Positions 1 through 64,000 of a stretch of DNA of 64,000 nucleotides are shown one piece after another. Each line of letters starts with the position of its first letter. The first letter of the stretch is position 1. The DNA is from Stieleria bergensis. Its GTDB lineage: Bacteria > Planctomycetota > Planctomycetia > Pirellulales > Pirellulaceae. Both the position numbers and the translations under genes were made by a program. The stretch is taken from contig CP036272.1 in NCBI GenBank assembly GCA_007745635.1, positions 6,873,566 to 6,937,565 on the forward strand, in the 5' to 3' direction. The notes below the pieces were generated by a model. The model saw nothing but the letters and a program-made list of their open reading frames with translations, was not told the origin of the DNA and searched no databases.

Positions 1-1893
1 TATCGCGACTATGTGATTCGATCGTTAAACAACGACAAGCCCTACGACCAGTTCATACGCGAACAGCTTGCCGGTGATGAGATCGCGGCTTCGCTGGGCA
101 TGCATGCGAATTCACCAGAGGAACAAGATCGCGCGCGGTATGCTGAATTGCTGACCGCCACTGGCTTTCTACGCATGGCGCCCGATGGTTCCGTTAGCCA
201 AAACAACATCACCACACGCAATCAATGCGTCGCCGACACGATCAAAATCATCAGCACGACGCTGTACGGCATGACCATTGAATGCGCCCAATGCCACAAT
301 CACCGCTATGATCCGATCACTCAGGCAGACTACTACAGCCTGCGGGCGATTTTCGATCCGGGGTTCGATGTGCCCCGTTGGCGTGTTCCCAAGAATCGCT
401 TGGTTTCCTTGCAGACCAAGCAGCAAGCCGAACAAGCGGCAAACATTGAAAAGGAAGCCAAGAAGATCGACGCGGAACGCAACGCTCAACAGAAACAGTT
501 CATCGCTGAAGTGCTGGAAAAGGAACTCGCGAAACGCGATGAAGCCATTCGAGACGACCTGCGTGTCGCCTACAACTCCAACGCCAAGCAACGCACGAAA
601 GAACAGACGAAGTTGCTTTCAGAGCATCCCAGCATCAACAAACTCAGCGCTTCGAGTCTGTATCTGTATGACAGCACCTACAAAACCAAGCATGCGGCAA
701 CGCTCAAGGAAATTGCCGCTCGCGCCCAGGCCATCCGTGACACCAAACCAACTGAAGAATTCGTCCACGCGTTCACAGAGTTAGCCAACGATCCGAAAGC
801 TGTTGTGACCACTCATGTCTTTTTCCGTGGCAACCCAGAGGCACCGAAGGAAAAGGTTTTGCCCAGTGACTTATCCGTGCTGGCAAGCTGGCGATCGACA
901 GAACTGGCTGAATTTAGTGATGCAGTGCCGACGACCGGTCGGCGACTAGCGTTTGCACGATCAGTGACCGATGGCAGGCATCCGTTGCTGGCCCGAGTGA
1001 TCGTGAACCGAGTTTGGAAGCATCACTTTGGACGCGGACTGGTCTCCTCAGCCGGCGACTTCGGCGTCTTAGGTGAACGTCCCTCGCATCCCGAATTACT
1101 GGATTGGCTGGCCACTGAATTCATGGAATCGGGCTGGAGCTTAAAAGCGCTTCATCGCTTGATCCTGACCAGCCAAACCTGGCAGCAGTCCTCCAAGCGA
1201 TCGAAGCGAGGTGATCAGATCGATCCCGACAATCAATTGCTTAGCCGCCAAAAGACTCGGCGACTAGAAGCCGAAGCGCTGCGAGATGCGTTGCTGGCCG
1301 TGACCGGAAAGCTGAATCGCAAACCCTTCGGGCCGCCGATCCCTGTGATGCCGACGACAGATGGTTCAATCGTCGTCGGCAACGACACGACCGATAGCGC
1401 GGGACGACAAACGGGAAAGTACATTCCACTCCATGGCGAAGAGTATCGCCGCAGCATCTATGTGCAGGTTCGCCGCAGTCGCCCGCTGGACCTATTGACG
1501 ACATTTGACGCTCCCAGCATGACGGACCCCAACTGCATCTCGCGGCCTGAAACAACCGTCAGTCCGCAGAGTCTCCTCATGATGAACAACTCTGGCATGC
1601 GAGCTCACGCCAGACACTTCGCGCAGCGATTACAAAACACTGGGCCTCCCGATCAGGACTCTCAGATTCGGACGGCGTTTGAACTGTGCTACGGTCGCAA
1701 GGCAAGCGAAACGGAAATCGCCAATTCCAAAAACTTCATCAACGCACAACAGCAGTACTACAAAGACAACCCAGCCAAATTCGAAAACGAATCGGGTCCG
1801 GCTGAAAAGGAGAATGCCTCCGCACAAGCCTTGGCACTCGCCGCGTTTTGTCATGCTCTCCTAAGCACCAACGAATTCCTCTACATCGATTGA
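1..1893 (+). CDS. DUF1549/DUF1553 planctomycete cytochrome-associated protein, 5' partial
   Basis: The reading frame is open to the left edge of the window (first codons read YRDY), so the true start and the N-terminal haem-binding domain lie outside. What is visible is the rest of the DUF1549 domain, with the CAQCHNHRYDPI motif that is a second CxxCH in this family, a charged, coiled-coil-like insert around residues 135-200, and a full DUF1553 domain (HPLLARVIVNRVWKHHFGRG, SHPELLDWLA). The stop is 3 bases before the next ATG, so the pair is translationally coupled to the DUF1501 gene. These pairs are abundant in planctomycetes, are exported, and their substrate is not established; links to polysaccharide or sulfated-glycan use are commonly inferred from their sulfatase neighbours. 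Confidence 0.9.
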   Translation, partial: YRDYVIRSLNNDKPYDQFIREQLAGDEIAASLGMHANSPEEQDRARYAELLTATGFLRMAPDGSVSQNNITTRNQCVADTIKIISTTLYGMTIECAQCHNHRYDPITQADYYSLRAIFDPGFDVPRWRVPKNRLVSLQTKQQAEQAANIEKEAKKIDAERNAQQKQFIAEVLEKELAKRDEAIRDDLRVAYNSNAKQRTKEQTKLLSEHPSINKLSASSLYLYDSTYKTKHAATLKEIAARAQAIRDTKPTEEFVHAFTELANDPKAVVTTHVFFRGNPEAPKEKVLPSDLSVLASWRSTELAEFSDAVPTTGRRLAFARSVTDGRHPLLARVIVNRVWKHHFGRGLVSSAGDFGVLGERPSHPELLDWLATEFMESGWSLKALHRLILTSQTWQQSSKRSKRGDQIDPDNQLLSRQKTRRLEAEALRDALLAVTGKLNRKPFGPPIPVMPTTDGSIVVGNDTTDSAGRQTGKYIPLHGEEYRRSIYVQVRRSRPLDLLTTFDAPSMTDPNCISRPETTVSPQSLLMMNNSGMRAHARHFAQRLQNTGPPDQDSQIRTAFELCYGRKASETEIANSKNFINAQQQYYKDNPAKFENESGPAEKENASAQALALAAFCHALLSTNEFLYID

Positions 1894-1896
1894 ACC

Positions 1897-3336
1897 ATGA
1901 GTCACTCACGACGACATTTCTTGCAAAGCAGTTACGGCGCCGGACTGGTGGCGTTGGCAACACTGATGGACGACCGAGAGTCACTTGCCAATCCGAAGAT
2001 CGCCGGCAAGACCGGACGCTTTGACAACAAGCCGAAGCCGCCGCATCACCCGCCGCGGGCAACGGCGATGATCTCGATGGTGATGCAGGGAGGCCCCAGT
2101 CAAATTGATCTCTTTGATCCCAAGCCAGCGCTCGATGACTTGGATGGCAAAGACTTTCCAGGCCAAGTCAAATACGATGACGCTGCCGGAGCAACCAAAG
2201 AGGTCATGAAGGCTCAGTGGAAGTTCCAAAAGCACGGCCAATGCGGCATGGACTTCAGTGAACTCGTGCCACACATGGCATCGATCGCCGATGAGATCAC
2301 GATGATCCGCTCGATGCATACCGGCGTCAACAACCATGGCCAATCGATCAATGCACTTAACAACGGCAGCATCTTGAATGGACGGCCTTCGCTGGGCAGT
2401 TGGCTCACCTACGGACTGGGGACGGAAAACCAGAATCTACCAGCCTTTGTAGCCTTGACCGATCCGCGCGGCTTACCGGTTCTGGGCGTCGGAAATTTCA
2501 CCAACGGCTGGTTGCCATCGATCTATCAAGGCACCGTCGTTCGGCCCACTGAGCCGCGAATCTTGAATCTGGATGCCCCGATGTCACTGCGAGGGGAGGC
2601 ACAAGAACGCTACCTAAGCTTCGTCCAAAATCTAAATCAAAGTCACCTTGCCAATCGCCCGGGTGAAAATGAATTGGACGCCAGGATTCAAAGTTTTGAA
2701 CTCGCTGCCCGCATGCAGTCGGAGGCCAAAGACGTCTTGGACTTCAGTGATGAAAGCCAAGCAACACTGGAGATGTACGGCATTCACAACAAAGAGACAA
2801 AGGATTTCGGCACGCGCTGCTTGCTGGCGCGACGGCTCGTCGAACGCGGTGTTCGCTTTGTTAACTTGTACACCGGGAACCAAACTTGGGATCATCACAA
2901 TCACTTGGCGACCAAACTCCCTGCCGCCTGCAAGTACGTGGACCAACCCGCTGCGGCTTTGGTTAAAGATCTCAAACAACGCGGCTTACTGGATTCCACC
3001 ATCGTGCACTGGGGAGGCGAAATGGGGCGACTGCCGGTGATTCAGAATCGAGCTGGCGGCAAGACCGATCGCAAAACGGTTGGCCGCGATCACAACACTT
3101 ACGGCTTCACGATGTGGGTCGCCGGGGGCGGATTCAAGGCCGGTTATACCCACGGCGAAACGGACGAATTTGGCCACAACGCGATCAAGGATGTCGTCAA
3201 TCATTACGACTACCATGCCACCTTGCTGCACTTGTTTGGTCTCGATTCAGAACGCTTGACCTTCCCCCGAAACGGCAACGAACAACGCTTGATCCTGAAC
3301 AGCAAAGCCCGAATCGTCTCCGAATTACTCAGCTAA
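1897..3336 (+). CDS. DUF1501 family exported protein
   Basis: 479 residues. It begins with a twin-arginine type signal (SRRHFLQSSYGAGLVALATL) and continues as a DUF1501 protein, a family related to sulfatase/alkaline-phosphatase folds. Family landmarks are MVMQGGPSQIDLFDPKP near residue 62, NNHGQSINALNNGS, LARRLVERGVRFVNLYTG, VHWGGEMGRLP, GRDHNTYGFTMWVAGGG and the C-terminal HATLLHLFGLDSERLTF. It starts 3 bases after the stop of the upstream DUF1549/DUF1553 gene, the usual arrangement in Pirellulaceae. The pair probably acts together in the periplasm; the reaction is unknown. The start is fixed by the Tat signal and the tight spacing. Confidence 0.92.
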   Translation: MSHSRRHFLQSSYGAGLVALATLMDDRESLANPKIAGKTGRFDNKPKPPHHPPRATAMISMVMQGGPSQIDLFDPKPALDDLDGKDFPGQVKYDDAAGATKEVMKAQWKFQKHGQCGMDFSELVPHMASIADEITMIRSMHTGVNNHGQSINALNNGSILNGRPSLGSWLTYGLGTENQNLPAFVALTDPRGLPVLGVGNFTNGWLPSIYQGTVVRPTEPRILNLDAPMSLRGEAQERYLSFVQNLNQSHLANRPGENELDARIQSFELAARMQSEAKDVLDFSDESQATLEMYGIHNKETKDFGTRCLLARRLVERGVRFVNLYTGNQTWDHHNHLATKLPAACKYVDQPAAALVKDLKQRGLLDSTIVHWGGEMGRLPVIQNRAGGKTDRKTVGRDHNTYGFTMWVAGGGFKAGYTHGETDEFGHNAIKDVVNHYDYHATLLHLFGLDSERLTFPRNGNEQRLILNSKARIVSELLS

Positions 3337-3704
3337 CAAACCATGACAGACGCCCCACCGGACGCCGAGTTCACATGATCCACTTTGGCGTCAGCCACAG
3401 TGGTTTGCTTGCTGGAAACAGACCAAACAGGACCACCGGATAGGCGTGTGTGACGTTGATCCACAAGTCATCGGTCACGGGGTCGATCTCCAACACTCAG
3501 CAAGAGAGCGAAAGAAGAGCGGGGGACTCATCAGTGCGAATCAACAACATCCATGATGTGGTCGATCAGTGTCGATGAGCATCCCTCTTTCCAGCAAGCC
3601 ACCGTGGCCGAGCGACCATGAAGCTGGCGGCACGATTAGGACGCTGCAAGCAGTCAGGCTGGCTGGAGCAAACCTGACTGAACGAATCAGCCTAACGAAA
3701 GGAA
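3337..3704. repeat. Intergenic region with a distant inverted repeat
   Basis: This gap between two convergent genes has no convincing ORF. It holds a spaced inverted repeat: the segment at 3395-3418 (ending TTTGCTTGCTGGAAA) is matched by the reverse complement of 3588-3608 (TTTCCAGCAAGCCACCGTGG). The arms differ by a small indel and are about 170 bases apart. It may be a degenerate terminator or a dispersed repeat; no T-run follows either arm. Confidence 0.4.
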
Positions 3705-6080
3705 TCAGCCTGGATCCTTGACATCCAGCGTGACCTTTTTGATCTTGCCGGTGAACCGTGTTTTCACTCGCCCCACGCCAAGATCCTCGGCGACGGGAGT
3801 TTGGTTGTCGAGCCCCACATCAGCGGTTTCATCGGCAGAGAAAATCAAAGGCTGTGTCTTCTCCACACGACCTTGGGCGACCTCCTTGCCGTTGACAGAA
3901 ATAGTGACATCGCCCCCCTTGCCAATCTCGTCGGTGGTCTTGCCATCGTAGGCAAAATCAAGAACCACGACGGCGTCCCCGGCGGGAACCTCAGCATCAG
4001 CGGCAACGGTAAAGCGTTCCAGGCCCAGATAGTTGTAGGTATACACAGGCTTTCCTGACTTCATATACAGACACCAGCCACCGAACTTACCACCCTGTGT
4101 CAGAATCACACCTTCGGCGCCACCTTCGGGAATTTTCAGTTCGGCAGTAATCTTCTTCGAACGATTCTTGACATTCATGAACGTGTTTTCAAGCATCCCG
4201 TCCATGCCGTCGTAAAGCGTCAACGAGGTTCGGTCACCTAGAATCTCAGGGCGTCCGGCAATGGCTGGGTTCATCCGTGCAATCACGCGATCGTCGATGG
4301 GTAAGGCGTTGTACTTCTTGGCCTCGCTCATGAACAGTGCCTGCAGTTCCGCAAGCTTTTCAGGATTTTCCTTGGCCAGGTTCCTGGTCAAGCTGAAATC
4401 ACTTTTCACATGGTACAGATCCCAAACATCGGTTTCCAAGGGCGGCATATCAACCGCCTCCCATGGCGCCCGGTGCAGGGTCCGAGCGAACCAACCGTCG
4501 TGATAAATCGCACGGTTGCCAAACATTTCGAAGTACTGGGTGGTATGGCGTTCTTTGGCGCGGGGATCGTTGAACGTGTACAGCAAACTCGTTCCCTCGA
4601 TCGGTATCTGCGGCGTCCCATTAACGCTTTTGGGTTCCGGCAACCCAGCGGCTTCGAGAACCGTCGGTGCGATGTCAATCACATGCCCGAACTGGCTTCG
4701 CAAACCGAGGTCCTGTTGAATCCCATTTGGCCAGTGAATCACCATTCCGTTGCGAGTGCCACCAAAGTCGGAGGCAACTTGCTTGGTCCATGAAAACGGA
4801 GTATCAAATGCAACGGCCCAACCAGCAGCCATGTGTGGGAACGTCTCGGGTCCGCCCCATTCGTCGATCAAGGGCAGCAAGTCTTCAACCTTTTCGGTCA
4901 CGTTATTAAAGTAAGTCATTTCGTTGTACATGCCAACGAATCCACCTTCGGCACTGGTTCCATTGTCACCGGCGATGTAGATGAACAGCGTGTTGTCCAT
5001 TTCCCCAATGTCGTCAATGGCCTCAACAAGACGACCGACTTCGTGGTCTGTCTGCTCAAGAAAACCGGCGAACACCTCCGCTTGTCGTGCGAACAAGCGA
5101 TGCTCATCGTCGGACAGTTGATCCCAATCCTTGATGTCTTCAGGCTTGGGTGCCAAGGCGGTGTCAGCAGGGATGACGTTCATGCTTTTCTGCCGCGCGA
5201 TCGTTTCTTCGCGAACCTTGTCCCAGCCCTTGTCAAACTTGCCTTTATATTTGTCCGCCCATTCGCGTGGAACGTGATGCGGTGCGTGAACAGCACCGGT
5301 CGCGTAGTACATGAAAAACGGTTTGTCGGGTGTAATGGATTGCTGTGCTTTCATCCAGCCAATCGCTTTATCCGTCATGTCAACCGTGAAGTGATAACCC
5401 TCTCTCTCTGGCGGGGTGACCCGAGTCAAGTTGTCATAGATCAGCGGATACCACTGGTCAGTCTCACCGCCGATAAATCCATAAAACTTGTCAAAGCCTT
5501 GTCGGGTCGGCCAACGATCGAACGGACCTGACACACTTGTTTCCCAGGCAGCTGTCTCGTGCCATTTACCGAATGCTCCGGTGCAATAACCGTTAAGCCG
5601 CAGCATCTCCGCCAAGGGCGCCACACTATTGGGAACCTGTCCAGTGTTGCCTGGAAAACCTGTTGAGCTTTCCATGATCGAGCCAGTGTTGGCCGTGTGA
5701 TGATTGCGACCGCACTTTAGCGCCATCCGAGTCGGCGAGCACAATGCCGTCGTATGAAAGTTGTTGTAAACCAATCCAGCTTTTGCCAGTTGATCAAGTG
5801 TTGGTGTTTGAATCGGTCCGCCAAACGCGCTGGGGCCGCCAAAGCCAATGTCATCGATCAACACGATCACAACATTGGGAGCCTTCGCAGGTGCCTTGAC
5901 TTCAAAGAATGGCGGCGTTTCTTTGACGTTACGAACATCAAGCTCGTTGAACTTGGGCCGAGGTGGTTCCTGAATCGGTAAATGGGTCCGATCAAGCGTG
6001 TCTTCCGCGATGGCGACACTGCCAATGAGACATGTGAACAACACACCAAGTATGAATTGCCTGGAGAATGTATTGGGCAT
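3705..6080 (-). CDS. Arylsulfatase (family S1), exported
   Basis: 791 residues. A formylglycine-dependent type I sulfatase: the signature C-S-P-T-R is at about residue 114 (TTALCSPTRMALKCGRN), metal-binding Asp residues are in VLIDDIGFGG, and IYIAGDNGTSAEGG is the usual second metal site. The N-terminus (FSRQFILGVLFTCLIGSVAIA) is a signal peptide. The C-terminal 200 residues (MENTFMNVKNRSKKITAELKI onward) form an extra beta-rich domain found in large bacterial arylsulfatases. The Cys must be converted by a formylglycine-generating enzyme or anSME, not seen here. I chose 6080 because AGGGA lies 6 bases upstream; an in-frame ATG at 6098 is possible. Substrate: probably a sulfated polysaccharide or aryl sulfate (inference). 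Confidence 0.93.
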   Translation of the reverse strand: MPNTFSRQFILGVLFTCLIGSVAIAEDTLDRTHLPIQEPPRPKFNELDVRNVKETPPFFEVKAPAKAPNVVIVLIDDIGFGGPSAFGGPIQTPTLDQLAKAGLVYNNFHTTALCSPTRMALKCGRNHHTANTGSIMESSTGFPGNTGQVPNSVAPLAEMLRLNGYCTGAFGKWHETAAWETSVSGPFDRWPTRQGFDKFYGFIGGETDQWYPLIYDNLTRVTPPEREGYHFTVDMTDKAIGWMKAQQSITPDKPFFMYYATGAVHAPHHVPREWADKYKGKFDKGWDKVREETIARQKSMNVIPADTALAPKPEDIKDWDQLSDDEHRLFARQAEVFAGFLEQTDHEVGRLVEAIDDIGEMDNTLFIYIAGDNGTSAEGGFVGMYNEMTYFNNVTEKVEDLLPLIDEWGGPETFPHMAAGWAVAFDTPFSWTKQVASDFGGTRNGMVIHWPNGIQQDLGLRSQFGHVIDIAPTVLEAAGLPEPKSVNGTPQIPIEGTSLLYTFNDPRAKERHTTQYFEMFGNRAIYHDGWFARTLHRAPWEAVDMPPLETDVWDLYHVKSDFSLTRNLAKENPEKLAELQALFMSEAKKYNALPIDDRVIARMNPAIAGRPEILGDRTSLTLYDGMDGMLENTFMNVKNRSKKITAELKIPEGGAEGVILTQGGKFGGWCLYMKSGKPVYTYNYLGLERFTVAADAEVPAGDAVVVLDFAYDGKTTDEIGKGGDVTISVNGKEVAQGRVEKTQPLIFSADETADVGLDNQTPVAEDLGVGRVKTRFTGKIKKVTLDVKDPG

Positions 6081-6253
6081 CAAAGTTCCCTGGTTCATTA
6101 AGATAAGGTTCTGCAGACTGGACGGTTTCGCTGCACCTTTACGATGAGGCGGTCCGATTATACAGCAACGACTAGGCCACGCCGGAAAATGCTGCCGGAA
6201 AGCAGGACAAGCATCGGAGCGTGAGTTGAAAACAATCGCCTCCGATCATGAAA

Positions 6254-7495
6254 TCAGCGGCTGGACCTTGGCGTGAACCATTTCAGTTTGGCGACCCAGA
6301 TTCGATTATTGGCTCCCCGAGCGACCAGCGGCTTGGGATCGCTGTGATTCGGCCCCGGCCCCTGCATCCATTCAGCCGCTGTCACCCAGGTTTCGTTGTC
6401 ACTGATGTTTGTGATACCGAAGTTGCCAAGCCTCGCTCCCCGTTCCGGCACTAATACCTGTTCGGTGGAGCGAATGATTTGCAGCGCCTCTGGATCAACC
6501 TTGGCAATGAACAGCGGGGCTCGATGGCGAAAGACATGATCGTTTCCTGCACCTTTGCGTGCATAAACCAGCCACAGTCCATGTTGGTGATGGTGGACCC
6601 AATGCTGCTGGGTGTTGTAGTTGCCGAGTTCACTGCCATCATCAAGCGTCCACTTCTTTGGCGTGGAGAATCTAAGCGGATCGCCAACGTCGCTAACCGA
6701 GACGTATCCATGGTCGTCATTGCGCATGGTCAAAAAATAGCGGCCACCATGCTCGGCGATTGACGGTTCATAGAGGCCACGCTTGACCGGAATGGTCAGC
6801 TCGTCACCATGTTCCCGGTAGCGCATGGTCTGGCCATCAAAGGTGCATCGCATCACAGTGGTCGCATACTGTGCTTTGCCCATCTCCTTGAAATAGATCG
6901 GCAACAAGATGTCACCGTTGGGGAGGTCGAGCCGTTGAACGCTGCCCGCACCAGCGCTCTTGAACTTCGGTTCGTCGGGCATTTCAATCGTCCGCCATGC
7001 TGTCCAAGCGGTGGCCTTCGGAGCGTAAACGGCATACGCTGTCGCTCTCGGCCGCACGTGGCGAACGCGATTGTTTTCATAGACCACTGTCTGACCGGTA
7101 CCGAGCAGCGTCCCGGTTTTCTGATGCCACTTGGGACTAAAATCGCATACCGTGATTTCCAGGCCTTTGTTGCCGTCGAACTCATAGGGAACTCTAGCGA
7201 ATGAAGCGAGCTTTTTGGGAGTCGTCCAAGACGCACCGTTGTCGGAGCTACGCATCTCGTTGAGCGCGTAGAACACGTCCGACCCCGAGAGTTGAAGCTT
7301 CTGCAGCGTCATCACAACCGTTGGGTCACTCCCTGGCATGAGCCCCGCTCTCGCATGCACCCAGCAGAACTTGCCATCAAATCCTTCGGTAGCGACAGTG
7401 GTTTCGGTGGAAAACGGCGGCTTGATAACCTGAGCCTGCAAAGCGTTGCCACTGACAAAGAAACAGAACAGCGATAGGGCAAACACTCGATTCAT
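6254..7495 (-). CDS. Sialidase-like (BNR/Asp-box) exported protein
   Basis: 413 residues. The N-terminus (MNRVFALSLFCFFVSGNALQAQ) is a signal peptide, which decides the start; the frame is open for 45 codons further upstream without a signal. An Asp-box (SSDNGASWTTPKK) and repeated blade-like segments (GGRYFLTMRNDDHGYVSVSD, HHHQHGLWLVYARKG) place it in the six-bladed propeller sialidase superfamily. The canonical Arg triad cannot be assigned by eye, so it may be an exo-alpha-sialidase-like hydrolase or lyase of unknown specificity. It stands alone between a sulfatase and a DUF1501 gene, consistent with a role in glycan breakdown outside the cytoplasm. Confidence 0.75.
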   Translation of the reverse strand: MNRVFALSLFCFFVSGNALQAQVIKPPFSTETTVATEGFDGKFCWVHARAGLMPGSDPTVVMTLQKLQLSGSDVFYALNEMRSSDNGASWTTPKKLASFARVPYEFDGNKGLEITVCDFSPKWHQKTGTLLGTGQTVVYENNRVRHVRPRATAYAVYAPKATAWTAWRTIEMPDEPKFKSAGAGSVQRLDLPNGDILLPIYFKEMGKAQYATTVMRCTFDGQTMRYREHGDELTIPVKRGLYEPSIAEHGGRYFLTMRNDDHGYVSVSDVGDPLRFSTPKKWTLDDGSELGNYNTQQHWVHHHQHGLWLVYARKGAGNDHVFRHRAPLFIAKVDPEALQIIRSTEQVLVPERGARLGNFGITNISDNETWVTAAEWMQGPGPNHSDPKPLVARGANNRIWVAKLKWFTPRSSR

Positions 7496-7662
7496 CACTT
7501 CATACTCGGGAGATTCAAGGCCAAGACAGTTCAGCGAACACCAACCACAGCAGGCGACGCAGTGAATTCTACACCACACCGATGGCAGGCGTTCTGTCCC
7601 TGCGCTCAACCACCTCCAATGGGCACTCATTGCCGTCCCGCGCGCCGTCCCATTTCAAGACG

Positions 7663-9114
7663 CTACGCCAGGATGTCGCGAATCACGCGCCCATGAACGT
7701 CGGTCAATCGAAAGTCGCGACCGGCGTAGCGATAGGTCAACTGCTCGTGATCCAGACCAAGCTGGTGCAGGATGGTGGCGTGAAGATCATGGACGCTCGC
7801 TGCGTTCTCAACGGCTTTGAAGCCAAATTCATCTGTCGCGCCGTACGTGGTGCCACCGCGGATACCACCGCCTGCCATCCAGACGGTGAAGCCATAATGA
7901 TTGTGATCGCGTCCCGAGCCGCCTTCGGAAACCGGCGTGCGTCCAAACTCGCCGCCCCAAATGACCAAGGTGTCATCCAGCATGCCGCGTTTCTTGAGAT
8001 CCGTTAGCAAGGCGGCGATTGGGCGATCAATCTGGCCAGCCAGTTTGCGATGATTGCCTTCAACATTGCTATGCGAATCCCAAGGCTGGCCAGCACCATG
8101 CCAAAGCTGAACGTAACGCACTCCACGTTCCAGCAAACGACGAGCCAACAAAGTCTGCCTGCCATGCACACCCGATCCATACATGTCTTTGATGTACTTT
8201 GGTTCATCCGATGTATCAAAGACCTCCGCCGATTCGGTCTGCATTCGAAAGGCGAGCTCGAAGGATTGAATCCGCGCATCGAGTCGTGGGTCGTGCCGCG
8301 ATCGACGATGCTCTGCATGATTCGCTTGCAACAGATCAAGCTGTCGACGCTGGGTGGCGACCCTAGCATGTGGACTGCGGATGTTTGCGATCAACTGGTC
8401 CGCTCGCTGGTGCTGCGAATTGATAAACGTGCCCTGCATGCTGCCGGGCAAAAAACCAGCTTTCCAATTCGCCACTCCACTGACAGGGTATCCGCCTGGG
8501 CACATGGCTATGAACCCCGGCAAGTTCTGGTTCTCTGTTCCCAGTCCATACAGCAGCCAAGAACCAACACTCGGTCTCGACTGAACCGAATCGCCGCAAT
8601 TCATCAGCAGCAATGACGGCTCGTGATTGGGAACCTGAGCGTACATCGAACGAATCACAGCGATGTCATCGGCATGAGTGGCTGTTTGCGCAAACAACTC
8701 GCTAACTTCCAAGCCGCTTTGACCGTACTTCTTAAACTTGAACGGTGAAGGCAATGCACCGCCCGTTTTTCGCTCTGTCTGTAAACTGCTAGGCAGTGGC
8801 TGACCAGCAATCTTCTGTAACTCTGGTTTCGGATCAAAGGTATCAAGATGCGATGGACCACCGTTTAGAAAAAAGTGAATGACACGCTTTGCCCGAGGTG
8901 CAAAGTGTGGACGCTTCGCAGTCAACGGATTCATCAGTTGACCGGCTGATAAGGCTGACCTTGGCTCGGTTGCCAAAGCAGATGCTGGATCGGTCGCCAA
9001 CGCTCCGGAATCCGCAAGCACGCCAGCCAACCCCAGCATGCCTAACCCAACGCCAGAGCGCTGCAGCATCTCGCGGCGATCGATCATCAGTGAATTTCTT
9101 TTGCCATCCATCAT
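7663..9114 (-). CDS. DUF1501 family exported protein
   Basis: 483 residues. A Tat-type signal (DRREMLQRSGVGLGMLGLAG) precedes the DUF1501 domain, with landmarks HFFLNGGPSHLDTFDPKPEL, VPNHEPSLLLMNCGD, ARRLLERGVRYVQLWHG, LVIWGGEFGRTPVSEGG and GRDHNHYGFTVWMAGGG. The start at 9114 is 6 bases after the stop of the DUF1549/DUF1553 gene; a second start at 9087 would still retain the signal. Its repertoire matches the pair at the left edge of the window, but the two DUF1501 proteins differ clearly in sequence, so this is not a recent duplication. Function unknown, predicted periplasmic partner of the adjacent cytochrome-domain protein. Confidence 0.93.
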   Translation of the reverse strand: MMDGKRNSLMIDRREMLQRSGVGLGMLGLAGVLADSGALATDPASALATEPRSALSAGQLMNPLTAKRPHFAPRAKRVIHFFLNGGPSHLDTFDPKPELQKIAGQPLPSSLQTERKTGGALPSPFKFKKYGQSGLEVSELFAQTATHADDIAVIRSMYAQVPNHEPSLLLMNCGDSVQSRPSVGSWLLYGLGTENQNLPGFIAMCPGGYPVSGVANWKAGFLPGSMQGTFINSQHQRADQLIANIRSPHARVATQRRQLDLLQANHAEHRRSRHDPRLDARIQSFELAFRMQTESAEVFDTSDEPKYIKDMYGSGVHGRQTLLARRLLERGVRYVQLWHGAGQPWDSHSNVEGNHRKLAGQIDRPIAALLTDLKKRGMLDDTLVIWGGEFGRTPVSEGGSGRDHNHYGFTVWMAGGGIRGGTTYGATDEFGFKAVENAASVHDLHATILHQLGLDHEQLTYRYAGRDFRLTDVHGRVIRDILA

Positions 9115-9120
9115 GATTCA

Positions 9121-12100
9121 TCAATCCACAAACATTAGTTCATTGGACATCAATAACACTTGAGCAAATTGCTCCCACAAGGCCAGCGACTCAATCTGCC
9201 TGGCCTCCTGTTGACTGGTAAAGTCATCTCTCGCATGCCAACGCGACGGTTGCTTGTCATCCGCAAGCGTCACCGGATCAACCAAACGAATCTCCGGAGC
9301 CCAAAGAAACTGGTCGTAGCCGAGATGGCCATTCACATCCACAATAAAATCAAGCATCTCGCCGAGCTGCACCTTGACCCGATCGACACGGACTGGCTTT
9401 CTGGATTCGTGAATCAAGCCGGTCCGTAACACGCCGGATCGACTGGAAAGCACCCAATAGCGGATGCCATTGCCACGGGCGGGCTCATGGATCAATTCTG
9501 AAGTGATCGAGACAACCCCCGAACGCGGCGCCGTCCAACGTCGCACCACCGCGTGCTGATGATGATTCCCTGGATGCCCGCCATCGGCCGTAAGCTGTGC
9601 CCAGCCTAGCATTGAATCCGGCCACGCGGATCCGCCTTGCCAAGCATCTCCCGTAAAATGGGGCAGGGCATTAAACGACTTAAGCGTTCTCGCGTCCGGA
9701 TCAATTTCACCGACCCCATAGGACCAAGCGGACGGCACAGCCTCTTTGCGAACGATTGAAACATCATCAACAACAGGCTGCAAGAACTCCATCGCTCGGC
9801 GAAGCTCCGTCGAGGAAGGATCGCGTTGGAAGACGATTTGATACAGCCTTTGCACTCGTTCAGCTGACAAGGGCTGCCTGAGAAAACCGGCTCGCTTGAT
9901 CAAGGATCGCGCACGTCCAACCAACAGATCACCATTCATTGCAAACAAAGCTTGCTGCGGTGCAGTGGTCTCACTGCGTTTGCTGGTGTGTAGTTCCGGA
10001 TTCGCGAAGTCATAAACTCGCAACACGGGCGGCAAGAACTCTCGATCGATCCAGCCATAAACAGAACGACGATTACTGGTTTGACCGCTCCCAAACATCG
10101 CTACACTTTGGCCGCCCATTGTGAGATCGAATTCGCCAGAGAGCGCCAGCAGTGTGTCACGAAACTGCTCGTAGGTCAGCCGACGTGAATTCATTCGCGA
10201 GAGCAAGCGATTGCGTGGATCCCGTTTCATGACCTTAGCGACCAGCGACTGATCACTCGGCAATCGTGAGCTCTGTTGATAGGTCGCCGAAAGCATGATC
10301 GTGCGATGAAGCCACTTGGTACTCCAACCGTTCGCGATGAACGCGCTGGTCAGCCAATCCAACAATTCTGGATGGCTAGGCGGATCAGACCGCAGCCCGA
10401 AATCGCTCGGTGATGGCACCAGTCCCGTGCCGAAATGGTGCCTCCAAACACGATTCACCCAGACCCGCGCGGTAAGCGGGTTGCTGGGATCAACGATCGC
10501 GCGAGCCATTTCCAGCCGACCGCTTCCAGATTGAAACGGCTGTCGGTTTGAACCCGCCAGGATCTCTAAAAACTGCCTGGGAACCGCCTCTCCGGCCTTG
10601 GTCGGATCACCGCGGCGGAACACACGAGGTTCGCTGATGGAAGGTCGATCGTTTAGCACCACAGCATGGGGTGCTGCATGGGGTGACTTGAGGATCTGTT
10701 GATCGACCGCTTTCTGTAACTTCCACAACCGTTCAGTGGTCTTGATGTCCCAGAAGTACTCGCTGTTAACAATGGGAACATCGGGGATCACGCAGGGTGA
10801 ACCCGAACCGTAAAGAACTTGTCGCAAAGCTTCATCGTCAGGATCTGGCAACGCTGTTGGCGCCGGCTCGCCCGCTGACTCTGCGTCAGTGCATTGCTTA
10901 ATCCACTGTTTATCAATGGCGCCGAAGACTTGCTGATAGCGTTTGGCAACGTCGACGGGACTCACTGGTGATTCGCTGAATGCCGCGGCAACACGAGGAT
11001 TCAACGAATCAGCTTGCTTGGCCAGTTGCTGCGTCACGCCCTGTGCGCGACTCGAGAACTCTTCGTCCGCTAGATCGGCAAAGGCAATCCAAGGCTGAAA
11101 GACTGGATCATGCTGTTGTCTGACGTGGGATAGGAATGACTCCCAACGCCAAACGTTGCTAGGGAACACGGCATCAGGCGGCAGGAGCTGTCCGAACGTG
11201 AGCGCGGGATACTTTTCCAGATCAAGCTGCGCCAACAGATAGCGGTCTATCTTTTCCCGAATCCTCTCTCCGGCGACCTGACGTTGCTCGGCGGTTGCCT
11301 GAGCAAGCGTTTGTTTCCGCTGTTGCAACTCCTGAATAAACTCAACCGACGGCGACGCTTGTTCTGGTTCTGGCACGATTGGCACCAAGTCTTCGGTGCT
11401 GTTTTCAAAAACACCGTACAGCGAATAGTAGTCTGCCGTGGGAATCGGATCGTACTTATGGTCATGGCAACGTGCACAACTGATTGAAAGCCCAAGCAGA
11501 CCGCGGCCGACCACGTCAATCCGATCGTCGATAATGTCCGGTGTCACGCCTAAGAAACGGCGGCCAAGCGTGAGGTATCCCATCGCAGCCAAATCTGGCG
11601 AGTCGTCCGCGACCACTTGATCAGCCGCCAGCTGCAACAGCACAAATCGGTTGTAAGGAAGGTCGTTATTGAATGCCTGAATCACCCAGTCGCGATACAA
11701 GGACGCATGCACGAAGCGTCTTTCTTCGCGACCGTAAACATAACCCTTGACGTCTGAATACCTGGCCACATCAAGCCAATGCCGCCCCCACTGTTCGCCA
11801 TAGCGTGGCGACCGCAGCAAGCGATCAATCAGCCGCTGATAGGCATCATCGGAACGGTCTTGTTCAAACGCCTTGACCTCATCGGTGGTCGGTGGCAAAC
11901 CGGTCAAGTCGTACGTGGCGCGTCGGATCAACGTTCGCCGGTCGGCAACCGATGCGTGAGACAGCCCGGCAGTCTCCAGCCTAGCAAGAATGAACGAATC
12001 GACTTCATTTTGGCACCACTGCGCTTGCTTCACTGTGGGCGGATTGTGTCGAACAACAGGCTGGAACGCCCAATGTTGCCGTTGTGCCCGGCGCAGCGAC

Positions 12101-12531
12101 TCGGCACTGTCCGGGGTGCTGGTTTGCGGCCAAAACGCTCCGCTCTTGATCCAACGGGAAAGGACTTCAACCTCGCCCGGTGTCAGTCTGGGGCCGGACT
12201 CTTGCGGTGGCATTCGCAAGTCATCATCTGACTCGTTCACGCGATGCAACAATTCGCTTTGCTCGGGCTGACCGGCAACGATTGCTGGTCCGCTTTCGCC
12301 ACCGTCATGCAGGCCCGCCGCCGTATCCAGACGCAACTCAGCCCATTGCTTCTTCGAGCCATGACAGCTTTGGCAGCGATCGACCAGCAGCGGCCGAACG
12401 TATTTTTCAAAGTAAGCTGAACGCTGATCATTCGCAACCTGCCCCTGCGCCACCCCAGAGACTGCCAGCAGCAGAAGGACCACGTTCAGCGAACACACAT
12501 TCAAATGTCGCAGCAGACGAGCAAACCCCAT
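9121..12531 (-). CDS. PSCyt1-DUF1549-DUF1553 exported protein
   Basis: 1136 residues and complete. After a signal peptide (NVVLLLLAVSGVAQGQ) comes a planctomycete cytochrome c domain with the haem motif CQSCHGSKK at residues 53-61 and the usual LRMPPQESGPRLTPGEV segment. A DUF1549 domain follows with a second CxxCH (SCARCHDHKYDPIPTADYY), then DUF1553 (NPLTARVWVNRVWRHHFGTG, SHPELLDWLTSAF, TSKRSETTAPQQALFAMNG). Near the C-terminus is an extra beta-sandwich-like stretch (about 915-1085) before the terminal LLMSNELMFVD. The ATG at 12531 has GGTGAGAGG just upstream; a TTG at 12555 is in frame but less likely. It is coupled to the DUF1501 gene at 7663-9114. Presumed periplasmic redox or hydrolytic role, substrate unknown. 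Confidence 0.92.
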   Translation of the reverse strand: MGFARLLRHLNVCSLNVVLLLLAVSGVAQGQVANDQRSAYFEKYVRPLLVDRCQSCHGSKKQWAELRLDTAAGLHDGGESGPAIVAGQPEQSELLHRVNESDDDLRMPPQESGPRLTPGEVEVLSRWIKSGAFWPQTSTPDSAESLRRAQRQHWAFQPVVRHNPPTVKQAQWCQNEVDSFILARLETAGLSHASVADRRTLIRRATYDLTGLPPTTDEVKAFEQDRSDDAYQRLIDRLLRSPRYGEQWGRHWLDVARYSDVKGYVYGREERRFVHASLYRDWVIQAFNNDLPYNRFVLLQLAADQVVADDSPDLAAMGYLTLGRRFLGVTPDIIDDRIDVVGRGLLGLSISCARCHDHKYDPIPTADYYSLYGVFENSTEDLVPIVPEPEQASPSVEFIQELQQRKQTLAQATAEQRQVAGERIREKIDRYLLAQLDLEKYPALTFGQLLPPDAVFPSNVWRWESFLSHVRQQHDPVFQPWIAFADLADEEFSSRAQGVTQQLAKQADSLNPRVAAAFSESPVSPVDVAKRYQQVFGAIDKQWIKQCTDAESAGEPAPTALPDPDDEALRQVLYGSGSPCVIPDVPIVNSEYFWDIKTTERLWKLQKAVDQQILKSPHAAPHAVVLNDRPSISEPRVFRRGDPTKAGEAVPRQFLEILAGSNRQPFQSGSGRLEMARAIVDPSNPLTARVWVNRVWRHHFGTGLVPSPSDFGLRSDPPSHPELLDWLTSAFIANGWSTKWLHRTIMLSATYQQSSRLPSDQSLVAKVMKRDPRNRLLSRMNSRRLTYEQFRDTLLALSGEFDLTMGGQSVAMFGSGQTSNRRSVYGWIDREFLPPVLRVYDFANPELHTSKRSETTAPQQALFAMNGDLLVGRARSLIKRAGFLRQPLSAERVQRLYQIVFQRDPSSTELRRAMEFLQPVVDDVSIVRKEAVPSAWSYGVGEIDPDARTLKSFNALPHFTGDAWQGGSAWPDSMLGWAQLTADGGHPGNHHQHAVVRRWTAPRSGVVSITSELIHEPARGNGIRYWVLSSRSGVLRTGLIHESRKPVRVDRVKVQLGEMLDFIVDVNGHLGYDQFLWAPEIRLVDPVTLADDKQPSRWHARDDFTSQQEARQIESLALWEQFAQVLLMSNELMFVD

Positions 12532-12932
12532 CGAACCTCTCACCTTGAGTTGCAAACGGCTCTCGCCGATACCAACAACACAGATTCGTCAGTGACCAAA
12601 CGAATATCATACTGCATAGAAGGCCGGGCGAGTGGAACGGAATGCCCATTCTGCACGGGCTGCAATGGGTCACTCTATCCCGCCGAGGGCCACCTGATTG
12701 ACCAGCCCAGGCTACCGCCAGGACCGGACATCTAGCGGAGTTTTGGGTCCGCTTTACTTGCCGAAAACGAGCCAATCATGCGGAAAACAGGGCCCTCGGC
12801 CGAGCAAGAAAGCTTGCCTATCGGCGGCGGCTCGGATTTTGTAGACTCGCGCATTGAAGAATCAACACGCGCGTTCCACACCGGTCCGCGTCGGGAAGAT
12901 TCAGTCATCGCCGGATGCAGAGAAGGAGCTTG
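12532..12932. other. Divergent intergenic region
   Basis: About 400 bases between the divergent DUF1549/DUF1553 and FKBP genes. It should hold promoters for both, but no clear -35/-10 pair stands out. AGAAGGAG at 12921-12928 is the ribosome binding site of the FKBP gene. No ORF is supported. Confidence 0.4.
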
Positions 12933-13493
12933 ATGATGGCAATGAAAACTTGGATGTCGTGGTGTTTAGCCAGCGTGATGGTTGCGTCCTTGGGATGTCG
13001 CTCGACAGGGAAACGCGACACGGATTTAGCCTCCGAACTCGCTGCCGCAGATTTCTCATCCGCCCAGCAACCGGCCTCGCCGTGGGAAACCCAAACCTTT
13101 GTTCACCAGGCGAAATTCCAAGAGGGCACCGGCCCCATCGACGCCGGAGACTTGCCAGCATTCACCGCCACCGACTCGGGGCTCAGGTACCGAGTGTTAC
13201 GACATTCCAGCGGCAAGATCCCCACGGCCAACAACACCGTCTCGGTGAACTACCGTGGCTGGCTCAACAGCGGCAAAGTCTTTGACAGCTCCTACGAACG
13301 CAACAAGCCAACAACGTTTCCGCTGGACGGAGTGATTCCTGGTTGGACAGAAGGGCTACAACTTGTTGGCGAGGGTGGAATGATTGAACTGTGGATCCCC
13401 TCTCAGCTAGGCTACGGAGAGCGCGGCTCCAAAGGCTCGATCCCTCCTCATTCGCACCTTCATTTCATCGTCGAACTGATCGATGTCAACTAA
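12933..13493 (+). CDS. FKBP-type peptidyl-prolyl isomerase, lipoprotein
   Basis: 186 residues. The N-terminus (MKTWMSWCLASVMVASLGC) is a lipoprotein signal ending in an L-G-C lipobox, so the protein is membrane-anchored. The C-terminal 110 residues are an FKBP domain: DSGLRYRVLRHSSGKIPT, VSVNYRGWLNSGKVFDSSYE, FPLDGVIPGWTEGLQLVGEG, GYGERGSKGSIPPHSHLHF. It catalyses cis-trans isomerisation of prolyl bonds and likely helps fold exported proteins. AGAAGGAG at 12921-12928 supports starts at 12933 or 12936 rather than the upstream ATG at 12915. It is monocistronic and convergent with the symporter gene. Confidence 0.92.
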   Translation: MMAMKTWMSWCLASVMVASLGCRSTGKRDTDLASELAAADFSSAQQPASPWETQTFVHQAKFQEGTGPIDAGDLPAFTATDSGLRYRVLRHSSGKIPTANNTVSVNYRGWLNSGKVFDSSYERNKPTTFPLDGVIPGWTEGLQLVGEGGMIELWIPSQLGYGERGSKGSIPPHSHLHFIVELIDVN

Positions 13494-13527
13494 CATCACA
13501 AGAAGTTCAAGCGACGGTTGATCACGC

Positions 13528-13546
13528 TCCGGGCACTTCGCCCGGA
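13528..13546. terminator. Hairpin between convergent genes
   Basis: A perfect 7-bp stem TCCGGGC / GCCCGGA with loop ACTTC lies between the stops of the FKBP gene and the symporter gene. There is no strong T-run on either side, so it may be a Rho-assisted or bidirectional terminator. Confidence 0.5.
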
Positions 13547-13572
13547 CTTGCAGTCATCAACGTGAGAGTCAC

Positions 13573-15048
13573 TCAATCAGCGACTGATTCCGACACCACT
13601 TGTTCCTGCGTCGTCTCCATCGCTTGTCGCTCATCATGCAGGAGACGCAGCGCTTCTTCCTCGCTGATCTGGTTCGGCGGAGTGACCAAGCTCACGACGA
13701 TGCCGGCCAAAGTAGCACTGATCACCGACGGAATTGTCGCTCCGCCCCAGAACGCATCCCAAGCCGGGTTGAACTTAAAGGCAATGGTGCAGACGGCGCC
13801 CCCAGAGATGGCAGCAATGCCTCCCTGCCACGTCGCGCGCGGCCAGAACTTGCCCATGATGGATGCCACCACAAGACCACTGAGGACAAAGGCGATCATG
13901 TCCTTGATGTAGTCAATGATGTCATCACGCGGCAGAACAACAGCCAGAGCTGCTCCCGTGATTCCAACCAGTCCCCAGCGTGTGTAACGAATCACGCTCT
14001 TGGGGCTGGGCACCTTGCCGGTAAACATCAGGTAAATGTCCCGCAACAGAACCGAGACGGCGGCGATAGCGTCGGAACTGGCCGACGACATGGTTGCACT
14101 TAACCCCGCCAATAACACAACCAAGCCTATCGACAGCGGCAACACATCGCGAGACATATACAAGAACGCATGATCGTGCTCCTCCAGGTTCGGGTTAAGG
14201 TGAAAGGCACAGATCCCGATGATCGCTGGAACAAAGCAAAACAGAAAATACAGAACCGTCGTCAGGTAAAAGGTTTTCCGTACCGTCGAGACGCTGTCCG
14301 CCGAATAAATCCGCTGCCGAAACGAAGGCACTCCCAGAACACCGATCGCGATGGCGACCATCAACGAGATCGAGGGCAACAGCTTGTCACCTCGTAAGAA
14401 ATCAAGCTGAGTCCCAGTAAGGCTGCCAAGTTCGGACAACCCGCCAACTTCACTGACCGCAAAGAACGCCATCAGAATGAAGCCGAAGAACAACACCACC
14501 GCCTGGATCGTGTCCGTCCAAACAACCGCCACGTACCCGCCAATGATCACATAGACACTGAATCCCGATGCCAAGACCAGCTTTGCCAGCCAAGGATCCA
14601 TCAAGCCAATGTAAGCCAGGTACTTACTGCCGCCCAAGATATGCGCGCCCAACCATCCGATGGAAGCAAACAAGATGAAAATCGCCACCAAGCCCTTCAT
14701 CCATCGGTTGGCTCCATAATAAAACGCAACCTCTTCGGCCATCGTCATGAAGTTGTGACGACGCGCATCGCTAAACAAACCCGCCAGCAGCAACATCCCA
14801 ATCCCGCCACCAATCCCATACATAGCTCCACGCCATCCATACCCGTATCCCTGACCGACCGCGCCGATCGTGGAACCGGTGCCAACCAACGTCGCCACCG
14901 TGGTGCCGAAACTGAGAAACAAAGGGATGCTTCGATTGCCAAGCAGAAAGTCCTCACCACTACGCTGACGGCGCGCGATCCAGACACTCATCACAATCAT
15001 GGCCGTCACGTACAGACCAAAGACGGTTAGGAACAGAGTCGGGCTCAT
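13573..15048 (-). CDS. Sodium:solute symporter (SSS family)
   Basis: 491 residues with about 13 hydrophobic segments. SSS-family signatures are SGEDFLLGNRSIPLFLSFGT near residue 30, GTGSTIGAVGQGYGYGWRGA and the central GGYVAVVWTDTIQAVVLFFG block. It is a sodium-coupled transporter in the cytoplasmic membrane. Its start codon overlaps the RidA stop (ATGA at 15045-15048) and it is the last gene of the operon D-aminoacylase - RidA - SSS, so the likely cargo is a D-amino acid or N-acyl amino acid (inference from context; SSS substrates cannot be read from sequence). Confidence 0.9.
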   Translation of the reverse strand: MSPTLFLTVFGLYVTAMIVMSVWIARRQRSGEDFLLGNRSIPLFLSFGTTVATLVGTGSTIGAVGQGYGYGWRGAMYGIGGGIGMLLLAGLFSDARRHNFMTMAEEVAFYYGANRWMKGLVAIFILFASIGWLGAHILGGSKYLAYIGLMDPWLAKLVLASGFSVYVIIGGYVAVVWTDTIQAVVLFFGFILMAFFAVSEVGGLSELGSLTGTQLDFLRGDKLLPSISLMVAIAIGVLGVPSFRQRIYSADSVSTVRKTFYLTTVLYFLFCFVPAIIGICAFHLNPNLEEHDHAFLYMSRDVLPLSIGLVVLLAGLSATMSSASSDAIAAVSVLLRDIYLMFTGKVPSPKSVIRYTRWGLVGITGAALAVVLPRDDIIDYIKDMIAFVLSGLVVASIMGKFWPRATWQGGIAAISGGAVCTIAFKFNPAWDAFWGGATIPSVISATLAGIVVSLVTPPNQISEEEALRLLHDERQAMETTQEQVVSESVAD

Positions 15049-15437
15049 TCGGCAGGCTGCCTATAACAAACGCAATCAATTTCGACCTTGCAATCCACCA
15101 TCATCATGGACTGCACACAGGCTCGCGCCGGAGCATGCTCGCCACCAAAGTACTCTGAATAGACTTTGTTGAACGACCAAAAGTCCCGTGTATCATCCAG
15201 CCACACGCCACAGCGGACGATGTCCTCTTTGGTGTAGCCAGCCTCGGCGACGATCGCCAGCATGTTTTCAATCGCTTTGCGAGCCTGAGCAACAATGCCG
15301 CCTGTGATGATCTCGCCATCTTCCATCGCGACTTGACCTGAAACATACAACCACCCGTCGGCTTCGACGGCCCGTGCGAACGGCAAGGTTTGCCCGCCAG
15401 CCCCTGGCTTTGATGTTCCGTAACGTTTGATACTCAT
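15045..15437 (-). CDS. RidA/YjgF/UK114 family protein
   Basis: 130 residues, the usual size. RidA-type features are GQTLPFARAVEADGWLYVSG, ARKAIENMLAIVAEAGYTKE and the C-terminal ARACVQSMMMVDCKVEIDCV; the canonical Arg of active RidA (R105 in E. coli) is matched by the Arg in PARACVQ. RidA enzymes hydrolyse reactive imines and enamines made by amino-acid oxidising enzymes. Sitting between a D-aminoacylase and a transporter, it probably handles intermediates of D-amino-acid breakdown. AAGGAGATCAC precedes the ATG. Confidence 0.88.
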   Translation of the reverse strand: MSIKRYGTSKPGAGGQTLPFARAVEADGWLYVSGQVAMEDGEIITGGIVAQARKAIENMLAIVAEAGYTKEDIVRCGVWLDDTRDFWSFNKVYSEYFGGEHAPARACVQSMMMVDCKVEIDCVCYRQPAE

Positions 15438-15446
15438 GTGATCTCC

Positions 15447-16907
15447 TTAAAGAGTCGAATGGGTTTGTTTGCCGTACAGATAACGGCCTGTTCTCTCGCC
15501 GGTCAACTGCTGATCGGCAAATGCAACTGAGCCATTGACCAAAACGCGATCAATGCCCACCGCCGGTCGAATGGGGTCGTCGAATGTGGCCACGTCGTTA
15601 ATGAGCTCTGCATCGAAAACGACCAGATCCGCAAAACAGCCAGGCTGAACTCTCCCTCGATCGGCCAAACCAAACACTGACGCCGGTAACCCCGTCATCT
15701 TATGAATGGCCTGCGTCAGCGGCAGCAATGATTCGTCGCGCACATACTTGCCCAGGACACGCGGAAATGTACCATACAACCTGGGATGCGGGTGCGGGTC
15801 AAGCGGAAGCCCGTCCGAACCGATCATCGACCGCGGATGACGCAGAATCTTTCGCATGTCTTGTTCATCAATGGAAAAATAAACTGCACCCGCTGGCATC
15901 AAACGCTTGGCAGCGTCCATTTGCGAAACACCCCAGTCACTGGCGATTTCGGCAAGCATTCGGCGCGACTGCTCAGGATGCGATTCTGATCGCGTGATCA
16001 GGATGTTGACGCGCTCATCAACCTGCTTCAAATCCAAATTGCTGGACCCCGCCGAATAGGGATAGCAATCCATGTGCACCCGGTCGCTGTGAGCCGTCGC
16101 GGCGATGGCTTCCAACACTTCCTCGCTGCGTCCCCAATTCTGAGGACCTGCACACTTCAGGTGCGAAACGACCACCGGCAGGCGAGCTTGGGATCCAATC
16201 GAGAAGGACTCTTCCAACGCATCAATGATCTCGTCGAATTCACTGCGCAAATGCGTTGTGTACAGACCGTGATGCTCAGCAGCCACTCTGGCCAAATCAA
16301 TCACTTCGTCCGTCGGTGCAGGCATGGCGTTGGCATAGGCCAATCCTGTACTGAGCCCAATCGCTCCGCTGGCCATCGCTGATTCCAGATCCCTGCGCAT
16401 CGCAGAGGCCTCCGATGCGTTGGCCGGTCGACTCAGATCACTCATGTGTTTGATACGCAGTGAGGTGTGCCCCACCAGCGCTGCAACATTGACAGCCGGC
16501 TGAGTGGTTTGCACGGCCTCAATGTAACGATCAAAGGATTCAAAGACGAAATCTTCCTGCTGACCCAACAGATTCAACGGTTCCGGCGGTTGCTGGTCCA
16601 ACCGCATCGGCGCTGCACTAATGCCGCAGTTGCCAACGACCACACAAGTGACGCCCTGGCTAATTTTTGGAAAGCAATCCGGTTTGGCCAGCACCGCGTT
16701 GTCATCATGGGTGTGAACGTCGATGAAGCCAGGGGCGATTGTTTTGCCCGTGACATCGCAGGTCGCCCTGGCCACTGCATCCTGCAGGTCGCCAACAGCA
16801 ACAATCCGATCTTGACGGAGACCAACATCAGCCCGCTGAGGCGGCGAGTTGGTGCCGTCGATGACGGTCCCACCAGTCAGCACAAGATCCAGTTGATTGT
16901 CAGCCAT
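15447..16907 (-). CDS. N-acyl-D-amino-acid deacylase (D-aminoacylase family)
   Basis: 486 residues, typical for this amidohydrolase branch. The metal-binding HTH of PGFIDVHTHDDNAVL is near residue 66, and VVVGNCGIS, TTHLRSEFDEIIDALEE, VVSHLKCAGPQNWG and HMDCYPYSAGSSNLDL are family blocks. The C-terminal GRVQPGCFADLVVFDAELIND is the usual amidohydrolase end. It removes the acyl group from N-acyl-D-amino acids, or acts on a related amide. The start at 16907 (MADNQLDLVLTGGTVIDG) fits the family; the frame runs 43 codons further upstream without similarity. First gene of a three-gene operon; the next start is 9 bases away. Confidence 0.87.
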   Translation of the reverse strand: MADNQLDLVLTGGTVIDGTNSPPQRADVGLRQDRIVAVGDLQDAVARATCDVTGKTIAPGFIDVHTHDDNAVLAKPDCFPKISQGVTCVVVGNCGISAAPMRLDQQPPEPLNLLGQQEDFVFESFDRYIEAVQTTQPAVNVAALVGHTSLRIKHMSDLSRPANASEASAMRRDLESAMASGAIGLSTGLAYANAMPAPTDEVIDLARVAAEHHGLYTTHLRSEFDEIIDALEESFSIGSQARLPVVVSHLKCAGPQNWGRSEEVLEAIAATAHSDRVHMDCYPYSAGSSNLDLKQVDERVNILITRSESHPEQSRRMLAEIASDWGVSQMDAAKRLMPAGAVYFSIDEQDMRKILRHPRSMIGSDGLPLDPHPHPRLYGTFPRVLGKYVRDESLLPLTQAIHKMTGLPASVFGLADRGRVQPGCFADLVVFDAELINDVATFDDPIRPAVGIDRVLVNGSVAFADQQLTGERTGRYLYGKQTHSTL

Positions 16908-17150
16908 AGAGGGACGTCCTTTGGTCACACAAAATGCCGCGGCGTGCCTGGCATCAGACAAACGGGACACCCAAAAGCAATCCCATCGCCGTATCCAATG
17001 ACGGTTCGCCACCACGAGCCAGAGGTGCGGTGACACACCCGCTGGCGAAACGTCCCGCTATTGTCGCAGCCTCGCTAGAAGCACGCCAGAGGGCTAAACG
17101 CTCGCAACACCAGAGAGCGAGCAGCGGGTAAGCGAGCCTGGAATCGGTGA

Positions 17151-18011
17151 TCAGCCGGTGACCGACTCGCAAGCGGCAATCTCCTGCAATCGCCGCTCGA
17201 CGTCATCAATGGTTTCATCCAATGTAGAAGTCCCTGCCGTCAATCCAACGGTCTGCACATCACTGAACCAGTCAGGGTCGATCTCATCGCTACACGTGAC
17301 ATGCAGAGCGGGGACACTCCGTTGCTCGCAAAGCGTCACCAGTCGCTGAGTGTTGTTGGAGTTTCTGCCACCGACGACAACCACCGCATCGACACGCCCC
17401 AACAGATCTAGCATGGCCTGCTGCCTGCGCTTGGTGGGATGACACACGGTGTCCACGAAACGAATGTCCGCCGCTGGATTTAGCGTTTCGATCTGCAACC
17501 GAATCTGATCCACAACGGCCGTTGGCATCGTCGTCTGACAGATCACACCCAGCCGTTGGTGACCGTACGCTTGCACCTGCTGGGCACTGGAGATCACATC
17601 GTAGCTTTCCAGATCATCAACGATTCCAAGCACTTCAACATGCCCGGACTTGCCAATCAGCAAGACATGGCGATCCTGGCTGGCCAGTTCGAACGCAGCA
17701 TCGTGCACGCGACGCACCAGAGGACAGGTGGTGTCGATTAACTGCTTGCCCTGATTCTGTAATCGGCTGCGCTCGCGATTGCTGACGCCATGTGCGGTGA
17801 TCAGAACGACAGGACGATCAGGCAGCGACTGCCGATCATCCTCCGCTGCCTGAGCAAACCCAGCGGCACTCAATTGATTGATCACGGCCGGGTTGTGAAC
17901 CAATTCACCATGGACGGTTACCTGCGTTGGGTCGCTGACCTCGCGGGTGATTTGTAGCGCATCACGAACGCCAAAACACATTCCCATTTCGGTTGCGCGG
18001 ACAATTTTCAT
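17151..18011 (-). CDS. ispH: 4-hydroxy-3-methylbut-2-enyl diphosphate reductase
   Basis: 286 residues. Last enzyme of the non-mevalonate isoprenoid pathway, an iron-sulfur protein giving IPP and DMAPP. The three cluster cysteines are C12 (GMCFGVRDAL), C96 (TTCPLVRRVHD) and C190 (TVCHPTKRRQQAM). The catalytic Glu is in GHVEVLG (usual form GHPEV), and VHGELVHNP, TAHGVSN and GGRNSNNTQRL are substrate-binding motifs. It is alone on its transcript or follows the regulator gene 62 bases upstream; a CTTTG-N5-CAAAG palindrome lies 30-44 bases before its start and may regulate it. Confidence 0.95.
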   Translation of the reverse strand: MKIVRATEMGMCFGVRDALQITREVSDPTQVTVHGELVHNPAVINQLSAAGFAQAAEDDRQSLPDRPVVLITAHGVSNRERSRLQNQGKQLIDTTCPLVRRVHDAAFELASQDRHVLLIGKSGHVEVLGIVDDLESYDVISSAQQVQAYGHQRLGVICQTTMPTAVVDQIRLQIETLNPAADIRFVDTVCHPTKRRQQAMLDLLGRVDAVVVVGGRNSNNTQRLVTLCEQRSVPALHVTCSDEIDPDWFSDVQTVGLTAGTSTLDETIDDVERRLQEIAACESVTG

Positions 18012-18040
18012 GCTTCATTTCCAGTGAACAGAATGCCTGA

Positions 18041-18055
18041 CTTTGCACTGCAAAG
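18041..18055. promoter_or_regulatory. Putative operator, CTTTG-N5-CAAAG palindrome (site 1)
   Basis: CTTTGCACTGCAAAG lies between the regulator stop (18073) and the ispH start (18011). It matches the site at 19136-19150 (CTTTGCAATACAAAG) at 13 of 15 positions. Two copies flanking a regulator gene suggest its binding site. Confidence 0.5.
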
Positions 18056-18072
18056 CAAATAGACAAAAAAAA

Positions 18073-18504
18073 CTAGGCGGGGGACCAACCGCCAGACAAG
18101 CCACGACCTTTGCGTTTCTCGCCATCGGTTTGACGCTGTACCTGAGCATCAGCGACGACTCTTTCCAGTTCGCTGATGTACTGCGTGAATCGATCGCGTC
18201 CGTCACTGGTCAGGCGATACATGGTTTGCTGACGCGTGCCTTTGCCGCCCTTCCAAACCTCAACCAAATTGGCTTCACTCAAAACCCGCAGGTGACGACT
18301 GAGGTTGCCATCGGTCAATGCACAGAGTTGCTTCAGGTCATTGAACAACAAGCCTTCAGAGTTGGCAGCCAATGACGCCAGGATCCCCAGGCGAGCTTTC
18401 TCGTGCATGACCCGATCAAGCCCTTCGTAAGAGAATCGACCGACTCCTGCAGCCTTGGCCGCCCCTTCAATGGGGACGGAACCACTTGTTTTACGAGGCA
18501 TCAT
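18073..18504 (-). CDS. Winged-helix transcriptional regulator
   Basis: 143 residues. A MarR/ArsR-like winged helix domain occupies about residues 28-115: MHEKARLGILASLAANSEG, FNDLKQLCALTDGNLSRHLR (recognition helix), then the wing WKGGKGTRQQTMYRLTSDGR. This matches the small winged-helix DNA-binding family often found beside a membrane protein gene. The C-terminus is Lys/Arg/Gly-rich and probably flexible. It overlaps the upstream membrane-protein gene by 14 bases, so the two are co-translated and likely form one regulatory unit. The effector is unknown. Confidence 0.85.
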   Translation of the reverse strand: MMPRKTSGSVPIEGAAKAAGVGRFSYEGLDRVMHEKARLGILASLAANSEGLLFNDLKQLCALTDGNLSRHLRVLSEANLVEVWKGGKGTRQQTMYRLTSDGRDRFTQYISELERVVADAQVQRQTDGEKRKGRGLSGGWSPA

Positions 18505-19132
18505 TTCGCTCCAATGTCCAGTACAAGATCCCCGCGCTCAGCATTTGCCCACCGCCAAACGACACGCCCATCAACCAAGGGGAAAACGCATGCGAACCTT
18601 GGCCAAAACGCAAACAAATGCACCCGCAGAACACATAATAAACCCCCGACCAAACGATCGCCGAAGGCAGTAAGCGATACGAAGCGAAGATCCCCAGACC
18701 AAAGATAAAACACCACAACCCTGGCAGCATCCAAGCCACTGAAGTGGCAAACAAGCTGACACAGAGCGTTAACAACGCACCGACCACCAGGCAGGGCAAG
18801 AACTGTTCGACTGCTAAACGTGTCAGATCGCGAGCATGCCCGGGCCCTACATCGCGAACCCGAACCAAGAGCTCAACTCCGGCAATCGACACGTTGATCA
18901 CTGCCACACCGACCCACAGCATCAAATACCGCCCCAGATCCTCTTCTGGCGAACGGACCCAAACCGGCTGCAACAACGCCGCCAACACCCCCAGCAGTCC
19001 CGAACAGCCAACGATCAACGAGCGATAGCCACGAAACACTTCGCTTCGCGCCATCTGCTGGCGAATGTCGGAGATTTGCTGAAGTGCTTCGCGTAATTCC
19101 ACGACTCTGCTGCCCCGGGGCCCCAAATCCAT
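18491..19132 (-). CDS. Integral membrane protein paired with the regulator
   Basis: 213 residues with about six hydrophobic segments (for example SLIVGCSGLLGVLAALLQPV, YLMLWVGVAVINVSIAGVEL, FLPCLVVGALLTLCVSLFAT, AIVWSGVYYVFCGCICLRFG). No enzymatic motif is visible. The N-terminal 40 residues are soluble and helical. The ATG at 19132 immediately follows the palindrome at 19136-19150, which would repress it if bound. Similar regulator-plus-membrane-protein pairs are frequent in Proteobacteria and Planctomycetes; their function is not established. The upstream in-frame start at 19174 would run through the palindrome and is less likely. Confidence 0.75.
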   Translation of the reverse strand: MDLGPRGSRVVELREALQQISDIRQQMARSEVFRGYRSLIVGCSGLLGVLAALLQPVWVRSPEEDLGRYLMLWVGVAVINVSIAGVELLVRVRDVGPGHARDLTRLAVEQFLPCLVVGALLTLCVSLFATSVAWMLPGLWCFIFGLGIFASYRLLPSAIVWSGVYYVFCGCICLRFGQGSHAFSPWLMGVSFGGGQMLSAGILYWTLERNDAS

Positions 19133-19135
19133 TGC

Positions 19136-19150
19136 TTTGCAATACAAAGT
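19136..19150. promoter_or_regulatory. Putative operator, CTTTG-N5-CAAAG palindrome (site 2)
   Basis: CTTTGCAATACAAAG sits 3 bases upstream of the membrane-protein start at 19132, where a bound repressor would cover the ribosome binding site or promoter. It pairs with site 1 at 18041-18055. Confidence 0.55.
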
Positions 19151-19239
19151 ACAAGCGGGATCGGCAAGAGTCAAGCGGTTTCTTCAGTCAAACTGAGCGC
19201 GTCGACGCATTGACAGGCAAATGATCGCGTTGAGCGCCG

Positions 19240-19989
19240 CTACCATTCGCCTTCGCTGGCGAATCGCTGGCGAGTGTTTTCGCGAAAGCGCCCACCGGCT
19301 TCGGTCAGCTGCTGCAATAATTCATCGGTGGTCAGACCACTTGCCTCTCGCGCGGCGGGGATGACGGTTTCACATTCGTTGGCGTCCATGAATCGTGCTG
19401 CCTCCAAGATGCTGTCCTGGTCTTCTGGGGCGATGACCAGAAAGCCATGTTTATCGGCGTGAATTAAGTCGCCGGGGGAAACCATCCGCCCAAAGACATC
19501 AACCGAGCAGCCCCAGTCGACCGGTTGCACATGGGCGTGACCGACACAGAGTCGACGCGCCAATGCTTTAAATCCGGCGTTGGCCATTTCATCAACATCC
19601 CGGATCGCTCCATCCACAATCGTCCCCACACATCCTAATGCGCGATGCGTGTTGCTGTTCACCTCGCCCCAAAAGGACCCAATCGTCCCAGGCTTATCAA
19701 GGTCCTGAACACAGACAATTTTTGGTCCTGGCACGCTGGCAACATAACGCCGATACTCCTCCCAGGCTTGCGGCTTGTTCTGTCGATGCGACTTGTTGCT
19801 GGGTTCAATCACCACCGTGACCGCGTAACCAATCATGGGTCCCATCTGCGGCATGAAGTCGTGGGTTTCCTCCAGATTAAACGCATCCGCAGCGGGATCT
19901 TGCTTGGTAATCTGTTCCCATCCGTTGTAGATCGTCGGCGTGTTCCAACGCTTGAGCTGCAGCAGGTCAGCATGGCTTAACTTGTTCAT
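19240..19989 (-). CDS. RraA/HMG-aldolase-like family protein
   Basis: 249 residues. The RraA-like fold is indicated by GCVGTIVDGAIRDVDEMANAG (the G-x-x-x-D-G-x-x-R-D motif of HMG/CHA aldolases) and the following DVFGRMVSPGDLIHADKHGF. Members with the R-D pair and a metal site are class II pyruvate aldolases or oxaloacetate decarboxylases, not RNase E regulators. It is on the same strand as the acid-sugar cluster and 386 bases downstream of the DUF5060 gene, so it may perform a retro-aldol step in that pathway (inference). MNKLSHADLLQLKRWNTPTI is a typical start. Confidence 0.82.
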   Translation of the reverse strand: MNKLSHADLLQLKRWNTPTIYNGWEQITKQDPAADAFNLEETHDFMPQMGPMIGYAVTVVIEPSNKSHRQNKPQAWEEYRRYVASVPGPKIVCVQDLDKPGTIGSFWGEVNSNTHRALGCVGTIVDGAIRDVDEMANAGFKALARRLCVGHAHVQPVDWGCSVDVFGRMVSPGDLIHADKHGFLVIAPEDQDSILEAARFMDANECETVIPAAREASGLTTDELLQQLTEAGGRFRENTRQRFASEGEW

Positions 19990-20375
19990 GATTCACTGAA
20001 GGTTGTCGAAGGAGACTGCGTTCGAAATCTCGAGTTATGAAGCAGCTTTCTGGCTTCGTCCCCGATAGAGCTTCGTGTCGTTCGTCAAACTGTTTCCAGT
20101 GCGCAACGCTGAATTTGCGTTCCCAAACTCTGATCACGTGCCTGGAAACGCTTGAAGCTACCATCTCAACGTATCAAGCATCGTCAGCCGCTCACACCCC
20201 GGGAGCGATCGATGCGTCCAGAAGGGGAACTTGGTTCCTAAAACCTGAGAACAGATGATCGCAGCAGATCGATTTTCTGGCACTTCGATTGCCCGACGGT
20301 TTCGCTGGGACCGGGTCATTGATTTGATACCGGACCAAGCGAAACGCATCAAGCACTTCCAACCAGAACACCGCG
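19990..20375. other. Intergenic region
   Basis: 386 bases between the RraA-like and DUF5060 genes, both minus strand. No ORF, RNA gene or strong hairpin is apparent. It is long enough to carry a separate promoter for the RraA-like gene. Confidence 0.35.
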
Positions 20376-23300
20376 TTAGTTCTTCCTGATCACTGCCAGC
20401 CAGTCTTCGCCGGGCTTTGAATCGGGTGCGGAGAATTTCACCGGCGCCCCGGCAGTGACACGTTTGATCGCCCCTGTTCGCAGCTCGCCGCCCGTTCTGG
20501 GATTGAACCAATGCACGGAGAACTCTCCAGAGGCATCGGTTAGATCCAGCGCCGCCTCGCCACCTTCGGGCAAGTAGACCAGGTAAACCTGATTGGCTTT
20601 GGCAAAGCAAAACCGCGAGATCCCATGATCGGGATTACCAACCAGTGCATCAGCGTTTTTCATTTCCCAGAACGGGATTTTGTGATCGTGAAAAAAGTGA
20701 ATGGCGATGCGGCAGTAGTCCCAGCTTTGGTCACGACTTCGCCAGTCTTCGCAAACAATGTCGTTTTGATCAAATTGATAACCGAAGTAATACTCGTTGC
20801 CGGCACCGCCGGCCATCAACGTGCCCCACAGGGTTTGCTTGCGCACTTCATGCTGGGTGTGAGCCACCTGGCCATTACGGTCATGACCATCAAAGCCGTT
20901 GTAACCGAGGTCGGGACACTGCGCGTGTTTGGCAGAGCCCGACTCATCAAAAGCCACAATCCAGGGCTTGCCAGCGGTAGCAGATGCTTGCACCCACTTC
21001 ACTGTTTGGGCGTGTGTGGTTTGCAAACTGCTATTTTGCAATGAGGCGCCGGTAAGCTTTGAACCATCGCCGAGTAGTGGACCGTACACTTGATCCTGCT
21101 GTCCGGGAAAGGTGTGAATCACGATGTTGTGATCATAGGTGTCCAAGGCGGCGATGTAGTCAATCATCGCTTTGACTTGCTCCGTTGTCTGAGTATTTTC
21201 TTCACCCAGATTCCAGTTCAGCGCCAAGTTATGACCAAAGCGTGCGATCAGTTCGCGACAATACAGTTTGCGCTGCGTTCCGAGATGACCACCGTCCAGG
21301 CTTTCAACAACCCGTCCCTGATTCCCATTGTGACCACGCGTGTGATCGTCGATTTCTGTTTCCTGCATTTTAAAGTGCAAGTACATTCCGCGAGCGGTGC
21401 CGTGATCGAACACGATGCTCCACTGGTCTAGCTTGCTGCAGTCATAGTGCAATTTGTCGTCACGATGGATGAAGGGCCAAACGTTGTCACCATCGCCACC
21501 GGCGTTGTAAGTTAAGAACGAGAATGCGTTGCATCCTTTGCCGGACAGGTAGTTAACCGCCCCGATCAATCCCTTCCCTTTGCCGCCTTTCCAAGTGGGA
21601 TCACCGGGGCGCCAATCTTGCACATGGGGCTGCCAACTCTTGACGGGCGCCTTCTTGGGATTACCGGCAATGGTGTTGTCGAAATCTTTGAATGCGAGCA
21701 ACGTCTCCGGCGCGTCCGCACCGACTTTCAAGAAGTACCGACCGCTGCCAGCAAATCGCAGATAGTGTTTGCCAACATATCGCAACCGCCCCTCAGACCG
21801 AAGGTCGCGTCCCTGTTTATCCGTTTCACCAATTTCGATGGTCCCTTGCTTGCCATGGAAAGCGTCCATTGACTGCGACGTCACCCCACCGAGCGCGGCA
21901 AGTTTCCCGCGATGAAAGCGAATGGTGTATGCCCATTTGCCGGCGCGGTCGGGAGCAAAGTGTGCGCGCCAGACGGTGCCGTCCTCTGCAGATGAGTTGC
22001 CCGCGTCGCCATCAGCGGCAAAATAACCTGGCACGGTGTATTGCGTGCCATCTGTGTGCCGAAACTGAACCGTCATGCGATAATCAGTAAACGGGTTGGG
22101 CGCGTTGTCTTTTTCGTGTGCGTAGGGGCCAGCGAGGTCGACCGTGACCTTGTGCCAAACCCGATGCTCACCGCTGACGACCACCGACCCATCACCATCG
22201 GCCTGGCGAGGTTGTTGCAGGGGCAACTGACTAACCGGCGTCGTCGGACTGGTGTCACTGGCCATCGGTGCAGTGGGAGGGGCTTGTTTATCAAGAGACG
22301 ACTTCGCTGCCGCCAGCGTGGCTTCGTCGGCTGGAATGAAGGCAACGGCCCGAACACGAGCTCGACTGAACTCCTTTCCGTCTTCGCTGGCAATCGTTGA
22401 TTTCACTCCAACGATCGCCCCCTCGGTTACCAAGATACCTTTCCATTGGTGATTGAACTTCGGTCCCTCTTCATAGGTTTGTGCCGCCAATGGACTCTGG
22501 TGATGGCCGATTATCTTTCCGTCAATGGCAACCGAATAAGTTGACCTGCCATCGTTCTCGCCAACCGCTAGCAAGACCACGTCATACCGTCCGGTTGGGT
22601 AGGGGAAGGTGCGTTCGGCCGAAGCGGACTTGGCCTTATCGGGATTGATAGCCAACCACTTACCTTGATCCACGTAATAGTTTGTCACCTTGCCGCTAGC
22701 AAACAGGGTTGCCGGCATCAGCAATCTGGCAGCGGCATCAGTGCTGGCTTTTGGCCGCTTCGCTGTGGCGACTGCGGGTGTGGATGCAGCAGCGGCAACC
22801 AACGGGAAGGCCTCTGGGGCTTTGCCAGCTTTCACCATCGAATCGGGACCAGGACCAGATGGCCGCTGAAAATTGCGGTCGGTGGTCATCAACCATTTAT
22901 CAAACTCGAAGCCGTCTTCGCGCATCGAGAAGGAAATCGTGTGAACCCCTGGCTGCTTAATGTCCAAATAGATTTTATGAGGCTCACCGCAGTGCTGCTT
23001 GTCGGTCCGCTGTTTACTCTCCCATCGCCAAGTGCGTTTGCCTTCGCACCATTGGAGTCGCTGACCACTTGCAGGCCATTGACCGTCGATACCAACATGC
23101 AACCCGTTGTCTTCCGAATTCGTTGAATGAGCGCGAACCCAGACGTAATATCGTCCTGGCGTTTGGATTTCCACTTTGTAACTCAGCACCGCCATCTTGC
23201 CGGCTTCGGGACAAAAGTTCTGATTTCGAATCAGCTTGTCGCCGTGCGAGCGCCGAGTGTCGGGAAGGATTTCAAGGTAAGCACCACCACTGGCTCCACC

Positions 23301-23528
23301 GACGTGGCTAGGATCACCATCCGGTGTGACGGCTGGTGACTGTCCTGCATGCGTCAGATAAAACGCACGCACATCAGCCTTGGTTTGTTGAAAGAAATGC
23401 TCTGCTTCAACAGAGACCATTCCATCCTGCTCGGCGAACACAAGTGATTCGTCAGCCATTGGCCGCTGGGCAACCGCAGCGGTGGAAAGGAACAATAAAA
23501 GACCGGTTAGGAAGAGAGTGCTTCGCAT
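20376..23528 (-). CDS. DUF5060-containing glycoside-hydrolase-like protein, exported
   Basis: 1050 residues, with signal peptide [19 protein letters not shown]. The first 200 residues look like a carbohydrate-binding beta-sandwich ([43 protein letters not shown]); a second beta-domain follows at about 270-400. DUF5060 begins near residue 458 ([39 protein letters not shown]). Then comes a TIM-barrel-like segment ([55 protein letters not shown]) and a C-terminal beta-domain of the putative collagen-binding type ([19 protein letters not shown]). The architecture suggests an extracytoplasmic glycosidase, consistent with feeding substrate to the neighbouring acid-sugar pathway (inference). Confidence 0.8.
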
Positions 23529-23594
23529 CGATTTACCTGAGATTGAAATCTGCGTGAGAGCTTCGAAGGGAGGGAATGATTCGTTTTGGAGAAG

Positions 23595-25073
23595 TCAAAT
23601 GTTAGCGGGAACGGAGAACGCTTTGGCGATCGCGTGAGCCACTTCGGTTGTCGACGATGAGCCGCCGATGTCGGGAGTCCTGACGTCTCCATCTTGCAAA
23701 ACCTTGGCCACGGCTTGCTCCAACCGGACAGCGCTTTCCAAACAAGCTTGGTCGCCGTAACGATCGCCTAGCCAGTCTAACATCATCGCGGCAGACAAGA
23801 TGGTCGCCATCGGATTGGCCACGTTCTTGCCAGCGATCTGCGGTGCAGTGCCGTGCGAAGGCTGAAACAGGGCGTGATCATCCCCGATCTCGCCGGACGG
23901 CCCAAGCCCCAAACCACCGACCAGACCGGCCCCCAGGTCAGACAAGATGTCGCCGAACTGGTTCTCCATGACCAGGACATCAAAGTCCCAGGGCCGCTGG
24001 ACCATGTACAAACTCATCGCGTCAACATAGACGGCATCGTGATCAATGTCCGGGTAATCGCCAGCAACATCTTGGACGATGTCGCGAAAGAACGCCATGC
24101 TGCGAAAGACATTGGCCTTGTCGACACATGTCACCATTTGCCGCCCATCGCTGGGCCGACCGTTTCGCCGCTGGGCCAAACGGAATGCAAAATCAGCAAC
24201 CTTAGATGTACCGGTCCTTGTCACCACCATCGTGTCCGTAGCGACTTCATTGCCAACACGTGAACCACCGCCAAAGGAGGCGAACAAGCCTTCTAAGTTT
24301 TCGCGGATGACAACAAAGTCAATCCCTGGGCCGATGTCCTTCAATGGACAAGGTGCACCGGGATAAAGCTTCACCGAACGAACCGCAGAATGAACGTCCA
24401 AGGCGCGTCGCAAACCGACCATCATCGTGGGCTGAACCTCTGTCCCATCCGCTTGCCTGACATCCGGCAAACCGATCGCCGACAACAACACAGCGTCCGC
24501 AGCCAAGCAAGCATCCAAAACATTCTGCGGCAGCGCTTCGCCTGTGTCCCGGTAAAGTGAAGCACCTGCTTCGTAAGCAGTCAGCTGCAAACGGAATCCT
24601 GGTTCAGTTTCTGTTAACGCATCCAGGACAACCTGGGTTGCCTGCATGCACTCAGGTCCAATGCCATCCCCTGGAAGTAACGCGATTTCGTAGGTTCTCA
24701 TCTGCTTTGACTCGGTAACTGTCCTTGAAGTGATTGCTGGTGTGGTAGAAAACCGTTCGGCCTGGGTGGCTCGTTGAGCACTTTGCTGTTCATGCCGCTC
24801 CCATAACTTCACGGTCTTGCTAATGACCCAGGAAGCGACCGTTTGATCGAATCGGCGAAAGTGATCAGACCGAAGGTGTTGGTCAAACGCCTGGCGGTCG
24901 TCGTAACGCTCGTATAAAACGCACATGGCTTCGGCTTCGGGATCAAAGCACACATCAAACTGCTGGCACGCGGGTTCCAAGGCCAAGGAGTCCGCGGCCT
25001 GCTTCAACATGGCCTGCCGAAAATCAGCGACGTACTGTGGTTTGATCTCGAATTCTACAGTGACAATAAACAT
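23595..25073 (-). CDS. Fusion: ABM (monooxygenase-like) domain + isocitrate/isopropylmalate dehydrogenase family
   Basis: 492 residues. Residues 1-93 form an antibiotic-biosynthesis-monooxygenase/LsrG-like ferredoxin fold (MFIVTVEFEIKPQYVADFR, CQQFDVCFDPEAEAMCVLYE). A Gln/Thr/Ser-rich linker leads to a complete dehydrogenase from residue 125 (MRTYEIALLPGDGIGPECMQ). Dehydrogenase landmarks are FVVIRENLEGLFASFGGG, the KANVFR block, NQFGDILSDLGAG and LFQPSHGTAPQIAGKNVANP. The family oxidatively decarboxylates or oxidises 2-hydroxy acids such as isopropylmalate, tartrate or D-malate with NAD. No stop or frameshift separates the domains, though an internal start at 24701 could also give free dehydrogenase. 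Position after otnC suggests a sugar-acid substrate rather than leucine biosynthesis. Confidence 0.85.
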   Translation of the reverse strand: MFIVTVEFEIKPQYVADFRQAMLKQAADSLALEPACQQFDVCFDPEAEAMCVLYERYDDRQAFDQHLRSDHFRRFDQTVASWVISKTVKLWERHEQQSAQRATQAERFSTTPAITSRTVTESKQMRTYEIALLPGDGIGPECMQATQVVLDALTETEPGFRLQLTAYEAGASLYRDTGEALPQNVLDACLAADAVLLSAIGLPDVRQADGTEVQPTMMVGLRRALDVHSAVRSVKLYPGAPCPLKDIGPGIDFVVIRENLEGLFASFGGGSRVGNEVATDTMVVTRTGTSKVADFAFRLAQRRNGRPSDGRQMVTCVDKANVFRSMAFFRDIVQDVAGDYPDIDHDAVYVDAMSLYMVQRPWDFDVLVMENQFGDILSDLGAGLVGGLGLGPSGEIGDDHALFQPSHGTAPQIAGKNVANPMATILSAAMMLDWLGDRYGDQACLESAVRLEQAVAKVLQDGDVRTPDIGGSSSTTEVAHAIAKAFSVPANI

Positions 25074-25090
25074 GTTCTGTTTCGATCGTT

Positions 25091-25723
25091 TCAGTTGGGA
25101 AATCGTTGGCGAAGTTCGTCGCATTGCGGTTCAGTCAAAAAACGCGTCGGCTGTCCACGCAGCATCAAAAAGAGACGCGCGGTCTCTTCCAATTCCTCGG
25201 TGGCATTAACCGCTGAGTCCAGATCCGCACCAGCAACCACCGGTCCATGATTGGCAAGCAAGACAGCCCGTGAAAGCCGCGCCTGTGATTCGACCGCCGC
25301 CGCCAGTCCTTCATCGCCAGGCGGAAAGTAGGGCACCAGCGGCAACCGGCCGACTCGCATCACGTAGTACGCGGTGATCGGTGGCAGAACATCTGCCGGA
25401 TCGATGTCCGCCAAGCAAGACACCGCGACCGAATGCGTCGAATGCAAATGAACAATGGACTGATCGTTTGATCGAGCATCGTAAACAGCGCGATGCAGGA
25501 AGCACTCTTTGGATGGTTTGTCACCGGAAAGCAGCTCACCGGTGCTTGAGAGTTTGGAAATCCGATCCGGATCAATTCGCCCCAAGCAAGTGTTGGTGGG
25601 AGTGATCAGCATGCCGTCGGGCAGCTGGACGCTCATGTTCCCCGAACTGCCAAAGGTCAGCCCACGTTCAAAAAGCGATCGGCCATGCAGCGCGATGCGT
25701 TCTCGCAATGCCTGTTCGCTCAT
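25091..25723 (-). CDS. otnC: Class II aldolase family, OtnC-like 3-oxo-tetronate 4-phosphate decarboxylase
   Basis: 210 residues. Class II aldolase/adducin fold with zinc ligands in SIVHLHSTHSVAV (HLH) and LANHGPVVAG, and the catalytic Glu in KPSKECFLHR. FGSSGNMSVQLPDGMLITPT is the phosphate-binding N-terminal block. Pairing with a DUF1537 kinase matches the experimentally defined OtnK-OtnC catabolic unit, in which OtnC decarboxylates 3-oxo-tetronate 4-phosphate to dihydroxyacetone phosphate. The start codon overlaps the kinase stop (25720-25723). The exact stereochemistry of the substrate cannot be read. Confidence 0.85.
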   Translation of the reverse strand: MSEQALRERIALHGRSLFERGLTFGSSGNMSVQLPDGMLITPTNTCLGRIDPDRISKLSSTGELLSGDKPSKECFLHRAVYDARSNDQSIVHLHSTHSVAVSCLADIDPADVLPPITAYYVMRVGRLPLVPYFPPGDEGLAAAVESQARLSRAVLLANHGPVVAGADLDSAVNATEELEETARLFLMLRGQPTRFLTEPQCDELRQRFPN

Positions 25724-27024
25724 GTCGCCACCTGGATTGCTTTCTCAAAGAACTGGTCATCGCCAAAGTTTCCCGATTTCAACACCAGGGACAGTGGCTC
25801 GGCAGAAACCGTCTCCGTGAGAGGCACGCCGGGACAAATCTCGGGACCGACACGAATCGCATGAATGCCCAACTTGCGCGTGACCGCTCCTGCAGTTTCT
25901 CCGCCAGCAAGCACCAGTCTCCGCACCCCATGATCGTCGACCAACTGCTTGGCCAGCCTGCCCATGGCGGTCTCAATCGCCTCGGCCACCACGGCGGTTC
26001 CAAAGGCTTGCTGCAACTGAGCGACACGTTCCGGATCGCTGGTGGAATAGATCATCAGCGGTTCCCGATCTGGAACCGCTCGCAAGAAGTGTTCCATGTC
26101 CGCCAAGGCGTTTTCCGGCGATGCCAGGAGTCGTTCAATGTCCAACGCCAAGGACGCACAGCGAGACTTTAGATAGTGCACCTGCCGATTGGTCGCTGGC
26201 GAGCAACTGCCGGACAAGACCGCTGCACGACCGCGATCCGCCACACGATCAAAGGCTGCCAAAGCAGAGGGTTCCGAATCCACTGCCGTCAGCAAGCCCG
26301 ACTCACGCCAAGCCTGCGGCAACCAACGCGCGATCCCGGAGCCTCCCGTCAAAAACTCTAGCTGCGTTGTTTGTTGTGCTAGTCGTTGCAAATGATCATC
26401 ATCACAGGCATCAGTGATCACCATTGCGATCCCATCATCGGCCAGCGACTGCATCGACGACCGAACCTTAGCGGCACGGAGATCGTTCCAGTCAATCAGT
26501 CCGACCGACTTCGTCGTCTGACGCTGCAACACCCGCACAAGATTCGCATCGGTCATCGGGTTCAAGGGATGATTGTGCATGCCCGATTCATTCAACAGTT
26601 GTCCATTGACGAACAAGTGGCCCTGATAAACGGTTCGGCCGTTGGCTGGGAATGCCGGACAAAAGATCGTTTGTGCTACGCCCAGTTCATTCATCAAAGA
26701 TTCTGCCACCGGGCCGATGTTCCCCGCCGGTGTTGAATCAAAGGTCGAGCAGTACTTGAAAAAAAATCTCTGAGCGCCAGCCTGTTGCAATGCAGCCAAA
26801 CTCTGTAGCGACATCGAGACGGCGGCATCGCGATCGATGGAGCGTGATTTCAGCGCGACCACAACCGCGTCAGCTTGAAGAGCCATCAAGTCGGCAGGAT
26901 TGGGAACACCGAACACCTGAACGGTGCGCATACCAGCTTGAACAAGGTTGCTGGCGATGTCCGTCGCCCCGGTCACATCGTCGGCAATGCAGCCCAGGAA
27001 CAATGGCGGATGAGATGAATCCAT
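25720..27024 (-). CDS. otnK: DUF1537 four-carbon acid sugar kinase, OtnK-like
   Basis: 434 residues, usual for the family. Opening block FLGCIADDVTGATDIASNLV is the acid-sugar-binding motif; FFKYCSTFDSTPAGNIGPVA, QTIFCPAFPANGRTVYQGHL and HPLNPMTDANLVRVLQ follow, and the C-terminal nucleotide-binding domain has LVLAGGETAGAVTRKLG. DUF1537 kinases phosphorylate 3-oxo-tetronate, D-threonate or erythronate at C4. Start overlaps the preceding cyclase stop by one base (TGATG). With otnC it makes the core of the acid-sugar operon. Confidence 0.88.
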   Translation of the reverse strand: MDSSHPPLFLGCIADDVTGATDIASNLVQAGMRTVQVFGVPNPADLMALQADAVVVALKSRSIDRDAAVSMSLQSLAALQQAGAQRFFFKYCSTFDSTPAGNIGPVAESLMNELGVAQTIFCPAFPANGRTVYQGHLFVNGQLLNESGMHNHPLNPMTDANLVRVLQRQTTKSVGLIDWNDLRAAKVRSSMQSLADDGIAMVITDACDDDHLQRLAQQTTQLEFLTGGSGIARWLPQAWRESGLLTAVDSEPSALAAFDRVADRGRAAVLSGSCSPATNRQVHYLKSRCASLALDIERLLASPENALADMEHFLRAVPDREPLMIYSTSDPERVAQLQQAFGTAVVAEAIETAMGRLAKQLVDDHGVRRLVLAGGETAGAVTRKLGIHAIRVGPEICPGVPLTETVSAEPLSLVLKSGNFGDDQFFEKAIQVAT

Positions 27025-27662
27025 CAGTGCGTCTCCGACTCAATGGCAATGGCTCGCACCGGACAACCGTCGCCACCGATGATCTTTAACGGCAGGGCGA
27101 TGAACTGGACTTCAGAGGTTTGAATCTGATCCAAATGAGCCAGCCCCTCAACGATCACGACACCGCCACGAAACAACGTCTGATGAACCTCTGTCAGTTC
27201 CTGTATCTGATTGACGTCGGCGACCGAAGGAGGCTCTACGCCAAGCAACGCGACTTCTCGCGAAACCATCCACTGAGCAAGTTCCAATGAAATCCGTGGC
27301 AATTCCTCTCGATAAGCCGGTGTTCCGTAACGTTGATGCCAATCGGTGCGCAACAGCAATCGACTGCCGGGCACCACACGATCGGCGACGTCTGCCAAAT
27401 GCTGGATACCGATCAACTCGCTCGGCGTCGTGGCTGACAAGTCGACCACCAAGGCTGGACCAACCAACACGCTCAAGTCCTGCTGATCGAGCGTGTTGCC
27501 ATCGGGCAGAAAATGTCGAGGCGCATCCATGTGCGTTCCGGCATGCGAATACAACTCCAGCGTCGTGGCGTTCCAGCCATCCTGCTGAAGTTGCCGTGCA
27601 CTGCGAATGCTGACCCCCGGCATTTGGTGATCCACTGGCAGGCTAAGATCAATGATCCGCAT
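27024..27662 (-). CDS. Cyclase-family metal-dependent hydrolase
   Basis: 212 residues. The kynurenine-formamidase-like motif HAGTHMDAPRHF is present near residue 46, and RIIDLSLPVDHQMPG is the family's N-terminus. Members hydrolyse amides, lactones or esters using a Zn or Mn site. Within an acid-sugar operon a lactonase or deacylase role is attractive but unproven. The start at 27662 gives a 14-base overlap with the upstream oxidoreductase; the frame is open for 41 codons further but without similarity. Confidence 0.82.
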   Translation of the reverse strand: MRIIDLSLPVDHQMPGVSIRSARQLQQDGWNATTLELYSHAGTHMDAPRHFLPDGNTLDQQDLSVLVGPALVVDLSATTPSELIGIQHLADVADRVVPGSRLLLRTDWHQRYGTPAYREELPRISLELAQWMVSREVALLGVEPPSVADVNQIQELTEVHQTLFRGGVVIVEGLAHLDQIQTSEVQFIALPLKIIGGDGCPVRAIAIESETH

Positions 27663-28707
27663 GAGAGGACTCCTGTGCCAAGAGATTTCGAACCGGTGTC
27701 CGAGCCTGTGCCGATTGATAAACCGCTTCCTGAACCTGCAGTGTCTTGAGGTACTCACTGCCGCTGGTTTCAAACGGTTGATCATTCAGCAAGCATGCAA
27801 TGAAATGCTGCTGGGTGGCAAACACACAGTCTCCGGCAAAGTTGGCCGCTGAAGGATTGTAGTGATGCGGCTGCTCTGACTGGCCGAGTCGCTGGATCAG
27901 CAAACGCCCATCAGTCAGCAAACGAATTGAGCCGCCGCTGCCTTCAACCAGTGTTTGACCGAAGGTGTAACGTGGGTTCTTGGCGTTTGATTCGTTGTAA
28001 CGATTGGCGTCCCATAAGCCTTGCGCGCCAGACTGAAACTCGAACACCACCGTTCCCGAGTCTTCCCCAGCGATCGCTTGATTCAACGTTCGCAGCGACG
28101 CATAGACTCCGTCGATCTCCCCGCCGAGAAACCGAAACGTGTCGATAAAGTGAACGCCTGTTTCGAAGATCAAAAACTTTGGCATCGTGCGAAAGTAAGG
28201 CTGTCGAGCCATGTAGGCATCCTCTTGCCAGCCGTCTCCTGTGCGCGTCTGGGTGCTGATCGCATGCAACCGATCGCCGATCACACCCTCGTCGATCAGC
28301 TTGCGAATCTCCCGGTACCAGGGCTGAAAGCGAAAATTCTCATGGACCATCAACGGCACGCCGGCGTTCTGCGCCGCCGCCACCAATTCACGGCACTCAT
28401 CCATCGTCGGCGCAAGTGGCTTTTGACAGATCACCGCAACGCCGCGTTCAACGGCGGCTTTCGTCAATTCAAGATGTGAATCAGGCCGTGTGATCAGATC
28501 GACGAAGTCCGGCTTTTCAGCCTCCAGCATCTCAGTAAAGTCAACGTAGACGCTTGGCACCCCGTGCTGATCGGCAGCCGACTGGGCAGCTTGACGATTC
28601 ACATCGCAGATCGCCGATAGCTCAACACCTTCCAGCCGCGACCAAGCTTCATAGTGAAACTGGCTAAAGTACCCAGCGCCAACCGCAACCCCTTTCAGCT
28701 TCTTCAT
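27649..28707 (-). CDS. Gfo/Idh/MocA family oxidoreductase
   Basis: 352 residues. N-terminal Rossmann fold (GVAVGAGYFSQFHYEAWSRL) and the conserved Lys-Pro of ICQKPLAPTMDECRELV, normally EKP. Two-domain layout with a C-terminal beta-sheet domain (YFRTMPKFLIFETGVHFIDT). These NAD(P)-dependent enzymes oxidise sugars, inositols or sugar acids; here it may make the 3-oxo acid for OtnK. Overlaps the MFS gene stop by 4 bases. Confidence 0.88.
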   Translation of the reverse strand: MKKLKGVAVGAGYFSQFHYEAWSRLEGVELSAICDVNRQAAQSAADQHGVPSVYVDFTEMLEAEKPDFVDLITRPDSHLELTKAAVERGVAVICQKPLAPTMDECRELVAAAQNAGVPLMVHENFRFQPWYREIRKLIDEGVIGDRLHAISTQTRTGDGWQEDAYMARQPYFRTMPKFLIFETGVHFIDTFRFLGGEIDGVYASLRTLNQAIAGEDSGTVVFEFQSGAQGLWDANRYNESNAKNPRYTFGQTLVEGSGGSIRLLTDGRLLIQRLGQSEQPHHYNPSAANFAGDCVFATQQHFIACLLNDQPFETSGSEYLKTLQVQEAVYQSAQARTPVRNLLAQESSHADH

Positions 28708-30152
28708 GGCTCGATCGCCTCCTGGACTTCTGCTGCAACTGGTTCAGGCTGGGTGCCTGCATCACTTTGGAAGAAGAACTTCGTGTACAGCAACGCGCTC
28801 AGCACGATGACAAACAAGCCAATGAACAACGCCAGCCGCAATTTGAGTGCCGACGCGGTGATGGTTTTCAGCTGCCGCAGTGGGTTCATGAACAGCCAAG
28901 CAAACACTGCCAGCAAGTTCATCGTCGCCGCGAAGAGGAAGAACGAATTCGCCGTTCCGGTAGATTCTGCAAAGAACGGCACCGTCACGCTTGAGACGAA
29001 ATACGGAAACGCAACAGCACTAACCGCTGCCCCCAGGTTTCCAACCATGTTCATCGCGGCGGAAACTGCACCGGAACGACTTCCGCCAATGTCCATGCAA
29101 AAGGCCCAGCTGGGACTAAGCGTCATTTCCACACCAAACAAAGCCAGTGAGAAACAGGCGATGAATGGCCAAACCGACGCGGAACCAACCGTTTGCGTGG
29201 TCATCAAAAGTCCGATCGCGCCCAGCGAATAACCCACCATCGCGGGCAATCGCCGGGACATCACAGGGTGCCCCAACTTGTGAAGTGCAGTGACCAGATA
29301 CCCAGAACACCACAACGCGACCGCACCAAACAACAGTGGAATCGATGAACACCAACCGTACTTCTCGCCCCAAGATTCAACAATGTAGGGACGCAGCCAA
29401 GTCATGCTGATGAAAAACGTAATATTGCTAGCCGCATACTGAAACATGGCCAGCAACACATTGGTCGAGGTCACCACCTGGATGTAGGGAACCTTCGGCC
29501 CACTGTTGCTTTCCGCTTGGGCAATGCCGGATTGAATCAGATTTAACTCGCCTTCGTTCACGCTCGGGTGATCGGCGGGATCATCCCGGTACCAAAACCA
29601 CCACACAGCGCCCCAGACAAGCCCAATCACGGCGTTAAGAACAAACGTCGCTCTCCAACCAATCGCATTGATCACGATCGGCATCAGCACCAACGACGCG
29701 GCGGCACCAATCCGCGCCCCGGAATGAAAGATGCCCTGACCAAGCCCACGCTCCTTGGCCGGCAACCAGGAATACAGCGCTCGTGTCGCACCAGGGTATG
29801 CACCCGCTTCTCCAGCGCCAAACAGAAAACGAACGACCAGCAATCCGATCGCTGTGAAAACGAAACCCGTCCAAGCGGTGAACAGACTCCACACGACCAC
29901 CACAACGGTCAACGCATGCCTGGCTCCCGCTCGATCACTGTACCAGCCTGCTGGTATTTGAAACAACGCATAACCGATCGCAAAGATGCCAAAAGCATAG
30001 CCCATCATCTGATCGGTCAGACCAGTGAGATCACTTTGCATCGCACCTTTCGCAGTGGAAATGCAGATGCGATCCATGTACGTGTTGACGGTGTGAAAGA
30101 ACAACAACATCACCACAACGTAACGCGCTTTTGATGGTTGGTTGTCCATCAT
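28704..30152 (-). CDS. MFS transporter, ACS (anion:cation symporter) type
   Basis: 482 residues with 12 predicted membrane helices. Motifs are YVVVMLLFFHTVNTYMDRIC at the N-terminus, GYALFQIPAGWYSDRAGARH (loop 2-3), LFGAGEAGAYPGATRALYSW and FHSGARIGAAASLVLMPIVI, matching the group of hexuronate, glucarate and galactonate importers. It is the first gene of the minus-strand acid-sugar operon, so it likely imports the substrate. It is divergent from the LysR regulator. Confidence 0.88.
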   Translation of the reverse strand: MMDNQPSKARYVVVMLLFFHTVNTYMDRICISTAKGAMQSDLTGLTDQMMGYAFGIFAIGYALFQIPAGWYSDRAGARHALTVVVVVWSLFTAWTGFVFTAIGLLVVRFLFGAGEAGAYPGATRALYSWLPAKERGLGQGIFHSGARIGAAASLVLMPIVINAIGWRATFVLNAVIGLVWGAVWWFWYRDDPADHPSVNEGELNLIQSGIAQAESNSGPKVPYIQVVTSTNVLLAMFQYAASNITFFISMTWLRPYIVESWGEKYGWCSSIPLLFGAVALWCSGYLVTALHKLGHPVMSRRLPAMVGYSLGAIGLLMTTQTVGSASVWPFIACFSLALFGVEMTLSPSWAFCMDIGGSRSGAVSAAMNMVGNLGAAVSAVAFPYFVSSVTVPFFAESTGTANSFFLFAATMNLLAVFAWLFMNPLRQLKTITASALKLRLALFIGLFVIVLSALLYTKFFFQSDAGTQPEPVAAEVQEAIEP

Positions 30153-30321
30153 GCCTTGATCGGCGACCTACTGAGTGTTCGAGAATGAGGAGGTGGAGAA
30201 GACTGAACGAAGTGGTGCAAAACCGCTCAAGGGAAGCATCTCTTTTCAAAAACGCACGCGAGCAGCAAGATTCGCTGGATTCATTTGATTCGCTCAATGA
30301 GAGAAGATTGTAGACCATCTG

Positions 30322-30344
30322 AACGTTTATTAAAATAAAATGTT
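30322..30344. promoter_or_regulatory. Imperfect dyad in the divergent LysR/MFS promoter region
   Basis: AACGTTTATT is followed by AAAATAAAATGTT, an AT-rich imperfect inverted repeat with one unpaired base. It lies between the divergent MFS and LysR genes and is a candidate LysR-type binding site. It also covers the 30340 ATG, which argues against that codon as the LysR start. Confidence 0.35.
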
Positions 30345-30387
30345 TTCTAATAATCATTCGACAGACTCAGATGATCGGAAACCTTGC

Positions 30388-31287
30388 ATGCGACTTCAGA
30401 AGACCTTCGAGGACCTAAGCATCCAGCAACTGCATACCTTCCGGTTGGTCTATGCGCACGGAGGCTACTCCGCTGCTGCTGAGGCGGCCGGCTGCTCCAC
30501 GCCAACGGTTTGGCATCATGTCCAACAACTCGAGCAAGCTTATGGAACAGAGTTGTTCACCAAAGTTGGCCGTCGTGTGGAACCAACCGATGCGGCCTGC
30601 AGACTCTACGAAGCGGTTGAAGAAATCCTGGCCCGGCTCGATTCAACCTTTGCCCTGGTCACCGAAGACGAATCGGCACAGATCACGCTAGTGACCGGTG
30701 TCCGAATGATGATGGAAGACCTGGCCGAGCCGCTGGCTTGTTTTCGCACCCAGCACAGCAACGCGATCCGCATCTTGCAGGGCAACGAGCAACAAGCCGA
30801 AGAACTGATTCTTTCCGGCCAAGCTGACATTGCCTTTGCGCTTGAACCCGGTGCCGGCAACGCATCGCCATTGATTCATTACGAACCCGCTTTTTCGATC
30901 AGCTTTTTAGCTGCTGGATTACCAACGCACCCGTTTTGGAAGACCAAGTCATGCAGCATGCGTGAATTGGTCAAACATCCATTGGTGGTCACCGCGCCGG
31001 GAACTCACGGCCGTGATGCGTTGGAGCAAACGTTGCATGCTCAGAGGCTGACAGCCGAGATCGTTGTTGAAACAGACAACAGCGGATTCACGATCGCCTG
31101 CGTGCAAGCGGGCATGGGGCTGGGGATTCTGGCTGGACGTCCTGACGGCTGTCTCAGCAGGCAGCTTGTCACGCGGTCACTGAGTCGCCAACTGGGCACG
31201 CGCAACATTGTCTTCATGTGGCGCAAAGGCAGACGACTGACCAATGCACTGTTACGTCTTGTCGAAATCATCCAATGCCGACTGTAA
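30388..31287 (+). CDS. LysR family transcriptional regulator
   Basis: 299 residues from 30388, the usual size; a start at 30340 would add 16 residues that lack similarity and sit on the dyad. The helix-turn-helix is at the N-terminus (LSIQQLHTFRLVYAHGGYSAAAEA, CSTPTVWHHVQQLEQAYGTE), followed by the substrate-binding domain (ITLVTGVRMMMEDLAEPLAC, GQADIAFALEPGAG). By divergent position it most likely controls the acid-sugar operon in response to a pathway intermediate. Confidence 0.9.
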   Translation: MRLQKTFEDLSIQQLHTFRLVYAHGGYSAAAEAAGCSTPTVWHHVQQLEQAYGTELFTKVGRRVEPTDAACRLYEAVEEILARLDSTFALVTEDESAQITLVTGVRMMMEDLAEPLACFRTQHSNAIRILQGNEQQAEELILSGQADIAFALEPGAGNASPLIHYEPAFSISFLAAGLPTHPFWKTKSCSMRELVKHPLVVTAPGTHGRDALEQTLHAQRLTAEIVVETDNSGFTIACVQAGMGLGILAGRPDGCLSRQLVTRSLSRQLGTRNIVFMWRKGRRLTNALLRLVEIIQCRL

Positions 31288-31450
31288 GCGTCGGCAGTGT
31301 TTAGCGAACGCGGCTTGCTGAACGCGTGAAGACACGGCACCGCCAACATGGTCAGGCACTGACTCCTAATTTGCCAGTCGGACGGGCGCGCCTGCGGGGG
31401 AATCCAGTATACTCCAGATATCGAATCCATTCCTCGCGGAGACCCGCCTG

Positions 31451-33040
31451 ATGTTCCACCGATTCCTTTTGCCGCTTGTCGCCGGAGCATTGCTATCGAT
31501 GTCAGTGCCCGCGACGGCCGCTGATGATCTCGTTGCGCCCTTAGCTGATTCACCTCGTTATCAGCTTAGTAACTTGCGGACGGAAACTGACCGGTTCGGC
31601 AAATCGGTCATTGCCATTGACTATCGTCGCACAAAGAAAGGGCCTGGATCGGTTTCCGTGAGCGGTCGTTCCGCTAGTGGACGCACCAGCGTGTCTGCCT
31701 ATCTGTCGACAACACAGGACTCTGGAACCGTCCGACTCTCGAGTCTGTTTGGTGGTCGCGGCACGATCAACGACATCGAATTCTACTTGGTTCAAAACTA
31801 TCGGATTGATGCCAGCAAAACGGTCAAGGTTCTAGTGTCCAACCCCGTGCGACTGGGCAATCCCGGTGGTTCAACCGGCACACGAAGCCTGACTGCGGCC
31901 GAGAAAGCGCAGCATCAAGAGTTCGTTCGGATCATGAACGATGATTCGGCGCACAAACCCAACAAGGAATACAAAGTCACGATCAAGCCTCCAGAAGGTT
32001 CCGATTTCGTTAGCAACACCGTCAAGCTCACCAAGGGCACGCGACTGCAAGCTTGCTACCAAGACAGCTGGCATCCACTGACAGCCATTTCAGAGAACAG
32101 CGACGGGACCGTCAATGTACGCTGGGACAAGTATGGCCCAACCTACGACTGTGCCATGAAGCGTGGCGAACTGGTGATTGAAACCAGCCTTGTCAGCCGC
32201 CTGAGCTCACACCCGACATCACGCTTCCCGGAAACTGTCCCCAATTGGGCATCCGAATCGGCAAAAACAACCTCGGCTCCGTCAGCAGATGCCAAAGGAC
32301 GCAAGAGCTATCCCGTCTCCATTTCTGTGCCACAAGATTCAGAGTTCGTTTCGGCTGATCTCACCGTCAAAGCCGGAGTCAAACTTCAGGCCTGCTACGC
32401 CGGAAAATGGATACCGATCACAGCATTGAGCGAAAACAAAGATGGAACATTAAACGTTCGCTGGGATGAATACGGCGCGGGATTCGATTGCAGCATGCTG
32501 CGCAGCGAGCTGATCATCAAGAAAACCATGGCACAGCAACTGAAATCTAATCCAGATGCGGTCGCCGAAAGCACTCCACCGCTGCGCCGCAAAAACTATA
32601 CGGTCGCAATCCCAGTGCCGACCGATTCAGCCCTGGTCCCAGCCGATGCGGTTTTGGCACCAGGCACCAAACTGCAAGCCTGCTACGCTGGCAAATGGAA
32701 TCCCATCACCTTTCTTTCGCATGCCTCCGACGGAACACTGAACGTCCGATGGGATGACTATGGACAAGCCTACGATTGCAGCATGGTTCGCAATGAACTG
32801 ATCGTCAAGAAGTCTGTCTTAAGGACTTTGCAGAGCGGTTCGGCAGCGGGCCAGATGCGCACCTTTACCGACGCAACCGGCAAGTTCAGGGTCAAAGCCA
32901 AAGTGGTCCAGCAAACGGCCACCGAGGTGACCTTGCTAACCGAACAAGGCAAAGAGGTAACGCTGCCACTGACAAGGCTAAGCGAAGCCGATCAAGAGTT
33001 CCTCAAGTCATCGGCGACTACAGAGAACCCCTTCCAATAG
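31451..33040 (+). CDS. Exported SHD1-domain protein with three internal repeats
   Basis: 529 residues. Signal peptide FLLPLVAGALLSMSVPATAA. The middle holds three copies of a ~60-residue unit, at about 180-240, 285-360 and 380-455, each with LQACY.. W.P(I/L)T..S...DGT(L/V)NVRWD.YG...DC.M.R.EL. The C-terminus is an SHD1 domain (FTDATGKFRVKAKVVQQTAT, LTRLSEADQEFLK), a family expanded in planctomycetes. Repeat units carry two Cys each (ACY and YDC), which may form a disulfide after export. Function is unknown; it could bind peptides or surface material. Single gene, CGGAGACC precedes the ATG. Confidence 0.85.
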   Translation: MFHRFLLPLVAGALLSMSVPATAADDLVAPLADSPRYQLSNLRTETDRFGKSVIAIDYRRTKKGPGSVSVSGRSASGRTSVSAYLSTTQDSGTVRLSSLFGGRGTINDIEFYLVQNYRIDASKTVKVLVSNPVRLGNPGGSTGTRSLTAAEKAQHQEFVRIMNDDSAHKPNKEYKVTIKPPEGSDFVSNTVKLTKGTRLQACYQDSWHPLTAISENSDGTVNVRWDKYGPTYDCAMKRGELVIETSLVSRLSSHPTSRFPETVPNWASESAKTTSAPSADAKGRKSYPVSISVPQDSEFVSADLTVKAGVKLQACYAGKWIPITALSENKDGTLNVRWDEYGAGFDCSMLRSELIIKKTMAQQLKSNPDAVAESTPPLRRKNYTVAIPVPTDSALVPADAVLAPGTKLQACYAGKWNPITFLSHASDGTLNVRWDDYGQAYDCSMVRNELIVKKSVLRTLQSGSAAGQMRTFTDATGKFRVKAKVVQQTATEVTLLTEQGKEVTLPLTRLSEADQEFLKSSATTENPFQ

Positions 33041-33048
33041 GCGAACTT

Positions 33049-33070
33049 GGCTGGCGCGACAGCTCCAGCC
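33049..33070. terminator. Possible bidirectional hairpin
   Basis: GGCTGG / CCAGCC, a 6-bp stem with a 10-base loop, lies between the convergent SHD1 and FkbM genes. No T-run follows. Confidence 0.3.
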
Positions 33071-33085
33071 TTGCTTGTGATGACT

Positions 33086-33871
33086 TCAACTCGGTTGCTG
33101 AAATTGCACGTAGACATCACCAAAGTCATTCAAGGGGACCTGCTCCAGGACGCTGCGAATTGAATCGGCGTCCACCCAGTCGGGTAGAGCAAACTCCAGC
33201 GTTTCCCCGTCACTGTATTGAAACTCGCAGGGAGCGATGTCACACAACTGCTGGATGCAACTCAGGGTTCCTTCGATGTTTTCGGGGGTGTACTCCAGCG
33301 AGAGAGCACCGACGGGCCTGGAGAGCCCGGCGATGACCTCTTTCTCAAATCCTTCGACATCGATTTTGACGAACGCAGGTGTTCCATAGCGTTCAATCAA
33401 ATTGTCCAGCGTCTCGACCGGCACGATCGCGCGCTGATTCCACTGACTGGTCGCGAAACGTCCGCTTTCCTTTACCATTCGAACCCACTCAGCAGAAAGC
33501 GTTGAGATCGTGCTCTCATTGCTGATCAGCATTTCGGCTTCGCCAACCGATGCTCCCAGCGCGGAGCGGACCAGATGGAACCGTTCAGATCGACGAAACA
33601 CGACTTCCAGATGGCGAATACAGGGCAACTGGGGTTCAACTGCAACGACGGTTGCACCAAGTCGATGAAACATTCGCGAGCGATGACCGACGTTGGCCCC
33701 CACGTCAAACACGATGTCTCCGTCAGAGAAAAACTGCTGATAGAACGCGCGACCTTTTTGATCCAATTCTGAATTGCGCCAAAAACGCCGTGCTCGGCAA
33801 CGATTGGAGAACCATTGATACACGCCCTTCAGCGGTGACTGCTGCACGATTTGCTTACTGGACTGAATCAT
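33086..33871 (-). CDS. FkbM family methyltransferase
   Basis: 261 residues. SAM-binding motif I is FDVGANVGHRSRMFHRLGAT, followed by VVAVEPQ, and the family's IDVEGFEKEVIAGL. FkbM enzymes O-methylate sugars or other small molecules. AGGGG lies 9 bases upstream of the ATG at 33871; the frame extends 87 codons further upstream, but that part is Arg-rich, unlike the family, and has no ribosome binding site. No biosynthetic neighbours are seen, so the acceptor is unknown. Confidence 0.85.
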   Translation of the reverse strand: MIQSSKQIVQQSPLKGVYQWFSNRCRARRFWRNSELDQKGRAFYQQFFSDGDIVFDVGANVGHRSRMFHRLGATVVAVEPQLPCIRHLEVVFRRSERFHLVRSALGASVGEAEMLISNESTISTLSAEWVRMVKESGRFATSQWNQRAIVPVETLDNLIERYGTPAFVKIDVEGFEKEVIAGLSRPVGALSLEYTPENIEGTLSCIQQLCDIAPCEFQYSDGETLEFALPDWVDADSIRSVLEQVPLNDFGDVYVQFQQPS

Positions 33872-34362
33872 TTCAATGTGCCCCTGGTTTAGGTATTCGT
33901 TTTCGTTGCGTGTGAACTGCGCTTGATTGCCCGACGCAGTGCCATGCGCTGCCCACTGCGGTGAAGCCGCGCGCTGTGTCTCGCATTGAACAACAACGGC
34001 TTGTCTTACTCGCCCGCCAACACTCAGCACAAGACGGCTAACCCTCATCTCGCGGACCTTCTTGACCTGATCTACTGGAACCGAGGAAACAACAAAGCAG
34101 GGCAGGCTGGTGGTGCGAGGTACAGCTCGCAACGACGAGGCTTCACTCGCTTGTTTCCATGATGCTAGCGACGTCCGTTTCGGAAAAGCCGGATCACCGC
34201 TGCGATTTTTCCCCGCTGATCCAACGAACCGCGTGCGAAACGGTTAACCTCTTAGGCAAGTCAGATTTGAGAAAGACGCTGCCACCGCAGTCAGTGGAGG
34301 CGTTTCTGTCTTAAAAGCAAATGCCTGAGCGTTCCCATGGTTGCCAAGGAGATTCCCGCGTG
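33872..34362. other. Divergent intergenic region
   Basis: About 490 bases between the FkbM gene (minus) and the sialidase-like gene (plus). Near 34270-34310 there is an imperfect hairpin (GCCAC ... GTGG core with flanking GAAA/TTTC) 50-90 bases before the plus-strand start; it could be a leader structure. AAGGAG at 34346-34351 is the ribosome binding site. No RNA family is recognised. Confidence 0.35.
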
Positions 34363-35364
34363 ATGAAGACACTTAGAGCTCTCGTGTCGCTACTTGTCTG
34401 TTGCCTGCCAGCGATCACCGCGTCTGCCCAGGATTCAAACGGTCTTGAACTGGTCGAATCAGCGCGTATTTGGGACGGAGCACCACACAACGCGTTCACC
34501 GATTTGATTCGTTTTCAAGATCGATGGTACTGCGTCTTTCGCGAAGGGCAACAGCACGTCTCTTCTGATGGCGCCTTACGAGTCATCACTTCATCGGACG
34601 GGTGGAAGTGGAACTCTGCGGCCCTGATCACGTCAGCGGACTCCGATCTGCGCGATGCCAAGATCACAACGACACCCGATGGACGGCTCATGCTGGCGGG
34701 TGCCGAGGCAATGAATGAACCGATCACACACAAACACCAATCGCTGGTTTGGTTTTCTACCGATGGCAGCAACTGGACGCAGCAGCACGAAGTCGGCGAT
34801 CGCGACAACTGGCTCTGGCGCATCACCTGGCACAAAGACAAATGCTACGGTTGGGGCTACGGCTGCAAAAGCAGTGATCGCGGCATTCGATTCTTCGAGA
34901 GCTCCGATGGAAAGTCCTTCAACCGGCTGATAGAAACGGCGGATGTCGAAGGCACTTACCCCAATGAAACTTCGATGGTCTTTTTAGGGGACGACACCTG
35001 CTATTGCCTGCTACGACAAGACGGACGACCCAACTCGGGCTACATCGGCAAGTCAAAGCCGCCTTACACGCAATGGGACTGGAAGTCATTGGGCGTTCGA
35101 ATTGGCGGGCCGGACATGATCCGTTTGCCCGATGGCCGCTTCCTGGCCGTTGTCCGCTTGTATGATGCTCCGGTCCGCTCATCCGTGTGCTGGCTAGATC
35201 CAGAAAACGGCACACTCACCGAGGCACTCAAACTGCCATCCGGCGGCGACACCAGCTACGCAGGCATGGTCTGGCACGAAGACCGATTGTGGATCAGTTA
35301 CTACTCGTCCCACGAAGGCAAAACCGCCATCTATCTCGCCAAAGTCAAAGTCAACGGTCGGTAG
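34363..35364 (+). CDS. Sialidase-like exported protein
   Basis: 333 residues. Signal peptide (LRALVSLLVCCLPAITASAQ). Beta-propeller repeats with Asp-box-like motifs: ITSSDGWKWNSA, FSTDGSNWTQQHE, FESSDGKSFNRL. The segment GGPDMIRLPDGRFLAVVRLY and the C-terminal YAGMVWHEDRLWISYYSSHE are found in exo-alpha-sialidase-like proteins of planctomycetes. Catalytic residues are not securely assigned. The ATG at 34363 is preferred, 11 bases after AAGGAG, over an in-frame ATG at 34321. Confidence 0.75.
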   Translation: MKTLRALVSLLVCCLPAITASAQDSNGLELVESARIWDGAPHNAFTDLIRFQDRWYCVFREGQQHVSSDGALRVITSSDGWKWNSAALITSADSDLRDAKITTTPDGRLMLAGAEAMNEPITHKHQSLVWFSTDGSNWTQQHEVGDRDNWLWRITWHKDKCYGWGYGCKSSDRGIRFFESSDGKSFNRLIETADVEGTYPNETSMVFLGDDTCYCLLRQDGRPNSGYIGKSKPPYTQWDWKSLGVRIGGPDMIRLPDGRFLAVVRLYDAPVRSSVCWLDPENGTLTEALKLPSGGDTSYAGMVWHEDRLWISYYSSHEGKTAIYLAKVKVNGR

Positions 35365-35689
35365 CGACCACCGGACGCACAGAACCAATGCCTCCAGAAG
35401 CTTCGCGACGCGGACGCTTGCACAACACCCGTGATCGCGTTCGTGAAGAACACGGATCCAAACGCGATGACAGATTTCCCTCGGATCGCTGCCAGCCGTG
35501 ATTGTGTGATGAGATGAAACCGCCAAGCGAGCCTGCTTGGGAATGGCCGGGCCAGCGTGGCGCTGACCACGGCAGGGCAAGAGGCCGTGTCACGCTGCAC
35601 GGGCTAGCTCCCCGAAGCCTCCCAGTCCCCCTGAACACACAGTCAGACAGCCTGCATAACCCTCATCCGAGGGCGGCAAACTGATTTAC
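35365..35689. other. Intergenic region
   Basis: 325 bases between the sialidase-like gene and the promoter at 35690. No ORF, RNA gene or clear terminator is seen. Confidence 0.3.
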
Positions 35690-35719
35690 TTGACATTTGC
35701 CACTGGCATACGCTAAATC
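35690..35719 (+). promoter_or_regulatory. Sigma-70-like promoter
   Basis: TTGACA at 35690-35695, then 17 bases, then CTAAAT at 35713-35718. This is the best vegetative promoter match I saw in the window and lies 83 bases upstream of the cysteine-rich gene pair. Confidence 0.5.
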
Positions 35720-35801
35720 ATAAAATAACATTTGTGCATGTCGGGCTACTAAACGGTGTTTCGCCCGCCAGCTTTCAAACCGCTTTTCTGGTGAACCTGC
35801 T

Positions 35802-36260
35802 TTGATTCCCAGTGTTGCTCGAGCCGCAATCACGCTGATACTCGCTGGATGGTGCGCCGTCCTGCCGGTGTTCGCGCAGCTATGCCCGTGCACGGTGGCA
35901 GGTCCGATTAGCTCGGCAAGTGCGGACATCAATCCATCGTCTGCAAGTCTGGCAACCGCCAAGAAGAGCTGTTGCGGACATTGTTCAGCTCAGCCCGCCC
36001 CTGACGCTGCGGCGATTGGCTGGGAGTCCGATGACGACCAATCAGCATCTTGTCGCTGTGACGATGTCTCACGGTTTGAGCTCTTTTTAGCCGAAGTGTC
36101 CAACACGGATCGCTCGGTTTCTGATGCCGTCGAGCCACTGTCCACTGTGGCAGCCTGGATCAGCACAGTCGAAGCCAGCGAGATGACGTTCGAAAGAGCA
36201 CCGCCGTTTGTGCTTCCGCATCTACGCAAACTTGCCTGCCTAGGAGTCTGGCGGCTCTGA
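35802..36260 (+). CDS. Small exported cysteine-rich protein, hypothetical
   Basis: 152 residues from a TTG start, the only start in frame. The N-terminus (AAITLILAGWCAVLPVFAQ) is a signal peptide. The mature part has Cys pairs: QLCPCTVAG, KKSCCGHCSAQP and SCRCDD, which could bind metal ions. The rest is low-complexity (Ser, Ala, Asp). It ends 55 bases before the repeat-rich protein, is on the same strand and probably shares its promoter, so both may serve in metal handling or in the same extracytoplasmic structure. No family recognised. Confidence 0.55.
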   Translation: MIPSVARAAITLILAGWCAVLPVFAQLCPCTVAGPISSASADINPSSASLATAKKSCCGHCSAQPAPDAAAIGWESDDDQSASCRCDDVSRFELFLAEVSNTDRSVSDAVEPLSTVAAWISTVEASEMTFERAPPFVLPHLRKLACLGVWRL

Positions 36261-36315
36261 ATCTCTCTTTGATTGTTGACTCACTAAAGTATCAAAATCA
36301 ATTCGAGAGAATTCC

Positions 36316-37206
36316 ATGTCTAAAAGTCTGTACCTATCTTTCTTTGTGTTGGCGACATTCGCGTCGTTTGTCTCCCAACCCCTCAACGCCCAAGCACCCG
36401 AGACAGAGGCTGAAATAGCCACCTGTGCCTGCTGTGGCGACCAATGCAAAAGCGATGACTGCCCCTGCGTTGGCGGCACCTGCAAATGCGATTCCAAATC
36501 AGGCGACTGCGCCTGCTCCGCCCCCGGATGCTGTTCGAAGCCCAAGACCTGTGAGAACGGCGTCTGCAAACAGAAATCCGCAGCCGGGACGGCCAAGTGC
36601 GACAAAGCCTGTTGTGCTGATTCGCTGACGTGCACCAAACCCTGTTGCGCCGAAGCCGTTTGCACCAAGCCTTGTTGCGTTGCCACGGCAGCCTGCACGA
36701 AACCGTGTTGCGCTGAAGCCGTTTGCACCAAGCCTTGTTGCGTTGCTACGGCGGCCTGCACGAAACCGTGTTGCGCCGAAGCCGTTTGCACCAAGCCTTG
36801 TTGCGTTGCCACGGCAGCCTGCACGAAACCGTGTTGCGCTGAAGCCGTTTGCACCAAGCCTTGTTGCGTTGCTACGGCGGCCTGCACGAAACCGTGTTGC
36901 GCTGAAGCCGTTTGCACCAAGCCTTGTTGCGTTGCCACGGCGGCCTGCACCAAACCGTGTTGCGCTGAAGCCGTTTGCACCAAGCCTTGTTGCGTTGCCA
37001 CGGCGGCCTGCACCAAACCGTGTTGCGCTGAAGCCGTTTGCACCAAGCCTTGTTGCGTTGCCACGGCGGCGTGCACGAAACCGTGTTGCGCCGAAGCCGT
37101 TTGCACCAAGCCTTGCTGTCAGGACGTCAAATGTGACAAGCCCTGCTGCCAAAAGAAGGTTGCAGAGAACCCACCGACGGCAACCACGAGCGTTGGCAAA
37201 AAATAG
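36316..37206 (+). CDS. Exported metallothionein-like cysteine-rich repeat protein
   Basis: 296 residues, about 68 Cys and apparently no His. Signal peptide SLYLSFFVLATFASFVSQPLNAQ. Residues ~35-105 are a non-repetitive region with Cys-X-Cys and Cys-Cys clusters (CACCGDQCKSDDCPC, GTCKCDSKSGDCACSAPGCC). Residues ~106-268 are eight tandem units of 21 residues (CTKPCCAEAV CTKPCC VATAA), six Cys per unit, ending with CDKPCC. The C-terminus is Cys-free (PPTATTSVGKK). The composition suggests soft-metal binding (Cu, Zn, Cd, Hg) or a disulfide-crosslinked wall or surface protein; it resembles no bacterial metallothionein family I can name, and the signal peptide would place it outside the cytoplasm. 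Repeats allow ORFs in other frames; only this frame has a signal peptide. Confidence 0.8.
   Translation: MSKSLYLSFFVLATFASFVSQPLNAQAPETEAEIATCACCGDQCKSDDCPCVGGTCKCDSKSGDCACSAPGCCSKPKTCENGVCKQKSAAGTAKCDKACCADSLTCTKPCCAEAVCTKPCCVATAACTKPCCAEAVCTKPCCVATAACTKPCCAEAVCTKPCCVATAACTKPCCAEAVCTKPCCVATAACTKPCCAEAVCTKPCCVATAACTKPCCAEAVCTKPCCVATAACTKPCCAEAVCTKPCCVATAACTKPCCAEAVCTKPCCQDVKCDKPCCQKKVAENPPTATTSVGKK
36631..37119 (+). repeat. Eight tandem 63-bp units inside the cysteine-rich gene
   Basis: Units start at 36631, 36694, 36757, 36820, 36883, 36946, 37009 and 37072 (the last is 48 bp). All base differences between units are silent (Thr ACC/ACG, Ala GCC/GCT/GCG/GCA, Pro CCC/CCG). Units 1-2 and 3-4 show the same alternating silent pattern, suggesting duplication of a 126-bp pair. 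Confidence 0.95.
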
Positions 37207-37377
37207 CTTCCTTCGAACTCGAAGCTGTAATCAATGGTACTGACGGAGGCCCAGGACTCCGTCAATCAGCAAACCTCGGACCTTCACAGGTTCGGGGCTT
37301 CTTTTTGCCACCGCATCCAAGATGCACTGCTCGACAAACCGCTTAGGGGTGCACGCGAGTCTGATCCGCTTGATAGC

Positions 37378-37890
37378 CTAGATTTTGGTGAAGTACCAAT
37401 CTGAAAGCTTGGAGAATGGCTTATCTGGTCGACCAAACGCTTTTGCAAACGAGAACTCAAGTTTGTAATTTTGCTGTGTGGCTCGAATGTCGATTCCAAA
37501 AGCCCAATTCTCGCTGGCAGTCAAGGCACTGGTATCGAACGTGTAAAACGTATTCCCCTTGCCCAATCGCTTGCGCAGCGTCTGTCTCAGCGATGACATG
37601 TTTCCCATGACGGCATTAGCAGTTCTAAAATGCTCTTGAAATTGGCCGATCACATACCAATCGCTATATTGGCCCACTGAGCCCGCATTCAAGAGTCGAA
37701 AATGCTCTTTGACTTCATCCGGGGAAGACCCCGGAGAGATGTGCGTCCCCCTTAAAAGACCGCCAGAGAATTTGGTGACCGAGATGCACTGGGCTAAACC
37801 GGGATAGGTGATTTGCCTTTGTGCCGCACCAAACACATATTCTGAAATTGAAATTGACTCAGTGATTCTGGGAATGGATGTCACACGCAT
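37378..37890 (-). CDS. Conserved-looking hypothetical protein
   Basis: 170 residues; no family recognised. The start at 37890 has GAGG six bases upstream; a GTG four codons earlier is possible. Composition is that of a soluble cytoplasmic protein: no signal peptide, no membrane segment. Notable stretches are QCISVTKFSGGLLRGTHISP near residue 33, DWYVIGQFQEHFRTANAV, TFYTFDTSALTASENWAFGI and the C-terminal KPFSKLSDWYF. It stands alone, convergent with the cysteine-rich gene, and the surrounding sequence is more AT-rich than average, so transfer is possible. Confidence 0.6.
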   Translation of the reverse strand: MRVTSIPRITESISISEYVFGAAQRQITYPGLAQCISVTKFSGGLLRGTHISPGSSPDEVKEHFRLLNAGSVGQYSDWYVIGQFQEHFRTANAVMGNMSSLRQTLRKRLGKGNTFYTFDTSALTASENWAFGIDIRATQQNYKLEFSFAKAFGRPDKPFSKLSDWYFTKI

Positions 37891-38316
37891 CGGGGGCCTC
37901 ACTTTCTCGCGTAGCGGTGTTTTTTACCTGATGATCACAGAGAAGCTTATTAGAGTCGATACCGCTAGACCAAATCGAGTTGGCTTAAGCAATTCCTACG
38001 TTAAGAGACAAAGCAGTCGAACTGATTTAGGTTCGTGACATCAAACGTTCTCGTCAGAAAGCTAAATCAGCGCCCGCCAAAAACAGACAAAGTTTCGGAC
38101 CGCGAGTAACAAACCGATTTGATCAGGAAAACCTGACTCAACTCAGTCTCAGAATCAGAGTGTCCGGCGAGGCACGCGAAGCGCTTGCTGACGCTAATTT
38201 GTTCGCTATCAATTGGGTGCGAACTCAGCTAAAATGAGTGGATGGATCATCACCAAAACCATCCCGCCTGTTCCCCTTCGACGCCATGCATCTCGACGAC
38301 CATTGATGGCCGGTCG
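37891..38316. other. Divergent intergenic region
   Basis: About 425 bases, AT-rich, between the 170-residue hypothetical gene and the DUF1592-type gene. It presumably holds both promoters; no RNA gene or convincing ORF is seen. Confidence 0.3.
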
Positions 38317-40779
38317 ATGCAACGACTGTGTTGGGCGGCATTCTTGTTGGTCGCGTTTCCGTTAGCTGCCAACGGCCAGGCAACAGACGAAGCACCTGCG
38401 AACAACCAACCGTCAAGCAAAGCAGGGCAGGGCGAAACTCCTGCGACTGATTTTCAAAACACCGCGAGTCAATTCCTGGGCAAGTTTTGCCTCGATTGCC
38501 ACGACTCGACCGATCCAGAGGGCGATGTCCGACTGGACAACTTGGACGTTGATCTCTCTGTCACCGAAACAGCCGACTCTTGGAACCGCATCTTCAATCA
38601 GGTTCAATTTGGTGAGATGCCGCCGGAAGATGAAACGCAACCATCGGCTGATCAACGAGCGACGTTTCTCAGGCAACTCGATCATGAACTGACTTTGCAT
38701 GGTCGCGGTTTTGAGCTGGACAAAAAGCTGCTGCTCCCACAGTTTGGCAACTATATCGACCACGGCAAACTATTCGATGGCAGCGTCACCGAAAAACCAT
38801 ACAGCCCAGCGCGTCTCTGGCGACAACGGCCAATCATCTATGACGCCATCTGGGGCAACGCTTACGGACGTGCTCCCTGGTATAGCGTCAAGATTGGTGG
38901 AACGGGAAATCATCTGATCGCCCGCGGGCCTCACAAAGGCAAGCTGATGGCAACGCGGTATTTCCAAGATCAAAAGTACGCCAATCCGTTCTTTGAATTT
39001 GTCCATCACGCTTCAGGCTTTACCGATTACGCGTCGATCGTTGCTGACCAGTCATCACTGGAAGCATTATTGGTAAACGCCGAAACGATGGCTCAGATCC
39101 TAACCGTAGGTCAAAAGGTTCGGATTGTCACTCAGGTAAAAAACAAAGGCAGTCGGACGGGAAACAACGAAGCGATGTTTGTCGGCGGCGTGACCACCAC
39201 GGCAAACGAGTACCGAGGACGGGTCCCAGTCATTTTCAACTACATCGTCAAATCCGCACAACCGGTGACGCGCGACGATTTTGACCAGGCTCTTGATGTG
39301 GCGTTCGCGTTGTTCCTCAGACGTTCGCCCAAGCAAGAGGAATACGAGCACTACTGGCGGAACGTCTTTCAAAAGAACGCCGAACTCGGCAACGAGATGG
39401 CTTTACAGGCTGTCTTGATCTATGTCACCTTAACACCCGAATTCGTTTATCGCATGGAGCTAGGTCTCGGCGAGACCGACGCTGACGGCCGCCGTTTCCT
39501 GTCACCTCAAGAGTTGGTTTACTCGCTGCATTATGCGTTGCACAACAAGCCGGCCTTTGGTGTGGATGAGATCGAAACCATCGATGTCTATACCAAACAG
39601 AGCGAAGCTCCGATCCAGCGCACCATGACCACTCCACGCCCCGCCTGGGCCGCTGGGCACAGTGCATTGGTCAAGGAGATGCTGGCCGGCAAGCTCAAGA
39701 CGCGAGACGATGTCGAACGCGTCGTGCGACAAATGCTTGACGCGCGGCAAAACGGCTGGGTCACCACTCACAACCGCACCTACCTTTCCACCACTAACCC
39801 TCGAATCCTGCAGTTCTTTCGTGAGTTCTTCGGTTACTACAAAGCCGATGAGGTCTTCAAAGACATTGACGAGTTCAAAAAACGTGATGGCTTTCAGCAG
39901 TTTGTTCAGGGCAGTGCATCCAAGTTGGCCTACGACACAGACAGCTTGATTCTGCACATACTTCAGGAAGACAAAGATGTTCTCAAACAGCTGCTAACAA
40001 CGAACAAAGTCGTCTCGGTGTATTGGAATGGCAAGAACGATGAACAGCAAGTTAAACGGGCCGGTGGCGCGGAAAAGTATCGACGCACCCATCCTGTGCA
40101 AAGCTACAACCTGGATCCGTACGAGCACGCCTACGATAAAGACAATCACAGTGATCCACAGATTCGCAAGAACGGACAGGTGTTCCGCGCTCCAGCGGAA
40201 CAACGCTGTGGGATTCTGACCCAACCCAGCTGGCTGATTGCGCATAGCGGCAACTTTGACAATGACCCTGTGCGGCGCGGGAAGTGGATTCGCGAAAAGC
40301 TGCTCGCAGGTGTGGTCATGGATCTACCGATCAATGTTGATGCTCAGATTCCTGACAACGAACATCAAACGCTGCGTGAGCGATTCCAAGTCGTGCACGA
40401 GAGTGCCTGCTGGCGTTGCCACAAGAAAATGAATCCACTCGGCATGCCATTCGAAGCATACAATCACGTCGGCAAATGGCGTGCGACCGAACAGGGCCAG
40501 CCCGTTGACGCGAGCGGCTCGATCACACTGAGCCACGACGACAGCTTACATCAAGACGTCCAAAATGTTCTCGAGCTGATGGAAGCTCTCGCTGAATCCG
40601 ACCTGGTTCGGCAAAGCTTTATCCGGCACGTTTTCCGATACTGGATGGGGCGCAATGAAATGCTCAGCGACTCCCAAACGCTGATGGCGATGGACAAAGC
40701 CTATGTGGAAAGCGGCGGCAGCTTTAAAGAGTTGCTGGTGGCATTGATGACTTCCGATTCCTTTCTCTACAGAAAATAG
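38317..40779 (+). CDS. DUF1592/DUF1588/DUF1585 planctomycete cytochrome-domain protein
   Basis: 820 residues. Signal peptide LCWAAFLLVAFPLAANGQ. A haem c motif is near the N-terminus (FCLDCHDSTDPEGDVRLDNL). The middle is DUF1592-like (FALFLRRSPKQEEYEHYWRN, TLTPEFVYRMELGLGE), then DUF1588 with RCGILTQPSWLIAHSGNFDN, RRGKWIREKLLAG and a second CxxCH in ACWRCHKKMNPLGMPFE, and DUF1585 at the end (QSFIRHVFRYWMGRNE, GSFKELLVALMTSDSFLYR). The start is set by the signal peptide; a 25-codon upstream extension is possible. Followed after 5 bases by the DUF1552 gene, its constant partner. Extracytoplasmic, substrate unknown. Confidence 0.88.
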   Translation: MQRLCWAAFLLVAFPLAANGQATDEAPANNQPSSKAGQGETPATDFQNTASQFLGKFCLDCHDSTDPEGDVRLDNLDVDLSVTETADSWNRIFNQVQFGEMPPEDETQPSADQRATFLRQLDHELTLHGRGFELDKKLLLPQFGNYIDHGKLFDGSVTEKPYSPARLWRQRPIIYDAIWGNAYGRAPWYSVKIGGTGNHLIARGPHKGKLMATRYFQDQKYANPFFEFVHHASGFTDYASIVADQSSLEALLVNAETMAQILTVGQKVRIVTQVKNKGSRTGNNEAMFVGGVTTTANEYRGRVPVIFNYIVKSAQPVTRDDFDQALDVAFALFLRRSPKQEEYEHYWRNVFQKNAELGNEMALQAVLIYVTLTPEFVYRMELGLGETDADGRRFLSPQELVYSLHYALHNKPAFGVDEIETIDVYTKQSEAPIQRTMTTPRPAWAAGHSALVKEMLAGKLKTRDDVERVVRQMLDARQNGWVTTHNRTYLSTTNPRILQFFREFFGYYKADEVFKDIDEFKKRDGFQQFVQGSASKLAYDTDSLILHILQEDKDVLKQLLTTNKVVSVYWNGKNDEQQVKRAGGAEKYRRTHPVQSYNLDPYEHAYDKDNHSDPQIRKNGQVFRAPAEQRCGILTQPSWLIAHSGNFDNDPVRRGKWIREKLLAGVVMDLPINVDAQIPDNEHQTLRERFQVVHESACWRCHKKMNPLGMPFEAYNHVGKWRATEQGQPVDASGSITLSHDDSLHQDVQNVLELMEALAESDLVRQSFIRHVFRYWMGRNEMLSDSQTLMAMDKAYVESGGSFKELLVALMTSDSFLYRK

Positions 40780-40784
40780 CCACG

Positions 40785-42137
40785 ATGAAGAACTCAAATC
40801 GTCGAAATCTCTTGAAGGGACTCAGCCTAGGAGCAGGAGCCGTGGCTCTGTCTCCGTTTGTCAGGCGGCTTGATGCTGCGGAGAATCAAGAACCACCCAA
40901 ACGCTTTGTGTTTGTGGTCAAGAGCAGTGGGCTGCAGGGAGAATACCTGAACCCAGAAGGCCTGGAGCATCGGGGTGATAAACTGGTCGACTCGACTCTG
41001 GCGGAACGCTCCCTTCCAGAAAGCCTGAAGCCGCTGGCCCCTTTTCAAGATCAACTAACGATCATTCAAGGCCTAAGCGGCAAGATGACGCGACTGGGAC
41101 ACAGCGCTCACTATGGTGCACTGGGCGGATACAAAGCTTCACCGCACACGCCGCCACTTGCAGCAACCATTGACGGCTACCTTTCGGAAACGTTTCCCTC
41201 GGTCTTCAACCATGTTGGTTTCAAGATGGGTGAAGGAAGCCAGGGAGTAACGTTCCCCGCCATCTCGGCAAAAGGCAAAGGCCAACAGCTTCCGTTTCAG
41301 CAAAACCCAGTTGCAGCCTTCGAGAACCTGTTCGGTAGCATCCTAGAAGGAGGTGATCTTAAAAAGAAGTACACGCGCACTGGCAATGTCCTAGATGCGA
41401 TGTCATCGGATATTCGCAAGCTTCAACAGAACCTGCCGAGCACCGAACAGGAAAAGCTAGGACACTACCTCAGCGGCTTTGAAGCCTTGCGCGATCGCCG
41501 CGTCAAACTGGTTTCCATGCAAAAGACACTCAAGGAGCATGCTCCGGAACTGGACGACAAATACACCTCTCGCTTTAAGACCCAGCATTTGGAAGCGCAC
41601 TTTGACATGGCGGCCTCGGCGCTTGTCACTGGCCTGACCAATGTCATCACGATTCACGCCGATGGACTGGATTCGGTCTACTCTGGAATTGGCATTGGCA
41701 ACAACGTCCACGCGATCGGTCATGGCGCTGGCTACGCGACGCTGTCGGCTCAAGATTGCCGAAATGCCATTCGTCAATTCCATGTGGAACTGATCTCCGG
41801 ACTGGCTGCCAAACTGAAGGCGATCCCCGAGGGCGATGGCACGATGCTGGACAATACACTGATTGTTTACACCAGTGATAACGCCGCCCAGCATCACTCG
41901 GTGGGAAATGACTGGCCGATGGTCGTCGTGGGCAACTTAGCAGGCCGACTGAAATCGCAAGGCAGATTCCTGGCTTATCCTCAGTACGGTCGGGCGGGAC
42001 ACAAGCACACGATTTGCAATTGGTTCACGACGCTCTGCCATCTTGCTGGCGTTCCACAGGACCTGTTTGGACAGCCTGACCTAGCGTTAGGCAAGCCGGA
42101 AAATCAATCGGGACCTTTGGCTGAGCTGCTGTCATGA
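40785..42137 (+). CDS. DUF1552 family exported protein
   Basis: 450 residues. Tat-type signal (NRRNLLKGLSLGAGAVALSP). DUF1552 blocks include RFVFVVKSSGLQGEYLNPEG, LTIIQGLSGKMTRLGHSAHY, HTPPLAATIDGYL, DNTLIVYTSDNAAQHH and GRAGHKHTICNWFTTLCHLA. The family is related to DUF1501 and always accompanies DUF1592-type cytochromes. Its stop overlaps the start of the leucine-rich-repeat gene (ATGA, 42134-42137). Confidence 0.9.
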   Translation: MKNSNRRNLLKGLSLGAGAVALSPFVRRLDAAENQEPPKRFVFVVKSSGLQGEYLNPEGLEHRGDKLVDSTLAERSLPESLKPLAPFQDQLTIIQGLSGKMTRLGHSAHYGALGGYKASPHTPPLAATIDGYLSETFPSVFNHVGFKMGEGSQGVTFPAISAKGKGQQLPFQQNPVAAFENLFGSILEGGDLKKKYTRTGNVLDAMSSDIRKLQQNLPSTEQEKLGHYLSGFEALRDRRVKLVSMQKTLKEHAPELDDKYTSRFKTQHLEAHFDMAASALVTGLTNVITIHADGLDSVYSGIGIGNNVHAIGHGAGYATLSAQDCRNAIRQFHVELISGLAAKLKAIPEGDGTMLDNTLIVYTSDNAAQHHSVGNDWPMVVVGNLAGRLKSQGRFLAYPQYGRAGHKHTICNWFTTLCHLAGVPQDLFGQPDLALGKPENQSGPLAELLS

Positions 42138-43651
42138 TCGTCAACTCACTTTGCCGGACAATCGCTCTCTTCTTGGTCGCTGGATTGGGTCTGACCGAAT
42201 GGGGCATCACAGGGGTTTCTGCGCAGCAATCTACGGACATTGCCAGCCAAACCTCAATGACCACCGCCAAAGCTCGAGCCATTCTTGCCGAGCGAGGCAA
42301 CGAGCTTTCGGACGACGACCTTGCTCGAATTTGCCAAGCGTCCGATCTGGTTCAGCTGGATTTGACGGACTGTCATCAGATCACCGATCAAGGGCTGCTG
42401 CACGTCGCTGAAGTGACGGCGCTGGAATCCTTAAGCCTGCAGAACTGTCATCGCATCAGCCTGAAGGGCATTCAAGCCATCTGTGGACTGCCAAAACTAA
42501 CCACTCTGAACCTCAGCAAGACTCGTTTACCTTTAACGGATGTCTATCGCGAACTAAAGCAACTGCCCGCCCTGACGCGACTGGAAGTAAGAGACATTCG
42601 CGGATTCAAAAGTGAAGGGCTGCAGGAGCTCACTGAGCTGACCTACTTGGATCTCTCCAATGCGAACGGTGGTATCACTGACAATGATCTCAAACCACTT
42701 GGATCATTAACCCAGCTGACCTCTCTGAATCTAAACGGGAGCCGCAATTGGGGCGCGAATAAGACATTAACAAATGCCGGTCTGAAACATCTTGAGTCGC
42801 TCACGGAGTTAGAGTTCCTGGGACTGTTTGGTCACTTTCAACTGACCGCTGAAGGCTACAACCCACTGTTTGCCAAGCTTGAAAAGCTGACGACATTGGA
42901 GATGGGATTCAACTGGCCGCTTAAAGGAACCGAGATCGCGCTTCCGCCAACGCTGGTTCATCTTGACATGATGGAGTCGTTCCAGATGACTGATGCGGGG
43001 GTCACCCAATTGAAAGAAACGCATCGCCTGAAGACGCTCAACCTATTTTACTGTTTGGAACTGACCAACAAGAGCCTGCAGCGTTTGCGTGACATGCCGA
43101 ATCTGGAATGGCTTCATCTCGGCTGCATCGCGGCACTGACGGATGAAGGCCTTGTCGAGCTGCAACATTGCCCGCGGCTGACTTATCTGAACCTTAGTGA
43201 CAATGATCATTTCACTGATGCTGGGCTCGCGAACTTAGCCGGACTTCACTTGCTGAAAGAATTGCATCTCTGGAGTCTTCCCAATCTTGAAGGCAGTGGG
43301 CTGGCAGTGCTTCAGGAGATGCCAGAGCTGAGAACGCTAAACCTTGCTGATTGCGATCATCTAACCGACACCGCGTTGAAGCATGCCGGCCAGCGAACCA
43401 ACCTAGAAGAACTCTACCTTGATCATTGCACGCAGATCACCGACACTGGGCTTGCGGAGCTATCTCGACTGTCCAAGCTGAGAGAACTTACCTTGACGGG
43501 CTGCCTAAGCTTGACCGACGCTTCACTGGACACGCTTAAGCAACTTGAATCGCTGGAATATCTGGTTCTGGATAGTTGTCCTGGGCTGACCGCCAGCCGG
43601 ATCGAGCAACTTAAGCTCGCGTTGCCCAACTGTGCAATCATCTTCGATTGA
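42134..43651 (+). CDS. Exported leucine-rich-repeat protein
   Basis: 505 residues. Signal peptide RTIALFLVAGLGLTEWGITGVSA. About 16 LRRs of the cysteine-containing (AMN1/F-box-like) type fill the rest: LVQLDLTDCHQITDQGLLHV, LTYLNLSDNDHFTDAGLANL, LEELYLDHCTQITDTGLAEL. LRRs bind proteins or other ligands. Translational coupling to the DUF1552 gene suggests it serves as the recognition or scaffold partner of that cytochrome module (inference). Confidence 0.85.
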   Translation: MIVNSLCRTIALFLVAGLGLTEWGITGVSAQQSTDIASQTSMTTAKARAILAERGNELSDDDLARICQASDLVQLDLTDCHQITDQGLLHVAEVTALESLSLQNCHRISLKGIQAICGLPKLTTLNLSKTRLPLTDVYRELKQLPALTRLEVRDIRGFKSEGLQELTELTYLDLSNANGGITDNDLKPLGSLTQLTSLNLNGSRNWGANKTLTNAGLKHLESLTELEFLGLFGHFQLTAEGYNPLFAKLEKLTTLEMGFNWPLKGTEIALPPTLVHLDMMESFQMTDAGVTQLKETHRLKTLNLFYCLELTNKSLQRLRDMPNLEWLHLGCIAALTDEGLVELQHCPRLTYLNLSDNDHFTDAGLANLAGLHLLKELHLWSLPNLEGSGLAVLQEMPELRTLNLADCDHLTDTALKHAGQRTNLEELYLDHCTQITDTGLAELSRLSKLRELTLTGCLSLTDASLDTLKQLESLEYLVLDSCPGLTASRIEQLKLALPNCAIIFD

Positions 43652-43727
43652 CTCTCGCGCTAGCTAGTTCGCAATCACGACGGGCCAGCGGAGCGATGAC
43701 CAAAAAACAAACCAGGGGTGATCCATC

Positions 43728-44429
43728 GTGCAGAGCCGGATTCTTGAGCCAGAATTAATGGACAACCCGAGTCTCGACCAGCGTGAACATTTTCACGCGC
43801 TCGATGGACTGCAACGGCTTAATCGCTGGACGAAGCTGATCGATTTGGTATGGCGTCCAATTGAGCAAATGGCCCGGGAAAATCCTGCCTCCTCCTTGCG
43901 GATTCTAGACATCGCTACCGGCAGCGCTGATGTGCCGATTCAACTGGCTCAAAGAGCTGAGCGACGGGGAATTAGGCTGGAAGTCGAAGCGAGCGACATC
44001 AGCCCGCAGGCTATACAATTTGCAGAGGACAACAGCCAGAAGAGTAAAGTCTCTATCAAGTTACATCATCTTGATGTGTTGTCTGAACCGATCCCTGACG
44101 GGTATGACATGATTATGTGCGCGACTTTCCTGCACCACTTAACCACCGAACAAGCCGAGATCGTACTTGCCAAAATGATCGAGGCTGCCACGCAGAAAAT
44201 CGTTGTCGTCGATTTGATTCGCAGCCGATTCAACTGGCTACAGGTCTGCATTGCGACGCGTTTGCTTTCTCGATCACCGGTGGTTCATTTTGATGGGCCA
44301 CAGTCGATTCGCGCTTCCTTCACGATCAGCGAAATCGAGTCGATTGCAGCCAACCTGCCACTCCAAACTTATCAACTAACAAACCACTGGCCCTGCCGAT
44401 TCATGCTGGTTGGAACCTGTCATGACTGA
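43728..44429 (+). CDS. Class I SAM-dependent methyltransferase
   Basis: 233 residues from a GTG start; AGGGG is 10 bases upstream. Motif I is LRILDIATGSADVPIQLAQR, then EASDISPQAIQFAEDNSQ and MCATFLHHLTTEQAEIVLAK, giving a typical Rossmann methyltransferase. It overlaps the FAD oxidoreductase and faces a type III polyketide synthase, so it likely methylates the polyketide product (resorcinol, pyrone or quinone). Confidence 0.85.
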   Translation: MQSRILEPELMDNPSLDQREHFHALDGLQRLNRWTKLIDLVWRPIEQMARENPASSLRILDIATGSADVPIQLAQRAERRGIRLEVEASDISPQAIQFAEDNSQKSKVSIKLHHLDVLSEPIPDGYDMIMCATFLHHLTTEQAEIVLAKMIEAATQKIVVVDLIRSRFNWLQVCIATRLLSRSPVVHFDGPQSIRASFTISEIESIAANLPLQTYQLTNHWPCRFMLVGTCHD

Positions 44430-45603
44430 TTCAGTTCTCCAGGCGACCCTCAACGTCACCGAGGCATCTCAGCGAGACTGGGATGTGCTTGTGATTGGTG
44501 CCGGTCCATCCGGAGCCATCGCGGCGAGGCAATGCGCTCAAGGCGGCGGCAAAGTCTTATTGGTCAATGATCAGAAACTGCCTCGCGACAAGGTCTGTGG
44601 TTGCTGTCTAAATGGCGCAGCCTTGGAGGCGTTGAATCGGATTGGGCTGAACAAATTGGTCTCTGATTGCCATGCTCCAATACTCGAGAATTTCGTTCTC
44701 GCCAGCGGTCAACAACAAGTCGCTCTACCGCTAGGTGCCGGAGTCTCGCTGTCACGACAGCGACTTGATTTGGAACTAACACAGGCAGCGATTGACGCCG
44801 GGGCGCAGTTTTTGGATGAAACGAGAGCCACCCTGCATGCGAGCGAAAAACAGCATTGCTCGGTCATGCTAAATCATTCGCAATCGGAATACGCCACCCG
44901 CGCCAGGATTACCATCATCGCCAGTGGATTGGGACGGCGTGTGTTCTCTAACCGACTCGCCGATGAACGCCGAACCAATCGAAACTCCAGGATCGGAGCT
45001 GGCGCGGTCCTTTCGGAGGTTCGTTCTGATTTCAAGCCGAAGACCATTTACATGGCTTGCCACCGAAGCGGCTATGTCGGTTGTGTGCGTCTAGAGGACG
45101 GGCGTCTTGACCTGGCAGCTGCACTGGATGCAAACGCTGTCAAGCAGGCCGGCGGCATCGGTCCATTGGCCAGCATCATCACCAACTCTGCGGGACTTCC
45201 TGCGTCTGATGCTGTGGCCGCAGCAAACTGGCGCGGCACTGCCAAACTCACCCAGTCCAGAGCGACGGTTTACGGGGATCGCCTTTTCGTTGTCGGTGAT
45301 GCAGCTGGATACGTTGAACCGTTTACCGGCGAAGGCATGGCTTGGGCAATCGCGTCGGGAATTGCTGTGGCACCACTTGCACTTCAATCACTCAAAGTAG
45401 GAACCACGGAGACCGGTCCAACTTGGGCGAAGTCCAGAACACGGCTGCTTGGGGGAAGAATGTGGAAGTGTCGTCTGATCAGTCAATTACTACGACGGCC
45501 AAAGCTCGTAAAAGCCGCTGCCTGGGGATTGACTCATGCGCCCGGTCTTTCGCGTCCCTTTATTAGGTCTCTGAACCGCCCCTTTCCAGAACTTCGCTCC
45601 TAG
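44422..45603 (+). CDS. FAD-dependent oxidoreductase (geranylgeranyl-reductase/hydroxylase-like)
   Basis: 393 residues. N-terminal FAD motif VLVIGAGPSGAIAARQCAQG, the conserved PRDKVCGCCLNGAALEAL characteristic of this reductase/hydroxylase family, and FVVGDAAGYVEPFTGEGMAW as the second FAD motif. The start overlaps the methyltransferase stop by 8 bases. In Streptomyces srs-type loci a type III PKS, a methyltransferase and a flavoprotein hydroxylase jointly make phenolic lipids or quinones; a similar role is inferred here. Confidence 0.85.
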   Translation: MTDSVLQATLNVTEASQRDWDVLVIGAGPSGAIAARQCAQGGGKVLLVNDQKLPRDKVCGCCLNGAALEALNRIGLNKLVSDCHAPILENFVLASGQQQVALPLGAGVSLSRQRLDLELTQAAIDAGAQFLDETRATLHASEKQHCSVMLNHSQSEYATRARITIIASGLGRRVFSNRLADERRTNRNSRIGAGAVLSEVRSDFKPKTIYMACHRSGYVGCVRLEDGRLDLAAALDANAVKQAGGIGPLASIITNSAGLPASDAVAAANWRGTAKLTQSRATVYGDRLFVVGDAAGYVEPFTGEGMAWAIASGIAVAPLALQSLKVGTTETGPTWAKSRTRLLGGRMWKCRLISQLLRRPKLVKAAAWGLTHAPGLSRPFIRSLNRPFPELRS

Positions 45604-45642
45604 CTCAGCGATGAAAGCGTTTAGCAAGGCTTCGCTGGAGTG

Positions 45643-46722
45643 CTAATCCAGCAGCGCTGCTTCGATCATCAACCCGGGACCAAAGGCTAACGCAAGACAT
45701 GGTTTCGGCCTCGACAATGCTGCCAAGCGTTGGAGGATAAACAAGACTGTTGGAGAAGACATATTTCCGTATTCGCGGAGCACATCCCGAGAAATCTCCA
45801 GTGCCTCCGCGGGCAGTTCCAGCGATCGTTCAACAGCTGTCAAAATGCGTGGACCACCGGGGTGAACGGCCCAAGACCCAATGTCGTTAAGTGCCAGGCC
45901 ATTGCTCTCAAGCCACCGGGCCAACCAGGGACGAAGGTGCTGCTTGATTGCATCGGGAACTAAACTAGAAAGCGACATCTCAAAACCGTGATTGCCTATC
46001 TGCCACGACATCATCTCGGTTGAATCAGGTGCAAGGTAAGAGCCGGTCGCCTTGATCACGTAAGGTAATTCTCCCGTGCCACTCGGCCGACCACTTACAA
46101 ACGCCGCAGATCCATCTGCGAATAATGCGTTACCCAACATCAGTTTTTCATCCCACTGCGTGCGATAATGCAAGCTGCAGAGTTCCGTTGCGCAGAGCAG
46201 GGTTTTACTTGATGGATCGGCGTTTCCAAGAGCAGCTGCGACACGCATCCCATTGATTGCCGCATGACAGCCCATAAAACCAATTTGCATCCGCTGGACA
46301 TCGCGACGTAAATTGAGTGCTTTGATTAACTGCACATCAAACCCGGGTGCATCAAAACCTGTACAAGAAACCGTGATGAGATGAGTGATAGCATCCGCTG
46401 AGACGTTAGCGCTTTCGAGCGCTTTGTGCGCAGCACCAATTGATAGCGGACCGACGTGCTCGGCATACAACGCCATCCTCTGCTGGGTGCTTAAACCCAT
46501 TGAAGTGCCGGGCTCTGAATCCTCTTCAACCCAATCGTAAGCTGCTTTGTAGGGAATGCAGGTGTAACGATTGCTCACCTGAGAGCGTTTGAGCATCGCC
46601 TTCAGCAAACGCTTTTTCCGTTCATCGCCACAGAGCAAATCAGCGGACATTGCCGCCGCCTCTTCTTGGCTCATCTGATTGACGGGCACCTCTGTGCCGA
46701 ATCCGAGAATACAAGGGTTCAA
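45643..46722 (-). CDS. Type III polyketide synthase (chalcone/stilbene synthase family)
   Basis: 359 residues, full length. The catalytic triad is present: Cys120 (TVSCTGFDAPGFDVQ), His287 (SWAVHPGGPRIL) and Asn320 (EYGNMSSPTVLFI). The loop QIGFMGCHAAINGMRVA and the C-terminal GPGLMIEAALLD (usual GFGPG) are family features. It condenses a starter CoA with malonyl-CoA units to give pyrones or (alkyl)resorcinols. It converges with the methyltransferase/oxidoreductase pair with a 39-base gap. Confidence 0.92.
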   Translation of the reverse strand: MNPCILGFGTEVPVNQMSQEEAAAMSADLLCGDERKKRLLKAMLKRSQVSNRYTCIPYKAAYDWVEEDSEPGTSMGLSTQQRMALYAEHVGPLSIGAAHKALESANVSADAITHLITVSCTGFDAPGFDVQLIKALNLRRDVQRMQIGFMGCHAAINGMRVAAALGNADPSSKTLLCATELCSLHYRTQWDEKLMLGNALFADGSAAFVSGRPSGTGELPYVIKATGSYLAPDSTEMMSWQIGNHGFEMSLSSLVPDAIKQHLRPWLARWLESNGLALNDIGSWAVHPGGPRILTAVERSLELPAEALEISRDVLREYGNMSSPTVLFILQRLAALSRPKPCLALAFGPGLMIEAALLD

Positions 46723-47107
46723 ATGAAATTCCTTATCGAAAGCCCGTTGCCTAACCGCTACCTTTCACTGCCAAAGTCTACCACCACTTCAAGTTTTGAC
46801 CTCCGGCCATCACAGGGTCCAAGTTAGCCCCAAATTTCCTGATAAATTCCAACTGATGGAAGAACCTATTGAAGAAAGACCAGGTCTCAGCGTCTAAAAC
46901 ACTAGATTCTCCGCAGCCCAGCCATCAATAGAATTCCAGGGCCAGTCCGGGTCTCCATCCGCGGTGCGCAAGCACATGGCGCGCGGCATGTCATTGGGAA
47001 GCGACCGGGTGATTGTTAAAACTTGAAAGATGGTCTCCCGGAAGGCAGAATCTTCCCTCCTAGAACGTTTCTATTTTCGTCAGCTGCAACCGACGGGGAG
47101 ACCATCC
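46723..47107. other. Intergenic region with a 5' inverted repeat before a transposase fragment
   Basis: No ORF is supported between the polyketide synthase start and the transposase fragment. GATGGTCTCCC at 47029-47039 is the inverted repeat of GGGAGACCATC at 47096-47106, directly before the ATG at 47108. This could be a hairpin or the end of an insertion sequence. Confidence 0.5.
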
Positions 47108-47304
47108 ATGAACGAAGTTAATCTCATTGCAGCCCTTGGCCAAGTTCCAGCGTCGGAAACCGACCGTGTCCTTCGAGACTTTTTGCGAGGCTAAGTGCGG
47201 GAGATGATCTGCGAAGTCATGGCCGCTGAAGTCACCGAACTCTGCGGTCCCAAGCACGAACCCTCCTCCAGTGATCATTACCGCGCTGGCTCAGCGTCAG
47301 GGCT
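47108..47304 (+). pseudogene. IS256-like transposase N-terminal fragment, copy A
   Basis: Reads MNEVNLIAALGQVPASETDR VLRDFLRG, then a TAA at 47192-47194, then continues in frame as VREMICEVMAAEVTELCGPK HEPSSSDHYRAGSASG. The second part resembles the E-V-x-x-L-C-G region near the N-terminus of IS256/mutator transposases. It stops matching after the GSASG segment, so it is truncated as well as interrupted. Confidence 0.6.
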
Positions 47305-47683
47305 CAGCGGACTGGGACTGTCCCCGATCTTGAATGCCAGTCCGGACCGAATGCCAGTCCGGACCGAATGCCTGAACGCCGAAGGTGTTCTACCCCATAG
47401 CCCAGGGTTGCGCAGCGCACCCTGGGGACAGGCCCCACACACATCGCCTCCGAACGCCGAAGGTGTTCTACAACAGGGTCCTGGCAAGCCCATCAGAACG
47501 CAGGCAACTCCAAGGCTTCTCGCCCAAACCCTTGCACTAGAAAAATGACACCAGTGCCGCTGGCCATGCAAACGCTGATAATCCGCCGGGGACAGTCCAC
47601 CGAAGCTGGAAAACGTCGCGTAACCGGGAATGAACCACGAAGGACGCGAAGAGCACGAAGGGTGAGGTCACAATCATTCTCCG
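47156..47683. repeat. Composite repeat, copy A
   Basis: 528 bp nearly identical to 50300-51046 except for two fewer 17-bp minisatellite units and a missing ~185-bp block. It includes the transposase fragment, the minisatellite at 47333-47366, two GAACGCCGAAGGTGTTC hairpins (47374-47390, 47452-47468), the 8-bp stem CCCAGGGT/ACCCTGGG (47401-47426) and a terminal ACCACGAAGGACGCGAAG segment, a type of near-repetitive sequence common in intergenic DNA of several phyla. Confidence 0.9.
47333..47366 (+). repeat. 17-bp minisatellite, 2 copies
   Basis: Two perfect tandem copies of AATGCCAGTCCGGACCG, followed by a partial copy; the same unit is present four times in copy B. Confidence 0.95.
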
Positions 47684-47773
47684 GGGACTGCCCCCGTCGC
47701 CTCCTGTCCCCGAAGCATCCATGTGCAGCAGAGAACATTTGCTCTCCGCTGGGTGTGCCCAAAACCGCGTGTG

Positions 47774-47987
47774 GAACACCTACGGCGTTCGGAGGTTTGA
47801 TGGTTCCAATGACCCAAGGTGCGCTTCGCGACCTTGGGCTGTGAAAATGGAACACCTACGGCGTTCGGCAGGCCAGCCTGACGTTCCTTCGAAGCACATG
47901 ATCAGAGAAACGCACCTCAGTCACCTGCCAAATCCAAGGCGGTGGCTTCCACAATTGCATCCAGAGTTCCGAACGCCGAAGGTGTTT
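47774..47987. repeat. Hairpin-rich repeat block next to copy A
   Basis: Contains two inverted-orientation short hairpins (47774-47790 and 47850-47866, GAACACCTACGGCGTTC) around the stem CCCAAGGT/ACCTTGGG at 47813-47838. It is followed by 47852-47986, which is nearly identical to 50619-50753 in copy B, and ends with a plus-orientation hairpin at 47971-47987. Confidence 0.85.
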
Positions 47988-48065
47988 CCAGGCAGGAACA
48001 TCCTCGCCTGTTGTTAGCCCAGTCATTCGGCATCAATTGATCCTGTCACAGATCAGGGAGAAGAA

Positions 48066-48115
48066 AAACACAGAGGGCACTGAGCCTCCTCCGTGATCTC
48101 TGTTCCTCTGTGTTT
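48066..48115. repeat. 11-bp inverted repeat
   Basis: AAACACAGAGG (48066-48076) and CCTCTGTGTTT (48105-48115) are perfect inverted arms with a 28-base loop, of the CACAGAGG-type dispersed intergenic repeat. It is 140 bases past the stop of the toxin-like gene and may act as its terminator. Confidence 0.5.
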
Positions 48116-48254
48116 CAATTTTTCGAGTCCAGGCTTTTGAGCTGACGCGGCGAAGCCCCTGTAAGCTCAATCAAGTAATCACCAGAGAGACCATCAAGAG
48201 ATTTAACAACAGATGGGACATCCCCGAACCTTAGGCAAGGTTTGTGAAGGCCGT

Positions 48255-49046
48255 TCAGAGTTCTCCTGAAACCAGGCGAATCGCTTGGAACAGTGCCTGG
48301 GCATCCTGAAACGCTGCTTGTTGCATCTGCGCAGGGGACTGCCCAAGTTCGTTGGCGAGGCTGGCAGCCTGTTGTGGCCCCTCCGAGTCCAGTTCTGCAA
48401 AAGACTCCTGCAATAGTTCATAGGCTTCGGCTCCCGATTTGGTGTGGATCAACGGAGCTATCAAAGCTGCCAACTGAGTCAGGCTAGGTTGGTAGTGCTG
48501 TAACGTGAACGCAATGTCATAGGCGTCTTTCGCTTTATTGCGTCTGGCGAGTGGGAAGGCTTTAATCAAGATGAACGCTTCCGGTTTAACTACCTTTACG
48601 GAGATCTCCTCGACGACACCTGGATTACTTTCCAGTCGAAGAGTGCGGTGTTCATTGCAGAGCAATGCGAGATCCAGTCCCGGTAGGCTTTCAACAGAGA
48701 CGCCGCCAATTTCGATTTTCATGACATCCCTGCCCTGAAAGCGCGGTGTGGTCAACAGATCGATAGCGACTGGAGTGGTTGTTTGAGGCAACTGACGCAG
48801 ATACTGAGTCGGATTGGGCCGTTGGCTGCGCTGATAGCCATGATCGACAAGATGCTGGTCTAAGTCAACATTCTGACGAAGTCCATTGGGGGGCAGGACT
48901 AAGTCTACATCAATAGACCCCACATGACCTTGGCCTGGAAAGTGCAACTCAGGTACCCAACCACCGACCAAGACGAACTCGCCACACTGAGCCAACGTTT
49001 CCACGACTTCGAACATGACTCGATAGGCAGCTTCCTGGGGTGTCAT
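48255..49046 (-). CDS. AbiEii-like nucleotidyltransferase, putative type IV toxin
   Basis: 263 residues. Nucleotidyltransferase core: VLVGGWVPELH, then the metal motif GSIDVDLVL at residues 43-51 (S-x-D-x-D), a third Asp in VAIDLLTT (D96), and the AbiEii signature ARRNKAKDAYDIAFTL near residue 171. AbiEii/AbiGii toxins of type IV systems transfer nucleotides, which in characterised members blocks growth. The ATG follows the stop of the antitoxin-like gene with no spacer (TAG-ATG), so translation is coupled. Confidence 0.8.
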   Translation of the reverse strand: MTPQEAAYRVMFEVVETLAQCGEFVLVGGWVPELHFPGQGHVGSIDVDLVLPPNGLRQNVDLDQHLVDHGYQRSQRPNPTQYLRQLPQTTTPVAIDLLTTPRFQGRDVMKIEIGGVSVESLPGLDLALLCNEHRTLRLESNPGVVEEISVKVVKPEAFILIKAFPLARRNKAKDAYDIAFTLQHYQPSLTQLAALIAPLIHTKSGAEAYELLQESFAELDSEGPQQAASLANELGQSPAQMQQAAFQDAQALFQAIRLVSGEL

Positions 49047-50129
49047 CTAGAGCTCCCTTGCAGTTCTGGTGGCGGCATCGAAAGATTGACGAAGGATCTG
49101 GTCATAGAGGGTATCTGCCGCTTCCTGCCCCCTGCCATCCATGGTCCTTAAGTCGAGGTAAGTTTGTAGAGCCGACGTCACTGGCACAGGCGTTTCTGAG
49201 AGATTAGCGAATTGGCTTTCGTCTAAGGGACGATAAAAAGTCAGGTTCGCTCCGCTTTCAACCCTTCTCGCACCACAGGCTTCCTCGAACCCCAGTAAGG
49301 CTTCTGACTCCCAAGCTTCTTCGGCAAGCAAAAAGGAGGTAACCGAGTAGCGAACTTCAGGTGCGATTCGCCAGCCGGCTGCGAGGTGCGATAAGGCATG
49401 AAGCAGGTTCTCTTTCTGAAGCCAATCTGCCACCTTGGCTTCGATGTCGGCCAGGCCACCGCGCATGTAGTACATCACCTGCTCTCTCCGCGTCGATCGC
49501 ATTTCTGCCACCCAGTCGTCGAGCAGGCGTTTGGGGCGTTTAAGTCGAAGGCGTCGTTCATCAACAACGACATAGCCCTCGTCTACCATGCGTCCCTTGA
49601 TTCGCGAGACCAGCCCAGGGCTGACTTTCACATCAGGGTGTTTGGCAAGTTCGTTGACCTGCCAGGTACGTTGAGGTTCCTGCAGCATTGCGCGTGGAAC
49701 GCGACTGGAACGTGGTGAAAAGATTTTCAGCGTCTTCTGGTCGTGCTTGCCGTGCGAACTGGGGATCCCACGATGTTGGACATAGAGACTGTGTTCAGGA
49801 AATTGCAGCACGCAGTTTCCGGCAAAGTCCATCCATGAGACTCCCGCCTGTTTAGCGATTTCAGCTGTCCGGTCTGAAACGGCCGCCGCATAGAGCAGCG
49901 GTTGGGCGTTTCTCATGCGAGCCTCCTGCAGCAGAATCTTACAGGCACCTTCCGCGCGGGCAGGGGTGATCAGCCGATACGACTTGAAGACCAAGGGAAT
50001 CGCCCCACGTGCAGGTGGGGTGATCTGCAGTTCGCCCACTTCGGAGTCTGACACTATCGCGACCTGGAAATCGCCGAGTCCAGCCAACGCGCGTTCTATT
50101 AAATTCGCCAGATTTGGTTTAGCAGGCAT
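49047..50129 (-). CDS. AbiEi-like antitoxin/transcriptional regulator
   Basis: 360 residues. The N-terminal domain has the W-M-D-x-x-G-N motif (GVSWMDFAGNCVLQF at about residues 97-111), a hallmark of AbiEi-type antitoxins; a winged-helix region follows at about 150-195 (TWQVNELAKHPDVKVSPGLV, RIKGRMVDEGYVVVDERRLR) and a C-terminal AbiEi-like domain. In AbiE systems this protein represses its own promoter and neutralises the nucleotidyltransferase. The start at 50129 is preferred because the in-frame start at 50177 would read through a perfect palindrome at 50152-50171, likely the operator. Confidence 0.75.
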   Translation of the reverse strand: MPAKPNLANLIERALAGLGDFQVAIVSDSEVGELQITPPARGAIPLVFKSYRLITPARAEGACKILLQEARMRNAQPLLYAAAVSDRTAEIAKQAGVSWMDFAGNCVLQFPEHSLYVQHRGIPSSHGKHDQKTLKIFSPRSSRVPRAMLQEPQRTWQVNELAKHPDVKVSPGLVSRIKGRMVDEGYVVVDERRLRLKRPKRLLDDWVAEMRSTRREQVMYYMRGGLADIEAKVADWLQKENLLHALSHLAAGWRIAPEVRYSVTSFLLAEEAWESEALLGFEEACGARRVESGANLTFYRPLDESQFANLSETPVPVTSALQTYLDLRTMDGRGQEAADTLYDQILRQSFDAATRTAREL

Positions 50130-50151
50130 TGGTTGTTCACTGATAATGACG

Positions 50152-50171
50152 TATTTACTGCGCAGTAAATA
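50152..50171. promoter_or_regulatory. Perfect 20-bp palindrome, putative AbiEi operator
   Basis: TATTTACTGCGCAGTAAATA reads the same on both strands and is 22 bases upstream of the antitoxin ATG, between it and the diverging transposase fragment. A dimeric winged-helix repressor binding here would give autoregulation of the pair. Confidence 0.65.
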
Positions 50172-50212
50172 TAGCATGAATAGTGAATATTATTGTTGGA
50201 AACCTGTCCCAA

Positions 50213-50458
50213 ATGAGCAAAAAAGGGAGTGCCGCGCCAGCCACGGCCCTGCTCCAAGCTTCGGTGGCGTTCATCCAGGGCTTTGTCGACCGCGATGCAG
50301 AAACCGACCGTGTCCTTCGAGACTTTTTGCGAGGCTAAGTGCGGGAGATGATCTGCGAAGTCATGGCCGCTGAAGTCACCGAACTCTGCGGTCCCAAGCA
50401 CGAACCCTCCTCCAGTGATCATTACCGCGCTGGCTCAGCGTCAGGGCTCAGTGGACTG
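50213..50458 (+). pseudogene. IS256-like transposase N-terminal fragment, copy B
   Basis: ATG at 50213 reads MSKKGSAAPATALLQASVAF IQGFVDRDA, joins copy A's sequence at ETDRVLRDFLRG, and has the same TAA (50336-50338) before VREMICEVMAAEVTELCGPK. The first 29 residues differ from copy A. Sharing the same stop implies duplication after inactivation. Confidence 0.55.
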
Positions 50459-51046
50459 GGACTGTCCCCGATCTTGAATGCCAGTCCGGACCGAATGCCA
50501 GTCCGGACCGAATGCCAGTCCGGACCGAATGCCAGTCCGGACCGAATGCCTGAACGCCGAAGGTGTTCTACCCCATAGCCCAGGGTCGCGCAGCGCACCC
50601 TGGGGACAGGCCCCAGGTACACCTACGGCGTTCGGCAGGCCAGCCTGACGTTCCTGCGAAGCACATGATCAGAGAAACGCACCTCAGTCACCTGCCAAAT
50701 CCAAGGCGGTGGCTTTCACAATTGCATCCAGAGTTCCGAACGCCGAAGGTGTTCTACCCCATAGCCCAGGGTCGCGCAGCGCACCCTGGGGACAGGCCCC
50801 ACACACATCGCCTCCGAACGCCGAAGGTGTTCTACAAACGGTCCTGGCAAGCCCATCAGAACGCAGGCAACTCCAAGGCTTCTCGCCCAAACCCTTGCAC
50901 TAGAAAAATGACACCAGTGCCGCTGGCCATGCAAACGCTGAGAATCTGCCGGGGACAGTCCACCGAAGCTGGAAAACGTCGCGTAACCGGGAATGAACCA
51001 CGAAGGACGCGAAGAGCACGAAGGGTGAGGTCACAATCATTCTCCG
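50300..51046. repeat. Composite repeat, copy B
   Basis: 747 bp; copy of 47156-47683 with two extra 17-bp units and an inserted ~185-bp block matching 47852-47986. Hairpins: short type at 50552-50568, 50738-50754, 50816-50832 and inverted at 50617-50633; long stem CCCAGGGT/ACCCTGGG at 50579-50604 and 50765-50790. It ends exactly at the point where similarity to copy A stops, followed by the broken cyclic-nucleotide-binding gene. Confidence 0.9.
50477..50544 (+). repeat. 17-bp minisatellite, 4 copies
   Basis: Four perfect tandem copies of AATGCCAGTCCGGACCG; copy A has two. Confidence 0.95.
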
Positions 51047-51116
51047 CTGCAAAAAATTTGAGGGGCGCGTGCAGTTACATGAACCCGCTGCTGGAAATTA
51101 CCAAGCGAGCGTTCGA

Positions 51117-51500
51117 TCAGTTTGAGCGTTGGCTCCCGCGTTTCCGTAACTCTTTGTGCTTCGCGGTCAGATCCAACGCCGCTTCATAGTCAATGATCAG
51201 CAACGTGGCTGGCTCGACTGCGTACGCTGAGACCGGTAGTGGATCACCCATCGCAGCGGAGATCATTCCCAGCGATGCTCCCCGCTCGATCTAGCGGAAC
51301 AGGCTTTCTGATCCATCAGGGTGTGCCATAACGGCTTTCACACGACCTGCAATAAGAAACCCGACTTCGGTGACGGGACGATTAACGCGATAGATCAAGT
51401 CACCGACTTGATCTCGCTGGATGCGAATGCGTTCTGCAACCGCCTGCAACACTTCGTCAGAGATTTCCTTGAAGTGCCCGTGGGACTTCATCAACGTCAA
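51117..51500 (-). pseudogene. Cyclic-nucleotide-binding (Crp-like) protein, broken by an internal stop
   Basis: The first half reads HFKEISDEVLQAVAERIRIQ, VGFLIAGRVKAVMAHPDGSE SLFR, then TAG at 51291-51293. In the same frame it continues IERGASLGMISAAMGDPLPV SAYAVEPATLLIIDYEAALD, as expected for the second half of a cNMP-binding domain (rGaslG .. sa.A.e.a.ll.i). The domain is otherwise nearly complete, ending at TGA 51117-51119. The N-terminus lacks a good ATG; TTG 51500 and ATG 51491 are the candidate starts. It follows the DUF389 gene on the same strand. Confidence 0.7.
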
Positions 51501-51584
51501 TGTGTCTTTGTCGGCCGGAACGGAGATCCAGTTAGCGCATCATCATTCGAGGGTGCGGGAAGCGGAGTCTCGTGATCGCACTGG

Positions 51585-53309
51585 TCAGTTGTCATCTCGG
51601 TCGGCTGATTGATCCGTCTTCATACCCTCGGTCGCTTGCAGCGTACGAGCGACTTGTTGACTTTCAAACAATTCGTCCAGTTTCTGAATTCGCTCGGGAA
51701 GCCCCCGTTCAACCAATGCGTCATAGGTGGTGTACCCGTCTTTGGTTGCGACGTAGTCTGCTCGCCTCCAGAACAGCAACTCCACGGATTCGGGAAGCAC
51801 CTTTTCAATGTCGGCGATCCCTTCAGGAGTCATCTCTCCCGGACCGATCACTTCCACCAAGACTTTCCAGTGATCACCGATCCAATTGAAGTGCGCCTCG
51901 ATGGCCTTTAGATCGGCCTGCTTATTGACAGTCTGTAACACGATGGGCTTCAGTTCTGGAATCCGCGCTCGCTGCTCTTCGGGTGCTTCACTCTGATTTG
52001 TCCACTCAACATGCAAGCTTCCGCTGCGATCACGTAATTGCGCCGCACTCGTCCGTAAGTAGAACCGTAACTCAGGATCATTCAAACGCTCTCGCAAAGT
52101 CAGCTCCAGATCTTGAACCTCGTACGCGGCGATATTGCGAATGGCGTCAACATAAGCCACAACGACTCCCGTCCCCAATCGATTACCGTACTCGATGCGA
52201 GTCAGTTCAAATCCGGGCTCGCGTTCATACGTTTCGCGGATCACCTGAGACGCCAACAACTCCCGATCTTCGAAATCATTGGCGGGTTTTACAAGGAAGG
52301 TTCCATCCAGTTTGGGGCGAACCGCCTGAAGCGATGACCCCAACGCACAGACGTCGCGCGATCGCACGGATCGAACCACCAAGTCAACTGGCGATTCAAG
52401 TCGCTCGCCCATCGTCTCTTCAATCATTGCCACCCAACCAGGTGAAACCGTCCGCTGCGTTCGAACCGTGGCAAGCACCTGGATTCCACGCGGCGTTAAG
52501 CGATGTTCTAACTGATCCAAGCTGGCCCGATGGCTGTTCGAGAGCTGCTCCTCCAAGGTTTGTGTGATCACTTGCTGGACCTTGCGATCACGGGCAATCC
52601 GCAGCAGCGAGTTGGAAAGGATCACGGCGATGACAACAAACACCACCACGGTGGGCCCAAATTGCCGAACGACTTTTCTGCCTGGAATCGGACGCGAAAG
52701 TCCAGCGATCGCAAACGTTACCAATGCGACCAACAATATCGAAACAAAGTTAGCAAGGAACAGCAACAACGCTCCGAAGGCGCCGGAAAAGGCGCCCAAC
52801 GCAAGACACAGCCCACAGGTCGAAAGCGGGGGCACGATCGCAGTGGCAATCGCCACCCCGGGCAGCGCCGGACTGACGCGTTCATCCAGCAGAGCGTAGG
52901 TGCCGGCAAAACCCGCAAACACGGCAACCAAGAGGTCAAGAATGTTCGGCTGCGTCCGTGCCAACATCTCGGACGTTGCATCACCGAATGCGACTTGCGG
53001 TAGCCCGACCAGCAACCCTGACAAAATCGCCAAGAACGCTCCTAGAATTTCTGTTTTGAATGCCCGCCACAACAAACGAGGATTCCCGCGCAGCATCGCC
53101 AGAGCGATTCCAAAGATTGGCGTCATCAAGGGCGAAACAAGCATCGCGCCGATGATCACCGCCGCACTGTTGGCCATCAAACCAAACGAAGCGATCAGTG
53201 ACGACGTGAGCAGCAAAACAAAGAATCGTCCTCGTGGCTGGGACGAAACCGAGATTTCACGGACGATCTCTTGAGTCCGCTTGGGCGAAACTCGGTAGAT
53301 CTTAAACAT
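51585..53309 (-). CDS. DUF389 domain membrane protein
   Basis: 574 residues. The N-terminal half is a DUF389 membrane domain: GLMANSAAVIIGAMLVSPLM, TPIFGIALAMLRGN, PGVAIATAIVPPLSTCGLCL, then a further two or three helices (VVVFVVIAVILSNSLLRIAR). The C-terminal half is a soluble region of repeated alpha-beta units. Function of DUF389 proteins is unknown. The start MFKIYRVSPKRTQEIVREIS is clear, and the gene ends 84 bases before the broken cNMP-binding gene, possibly its former partner. Confidence 0.85.
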   Translation of the reverse strand: MFKIYRVSPKRTQEIVREISVSSQPRGRFFVLLLTSSLIASFGLMANSAAVIIGAMLVSPLMTPIFGIALAMLRGNPRLLWRAFKTEILGAFLAILSGLLVGLPQVAFGDATSEMLARTQPNILDLLVAVFAGFAGTYALLDERVSPALPGVAIATAIVPPLSTCGLCLALGAFSGAFGALLLFLANFVSILLVALVTFAIAGLSRPIPGRKVVRQFGPTVVVFVVIAVILSNSLLRIARDRKVQQVITQTLEEQLSNSHRASLDQLEHRLTPRGIQVLATVRTQRTVSPGWVAMIEETMGERLESPVDLVVRSVRSRDVCALGSSLQAVRPKLDGTFLVKPANDFEDRELLASQVIRETYEREPGFELTRIEYGNRLGTGVVVAYVDAIRNIAAYEVQDLELTLRERLNDPELRFYLRTSAAQLRDRSGSLHVEWTNQSEAPEEQRARIPELKPIVLQTVNKQADLKAIEAHFNWIGDHWKVLVEVIGPGEMTPEGIADIEKVLPESVELLFWRRADYVATKDGYTTYDALVERGLPERIQKLDELFESQQVARTLQATEGMKTDQSADRDDN

Positions 53310-53722
53310 GGGTGGGCTCGAAACGTGGCGTTGGAAAACAGACGAATGAGGGGCTGGCGAACTTCACGCCCCTCGCGGAAACGTCATGGACTCAGGCGAT
53401 GAAAACACGCACAGAACAGGGAAGGGCAAGCTGAGCGACAGCGGACTGAACTCGCGTCGCCGCCATTATCGCTCATCAATCGAACTGATCTTAAACGCAG
53501 GCAGTGCCTGACACAAATCAGACACGGGTATCAAGCCAGGAAAGCGACTCGGTGAGCGGCATAACCATTCCGTCCTGAAATGTCCAAGAAGGCAACGCAC
53601 CCCTAATCGTCGCGACCAGCCAGATCAGCACTATTCCTCGACGCCGAAAATCCGTTTGCTGGCAGCGGGCGATTGAATGGCGAAATGGAAACAACGTCGC
53701 TTTGGCTTGGCACAACGGCTTC
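53310..53722. other. Intergenic region
   Basis: 413 bases between the DUF389 start and the PhyH stop, both minus strand. No supported gene, RNA or hairpin is seen; it presumably contains the DUF389 promoter. Confidence 0.3.
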
Positions 53723-54490
53723 TCAAATCTGATTTGCCGACTTCATGTCTGCAGCTAACCTTTGCTGATACGCTGCATGCGCCTCGGCGTCTTCCTGTGC
53801 TCGTTCACTGTAATAGATCAAGCCGAGTGCGCGACGGGAACGCGTGGCCGAACGGTTGCCATCAGCACGATGTATCGTCATTGCATGATGCACCAGCAAA
53901 TCCCCCGGACCGGCCGGGAAAGCGACTTCATTCAACCGATCGCTATCGGTCGGATAATCAACGATCCCTTGGCTAAAGCCCAGTGTGCCGGTCCTGGCAT
54001 GCTCGCGCATGCCTTGCTTGTGAGATGACTGGACGTAACGGACACAACCCGTCTCCTGATCCACGTCTTCCAAAGCCAACCACATGGTCACTGCTTCGCA
54101 GGGGTCAAGCATGAAGTAGTAACCGTCTTGATGTGCAGGAGTCGGTTGCCCCACTGCGGGCGGCTTGTTGAAGTATTGCATGTTCCTGGGAACAACCGGA
54201 CCATCGAGCAATCGCTGCGCCAAGTCAGGAAAGCGACCGACGGTCAAGAGTTGATGGAACCAAGCATCATATTGCCCCAGCTGCTGGATCTGCTTCAAAG
54301 TGGCCGCATCATCACGATCTTCATAGAAGACGTGCTCAGCAGGAAGCCTCGGTAAAACGTCGCCAATGAATCGATCCACGTTGGCAACCAGTTCTGTCAT
54401 TTCCCCATGATCAAGATACTGGGGGAAAGCAACATAACCGTCGCGGTCGAATTGCTGCTGTAATTCTGGCTCGGGAATCGTCGTCGACAT
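53723..54490 (-). CDS. Phytanoyl-CoA dioxygenase (PhyH) family protein
   Basis: 255 residues. Fe(II)/2-oxoglutarate oxygenase: metal ligands H-x-D in PTPAHQDGYYFMLDPCEAV and the distal His in GDLLVHHAMTIHRADGNRS, with the 2-oxoglutarate Arg following (RSRRALGLIYY). PhyH-type enzymes hydroxylate diverse substrates in catabolism or natural product tailoring. It lies 82 bases downstream of a sulfatase gene on the same strand and may be co-transcribed. Confidence 0.88.
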   Translation of the reverse strand: MSTTIPEPELQQQFDRDGYVAFPQYLDHGEMTELVANVDRFIGDVLPRLPAEHVFYEDRDDAATLKQIQQLGQYDAWFHQLLTVGRFPDLAQRLLDGPVVPRNMQYFNKPPAVGQPTPAHQDGYYFMLDPCEAVTMWLALEDVDQETGCVRYVQSSHKQGMREHARTGTLGFSQGIVDYPTDSDRLNEVAFPAGPGDLLVHHAMTIHRADGNRSATRSRRALGLIYYSERAQEDAEAHAAYQQRLAADMKSANQI

Positions 54491-54572
54491 GAAGGGTGTT
54501 TCAAGTTGAAGTTGTCAGTTCAGGAGATCGCGACGGTGCAGCCAAGTGAATCCGTGGAACCGCTGTCAAAGC

Positions 54573-56030
54573 TTATTTCCCGGTGTCACCGGTCTGGCTG
54601 GCCTCTTGAAACAGATCCAGATGTGGCCAGCGGAAACCAGGTTTCTTGTAACGTTTGCTCTGATACTCCTTCTGTTCGGCAATGAAGGTGGCAATGTTCT
54701 CTGGGTCAGCAAAGGGATCGTTGATTTCCAGTTGAAACTCACGCATCGCTTGCAGCAAACGCTCTCGGATTGGCTGATGCTCAGCACTGGCGGCAAGGTT
54801 CTTCCATTCATAGGGATCTGCTTGCAAATCAAACAATTCGTACTGCGGCGGATACAGGAAACTTTGCACCTCCTGTTCTTTGGGTAACTGGCTGTTGCGA
54901 TAACGGGACTCAGCCAATCGATTCAGTACCCGATCGGGATTGAAGACCAGTTTGTAACGCTGATCACGGATCCCAAATTGCATGTACAACAGATTCGGCG
55001 ATGAACCGGTGGTGAACGTATGAATGTATCGCCGCGGCGGAGCCTTTCCGGAATCAAGATCCTGCAGAGCCATACCGGGCAACTCGTCCGGAACCGGGAT
55101 CGAGGCAGCACGCATCATCGTTGGCAGGATGTCAATCGTGGAAACCATGCCGGTTTCGACTTTGCCTTTGGAGAAGTGTTCCGGCGCATTGACGATCATC
55201 GGAATCCGCGTGCCATTCTCGTAAATGCTGCCCTTGCCGCGAGGAAAATCCGCACCATGATCGCTGATGTAAATCACGAATGTATTGTCGCGATTTCCGG
55301 TTTGATCCAGCTTGTCCAGAACCATGCCAATGCCTTCATCCAGGCGGTTCATGCAATTAAAGTAATCGCGAATCTCCTCGCGCAAATGAGGCGTATCGGA
55401 TCCAATCCATGGGAACGGCTTGATCGGCTCAGTGACTTGGCGGGTCGGAAACCCATGCTTTGACCGTGCCACAAATTTCCGATGAGCGTCGGCATAGTTG
55501 ATGATCAGCAAGAACGGCTTGTCCTGTTCCGCCGCGTTCCGCATTACCGTATGAGCTTCTTCGGCATAGGTTTCGATGCTGATCGTTTTGGAGAAGTTCG
55601 AGTTATTAATGGCACGATGATCGATGAAATCCTCCACCAATCGTTCGGGATTAATGTGTGTCTTGCCAAGGAAACCGGTGTAGTAGCCCGCCTGCCGAAA
55701 GTACGCCGGCATCGTTTTAAACTCTTGGTACATCGCAAACCGGTGCGTGGCCAGTCCGATGTGCCCTGTCTGACGAGTGTACAGTCCCGTTAAGAAGACA
55801 GAACGCGATGGACTGCAAACGGAATAGGGCACGTAAGCGCGCGTGTACCGAACACCTCCGGCCGCCAATGAGTCTAAGTGAGGCGTGTGGACGCGTTGTT
55901 CGCCATAGCAACCGAGGTGTTCACTATTGTCTTCCGAGACGATGAACAAAAGGTTCGGCCCAGCAGCCAGCGCTGGCGCCGCCTGCAAGAGCAACACAAC
56001 CCAGAGGATACCCGTGATGAATCGACCCAT
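54573..56030 (-). CDS. Sulfatase, sulfamidase/heparan-N-sulfatase-like
   Basis: 485 residues. Signal peptide ILWVVLLLQAAPALA. Formylglycine motif C72-S-P-S-R (VPYSVCSPSRSVFLTGLYTR), metal ligands in LLFIVSEDNSEHLGCYGEQR, and VIYISDHGADFPRGKGSIYE as the second metal site. Size and motifs fit a small exported sulfatase of the SGSH-like group; the substrate is probably a sulfated glycan. Confidence 0.92.
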   Translation of the reverse strand: MGRFITGILWVVLLLQAAPALAAGPNLLFIVSEDNSEHLGCYGEQRVHTPHLDSLAAGGVRYTRAYVPYSVCSPSRSVFLTGLYTRQTGHIGLATHRFAMYQEFKTMPAYFRQAGYYTGFLGKTHINPERLVEDFIDHRAINNSNFSKTISIETYAEEAHTVMRNAAEQDKPFLLIINYADAHRKFVARSKHGFPTRQVTEPIKPFPWIGSDTPHLREEIRDYFNCMNRLDEGIGMVLDKLDQTGNRDNTFVIYISDHGADFPRGKGSIYENGTRIPMIVNAPEHFSKGKVETGMVSTIDILPTMMRAASIPVPDELPGMALQDLDSGKAPPRRYIHTFTTGSSPNLLYMQFGIRDQRYKLVFNPDRVLNRLAESRYRNSQLPKEQEVQSFLYPPQYELFDLQADPYEWKNLAASAEHQPIRERLLQAMREFQLEINDPFADPENIATFIAEQKEYQSKRYKKPGFRWPHLDLFQEASQTGDTGK

Positions 56031-56289
56031 CGTTTTCCCGTAGTTCGTAGCAGTGTGATTTCACGTGATAGCGTAACCGGCCACGGCCCATCTGGCAACG
56101 AAAGCGAATCGCCGCCAGACAGTGACAGGCTTTCTGGGCCAGGCTGCTTGTTGATTGGCCAGCTTGTTGATTGGCCAGCTGACCTTGGGCCCAGACTTAG
56201 AAGCTTGAAGCGCCACCACCGGCACCCCCGTGCTCGACTCGCTGCTAACGTTCACGGTGGCAATCAAGGCCCGGGCATGGCTCGGCAGG

Positions 56290-59200
56290 CTACGGTTTCG
56301 GTCCAGCTTTCCGCTTGGTCGCGTCTAGCTGTTTGAGCATCACTTCCACGGCTTTTTCGATCTGCTTGTCCTGCCCTTTCTCAGTAGACTCGGGATCGTT
56401 CTTGACCCGATAGTCAGGTTCGGTCTGGTTGTTTTCTAAATACTGGCCCTTGGTATTCTTCATGCCAACCTGAGGCACACCGACTCGCATGTCCCCCGAG
56501 AGCGAGGTTTCCCACCAGACAGCGGTCATGGTGCCGGGGACCGGCATGCCCACCATCTCACCAATCTCCAGCACGTTGTAAGTGTAGGGAAACGCGTGTG
56601 CATCACTGTAGTTGCCTTCGCCGATGACCAAGATCGACGGCTTATTCCACTGGTCCAACGAGTCACCTCGGTATTCGCGGCCACGAACATGCATGGTCAC
56701 ATACTCTTTGCCCATCAGCAGTTTGGCCAGATCGTTGTGCAACCAACCACCACCATTCCATCGGGTGTCGACAACGATGGCTTCTTTGTCAAAGTTACGT
56801 CCCAGGATTTCAGAATAGACAACGCGAAAACTGGAATCGTTCATGCCTCGGACATGCACATAACCAAGCCGCCCGCCGGAAAGCGTTTCCACCAAGTTGC
56901 GACGATTCTTGACCCACCGTTCATACATCAACTGTGACTGAGCAGCCGTCGAGATCGGCATGGTGATTTCATCAAATCGCGTCCCGTCCTCGCGAATCAC
57001 TGATAGTCGAATGCGCTTGCCCGCTTTGTGGTTCAGCAGGCTGGCAAGGTTGGCCGATCCATCCAAGTCCGTTCCATCAATCGCGGCGAGTTTCATGCCG
57101 GCGCGAATCTGGCTTTTGACTTTCTTTAGCGGACTCTTATCAAGAACTTCGGCAATCAACAGTGGACCACTGGTGTCGCGCTGATCGAAAAGCACACCCA
57201 ACGCAGCCGTCTGATCGGCGCCCTTTGCCTTGCTCGGCCGGTAAGACACTCCAATGTGTGATGCATTGAGCTCGCCTGTCATCTCGGCCATTAAGTTCGC
57301 GAGGTCTCGATTGGTGGTGATCGATGGAAGCTTCTTAGCGTAGGCTGCCTTCATTGCCTTCCAGTCAATCCCATGAAAGTCCGGCTTGTAAAATTTATCG
57401 GCTATCTGTCGCCAGCTGTGCTCAAACATGTAGGCCCGCTCCGCCTGGGGCTTCAATGTCATGACAGTGCTCGTCGAGATCGGCTTTGCGCTATCAATCG
57501 AATCAACGGATGCATGGCTAAGCGATGATCCAGACAACATGAAGATCGTCTTTTCATCATCAGAGAATTGGAAGCTTGCACCATCGGCAAGCTTCTTCAG
57601 CAGCTTGGTATCGTCCTCTCGAAAGTCACGCATCCAGAGCTCACTGCCTTCGGCATGGCTCTGCAGGAAGAACAACTTGGACGCATCCTTTAGCAAATAG
57701 AACTGTGTGATTTTGGCGGAGTTCTTGGTCAAACGAACGGTTCGATCGTCGAGCCCCTCCCATTCAACCTGCACTTTGCGAACGTCCTCTTCATCCTCTT
57801 TGTCTTTGTTCGCCTCATCCTTCTTGTTGTCCTCTTTGAGTTCCTGTGCGAGTTCGTACTCTTCCTTGCTGAGCGTGAATTGATCGTACGCATCTTGATT
57901 TAAAAAGGCGGCCATCACATCGTATTCCCGTCCCCAGCTGCCATGATCGCGTTGACCATAGCGAGCGCTGGCCCAATAGATGACATTGCCACCACGATTC
58001 CAGGCAGGTGCTCCATCTTCATAACCGGAGCGGCTAAGATCCACTGGCTGCTCTGAACCATCCGCAGGAAAGATTCCAATGTTGGGAATGAACAATCGCC
58101 CACGAGCCGCATAGTCTGACGTGAGCCATTGACTGTCGGATGACCAAGCGAAGGTAATATCACCGTCGGCATATGAGTAGTTGTGCACCTTGCTGAGCGC
58201 AACATTCGTGTCCCCGGTTTCTCGATTCAGAATCTGAATTTCATCGCGGCCTGCCAGGAAGGCAATTTTTTTGCCGTCGGGTGAATACAGCGGCTGAAAG
58301 CTCTCGGTGTCCGCCGAGTGAATTTCGGCCTCTTCAATCTTGGTTGCGGTAAAGAAGTACTTTTCACGTTTGTCGGTTAATGAAGCTTCATAGAGTTTCC
58401 ACTTTCCATCGCGTTCACCGGCATAGAGCAATGTGCGTCCGTCTTGATGAAAGGACACACTACGCTCTTGTTCAGGTGTATCGGTGATCCGGACGGTGGT
58501 GCCAAAGTCTCGACTAACGACAAAGACTTCGCCGCGTGAGATGATGGCGATCTCTTTTCCGTTGGGTGAAACAGCAAACTCTGACACGCCGCTGAGCTGT
58601 TTGGTTTCATAATCATTGGTTTGGGAATCGGCTTGGAAGCTGATCTCCAACTGCTGTGGGGCTTTGCCGGCTTGCTGGGTGTAGATCAAGCCATGCTGGG
58701 TGTAGCAAAGCAGTCCGCCCTGTGACACGCTAAGATGCCTTACGGGATGTGTTTCAAAGCTGGACAGGCGTTTTTTCTTGCCACCGTTTGCATCCATTCT
58801 CCAGGCATTGAAGTTATTGCCTTGATCCTCAGACAAGTAATAAATCGTCTCACCAAGATAGTAGGGATCGTGATCACCACCTTTGAACGTCGTCAACTGC
58901 GTGTGCTTCCCTGTCTCGACGTTGAATTTCCAGATGTCACGCGCAAAGGCTGAAACGTCATGCTTGCGAAACTCAATTTCGTAAGCTTTTTCGTCTCGAT
59001 AAACGATCTCCTTGCCATCCTGACTGTAACGAGCTTGCGAAGCGGGAATGGTGGTGATCATGCGAGGCGTTCCACCACTGGTTTTGACCTCATACAACTC
59101 GGCTAAGCGGCTGGTGGGAAAGAGGCTTGTCTCGGCGCTGTCATTACGGGCCGAAGAGAACAAGACCGCATGGCCGTCAACCGAAAAATCGGTCGGGACA

Positions 59201-59577
59201 TCATGGGCGCTGTGAAAGGTTAATCGCGTTGCCTTGCCACCTTCAGCCGGCATCACAAACACATCCAGATTGCCGTGGCGATCGCTGGCGAAAGCGAGCT
59301 GCCTGCCATCTCGCGACCAGACGGGGTGTCCGTCCCAAGCGTCGCTTGTCGTCAGCGCCCGCGCCACACCGCCTTTACTGGAAACAACAAACACATCGCC
59401 TTGATGACTGAACGCAATCATGTTTCCGGCTGGAGAGATGGCAGCATGCCGAAACCAATAGCTGAGGTCCTGGCCGAAGGCGGTGGTGGTAAACGCAAAG
59501 ACCACGCCAACGCTAAGAAACAGACGCGACATCAAACGCAGTGACGGTGCATTCATGAGAGGGGTGACTCGAAACAT
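56290..59577 (-). CDS. Tricorn-type S41 peptidase, exported
   Basis: 1095 residues. A signal peptide (LFLSVGVVFAFTTTAFGQ) follows one of three possible Met starts at 59577, 59556 and 59532. Residues ~30-560 form beta-propeller repeats (GKEIVYRDEKAYEI, DGRQLAFASDRHGNLDVFVM, DGKKIAFLAGRDEIQILNRE). A Lys/Glu-rich linker is near 585-610. A PDZ-like domain (SQIRAGMKLAAIDGTDLDGS) precedes the S41 core with the nucleophile Ser in IGEGNYSDAHAFPYTYN and VVDTRWNGGGWLHNDLAKLL. It degrades oligopeptides, probably in the periplasm. Single transcript. Confidence 0.88.
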   Translation of the reverse strand: MFRVTPLMNAPSLRLMSRLFLSVGVVFAFTTTAFGQDLSYWFRHAAISPAGNMIAFSHQGDVFVVSSKGGVARALTTSDAWDGHPVWSRDGRQLAFASDRHGNLDVFVMPAEGGKATRLTFHSAHDVPTDFSVDGHAVLFSSARNDSAETSLFPTSRLAELYEVKTSGGTPRMITTIPASQARYSQDGKEIVYRDEKAYEIEFRKHDVSAFARDIWKFNVETGKHTQLTTFKGGDHDPYYLGETIYYLSEDQGNNFNAWRMDANGGKKKRLSSFETHPVRHLSVSQGGLLCYTQHGLIYTQQAGKAPQQLEISFQADSQTNDYETKQLSGVSEFAVSPNGKEIAIISRGEVFVVSRDFGTTVRITDTPEQERSVSFHQDGRTLLYAGERDGKWKLYEASLTDKREKYFFTATKIEEAEIHSADTESFQPLYSPDGKKIAFLAGRDEIQILNRETGDTNVALSKVHNYSYADGDITFAWSSDSQWLTSDYAARGRLFIPNIGIFPADGSEQPVDLSRSGYEDGAPAWNRGGNVIYWASARYGQRDHGSWGREYDVMAAFLNQDAYDQFTLSKEEYELAQELKEDNKKDEANKDKEDEEDVRKVQVEWEGLDDRTVRLTKNSAKITQFYLLKDASKLFFLQSHAEGSELWMRDFREDDTKLLKKLADGASFQFSDDEKTIFMLSGSSLSHASVDSIDSAKPISTSTVMTLKPQAERAYMFEHSWRQIADKFYKPDFHGIDWKAMKAAYAKKLPSITTNRDLANLMAEMTGELNASHIGVSYRPSKAKGADQTAALGVLFDQRDTSGPLLIAEVLDKSPLKKVKSQIRAGMKLAAIDGTDLDGSANLASLLNHKAGKRIRLSVIREDGTRFDEITMPISTAAQSQLMYERWVKNRRNLVETLSGGRLGYVHVRGMNDSSFRVVYSEILGRNFDKEAIVVDTRWNGGGWLHNDLAKLLMGKEYVTMHVRGREYRGDSLDQWNKPSILVIGEGNYSDAHAFPYTYNVLEIGEMVGMPVPGTMTAVWWETSLSGDMRVGVPQVGMKNTKGQYLENNQTEPDYRVKNDPESTEKGQDKQIEKAVEVMLKQLDATKRKAGPKP

Positions 59578-60391
59578 CTGGGAGGTTCTAACGGCGGATG
59601 ATTTGAATTGTGTTGCAGTCGCACGACAAGCCTGAGTGGCACCGGGCCGTGCTCTGCCGAGCCCGATGACCCACCGCTAAAGCCGTGGAAAACAGGTCGG
59701 CGAAACAGGAACGCGACTGGAGGGCAAGGTCGGCGTAGCGCAATCGATCATGTGCGACAACGGTTCCCTTGTGCGGCTCAGCTCAGCCAGTCAATCAAAC
59801 GCTTCGTCACTGAGCCCCGCCGTCCTGACTCATCATAGTCAGGGTGTAAAGAAGGTGGCTTGGCCAGCCACGGCGGCAAGGAGATTTCGGCCGGAGAAAT
59901 GAATCAGCCCGCAGAGAGGGCAGCTAGCATGCCGAATAGCATGGCCTCAGAGAATCAGAGGCCGACAACAGGGGACGCACTTGCTACCGCAACGTGCTTG
60001 TCTCCAATAGGCATCAAAACACGAGCACGATGCGCCAGCGCGTGCGTCTCTCTTCTTCTTCCATGATTCATGAATTCGTCAGCCCCCCTCTCGCCGCTGG
60101 TTCGCCGGCAGGGGACGGGTCGAGACGACTGGTCGATTTCCCTTTTGCACCTGCGCCGCTGCCGGGCGAACGGCCTCCACCGCGACGACCACCAGCACCG
60201 GCCCCTAGCGTCGCCGCCCCTTTGCCATTGGAAAGTCGAGGAATCGTGCGGAAGTCTGAGCGGGGAGATAAGATTCTGCTATCGTGGAGGTAGGCGAGGT
60301 TTGAATTTCCGTGTGCAGAGATCTTGGGACATCTATCCACGCGCAGTGGTTCCATGTCTCCCATCACCGCACCGTACCAGGAGCAGCCTAA
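59578..60391. other. Long divergent intergenic region with hairpins
   Basis: 814 bases between the tricorn and DKNYY genes. Two adjacent hairpins occur: CCTGACT/AGTCAGG at 59824-59843 and GTGGCT/AGCCAC at 59855-59871. Between 60090 and 60270 the sequence is very GC-rich. AGGAG at 60377-60381 or thereabouts is the DKNYY ribosome binding site. No gene is supported. Confidence 0.35.
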
Positions 60392-61540
60392 ATGACGAGA
60401 CGTTTTTTGCAACGGGCGGTCTTGTGTGTTTGTTTGACCGGAGTTCTTTGTCCCCTTGTTGATGCTGAAGACAACCTTGGATTGGGTTATGTTCGCCGGG
60501 GTGATGCCATTCACTTCGTCGGCGGCGAGAAGAATGCCAACACTGGGGAAGGCACTCGGATCGATCAGCCCGGAAAGGGTGTCATCTTTGGCTTCCGCCG
60601 CTCGATGACGCGTCCCGTCAAACTCTGTGCGGCACCCGATGCGGCCAGTTTCGAAGTATTGTCGGAGGAATACACTCGCGACAAAAACAAGGTCTACTAC
60701 AAGTGGATCAGCCCAGGTCGCTTCTTGATGATTGAGCTGCCGAACGCGGATCCAATGACATTCGCTGTGGTCGGATCGAACCTTGCACGAGACAAGCACC
60801 AAGTGTGGTGGTACGACATTGTGATTCCAGACGCCAATCCAGCAACATTAACGATCGTCAGGGAAGGGTCTGTCTATCGAGACGCGGAGCGCGTCTGGTA
60901 TCAACATCAACTCATTGCCGGCGCCGATGCAGCGTCGTTCCGTCATTTGGGTTCGGGCTACTATCGCGATGCGGAAGCCATTTACTGGGGCCCAAAACCA
61001 ATCGCAGGTGTTGATTTGGCGACCTTTAAGGTCTTAGGTGATTCCTTCATGGCAGTCGATAAAAACCTTGTGTACCGAAGTGGTCAACGACTACCGAACA
61101 TTGACCCGGAGACTTGCCAATTCATTTTGCACGATCCCTATGGCTACCAGATTGTCAGCGACAAGCATGGCGTCTACCTCAATTCACAACGGTTTCTGCA
61201 TGCCGATCCAACTTCCTTTGAAATGATTGACAATCGGGTTGGCAAAGACGAAAACCATGCGTTTCTCGTGGACACTTATCAGTGCAATCCAGTCACACTT
61301 TACTGGGACAAAGATCAACTGAACGTTGAAAAATTGGTTTACGAACACGGCACAAACAAACCACTTGCGATCATTGCGGCGGAAGTCGCCGGCGACAAAC
61401 TGGAAAAGGTTCGCATCTTACCGCCGCCCGGTGAGGCCACGGCAAAACCGGTTTCAGAAGCACAGCTCCAAATCTTTCGCCGCGCCGACCTGATCCAGCA
61501 AATGCAGGCTGCGGGCGACATGCTCAAAGAAGCAAACTAG
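60392..61540 (+). CDS. DKNYY-family exported protein
   Basis: 382 residues. Signal peptide FLQRAVLCVCLTGVLCPLVDA. Repeats of the DKNYY type fill residues ~80-310: YTRDKNKVYYKW, LARDKHQVWWYDI, VYRDAERVWYQHQ, YYRDAEAIYWGPKP, MAVDKNLVYRSGQ, VSDKHGVYLNSQR. Each unit alternates with an ADPxTF-like segment (ADPMTFAVVG, ADAASFRHLG, VDLATFKVLG). The function of DKNYY proteins is unknown. Single gene. Confidence 0.85.
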   Translation: MTRRFLQRAVLCVCLTGVLCPLVDAEDNLGLGYVRRGDAIHFVGGEKNANTGEGTRIDQPGKGVIFGFRRSMTRPVKLCAAPDAASFEVLSEEYTRDKNKVYYKWISPGRFLMIELPNADPMTFAVVGSNLARDKHQVWWYDIVIPDANPATLTIVREGSVYRDAERVWYQHQLIAGADAASFRHLGSGYYRDAEAIYWGPKPIAGVDLATFKVLGDSFMAVDKNLVYRSGQRLPNIDPETCQFILHDPYGYQIVSDKHGVYLNSQRFLHADPTSFEMIDNRVGKDENHAFLVDTYQCNPVTLYWDKDQLNVEKLVYEHGTNKPLAIIAAEVAGDKLEKVRILPPPGEATAKPVSEAQLQIFRRADLIQQMQAAGDMLKEAN

Positions 61541-61612
61541 CGATGCCAGCAAAACCTGCTACCAACGCAGGGTTGAGCTTGCCCTGAACAGCGACGGGTC
61601 TGACTATGAGGT

Positions 61613-64000
61613 TCACTTTTTCTTAGACGTTGGTTTTGGCTGTGCACGCCGCAGTTTCCGGATCACCCTGGCCTTGGCAGGGTTGGGAACGCGACCGGTT
61701 TTGGGTTTCATCGATGGGAGGTTCAATTCGGTTGAGACCAAAACCTGTTGCATGACACGCACTAACTCATCGTGAGAAAGCCTGTCTTCTTTTTGATCCA
61801 ACTTCCTTGAATTCAGCTGTTTGGCAAACGACTCGCACATGTGTTCGCCAAGCATGCGATAGGATTCAAAACGGGCGTTTGAGAACGCTTGATCGATTGT
61901 TGGATCGTTGGGAAACTCAGACTGCTGTTGAAACTTGATCAACTCATCAGACTCATCACCCGTCATGCTAGTTTTGAAGTACAGCAACAATCCTGGCTCG
62001 TCGCGATCCGGATAGTGGATCTGAGCACCAAAAAAGTGAGACTCACTCAGCGACGTTTGTTGATCAATGGAGACGCTCTCCAAGGGCAGGTTCGATTCAT
62101 CAGCGAGTGAAGTGAATTCAATCCCATGTTTTGTTCGTGCATTGCGTAGCAGCTTGGTGAAGTCGGTGAACTCGGACTTCGCATCGCTACCGGCATCGAG
62201 GGCAATCACCAGTCGACAGCGACGCCGCAATAATGGATCAACGCCGAGGTTATCAAAAAAGCCTCCGTCGGCAACGAAGCACAACGACCTGCGTTCTGCG
62301 CGCTGTGTCATACTGAGCAACACACGAATGGGAGAAATGGGCAAGTAACGGTTGATCAAGACGCCAAGTGTATTGGAAACCTTGGGCCGAAAACCTGGGT
62401 TCTCAATCCATTGGCCAAGCCGGACGTTCAAGACGAGCAATAACAGCATGAGCAGCGGATTGCTGGTCAAGTGCAGAATGCTGGTGGCTGCGCCTGAGAC
62501 GGCCATCGCCTCCTCCAGCGAGTACCTGCTATTCATAAAGTCCTTGGTTTTGACGTACTTTGTGCGGGTCGATCCACAGAACCTGTTGGAAAACAGGAAG
62601 TAATCAAACGGCTCGGCACGAGAGTTTCGTTTTCGCCGGCCCGGAAAGTACGCCGAACCAGAAATCAGGTGATACGGATAGCCGCGAGAAACGGTGTCCA
62701 GTTTGGTCAAGGGGATTTTTAGACGATCGTTGGTTTCGTGGACGATCCAGGCATTGGCCAATCGCCCGGCATACTCCTGATGAATTGACGTTGAATTCAA
62801 ATCCACCAGCAACCCCAGTACAAGAAACACGAACCCGGCATAGAACATCACGGAGAGCCGAAAGGTTTGGTCATGAAGTCCGACGACGCCCCAAAAGACG
62901 GTTGCCGGAGATCGTAATGCGCCCGGGTAATACAACTCAAGAAGCTGCCGGTTCGTCTTAATCACCTCCTTCAACAACTGCTTATCGTACTCGTTGTTCA
63001 ATGTGAGTTTTCTCTTATCGATCAAACTGGAGAGGGCATCTGCCCGTTTACGAAGCTTTGCAAAACGACTGAGATCGACGGAACTTCGGTTGCTGGGGAG
63101 CTCAACATGCTGGAAGAAACGGGGGTTGATCAAGCAGCAATTTACGTAGTAAAGCATGACAGACTTCTGGCGAGACACTTTGTCGCGGGACCGCATCATC
63201 CGGACCAGATTATTCCGTTCGAATTCACCAGCAAGCCATTGCATGGGAAGCCGGCTCAAGGATCCCCAAGCCGCCAACATTGAGCCAACTTCGCGCTGTC
63301 GTTCATCGACTTCAGCGCTGCTCTGACGTAGCCGACTGAACTGCTCACGAAGAGCCCTGACATGAATCACTTCAGTATCTTCGAGCGACTTATTGCACTT
63401 CGGAATCACCAACGCGTGCTCGAAGGCCTGGTAACGTTCTAGCTTCGACAAGGCGGTTAGAATGTGATTGTCGCCCTCAGTCGGACCTGCTTTCATGGCA
63501 AACTTATTGATGCGTTTGCCGATGAGATCCGAGGGCGGACTGGATAAGACCTGCTCCCACAACGGTGACAGCACACCCCATTTCTTCCATTCACTGATCT
63601 CCTGTTGCTTCAGCAACAAGTGATAACGATCGGAGTTAAATCCCGAAACGTTTTCGCGAGCAGCGAAAACCAGCAATAGAAACGGAACGCCGAGGATCAA
63701 AATCCGAGTGACCGCCCACAAGCCGACACGACCAACAATCCGTTTCGATTTCCCACTCTCAATCAAGACAGAGGGTTTTAGATAAGGCAATAAGGCAACG
63801 CAAATCGCAATACTAACGATGATGACCAGCGGACGGGTCAAGCGTTCTGGGGAAACCTCTTCACTGATGATTCCCATCCAGTGAGCGAAATGCCCTAACG
63901 AGATATCTCCAGTGCCCAGTAACAAAGCAAACCCAGTCATCAAGGTCACGATGGCCGCCAACAGAAATGGCTTCGCGAATGCGCCAGTGGTGTTGCCACC
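61613..64000 (-). CDS. Patatin-like membrane protein, 5' partial
   Basis: At least 795 codons; the frame is open to the right edge, so the N-terminus and probably the G-x-S-x-G nucleophile elbow lie outside. Visible parts are N-terminal helices (IVTLMTGFALLLGTGDISL, LVIIVSIAICVALLPYL, ILILGVPFLLLVFAA), a soluble region, then SGAATSILHLTSNPLLMLLL and the D-G-G motif CFVADGGFFDNLGVDPLLRR, RLVIALDAGSD, which match the C-terminal half of patatin-like phospholipases. It is probably a lipid acyl hydrolase in the membrane, but the serine must be seen to confirm activity. It ends with a Lys/Arg-rich tail (KPKTGRVPNPAKARVIRKLR). Confidence 0.75.
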   Translation of the reverse strand, partial: GGNTTGAFAKPFLLAAIVTLMTGFALLLGTGDISLGHFAHWMGIISEEVSPERLTRPLVIIVSIAICVALLPYLKPSVLIESGKSKRIVGRVGLWAVTRILILGVPFLLLVFAARENVSGFNSDRYHLLLKQQEISEWKKWGVLSPLWEQVLSSPPSDLIGKRINKFAMKAGPTEGDNHILTALSKLERYQAFEHALVIPKCNKSLEDTEVIHVRALREQFSRLRQSSAEVDERQREVGSMLAAWGSLSRLPMQWLAGEFERNNLVRMMRSRDKVSRQKSVMLYYVNCCLINPRFFQHVELPSNRSSVDLSRFAKLRKRADALSSLIDKRKLTLNNEYDKQLLKEVIKTNRQLLELYYPGALRSPATVFWGVVGLHDQTFRLSVMFYAGFVFLVLGLLVDLNSTSIHQEYAGRLANAWIVHETNDRLKIPLTKLDTVSRGYPYHLISGSAYFPGRRKRNSRAEPFDYFLFSNRFCGSTRTKYVKTKDFMNSRYSLEEAMAVSGAATSILHLTSNPLLMLLLLVLNVRLGQWIENPGFRPKVSNTLGVLINRYLPISPIRVLLSMTQRAERRSLCFVADGGFFDNLGVDPLLRRRCRLVIALDAGSDAKSEFTDFTKLLRNARTKHGIEFTSLADESNLPLESVSIDQQTSLSESHFFGAQIHYPDRDEPGLLLYFKTSMTGDESDELIKFQQQSEFPNDPTIDQAFSNARFESYRMLGEHMCESFAKQLNSRKLDQKEDRLSHDELVRVMQQVLVSTELNLPSMKPKTGRVPNPAKARVIRKLRRAQPKPTSKKK

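Follow-up and report, generated by a model that had tools for sequence, protein, structure and literature searches.

A gene pair of Stieleria bergensis joining an exported-looking, repeat-expanded metallothionein-like protein to a candidate nascent-chain metal sensor

We present here a gene pair of the planctomycete Stieleria bergensis that may form a metal-response unit, in which an exported metal trap, most likely for Cu(I), would be gated by a nascent exported sensor. The trap would be the product of a cysteine-rich, metallothionein-like gene (gene 2), and the sensor that of the short gene upstream (ORF1). We put the probability of this reading at about 45%. It builds on features computed directly from the sequences, namely, the conserved pair, the Cys motifs, selection on the C-terminus of ORF1, a predicted mRNA stem-loop, and synonymous-only variation among the repeats of gene 2. 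Both genes lie in the window, by which we mean the whole 64,000-nucleotide stretch analyzed (contig CP036272.1, positions 6,873,566 to 6,937,565, forward strand); the features of the unit are listed in Table 1. The window's genome is called G000, and family, order, and phylum denote the groups assigned to it.

Table 1. Features of the ORF1-gene 2 unit in window coordinates
Feature	Position	Strand	Details
Candidate sigma-70-like promoter	35690..35726	+	TTGACA-18-TAAATC or overlapping TTGCCA-18-TAAAAT; consensus match only
ORF1	35802..36260	+	152 aa, likely TTG start, signal-like N-terminus, Cys motifs, C-terminal segment RAPPFVLPHLRKLACLGVWRL
RAPP codons in ORF1	36195..36206	+	Residues 132-135; 45 residues beyond the last Cys of CRC
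Predicted mRNA stem-loop	36259..36314	+	Anti-SD CUCUC (36263-36267) pairs with SD GAGAG (36305-36309)
Gene 2, exported-looking Cys-rich metallothionein-like protein	36316..37206	+	296 aa, 68 Cys, ATG start
N-terminal Cys module of gene 2	36418..36534	+	Residues 35-73, CxCC..C...DCxCx4CxCD..GxCxC
Tandem array in gene 2	36631..37115	+	63-bp unit, 7.7 copies, encodes CTKPCCAEAVCTKPCCVATAA
Terminator-like hairpin, then CTTCTTTTTG	37274..37297	+	Possible 3' end of the unit

Gene 2 had been described in a sequence-only reading as encoding an exported, metallothionein-like protein of 296 residues with 68 Cys, and the frame and both counts were confirmed. All 68 Cys follow residue 26 and make up 25% of the 270 residues there, a stretch that lacks Phe, Trp, Tyr, His, Met, and Arg. 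Metallothioneins are recognized by a Cys content of at least about 20% and few or no aromatic residues, with the absence of His, Met, and aromatics as the classical signature, and the composition of gene 2 falls within these bounds. The N-terminus is hydrophobic and signal-peptide-like, ending in LNAQA (AQA at residues 25 to 27, read by eye). The signal-like start and the Cys content thus back an exported, metallothionein-like product at the level of sequence. The Cys-X-Cys module reported near the N-terminus is present, as are the CTKPCC clusters, of which 16 were counted, preceded by CDKACC and followed by CDKPCC. The tandem array (Tandem Repeats Finder, period 63, 7.7 copies, 96% match) consists of 21-residue units with six Cys each and Pro every 10 to 11 residues. 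Of the eight repeats initially claimed, seven are exact units of CTKPCCAEAVCTKPCCVATAA, beginning at residue 106, and the eighth is partial, with its first 16 residues kept. We propose that recent tandem duplication of this six-Cys unit has given the protein a higher capacity.

The frame of gene 2, taken from stop to stop, is 22% Cys, and the runner-up among all such frames of the window that span 60 codons or more is 12% Cys; this richness is far beyond chance. Lack of translation had been named as a possible undoing of the earlier reading. Among units 1 to 7, all six variable columns are third positions, and the pairwise differences comprise 54 synonymous and 0 nonsynonymous changes; the frame is therefore translated, with conservation of its amino acid sequence. 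Other long ORFs overlap the array (36240-37109 and 36499-37152 on the minus strand and 36680-37243 on the plus strand), and the amino acids of their repeats vary; they are by-products, because the repeat period is a multiple of three. Gene 2 is present in one copy in its genome (7.1 Mb, one contig). No metallothionein model in Pfam or NCBIfam matched the whole protein or the module, and none in Pfam matched the repeat; sequence searches of the PDB gave no significant match (best E values, 0.53 and 0.15).

The earlier reading treated gene 2 as standing alone. It instead follows ORF1 in a conserved gene pair, found in three genera (G000, G126, and G142) with gaps of 55, 54, and 87 nt, respectively. 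ORF1 homologues were detected by single-sequence search in G126 (E value, 3.8e-32) and G142 (1.5e-4). Gene 2 of G126 encodes MSKLLYLTSFALISL...CVKPCCADTVACTKPCC, with the contig ending in apparently the same kind of repeat. Gene 2 of G142 encodes 146 aa with a signal-like start and 27 Cys, an odd number, and beyond the signal it lacks Phe, Trp, Tyr, His, and Met. It contains two module copies that align with residues 35 to 73 of the window protein at 42 and 50% identity (alignment A1). The G142-type module and the G126-type repeat both occur in the window protein, which therefore combines them. Phe, Trp, Tyr, His, and Met are thus absent beyond the signal from both the G000 and the G142 protein despite their different Cys layouts, which fits a metal-thiolate protein and strengthens the claim of metallothionein-like composition.

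The ORF1 profile matched 12 of 396 genomes of the order at an E value of 0.01. Three matches are full length (1.8e-62 or better), these being the profile's own rows, and the remaining nine are partial; the pair was not found at the partial loci L044, L045, L046, L048, and L050 (L047, L049, L051, and L052 were left out). As a single sequence, ORF1 matched 11 of 149 family genomes at 0.01, at full length in G000, G126, and G142. A sample of the phylum gave 2 matches in 392 genomes at 0.001, the window's own and a partial one in G547 (L053). The full pair was accordingly counted in 3 of 396 genomes of the order and in 1 of 392 of the phylum sample, the window's own, in searches that rest on the ORF1 profile and that a Cys gene lacking ORF1 could escape. 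Among congeners, the profile matched G126 and G142 only in themselves (1 of 22 and 1 of 15 genomes, respectively), and at least eight congeners of the window's genome, among the misses listed, had no match. Its scattered presence in three genera suggests that the pair was transferred or repeatedly lost.

Searches with gene 2 itself reached less far. The whole protein matched only the window's own genome among 60, with no match in 13 congeners, a search of low sensitivity, since relatives are masked by the repeats and the composition. The N-terminal part, put forward earlier as a handle on relatives, did yield one: its 87 residues matched 5 of 149 family genomes at an E value of 0.01, including the window's own, and the match in G126 is genuine. 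The same query missed G142, although the gene is present there, and its negatives therefore carry little weight. The match in G011 (L015) runs out of frame through a different gene, and G144 and G032 gave weak matches, with no Cys-rich exported gene seen. A profile of the module (A1) matched 4 of the 396 genomes of the order at 0.01. Its strong matches, in G000 (5.6e-12) and G142 (8.2e-15 and 1.1e-13) only, are the rows that build the profile and are expected by construction; G216 and G262 lie near the limit, and no Cys-rich gene of this type stood out at their loci. A scan of viral contigs yielded no relative among its 77 pattern matches. The scan of GTDB species genomes, which uses short peptide patterns and reaches close relatives only, gave one further protein with similar hexamers, from a Marinimicrobia contig (L020; JABHKE010000100.1, 1908-2459). 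Like gene 2, it has a signal-like start and Cys-rich repeats (nine of the CGSDCTKP(D/C)C type, 31 Cys), but its unit is 16 residues long and no ORF of at least 60 aa lies between it and the unrelated preceding gene; we tentatively take the likeness to be convergent.

Elsewhere in the window, positions 31451 to 33040 encode an exported-looking protein with three LQACYxxxWxPIT...VRWDxYGxxxDC-type repeats and a C-terminal SHD1 domain. At 38242 to 43651, a gene for a planctomycete cytochrome (PSCyt) is paired with a DUF1552 gene, and a leucine-rich repeat protein is encoded next. This region may be accessory, since a search of 13 congeners at 1e-100 gave no match to the PSCyt gene (38242-40779). 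Positions 43728 to 46722 contain a type III polyketide synthase gene of the chalcone/stilbene synthase family on the minus strand and, adjacent to it, genes for a methyltransferase and an FAD-dependent oxidoreductase on the plus strand; the region is possibly a small polyketide cluster.

ORF1 contains the Cys motifs CxC (residues 28 and 30), KxCCxHC (55 to 61), and CxC (84 and 86). All three, with seven conserved Cys, are common to the three copies (alignment A2), each of which also has a hydrophobic N-terminus by inspection of the alignment, the start codon being uncertain. From the last CxC to the end of the protein there are 66, 66, and 68 residues in G000, G126, and G142, respectively. The aligned C-terminal segment retains P, PH, L, LG, and W. 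In a comparison of G000 with G126, dN/dS is lowest in the final 22 codons (0.13), where 16 of 22 residues are identical. The corresponding values are 0.34 for residues 1 to 27, 0.24 for residues 28 to 61 (10/34 identical), saturated for residues 62 to 90 (8/29), and 0.70 for residues 91 to 130 (10/40). The C-terminal 22 residues are thus under stronger selection than the preceding 40. The RAPP motif ends 17 residues ahead of the C-terminus and is not conserved; TPPP stands at its position in G126, and RHPP, shifted, in G142.

Promoter-like sequences precede ORF1 in the other two genomes as well, TTGTCA-18-TATGAT with a similar spacer (CTGGCrTrCG) in G126 and TTGACC-17-TAGCAT in G142, both by consensus match only. 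Of the two terminator-like sites in the scanned stretch (shuffle mean, 3.4), the one after gene 2 is supported only by its position.

Folds of the intergenic mRNA predict that the Shine-Dalgarno (SD) sequence of gene 2 is paired with an anti-SD located at stop+3 to stop+8 of ORF1 in all three genomes. The pairs, which were taken from separate folds of each genome and not from the gap alignment (A3), are CUCUC/GAGAG at stop+3 to +7 in G000, CUCCC/GGGAG at stop+4 to +8 in G126, and CUCC/GGAG with an additional GUGUGU/ACACAC helix in G142. The pair at ATG-10 is changed on both sides, A-U in G000 and G-C in G126. The probability that the SD pairs with the 15 nt after the ORF1 stop is 0.998, 0.998, and 0.394 in G000, G126, and G142, respectively, values reached by 17, 12, and 2 of 1,000 shuffles; the SD is also poorly accessible, though this is less exceptional, with accessibility as low in 68, 56, and 352 of 1,000 shuffles. 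The z-scores of the folds are -2.35, -0.92, and -3.05 for longer pieces and, for shorter pieces, -1.88 in G000 and -2.03 in G126. The three loci are related and do not amount to three independent trials. Co-directional gaps between neighboring genes gave little guidance as a control: of 15, 4 have a recognizable SD, and the pairing probabilities in these are 0.998 (the G000 pair), 0.394 (the G142 pair), and 0.0 in the two others.

Gene 2 may be under translational control by ORF1; plain translational coupling without sensing would account for the stem too. ORF1 would then be a second exported metal-binding protein, such as a chaperone or partner, and gene 2 a metal trap whose translation is coupled through the stem, with no sensing by the nascent chain. 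The seven conserved Cys of ORF1 suit such a protein, the stem and the short gaps also look like simple coupling, and RAPP is not conserved. The strongest constraint on ORF1, however, falls on its last 22 codons and not on the Cys region, and the location of the anti-SD at the stop codon recurs. We regard this explanation as unlikely, though it is to be taken seriously.

A nascent-chain sensor of this layout has a precedent in CutF of Rhodobacter capsulatus, the first gene of cutFOG, which has been studied experimentally and is exported, with a Cu motif, a Pro-rich C-terminus, and a stem that hides the SD of cutO (PMC9973294). Copper-dependent slowing has been proposed to open that stem, although a stall at the C-terminus was described there as not directly demonstrable (PMC9973294). 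ORF1 is likewise a small, exported-looking first gene with a Cys motif and a conserved, Pro-containing C-terminus, followed by a short gap and an SD-hiding stem; a stem-loop over the SD of the next gene is predicted in all three genomes, more weakly in G142. CutF has a Sec signal; the N-terminus of ORF1 is hydrophobic in all three copies, with the uncertain start noted above. The two differ in the Cys motifs, which are of the CxC and CCxHC kind in ORF1, and in the second gene, a multicopper oxidase for CutF and an exported-looking thiol-rich protein for ORF1. ORF1 falls narrowly outside the filters used for CutF-like proteins (PP within 15 residues of the C-terminus and a length of at most 150; PMC9973294), with PP ending 17 residues from the end and 152 aa counted from TTG.

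A second precedent is CruR of Bordetella pertussis, a DUF2946 protein in which CXXC and RAPP are separated by 45 residues and which is reported to act through Rho, with copper lowering expression (PMC9426467); the RAPP of CruR causes ribosome arrest in vitro (PMC12992588). The spacing from CXXC to RAPP in CruR equals that from CRC to RAPP in ORF1, but RAPP lies three residues from the C-terminus in CruR and 17 in ORF1, and ORF1 has CXC in place of CXXC. Membership of ORF1 in DUF2946, expected from RAPP and its spacing, was not supported, with no match of any of the three copies to PF11162 up to an E value of 10, an hhalign probability of 2.5%, and RAPP not conserved. The hhalign comparison, against 27 DUF2946 proteins of the same family, covered 8 columns; its score of 19.0 exceeded all 20 column-shuffled controls (best, 15.5). 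These 27 are from the 30 loci L054 to L083, without L076, L080, and L081, where stops interrupt the matched frame. Their CXXC-R[AG]PP spacing is 43 to 46 residues, with 2 to 8 residues after the motif, figures conditioned on the choice of frames for R[AG]PP and CxxC.

DUF2946 genes themselves occur in 43 of 149 family genomes at an E value of 0.01, 17 over the cut-off; G000 is not among them, with no PF11162 match at 0.01. Five of the 27 loci have a type IV pilin-like GFTLxE start within 700 nt downstream, and L071 and L073 have a close variant. Control of pseudopilin genes by arrest at DUF2946 leaders is possible.

We infer export of both products, binding of metal, the identity of the metal, stalling, and the sign of the regulation, in the following scheme. 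The gene 2 protein would bind soft metal ions outside the cytoplasm through Cys-thiolate clusters. When no ribosome occupies the end of ORF1, the mRNA stem would mask the SD of gene 2. Metal bound to the Cys motifs of ORF1 as the chain emerges would slow export or translation near the C-terminus, and a ribosome held at the ORF1 stop would cover the anti-SD, so that the SD is freed and gene 2 is translated. An anti-SD at stop+3 to +8 would lie under a ribosome whose A site is at the stop codon. A chain of 66 to 68 residues is about the length from the peptidyl-transferase center through the tunnel and translocon, so the last CxC, at that distance from the end, would emerge on the outside when the ribosome arrives at the stop. 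Since the RAPP codons end 53 nt 5' of the stem, a stall at RAPP would not open it; an arrest that does so is expected in the conserved final codons, or RAPP may act otherwise, for example, in transcription termination, as has been proposed for CruR. We tentatively propose that a nascent-chain metal sensor with no detectable DUF2946 kinship would, through ribosome arrest, switch on translation of an exported, repeat-expanded metallothionein that serves as an extracytoplasmic metal sponge.

Cu(I) seems the most likely metal, given the CutF and CruR precedents, the all-thiol chemistry, and the COX3 gene before the G142 pair. That gene, which encodes a COX3 family protein and directly precedes ORF1, is a weak hint of copper; Zn, Cd, Ag, or Hg instead is possible. 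No recognized metal-handling gene was found among the 14 neighboring window ORFs scanned with Pfam.

Fungal and mollusc metallothioneins for copper or cadmium have gained capacity by tandem duplication of Cys modules. Gene 2 differs from these repeat-expanded eukaryotic proteins in being bacterial and in having a signal peptide-like start and other Cys spacing. Known bacterial metallothioneins such as SmtA/BmtA and MymT have been described as small and are treated under the cytosolic copper pool (PMC7558416). Gene 2 shares with them a very high Cys content and presumed metal-thiolate clusters and differs in its 296 aa, signal-like start, repeat array, and lack of a family-model match. Csp1, a copper store, has a Tat signal and folds into a rigid four-helix bundle (PMC7558416). 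Both Csp1 and gene 2 are Cys rich and exported or exported-looking, but the N-terminus of gene 2 lacks twin Arg, and helices of the Csp1 type are unlikely for a repeat with Pro every 10 to 11 residues.

Gene 2 might alternatively be, as the earlier reading also suggested, a disulfide-crosslinked surface or wall protein, with a composition like that of hair keratin-associated proteins, and ORF1 an aid to its secretion or a means of setting its dosage. Exported proteins meet an oxidizing environment, the sole Pfam resemblance of the repeat is to high-sulfur keratin (E value, 0.91, not significant), and there is an extensin-like match (1.2e-4, but 22 bits versus a cut-off of 105). Planctomycete walls are said to be cystine rich. 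Against this, the G142 protein has an odd number of Cys and metallothionein-like modules in place of the CTKPCC array, and the gene upstream carries Cys motifs of the metal type. A core wall component is unlikely because the gene is single copy and the pair rare (3/396). We consider a structural role improbable. Very improbable is an extracellular redox buffer or oxidant scavenger, its thiols consumed by oxidants and ORF1 sensing thiol oxidation, for although the Cys motifs could sense either metal or oxidation, the pair has no partner reductase and gene 2, lacking His, Met, and aromatics beyond its signal, bears the classical metallothionein signature. In favor of this reading, a thioredoxin-domain gene is reported to be preceded by an arrest-type leader that has a conserved Cys pair (PMC12992588).

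Leaders of the CutF and CruR type have been described ahead of oxidases, transporters, and chaperones (PMC9973294, PMC9426467, PMC12992588). Among the matches listed, in titles and the starts of abstracts of open-licence texts, there was no description of an exported repeat metallothionein with such a leader. The metallothionein-like reading of gene 2 is strengthened by its context, including an upstream gene that resembles a metal sensor; the leader gene and the predicted stem are additions to it. If the metal-response unit is real, it joins an exported repeat metallothionein to a leader of CutF layout and unrelated sequence, which would suggest that such control logic arose more than once, and the capacity of protein thiols to hold metal outside the cytoplasm would become directly testable.
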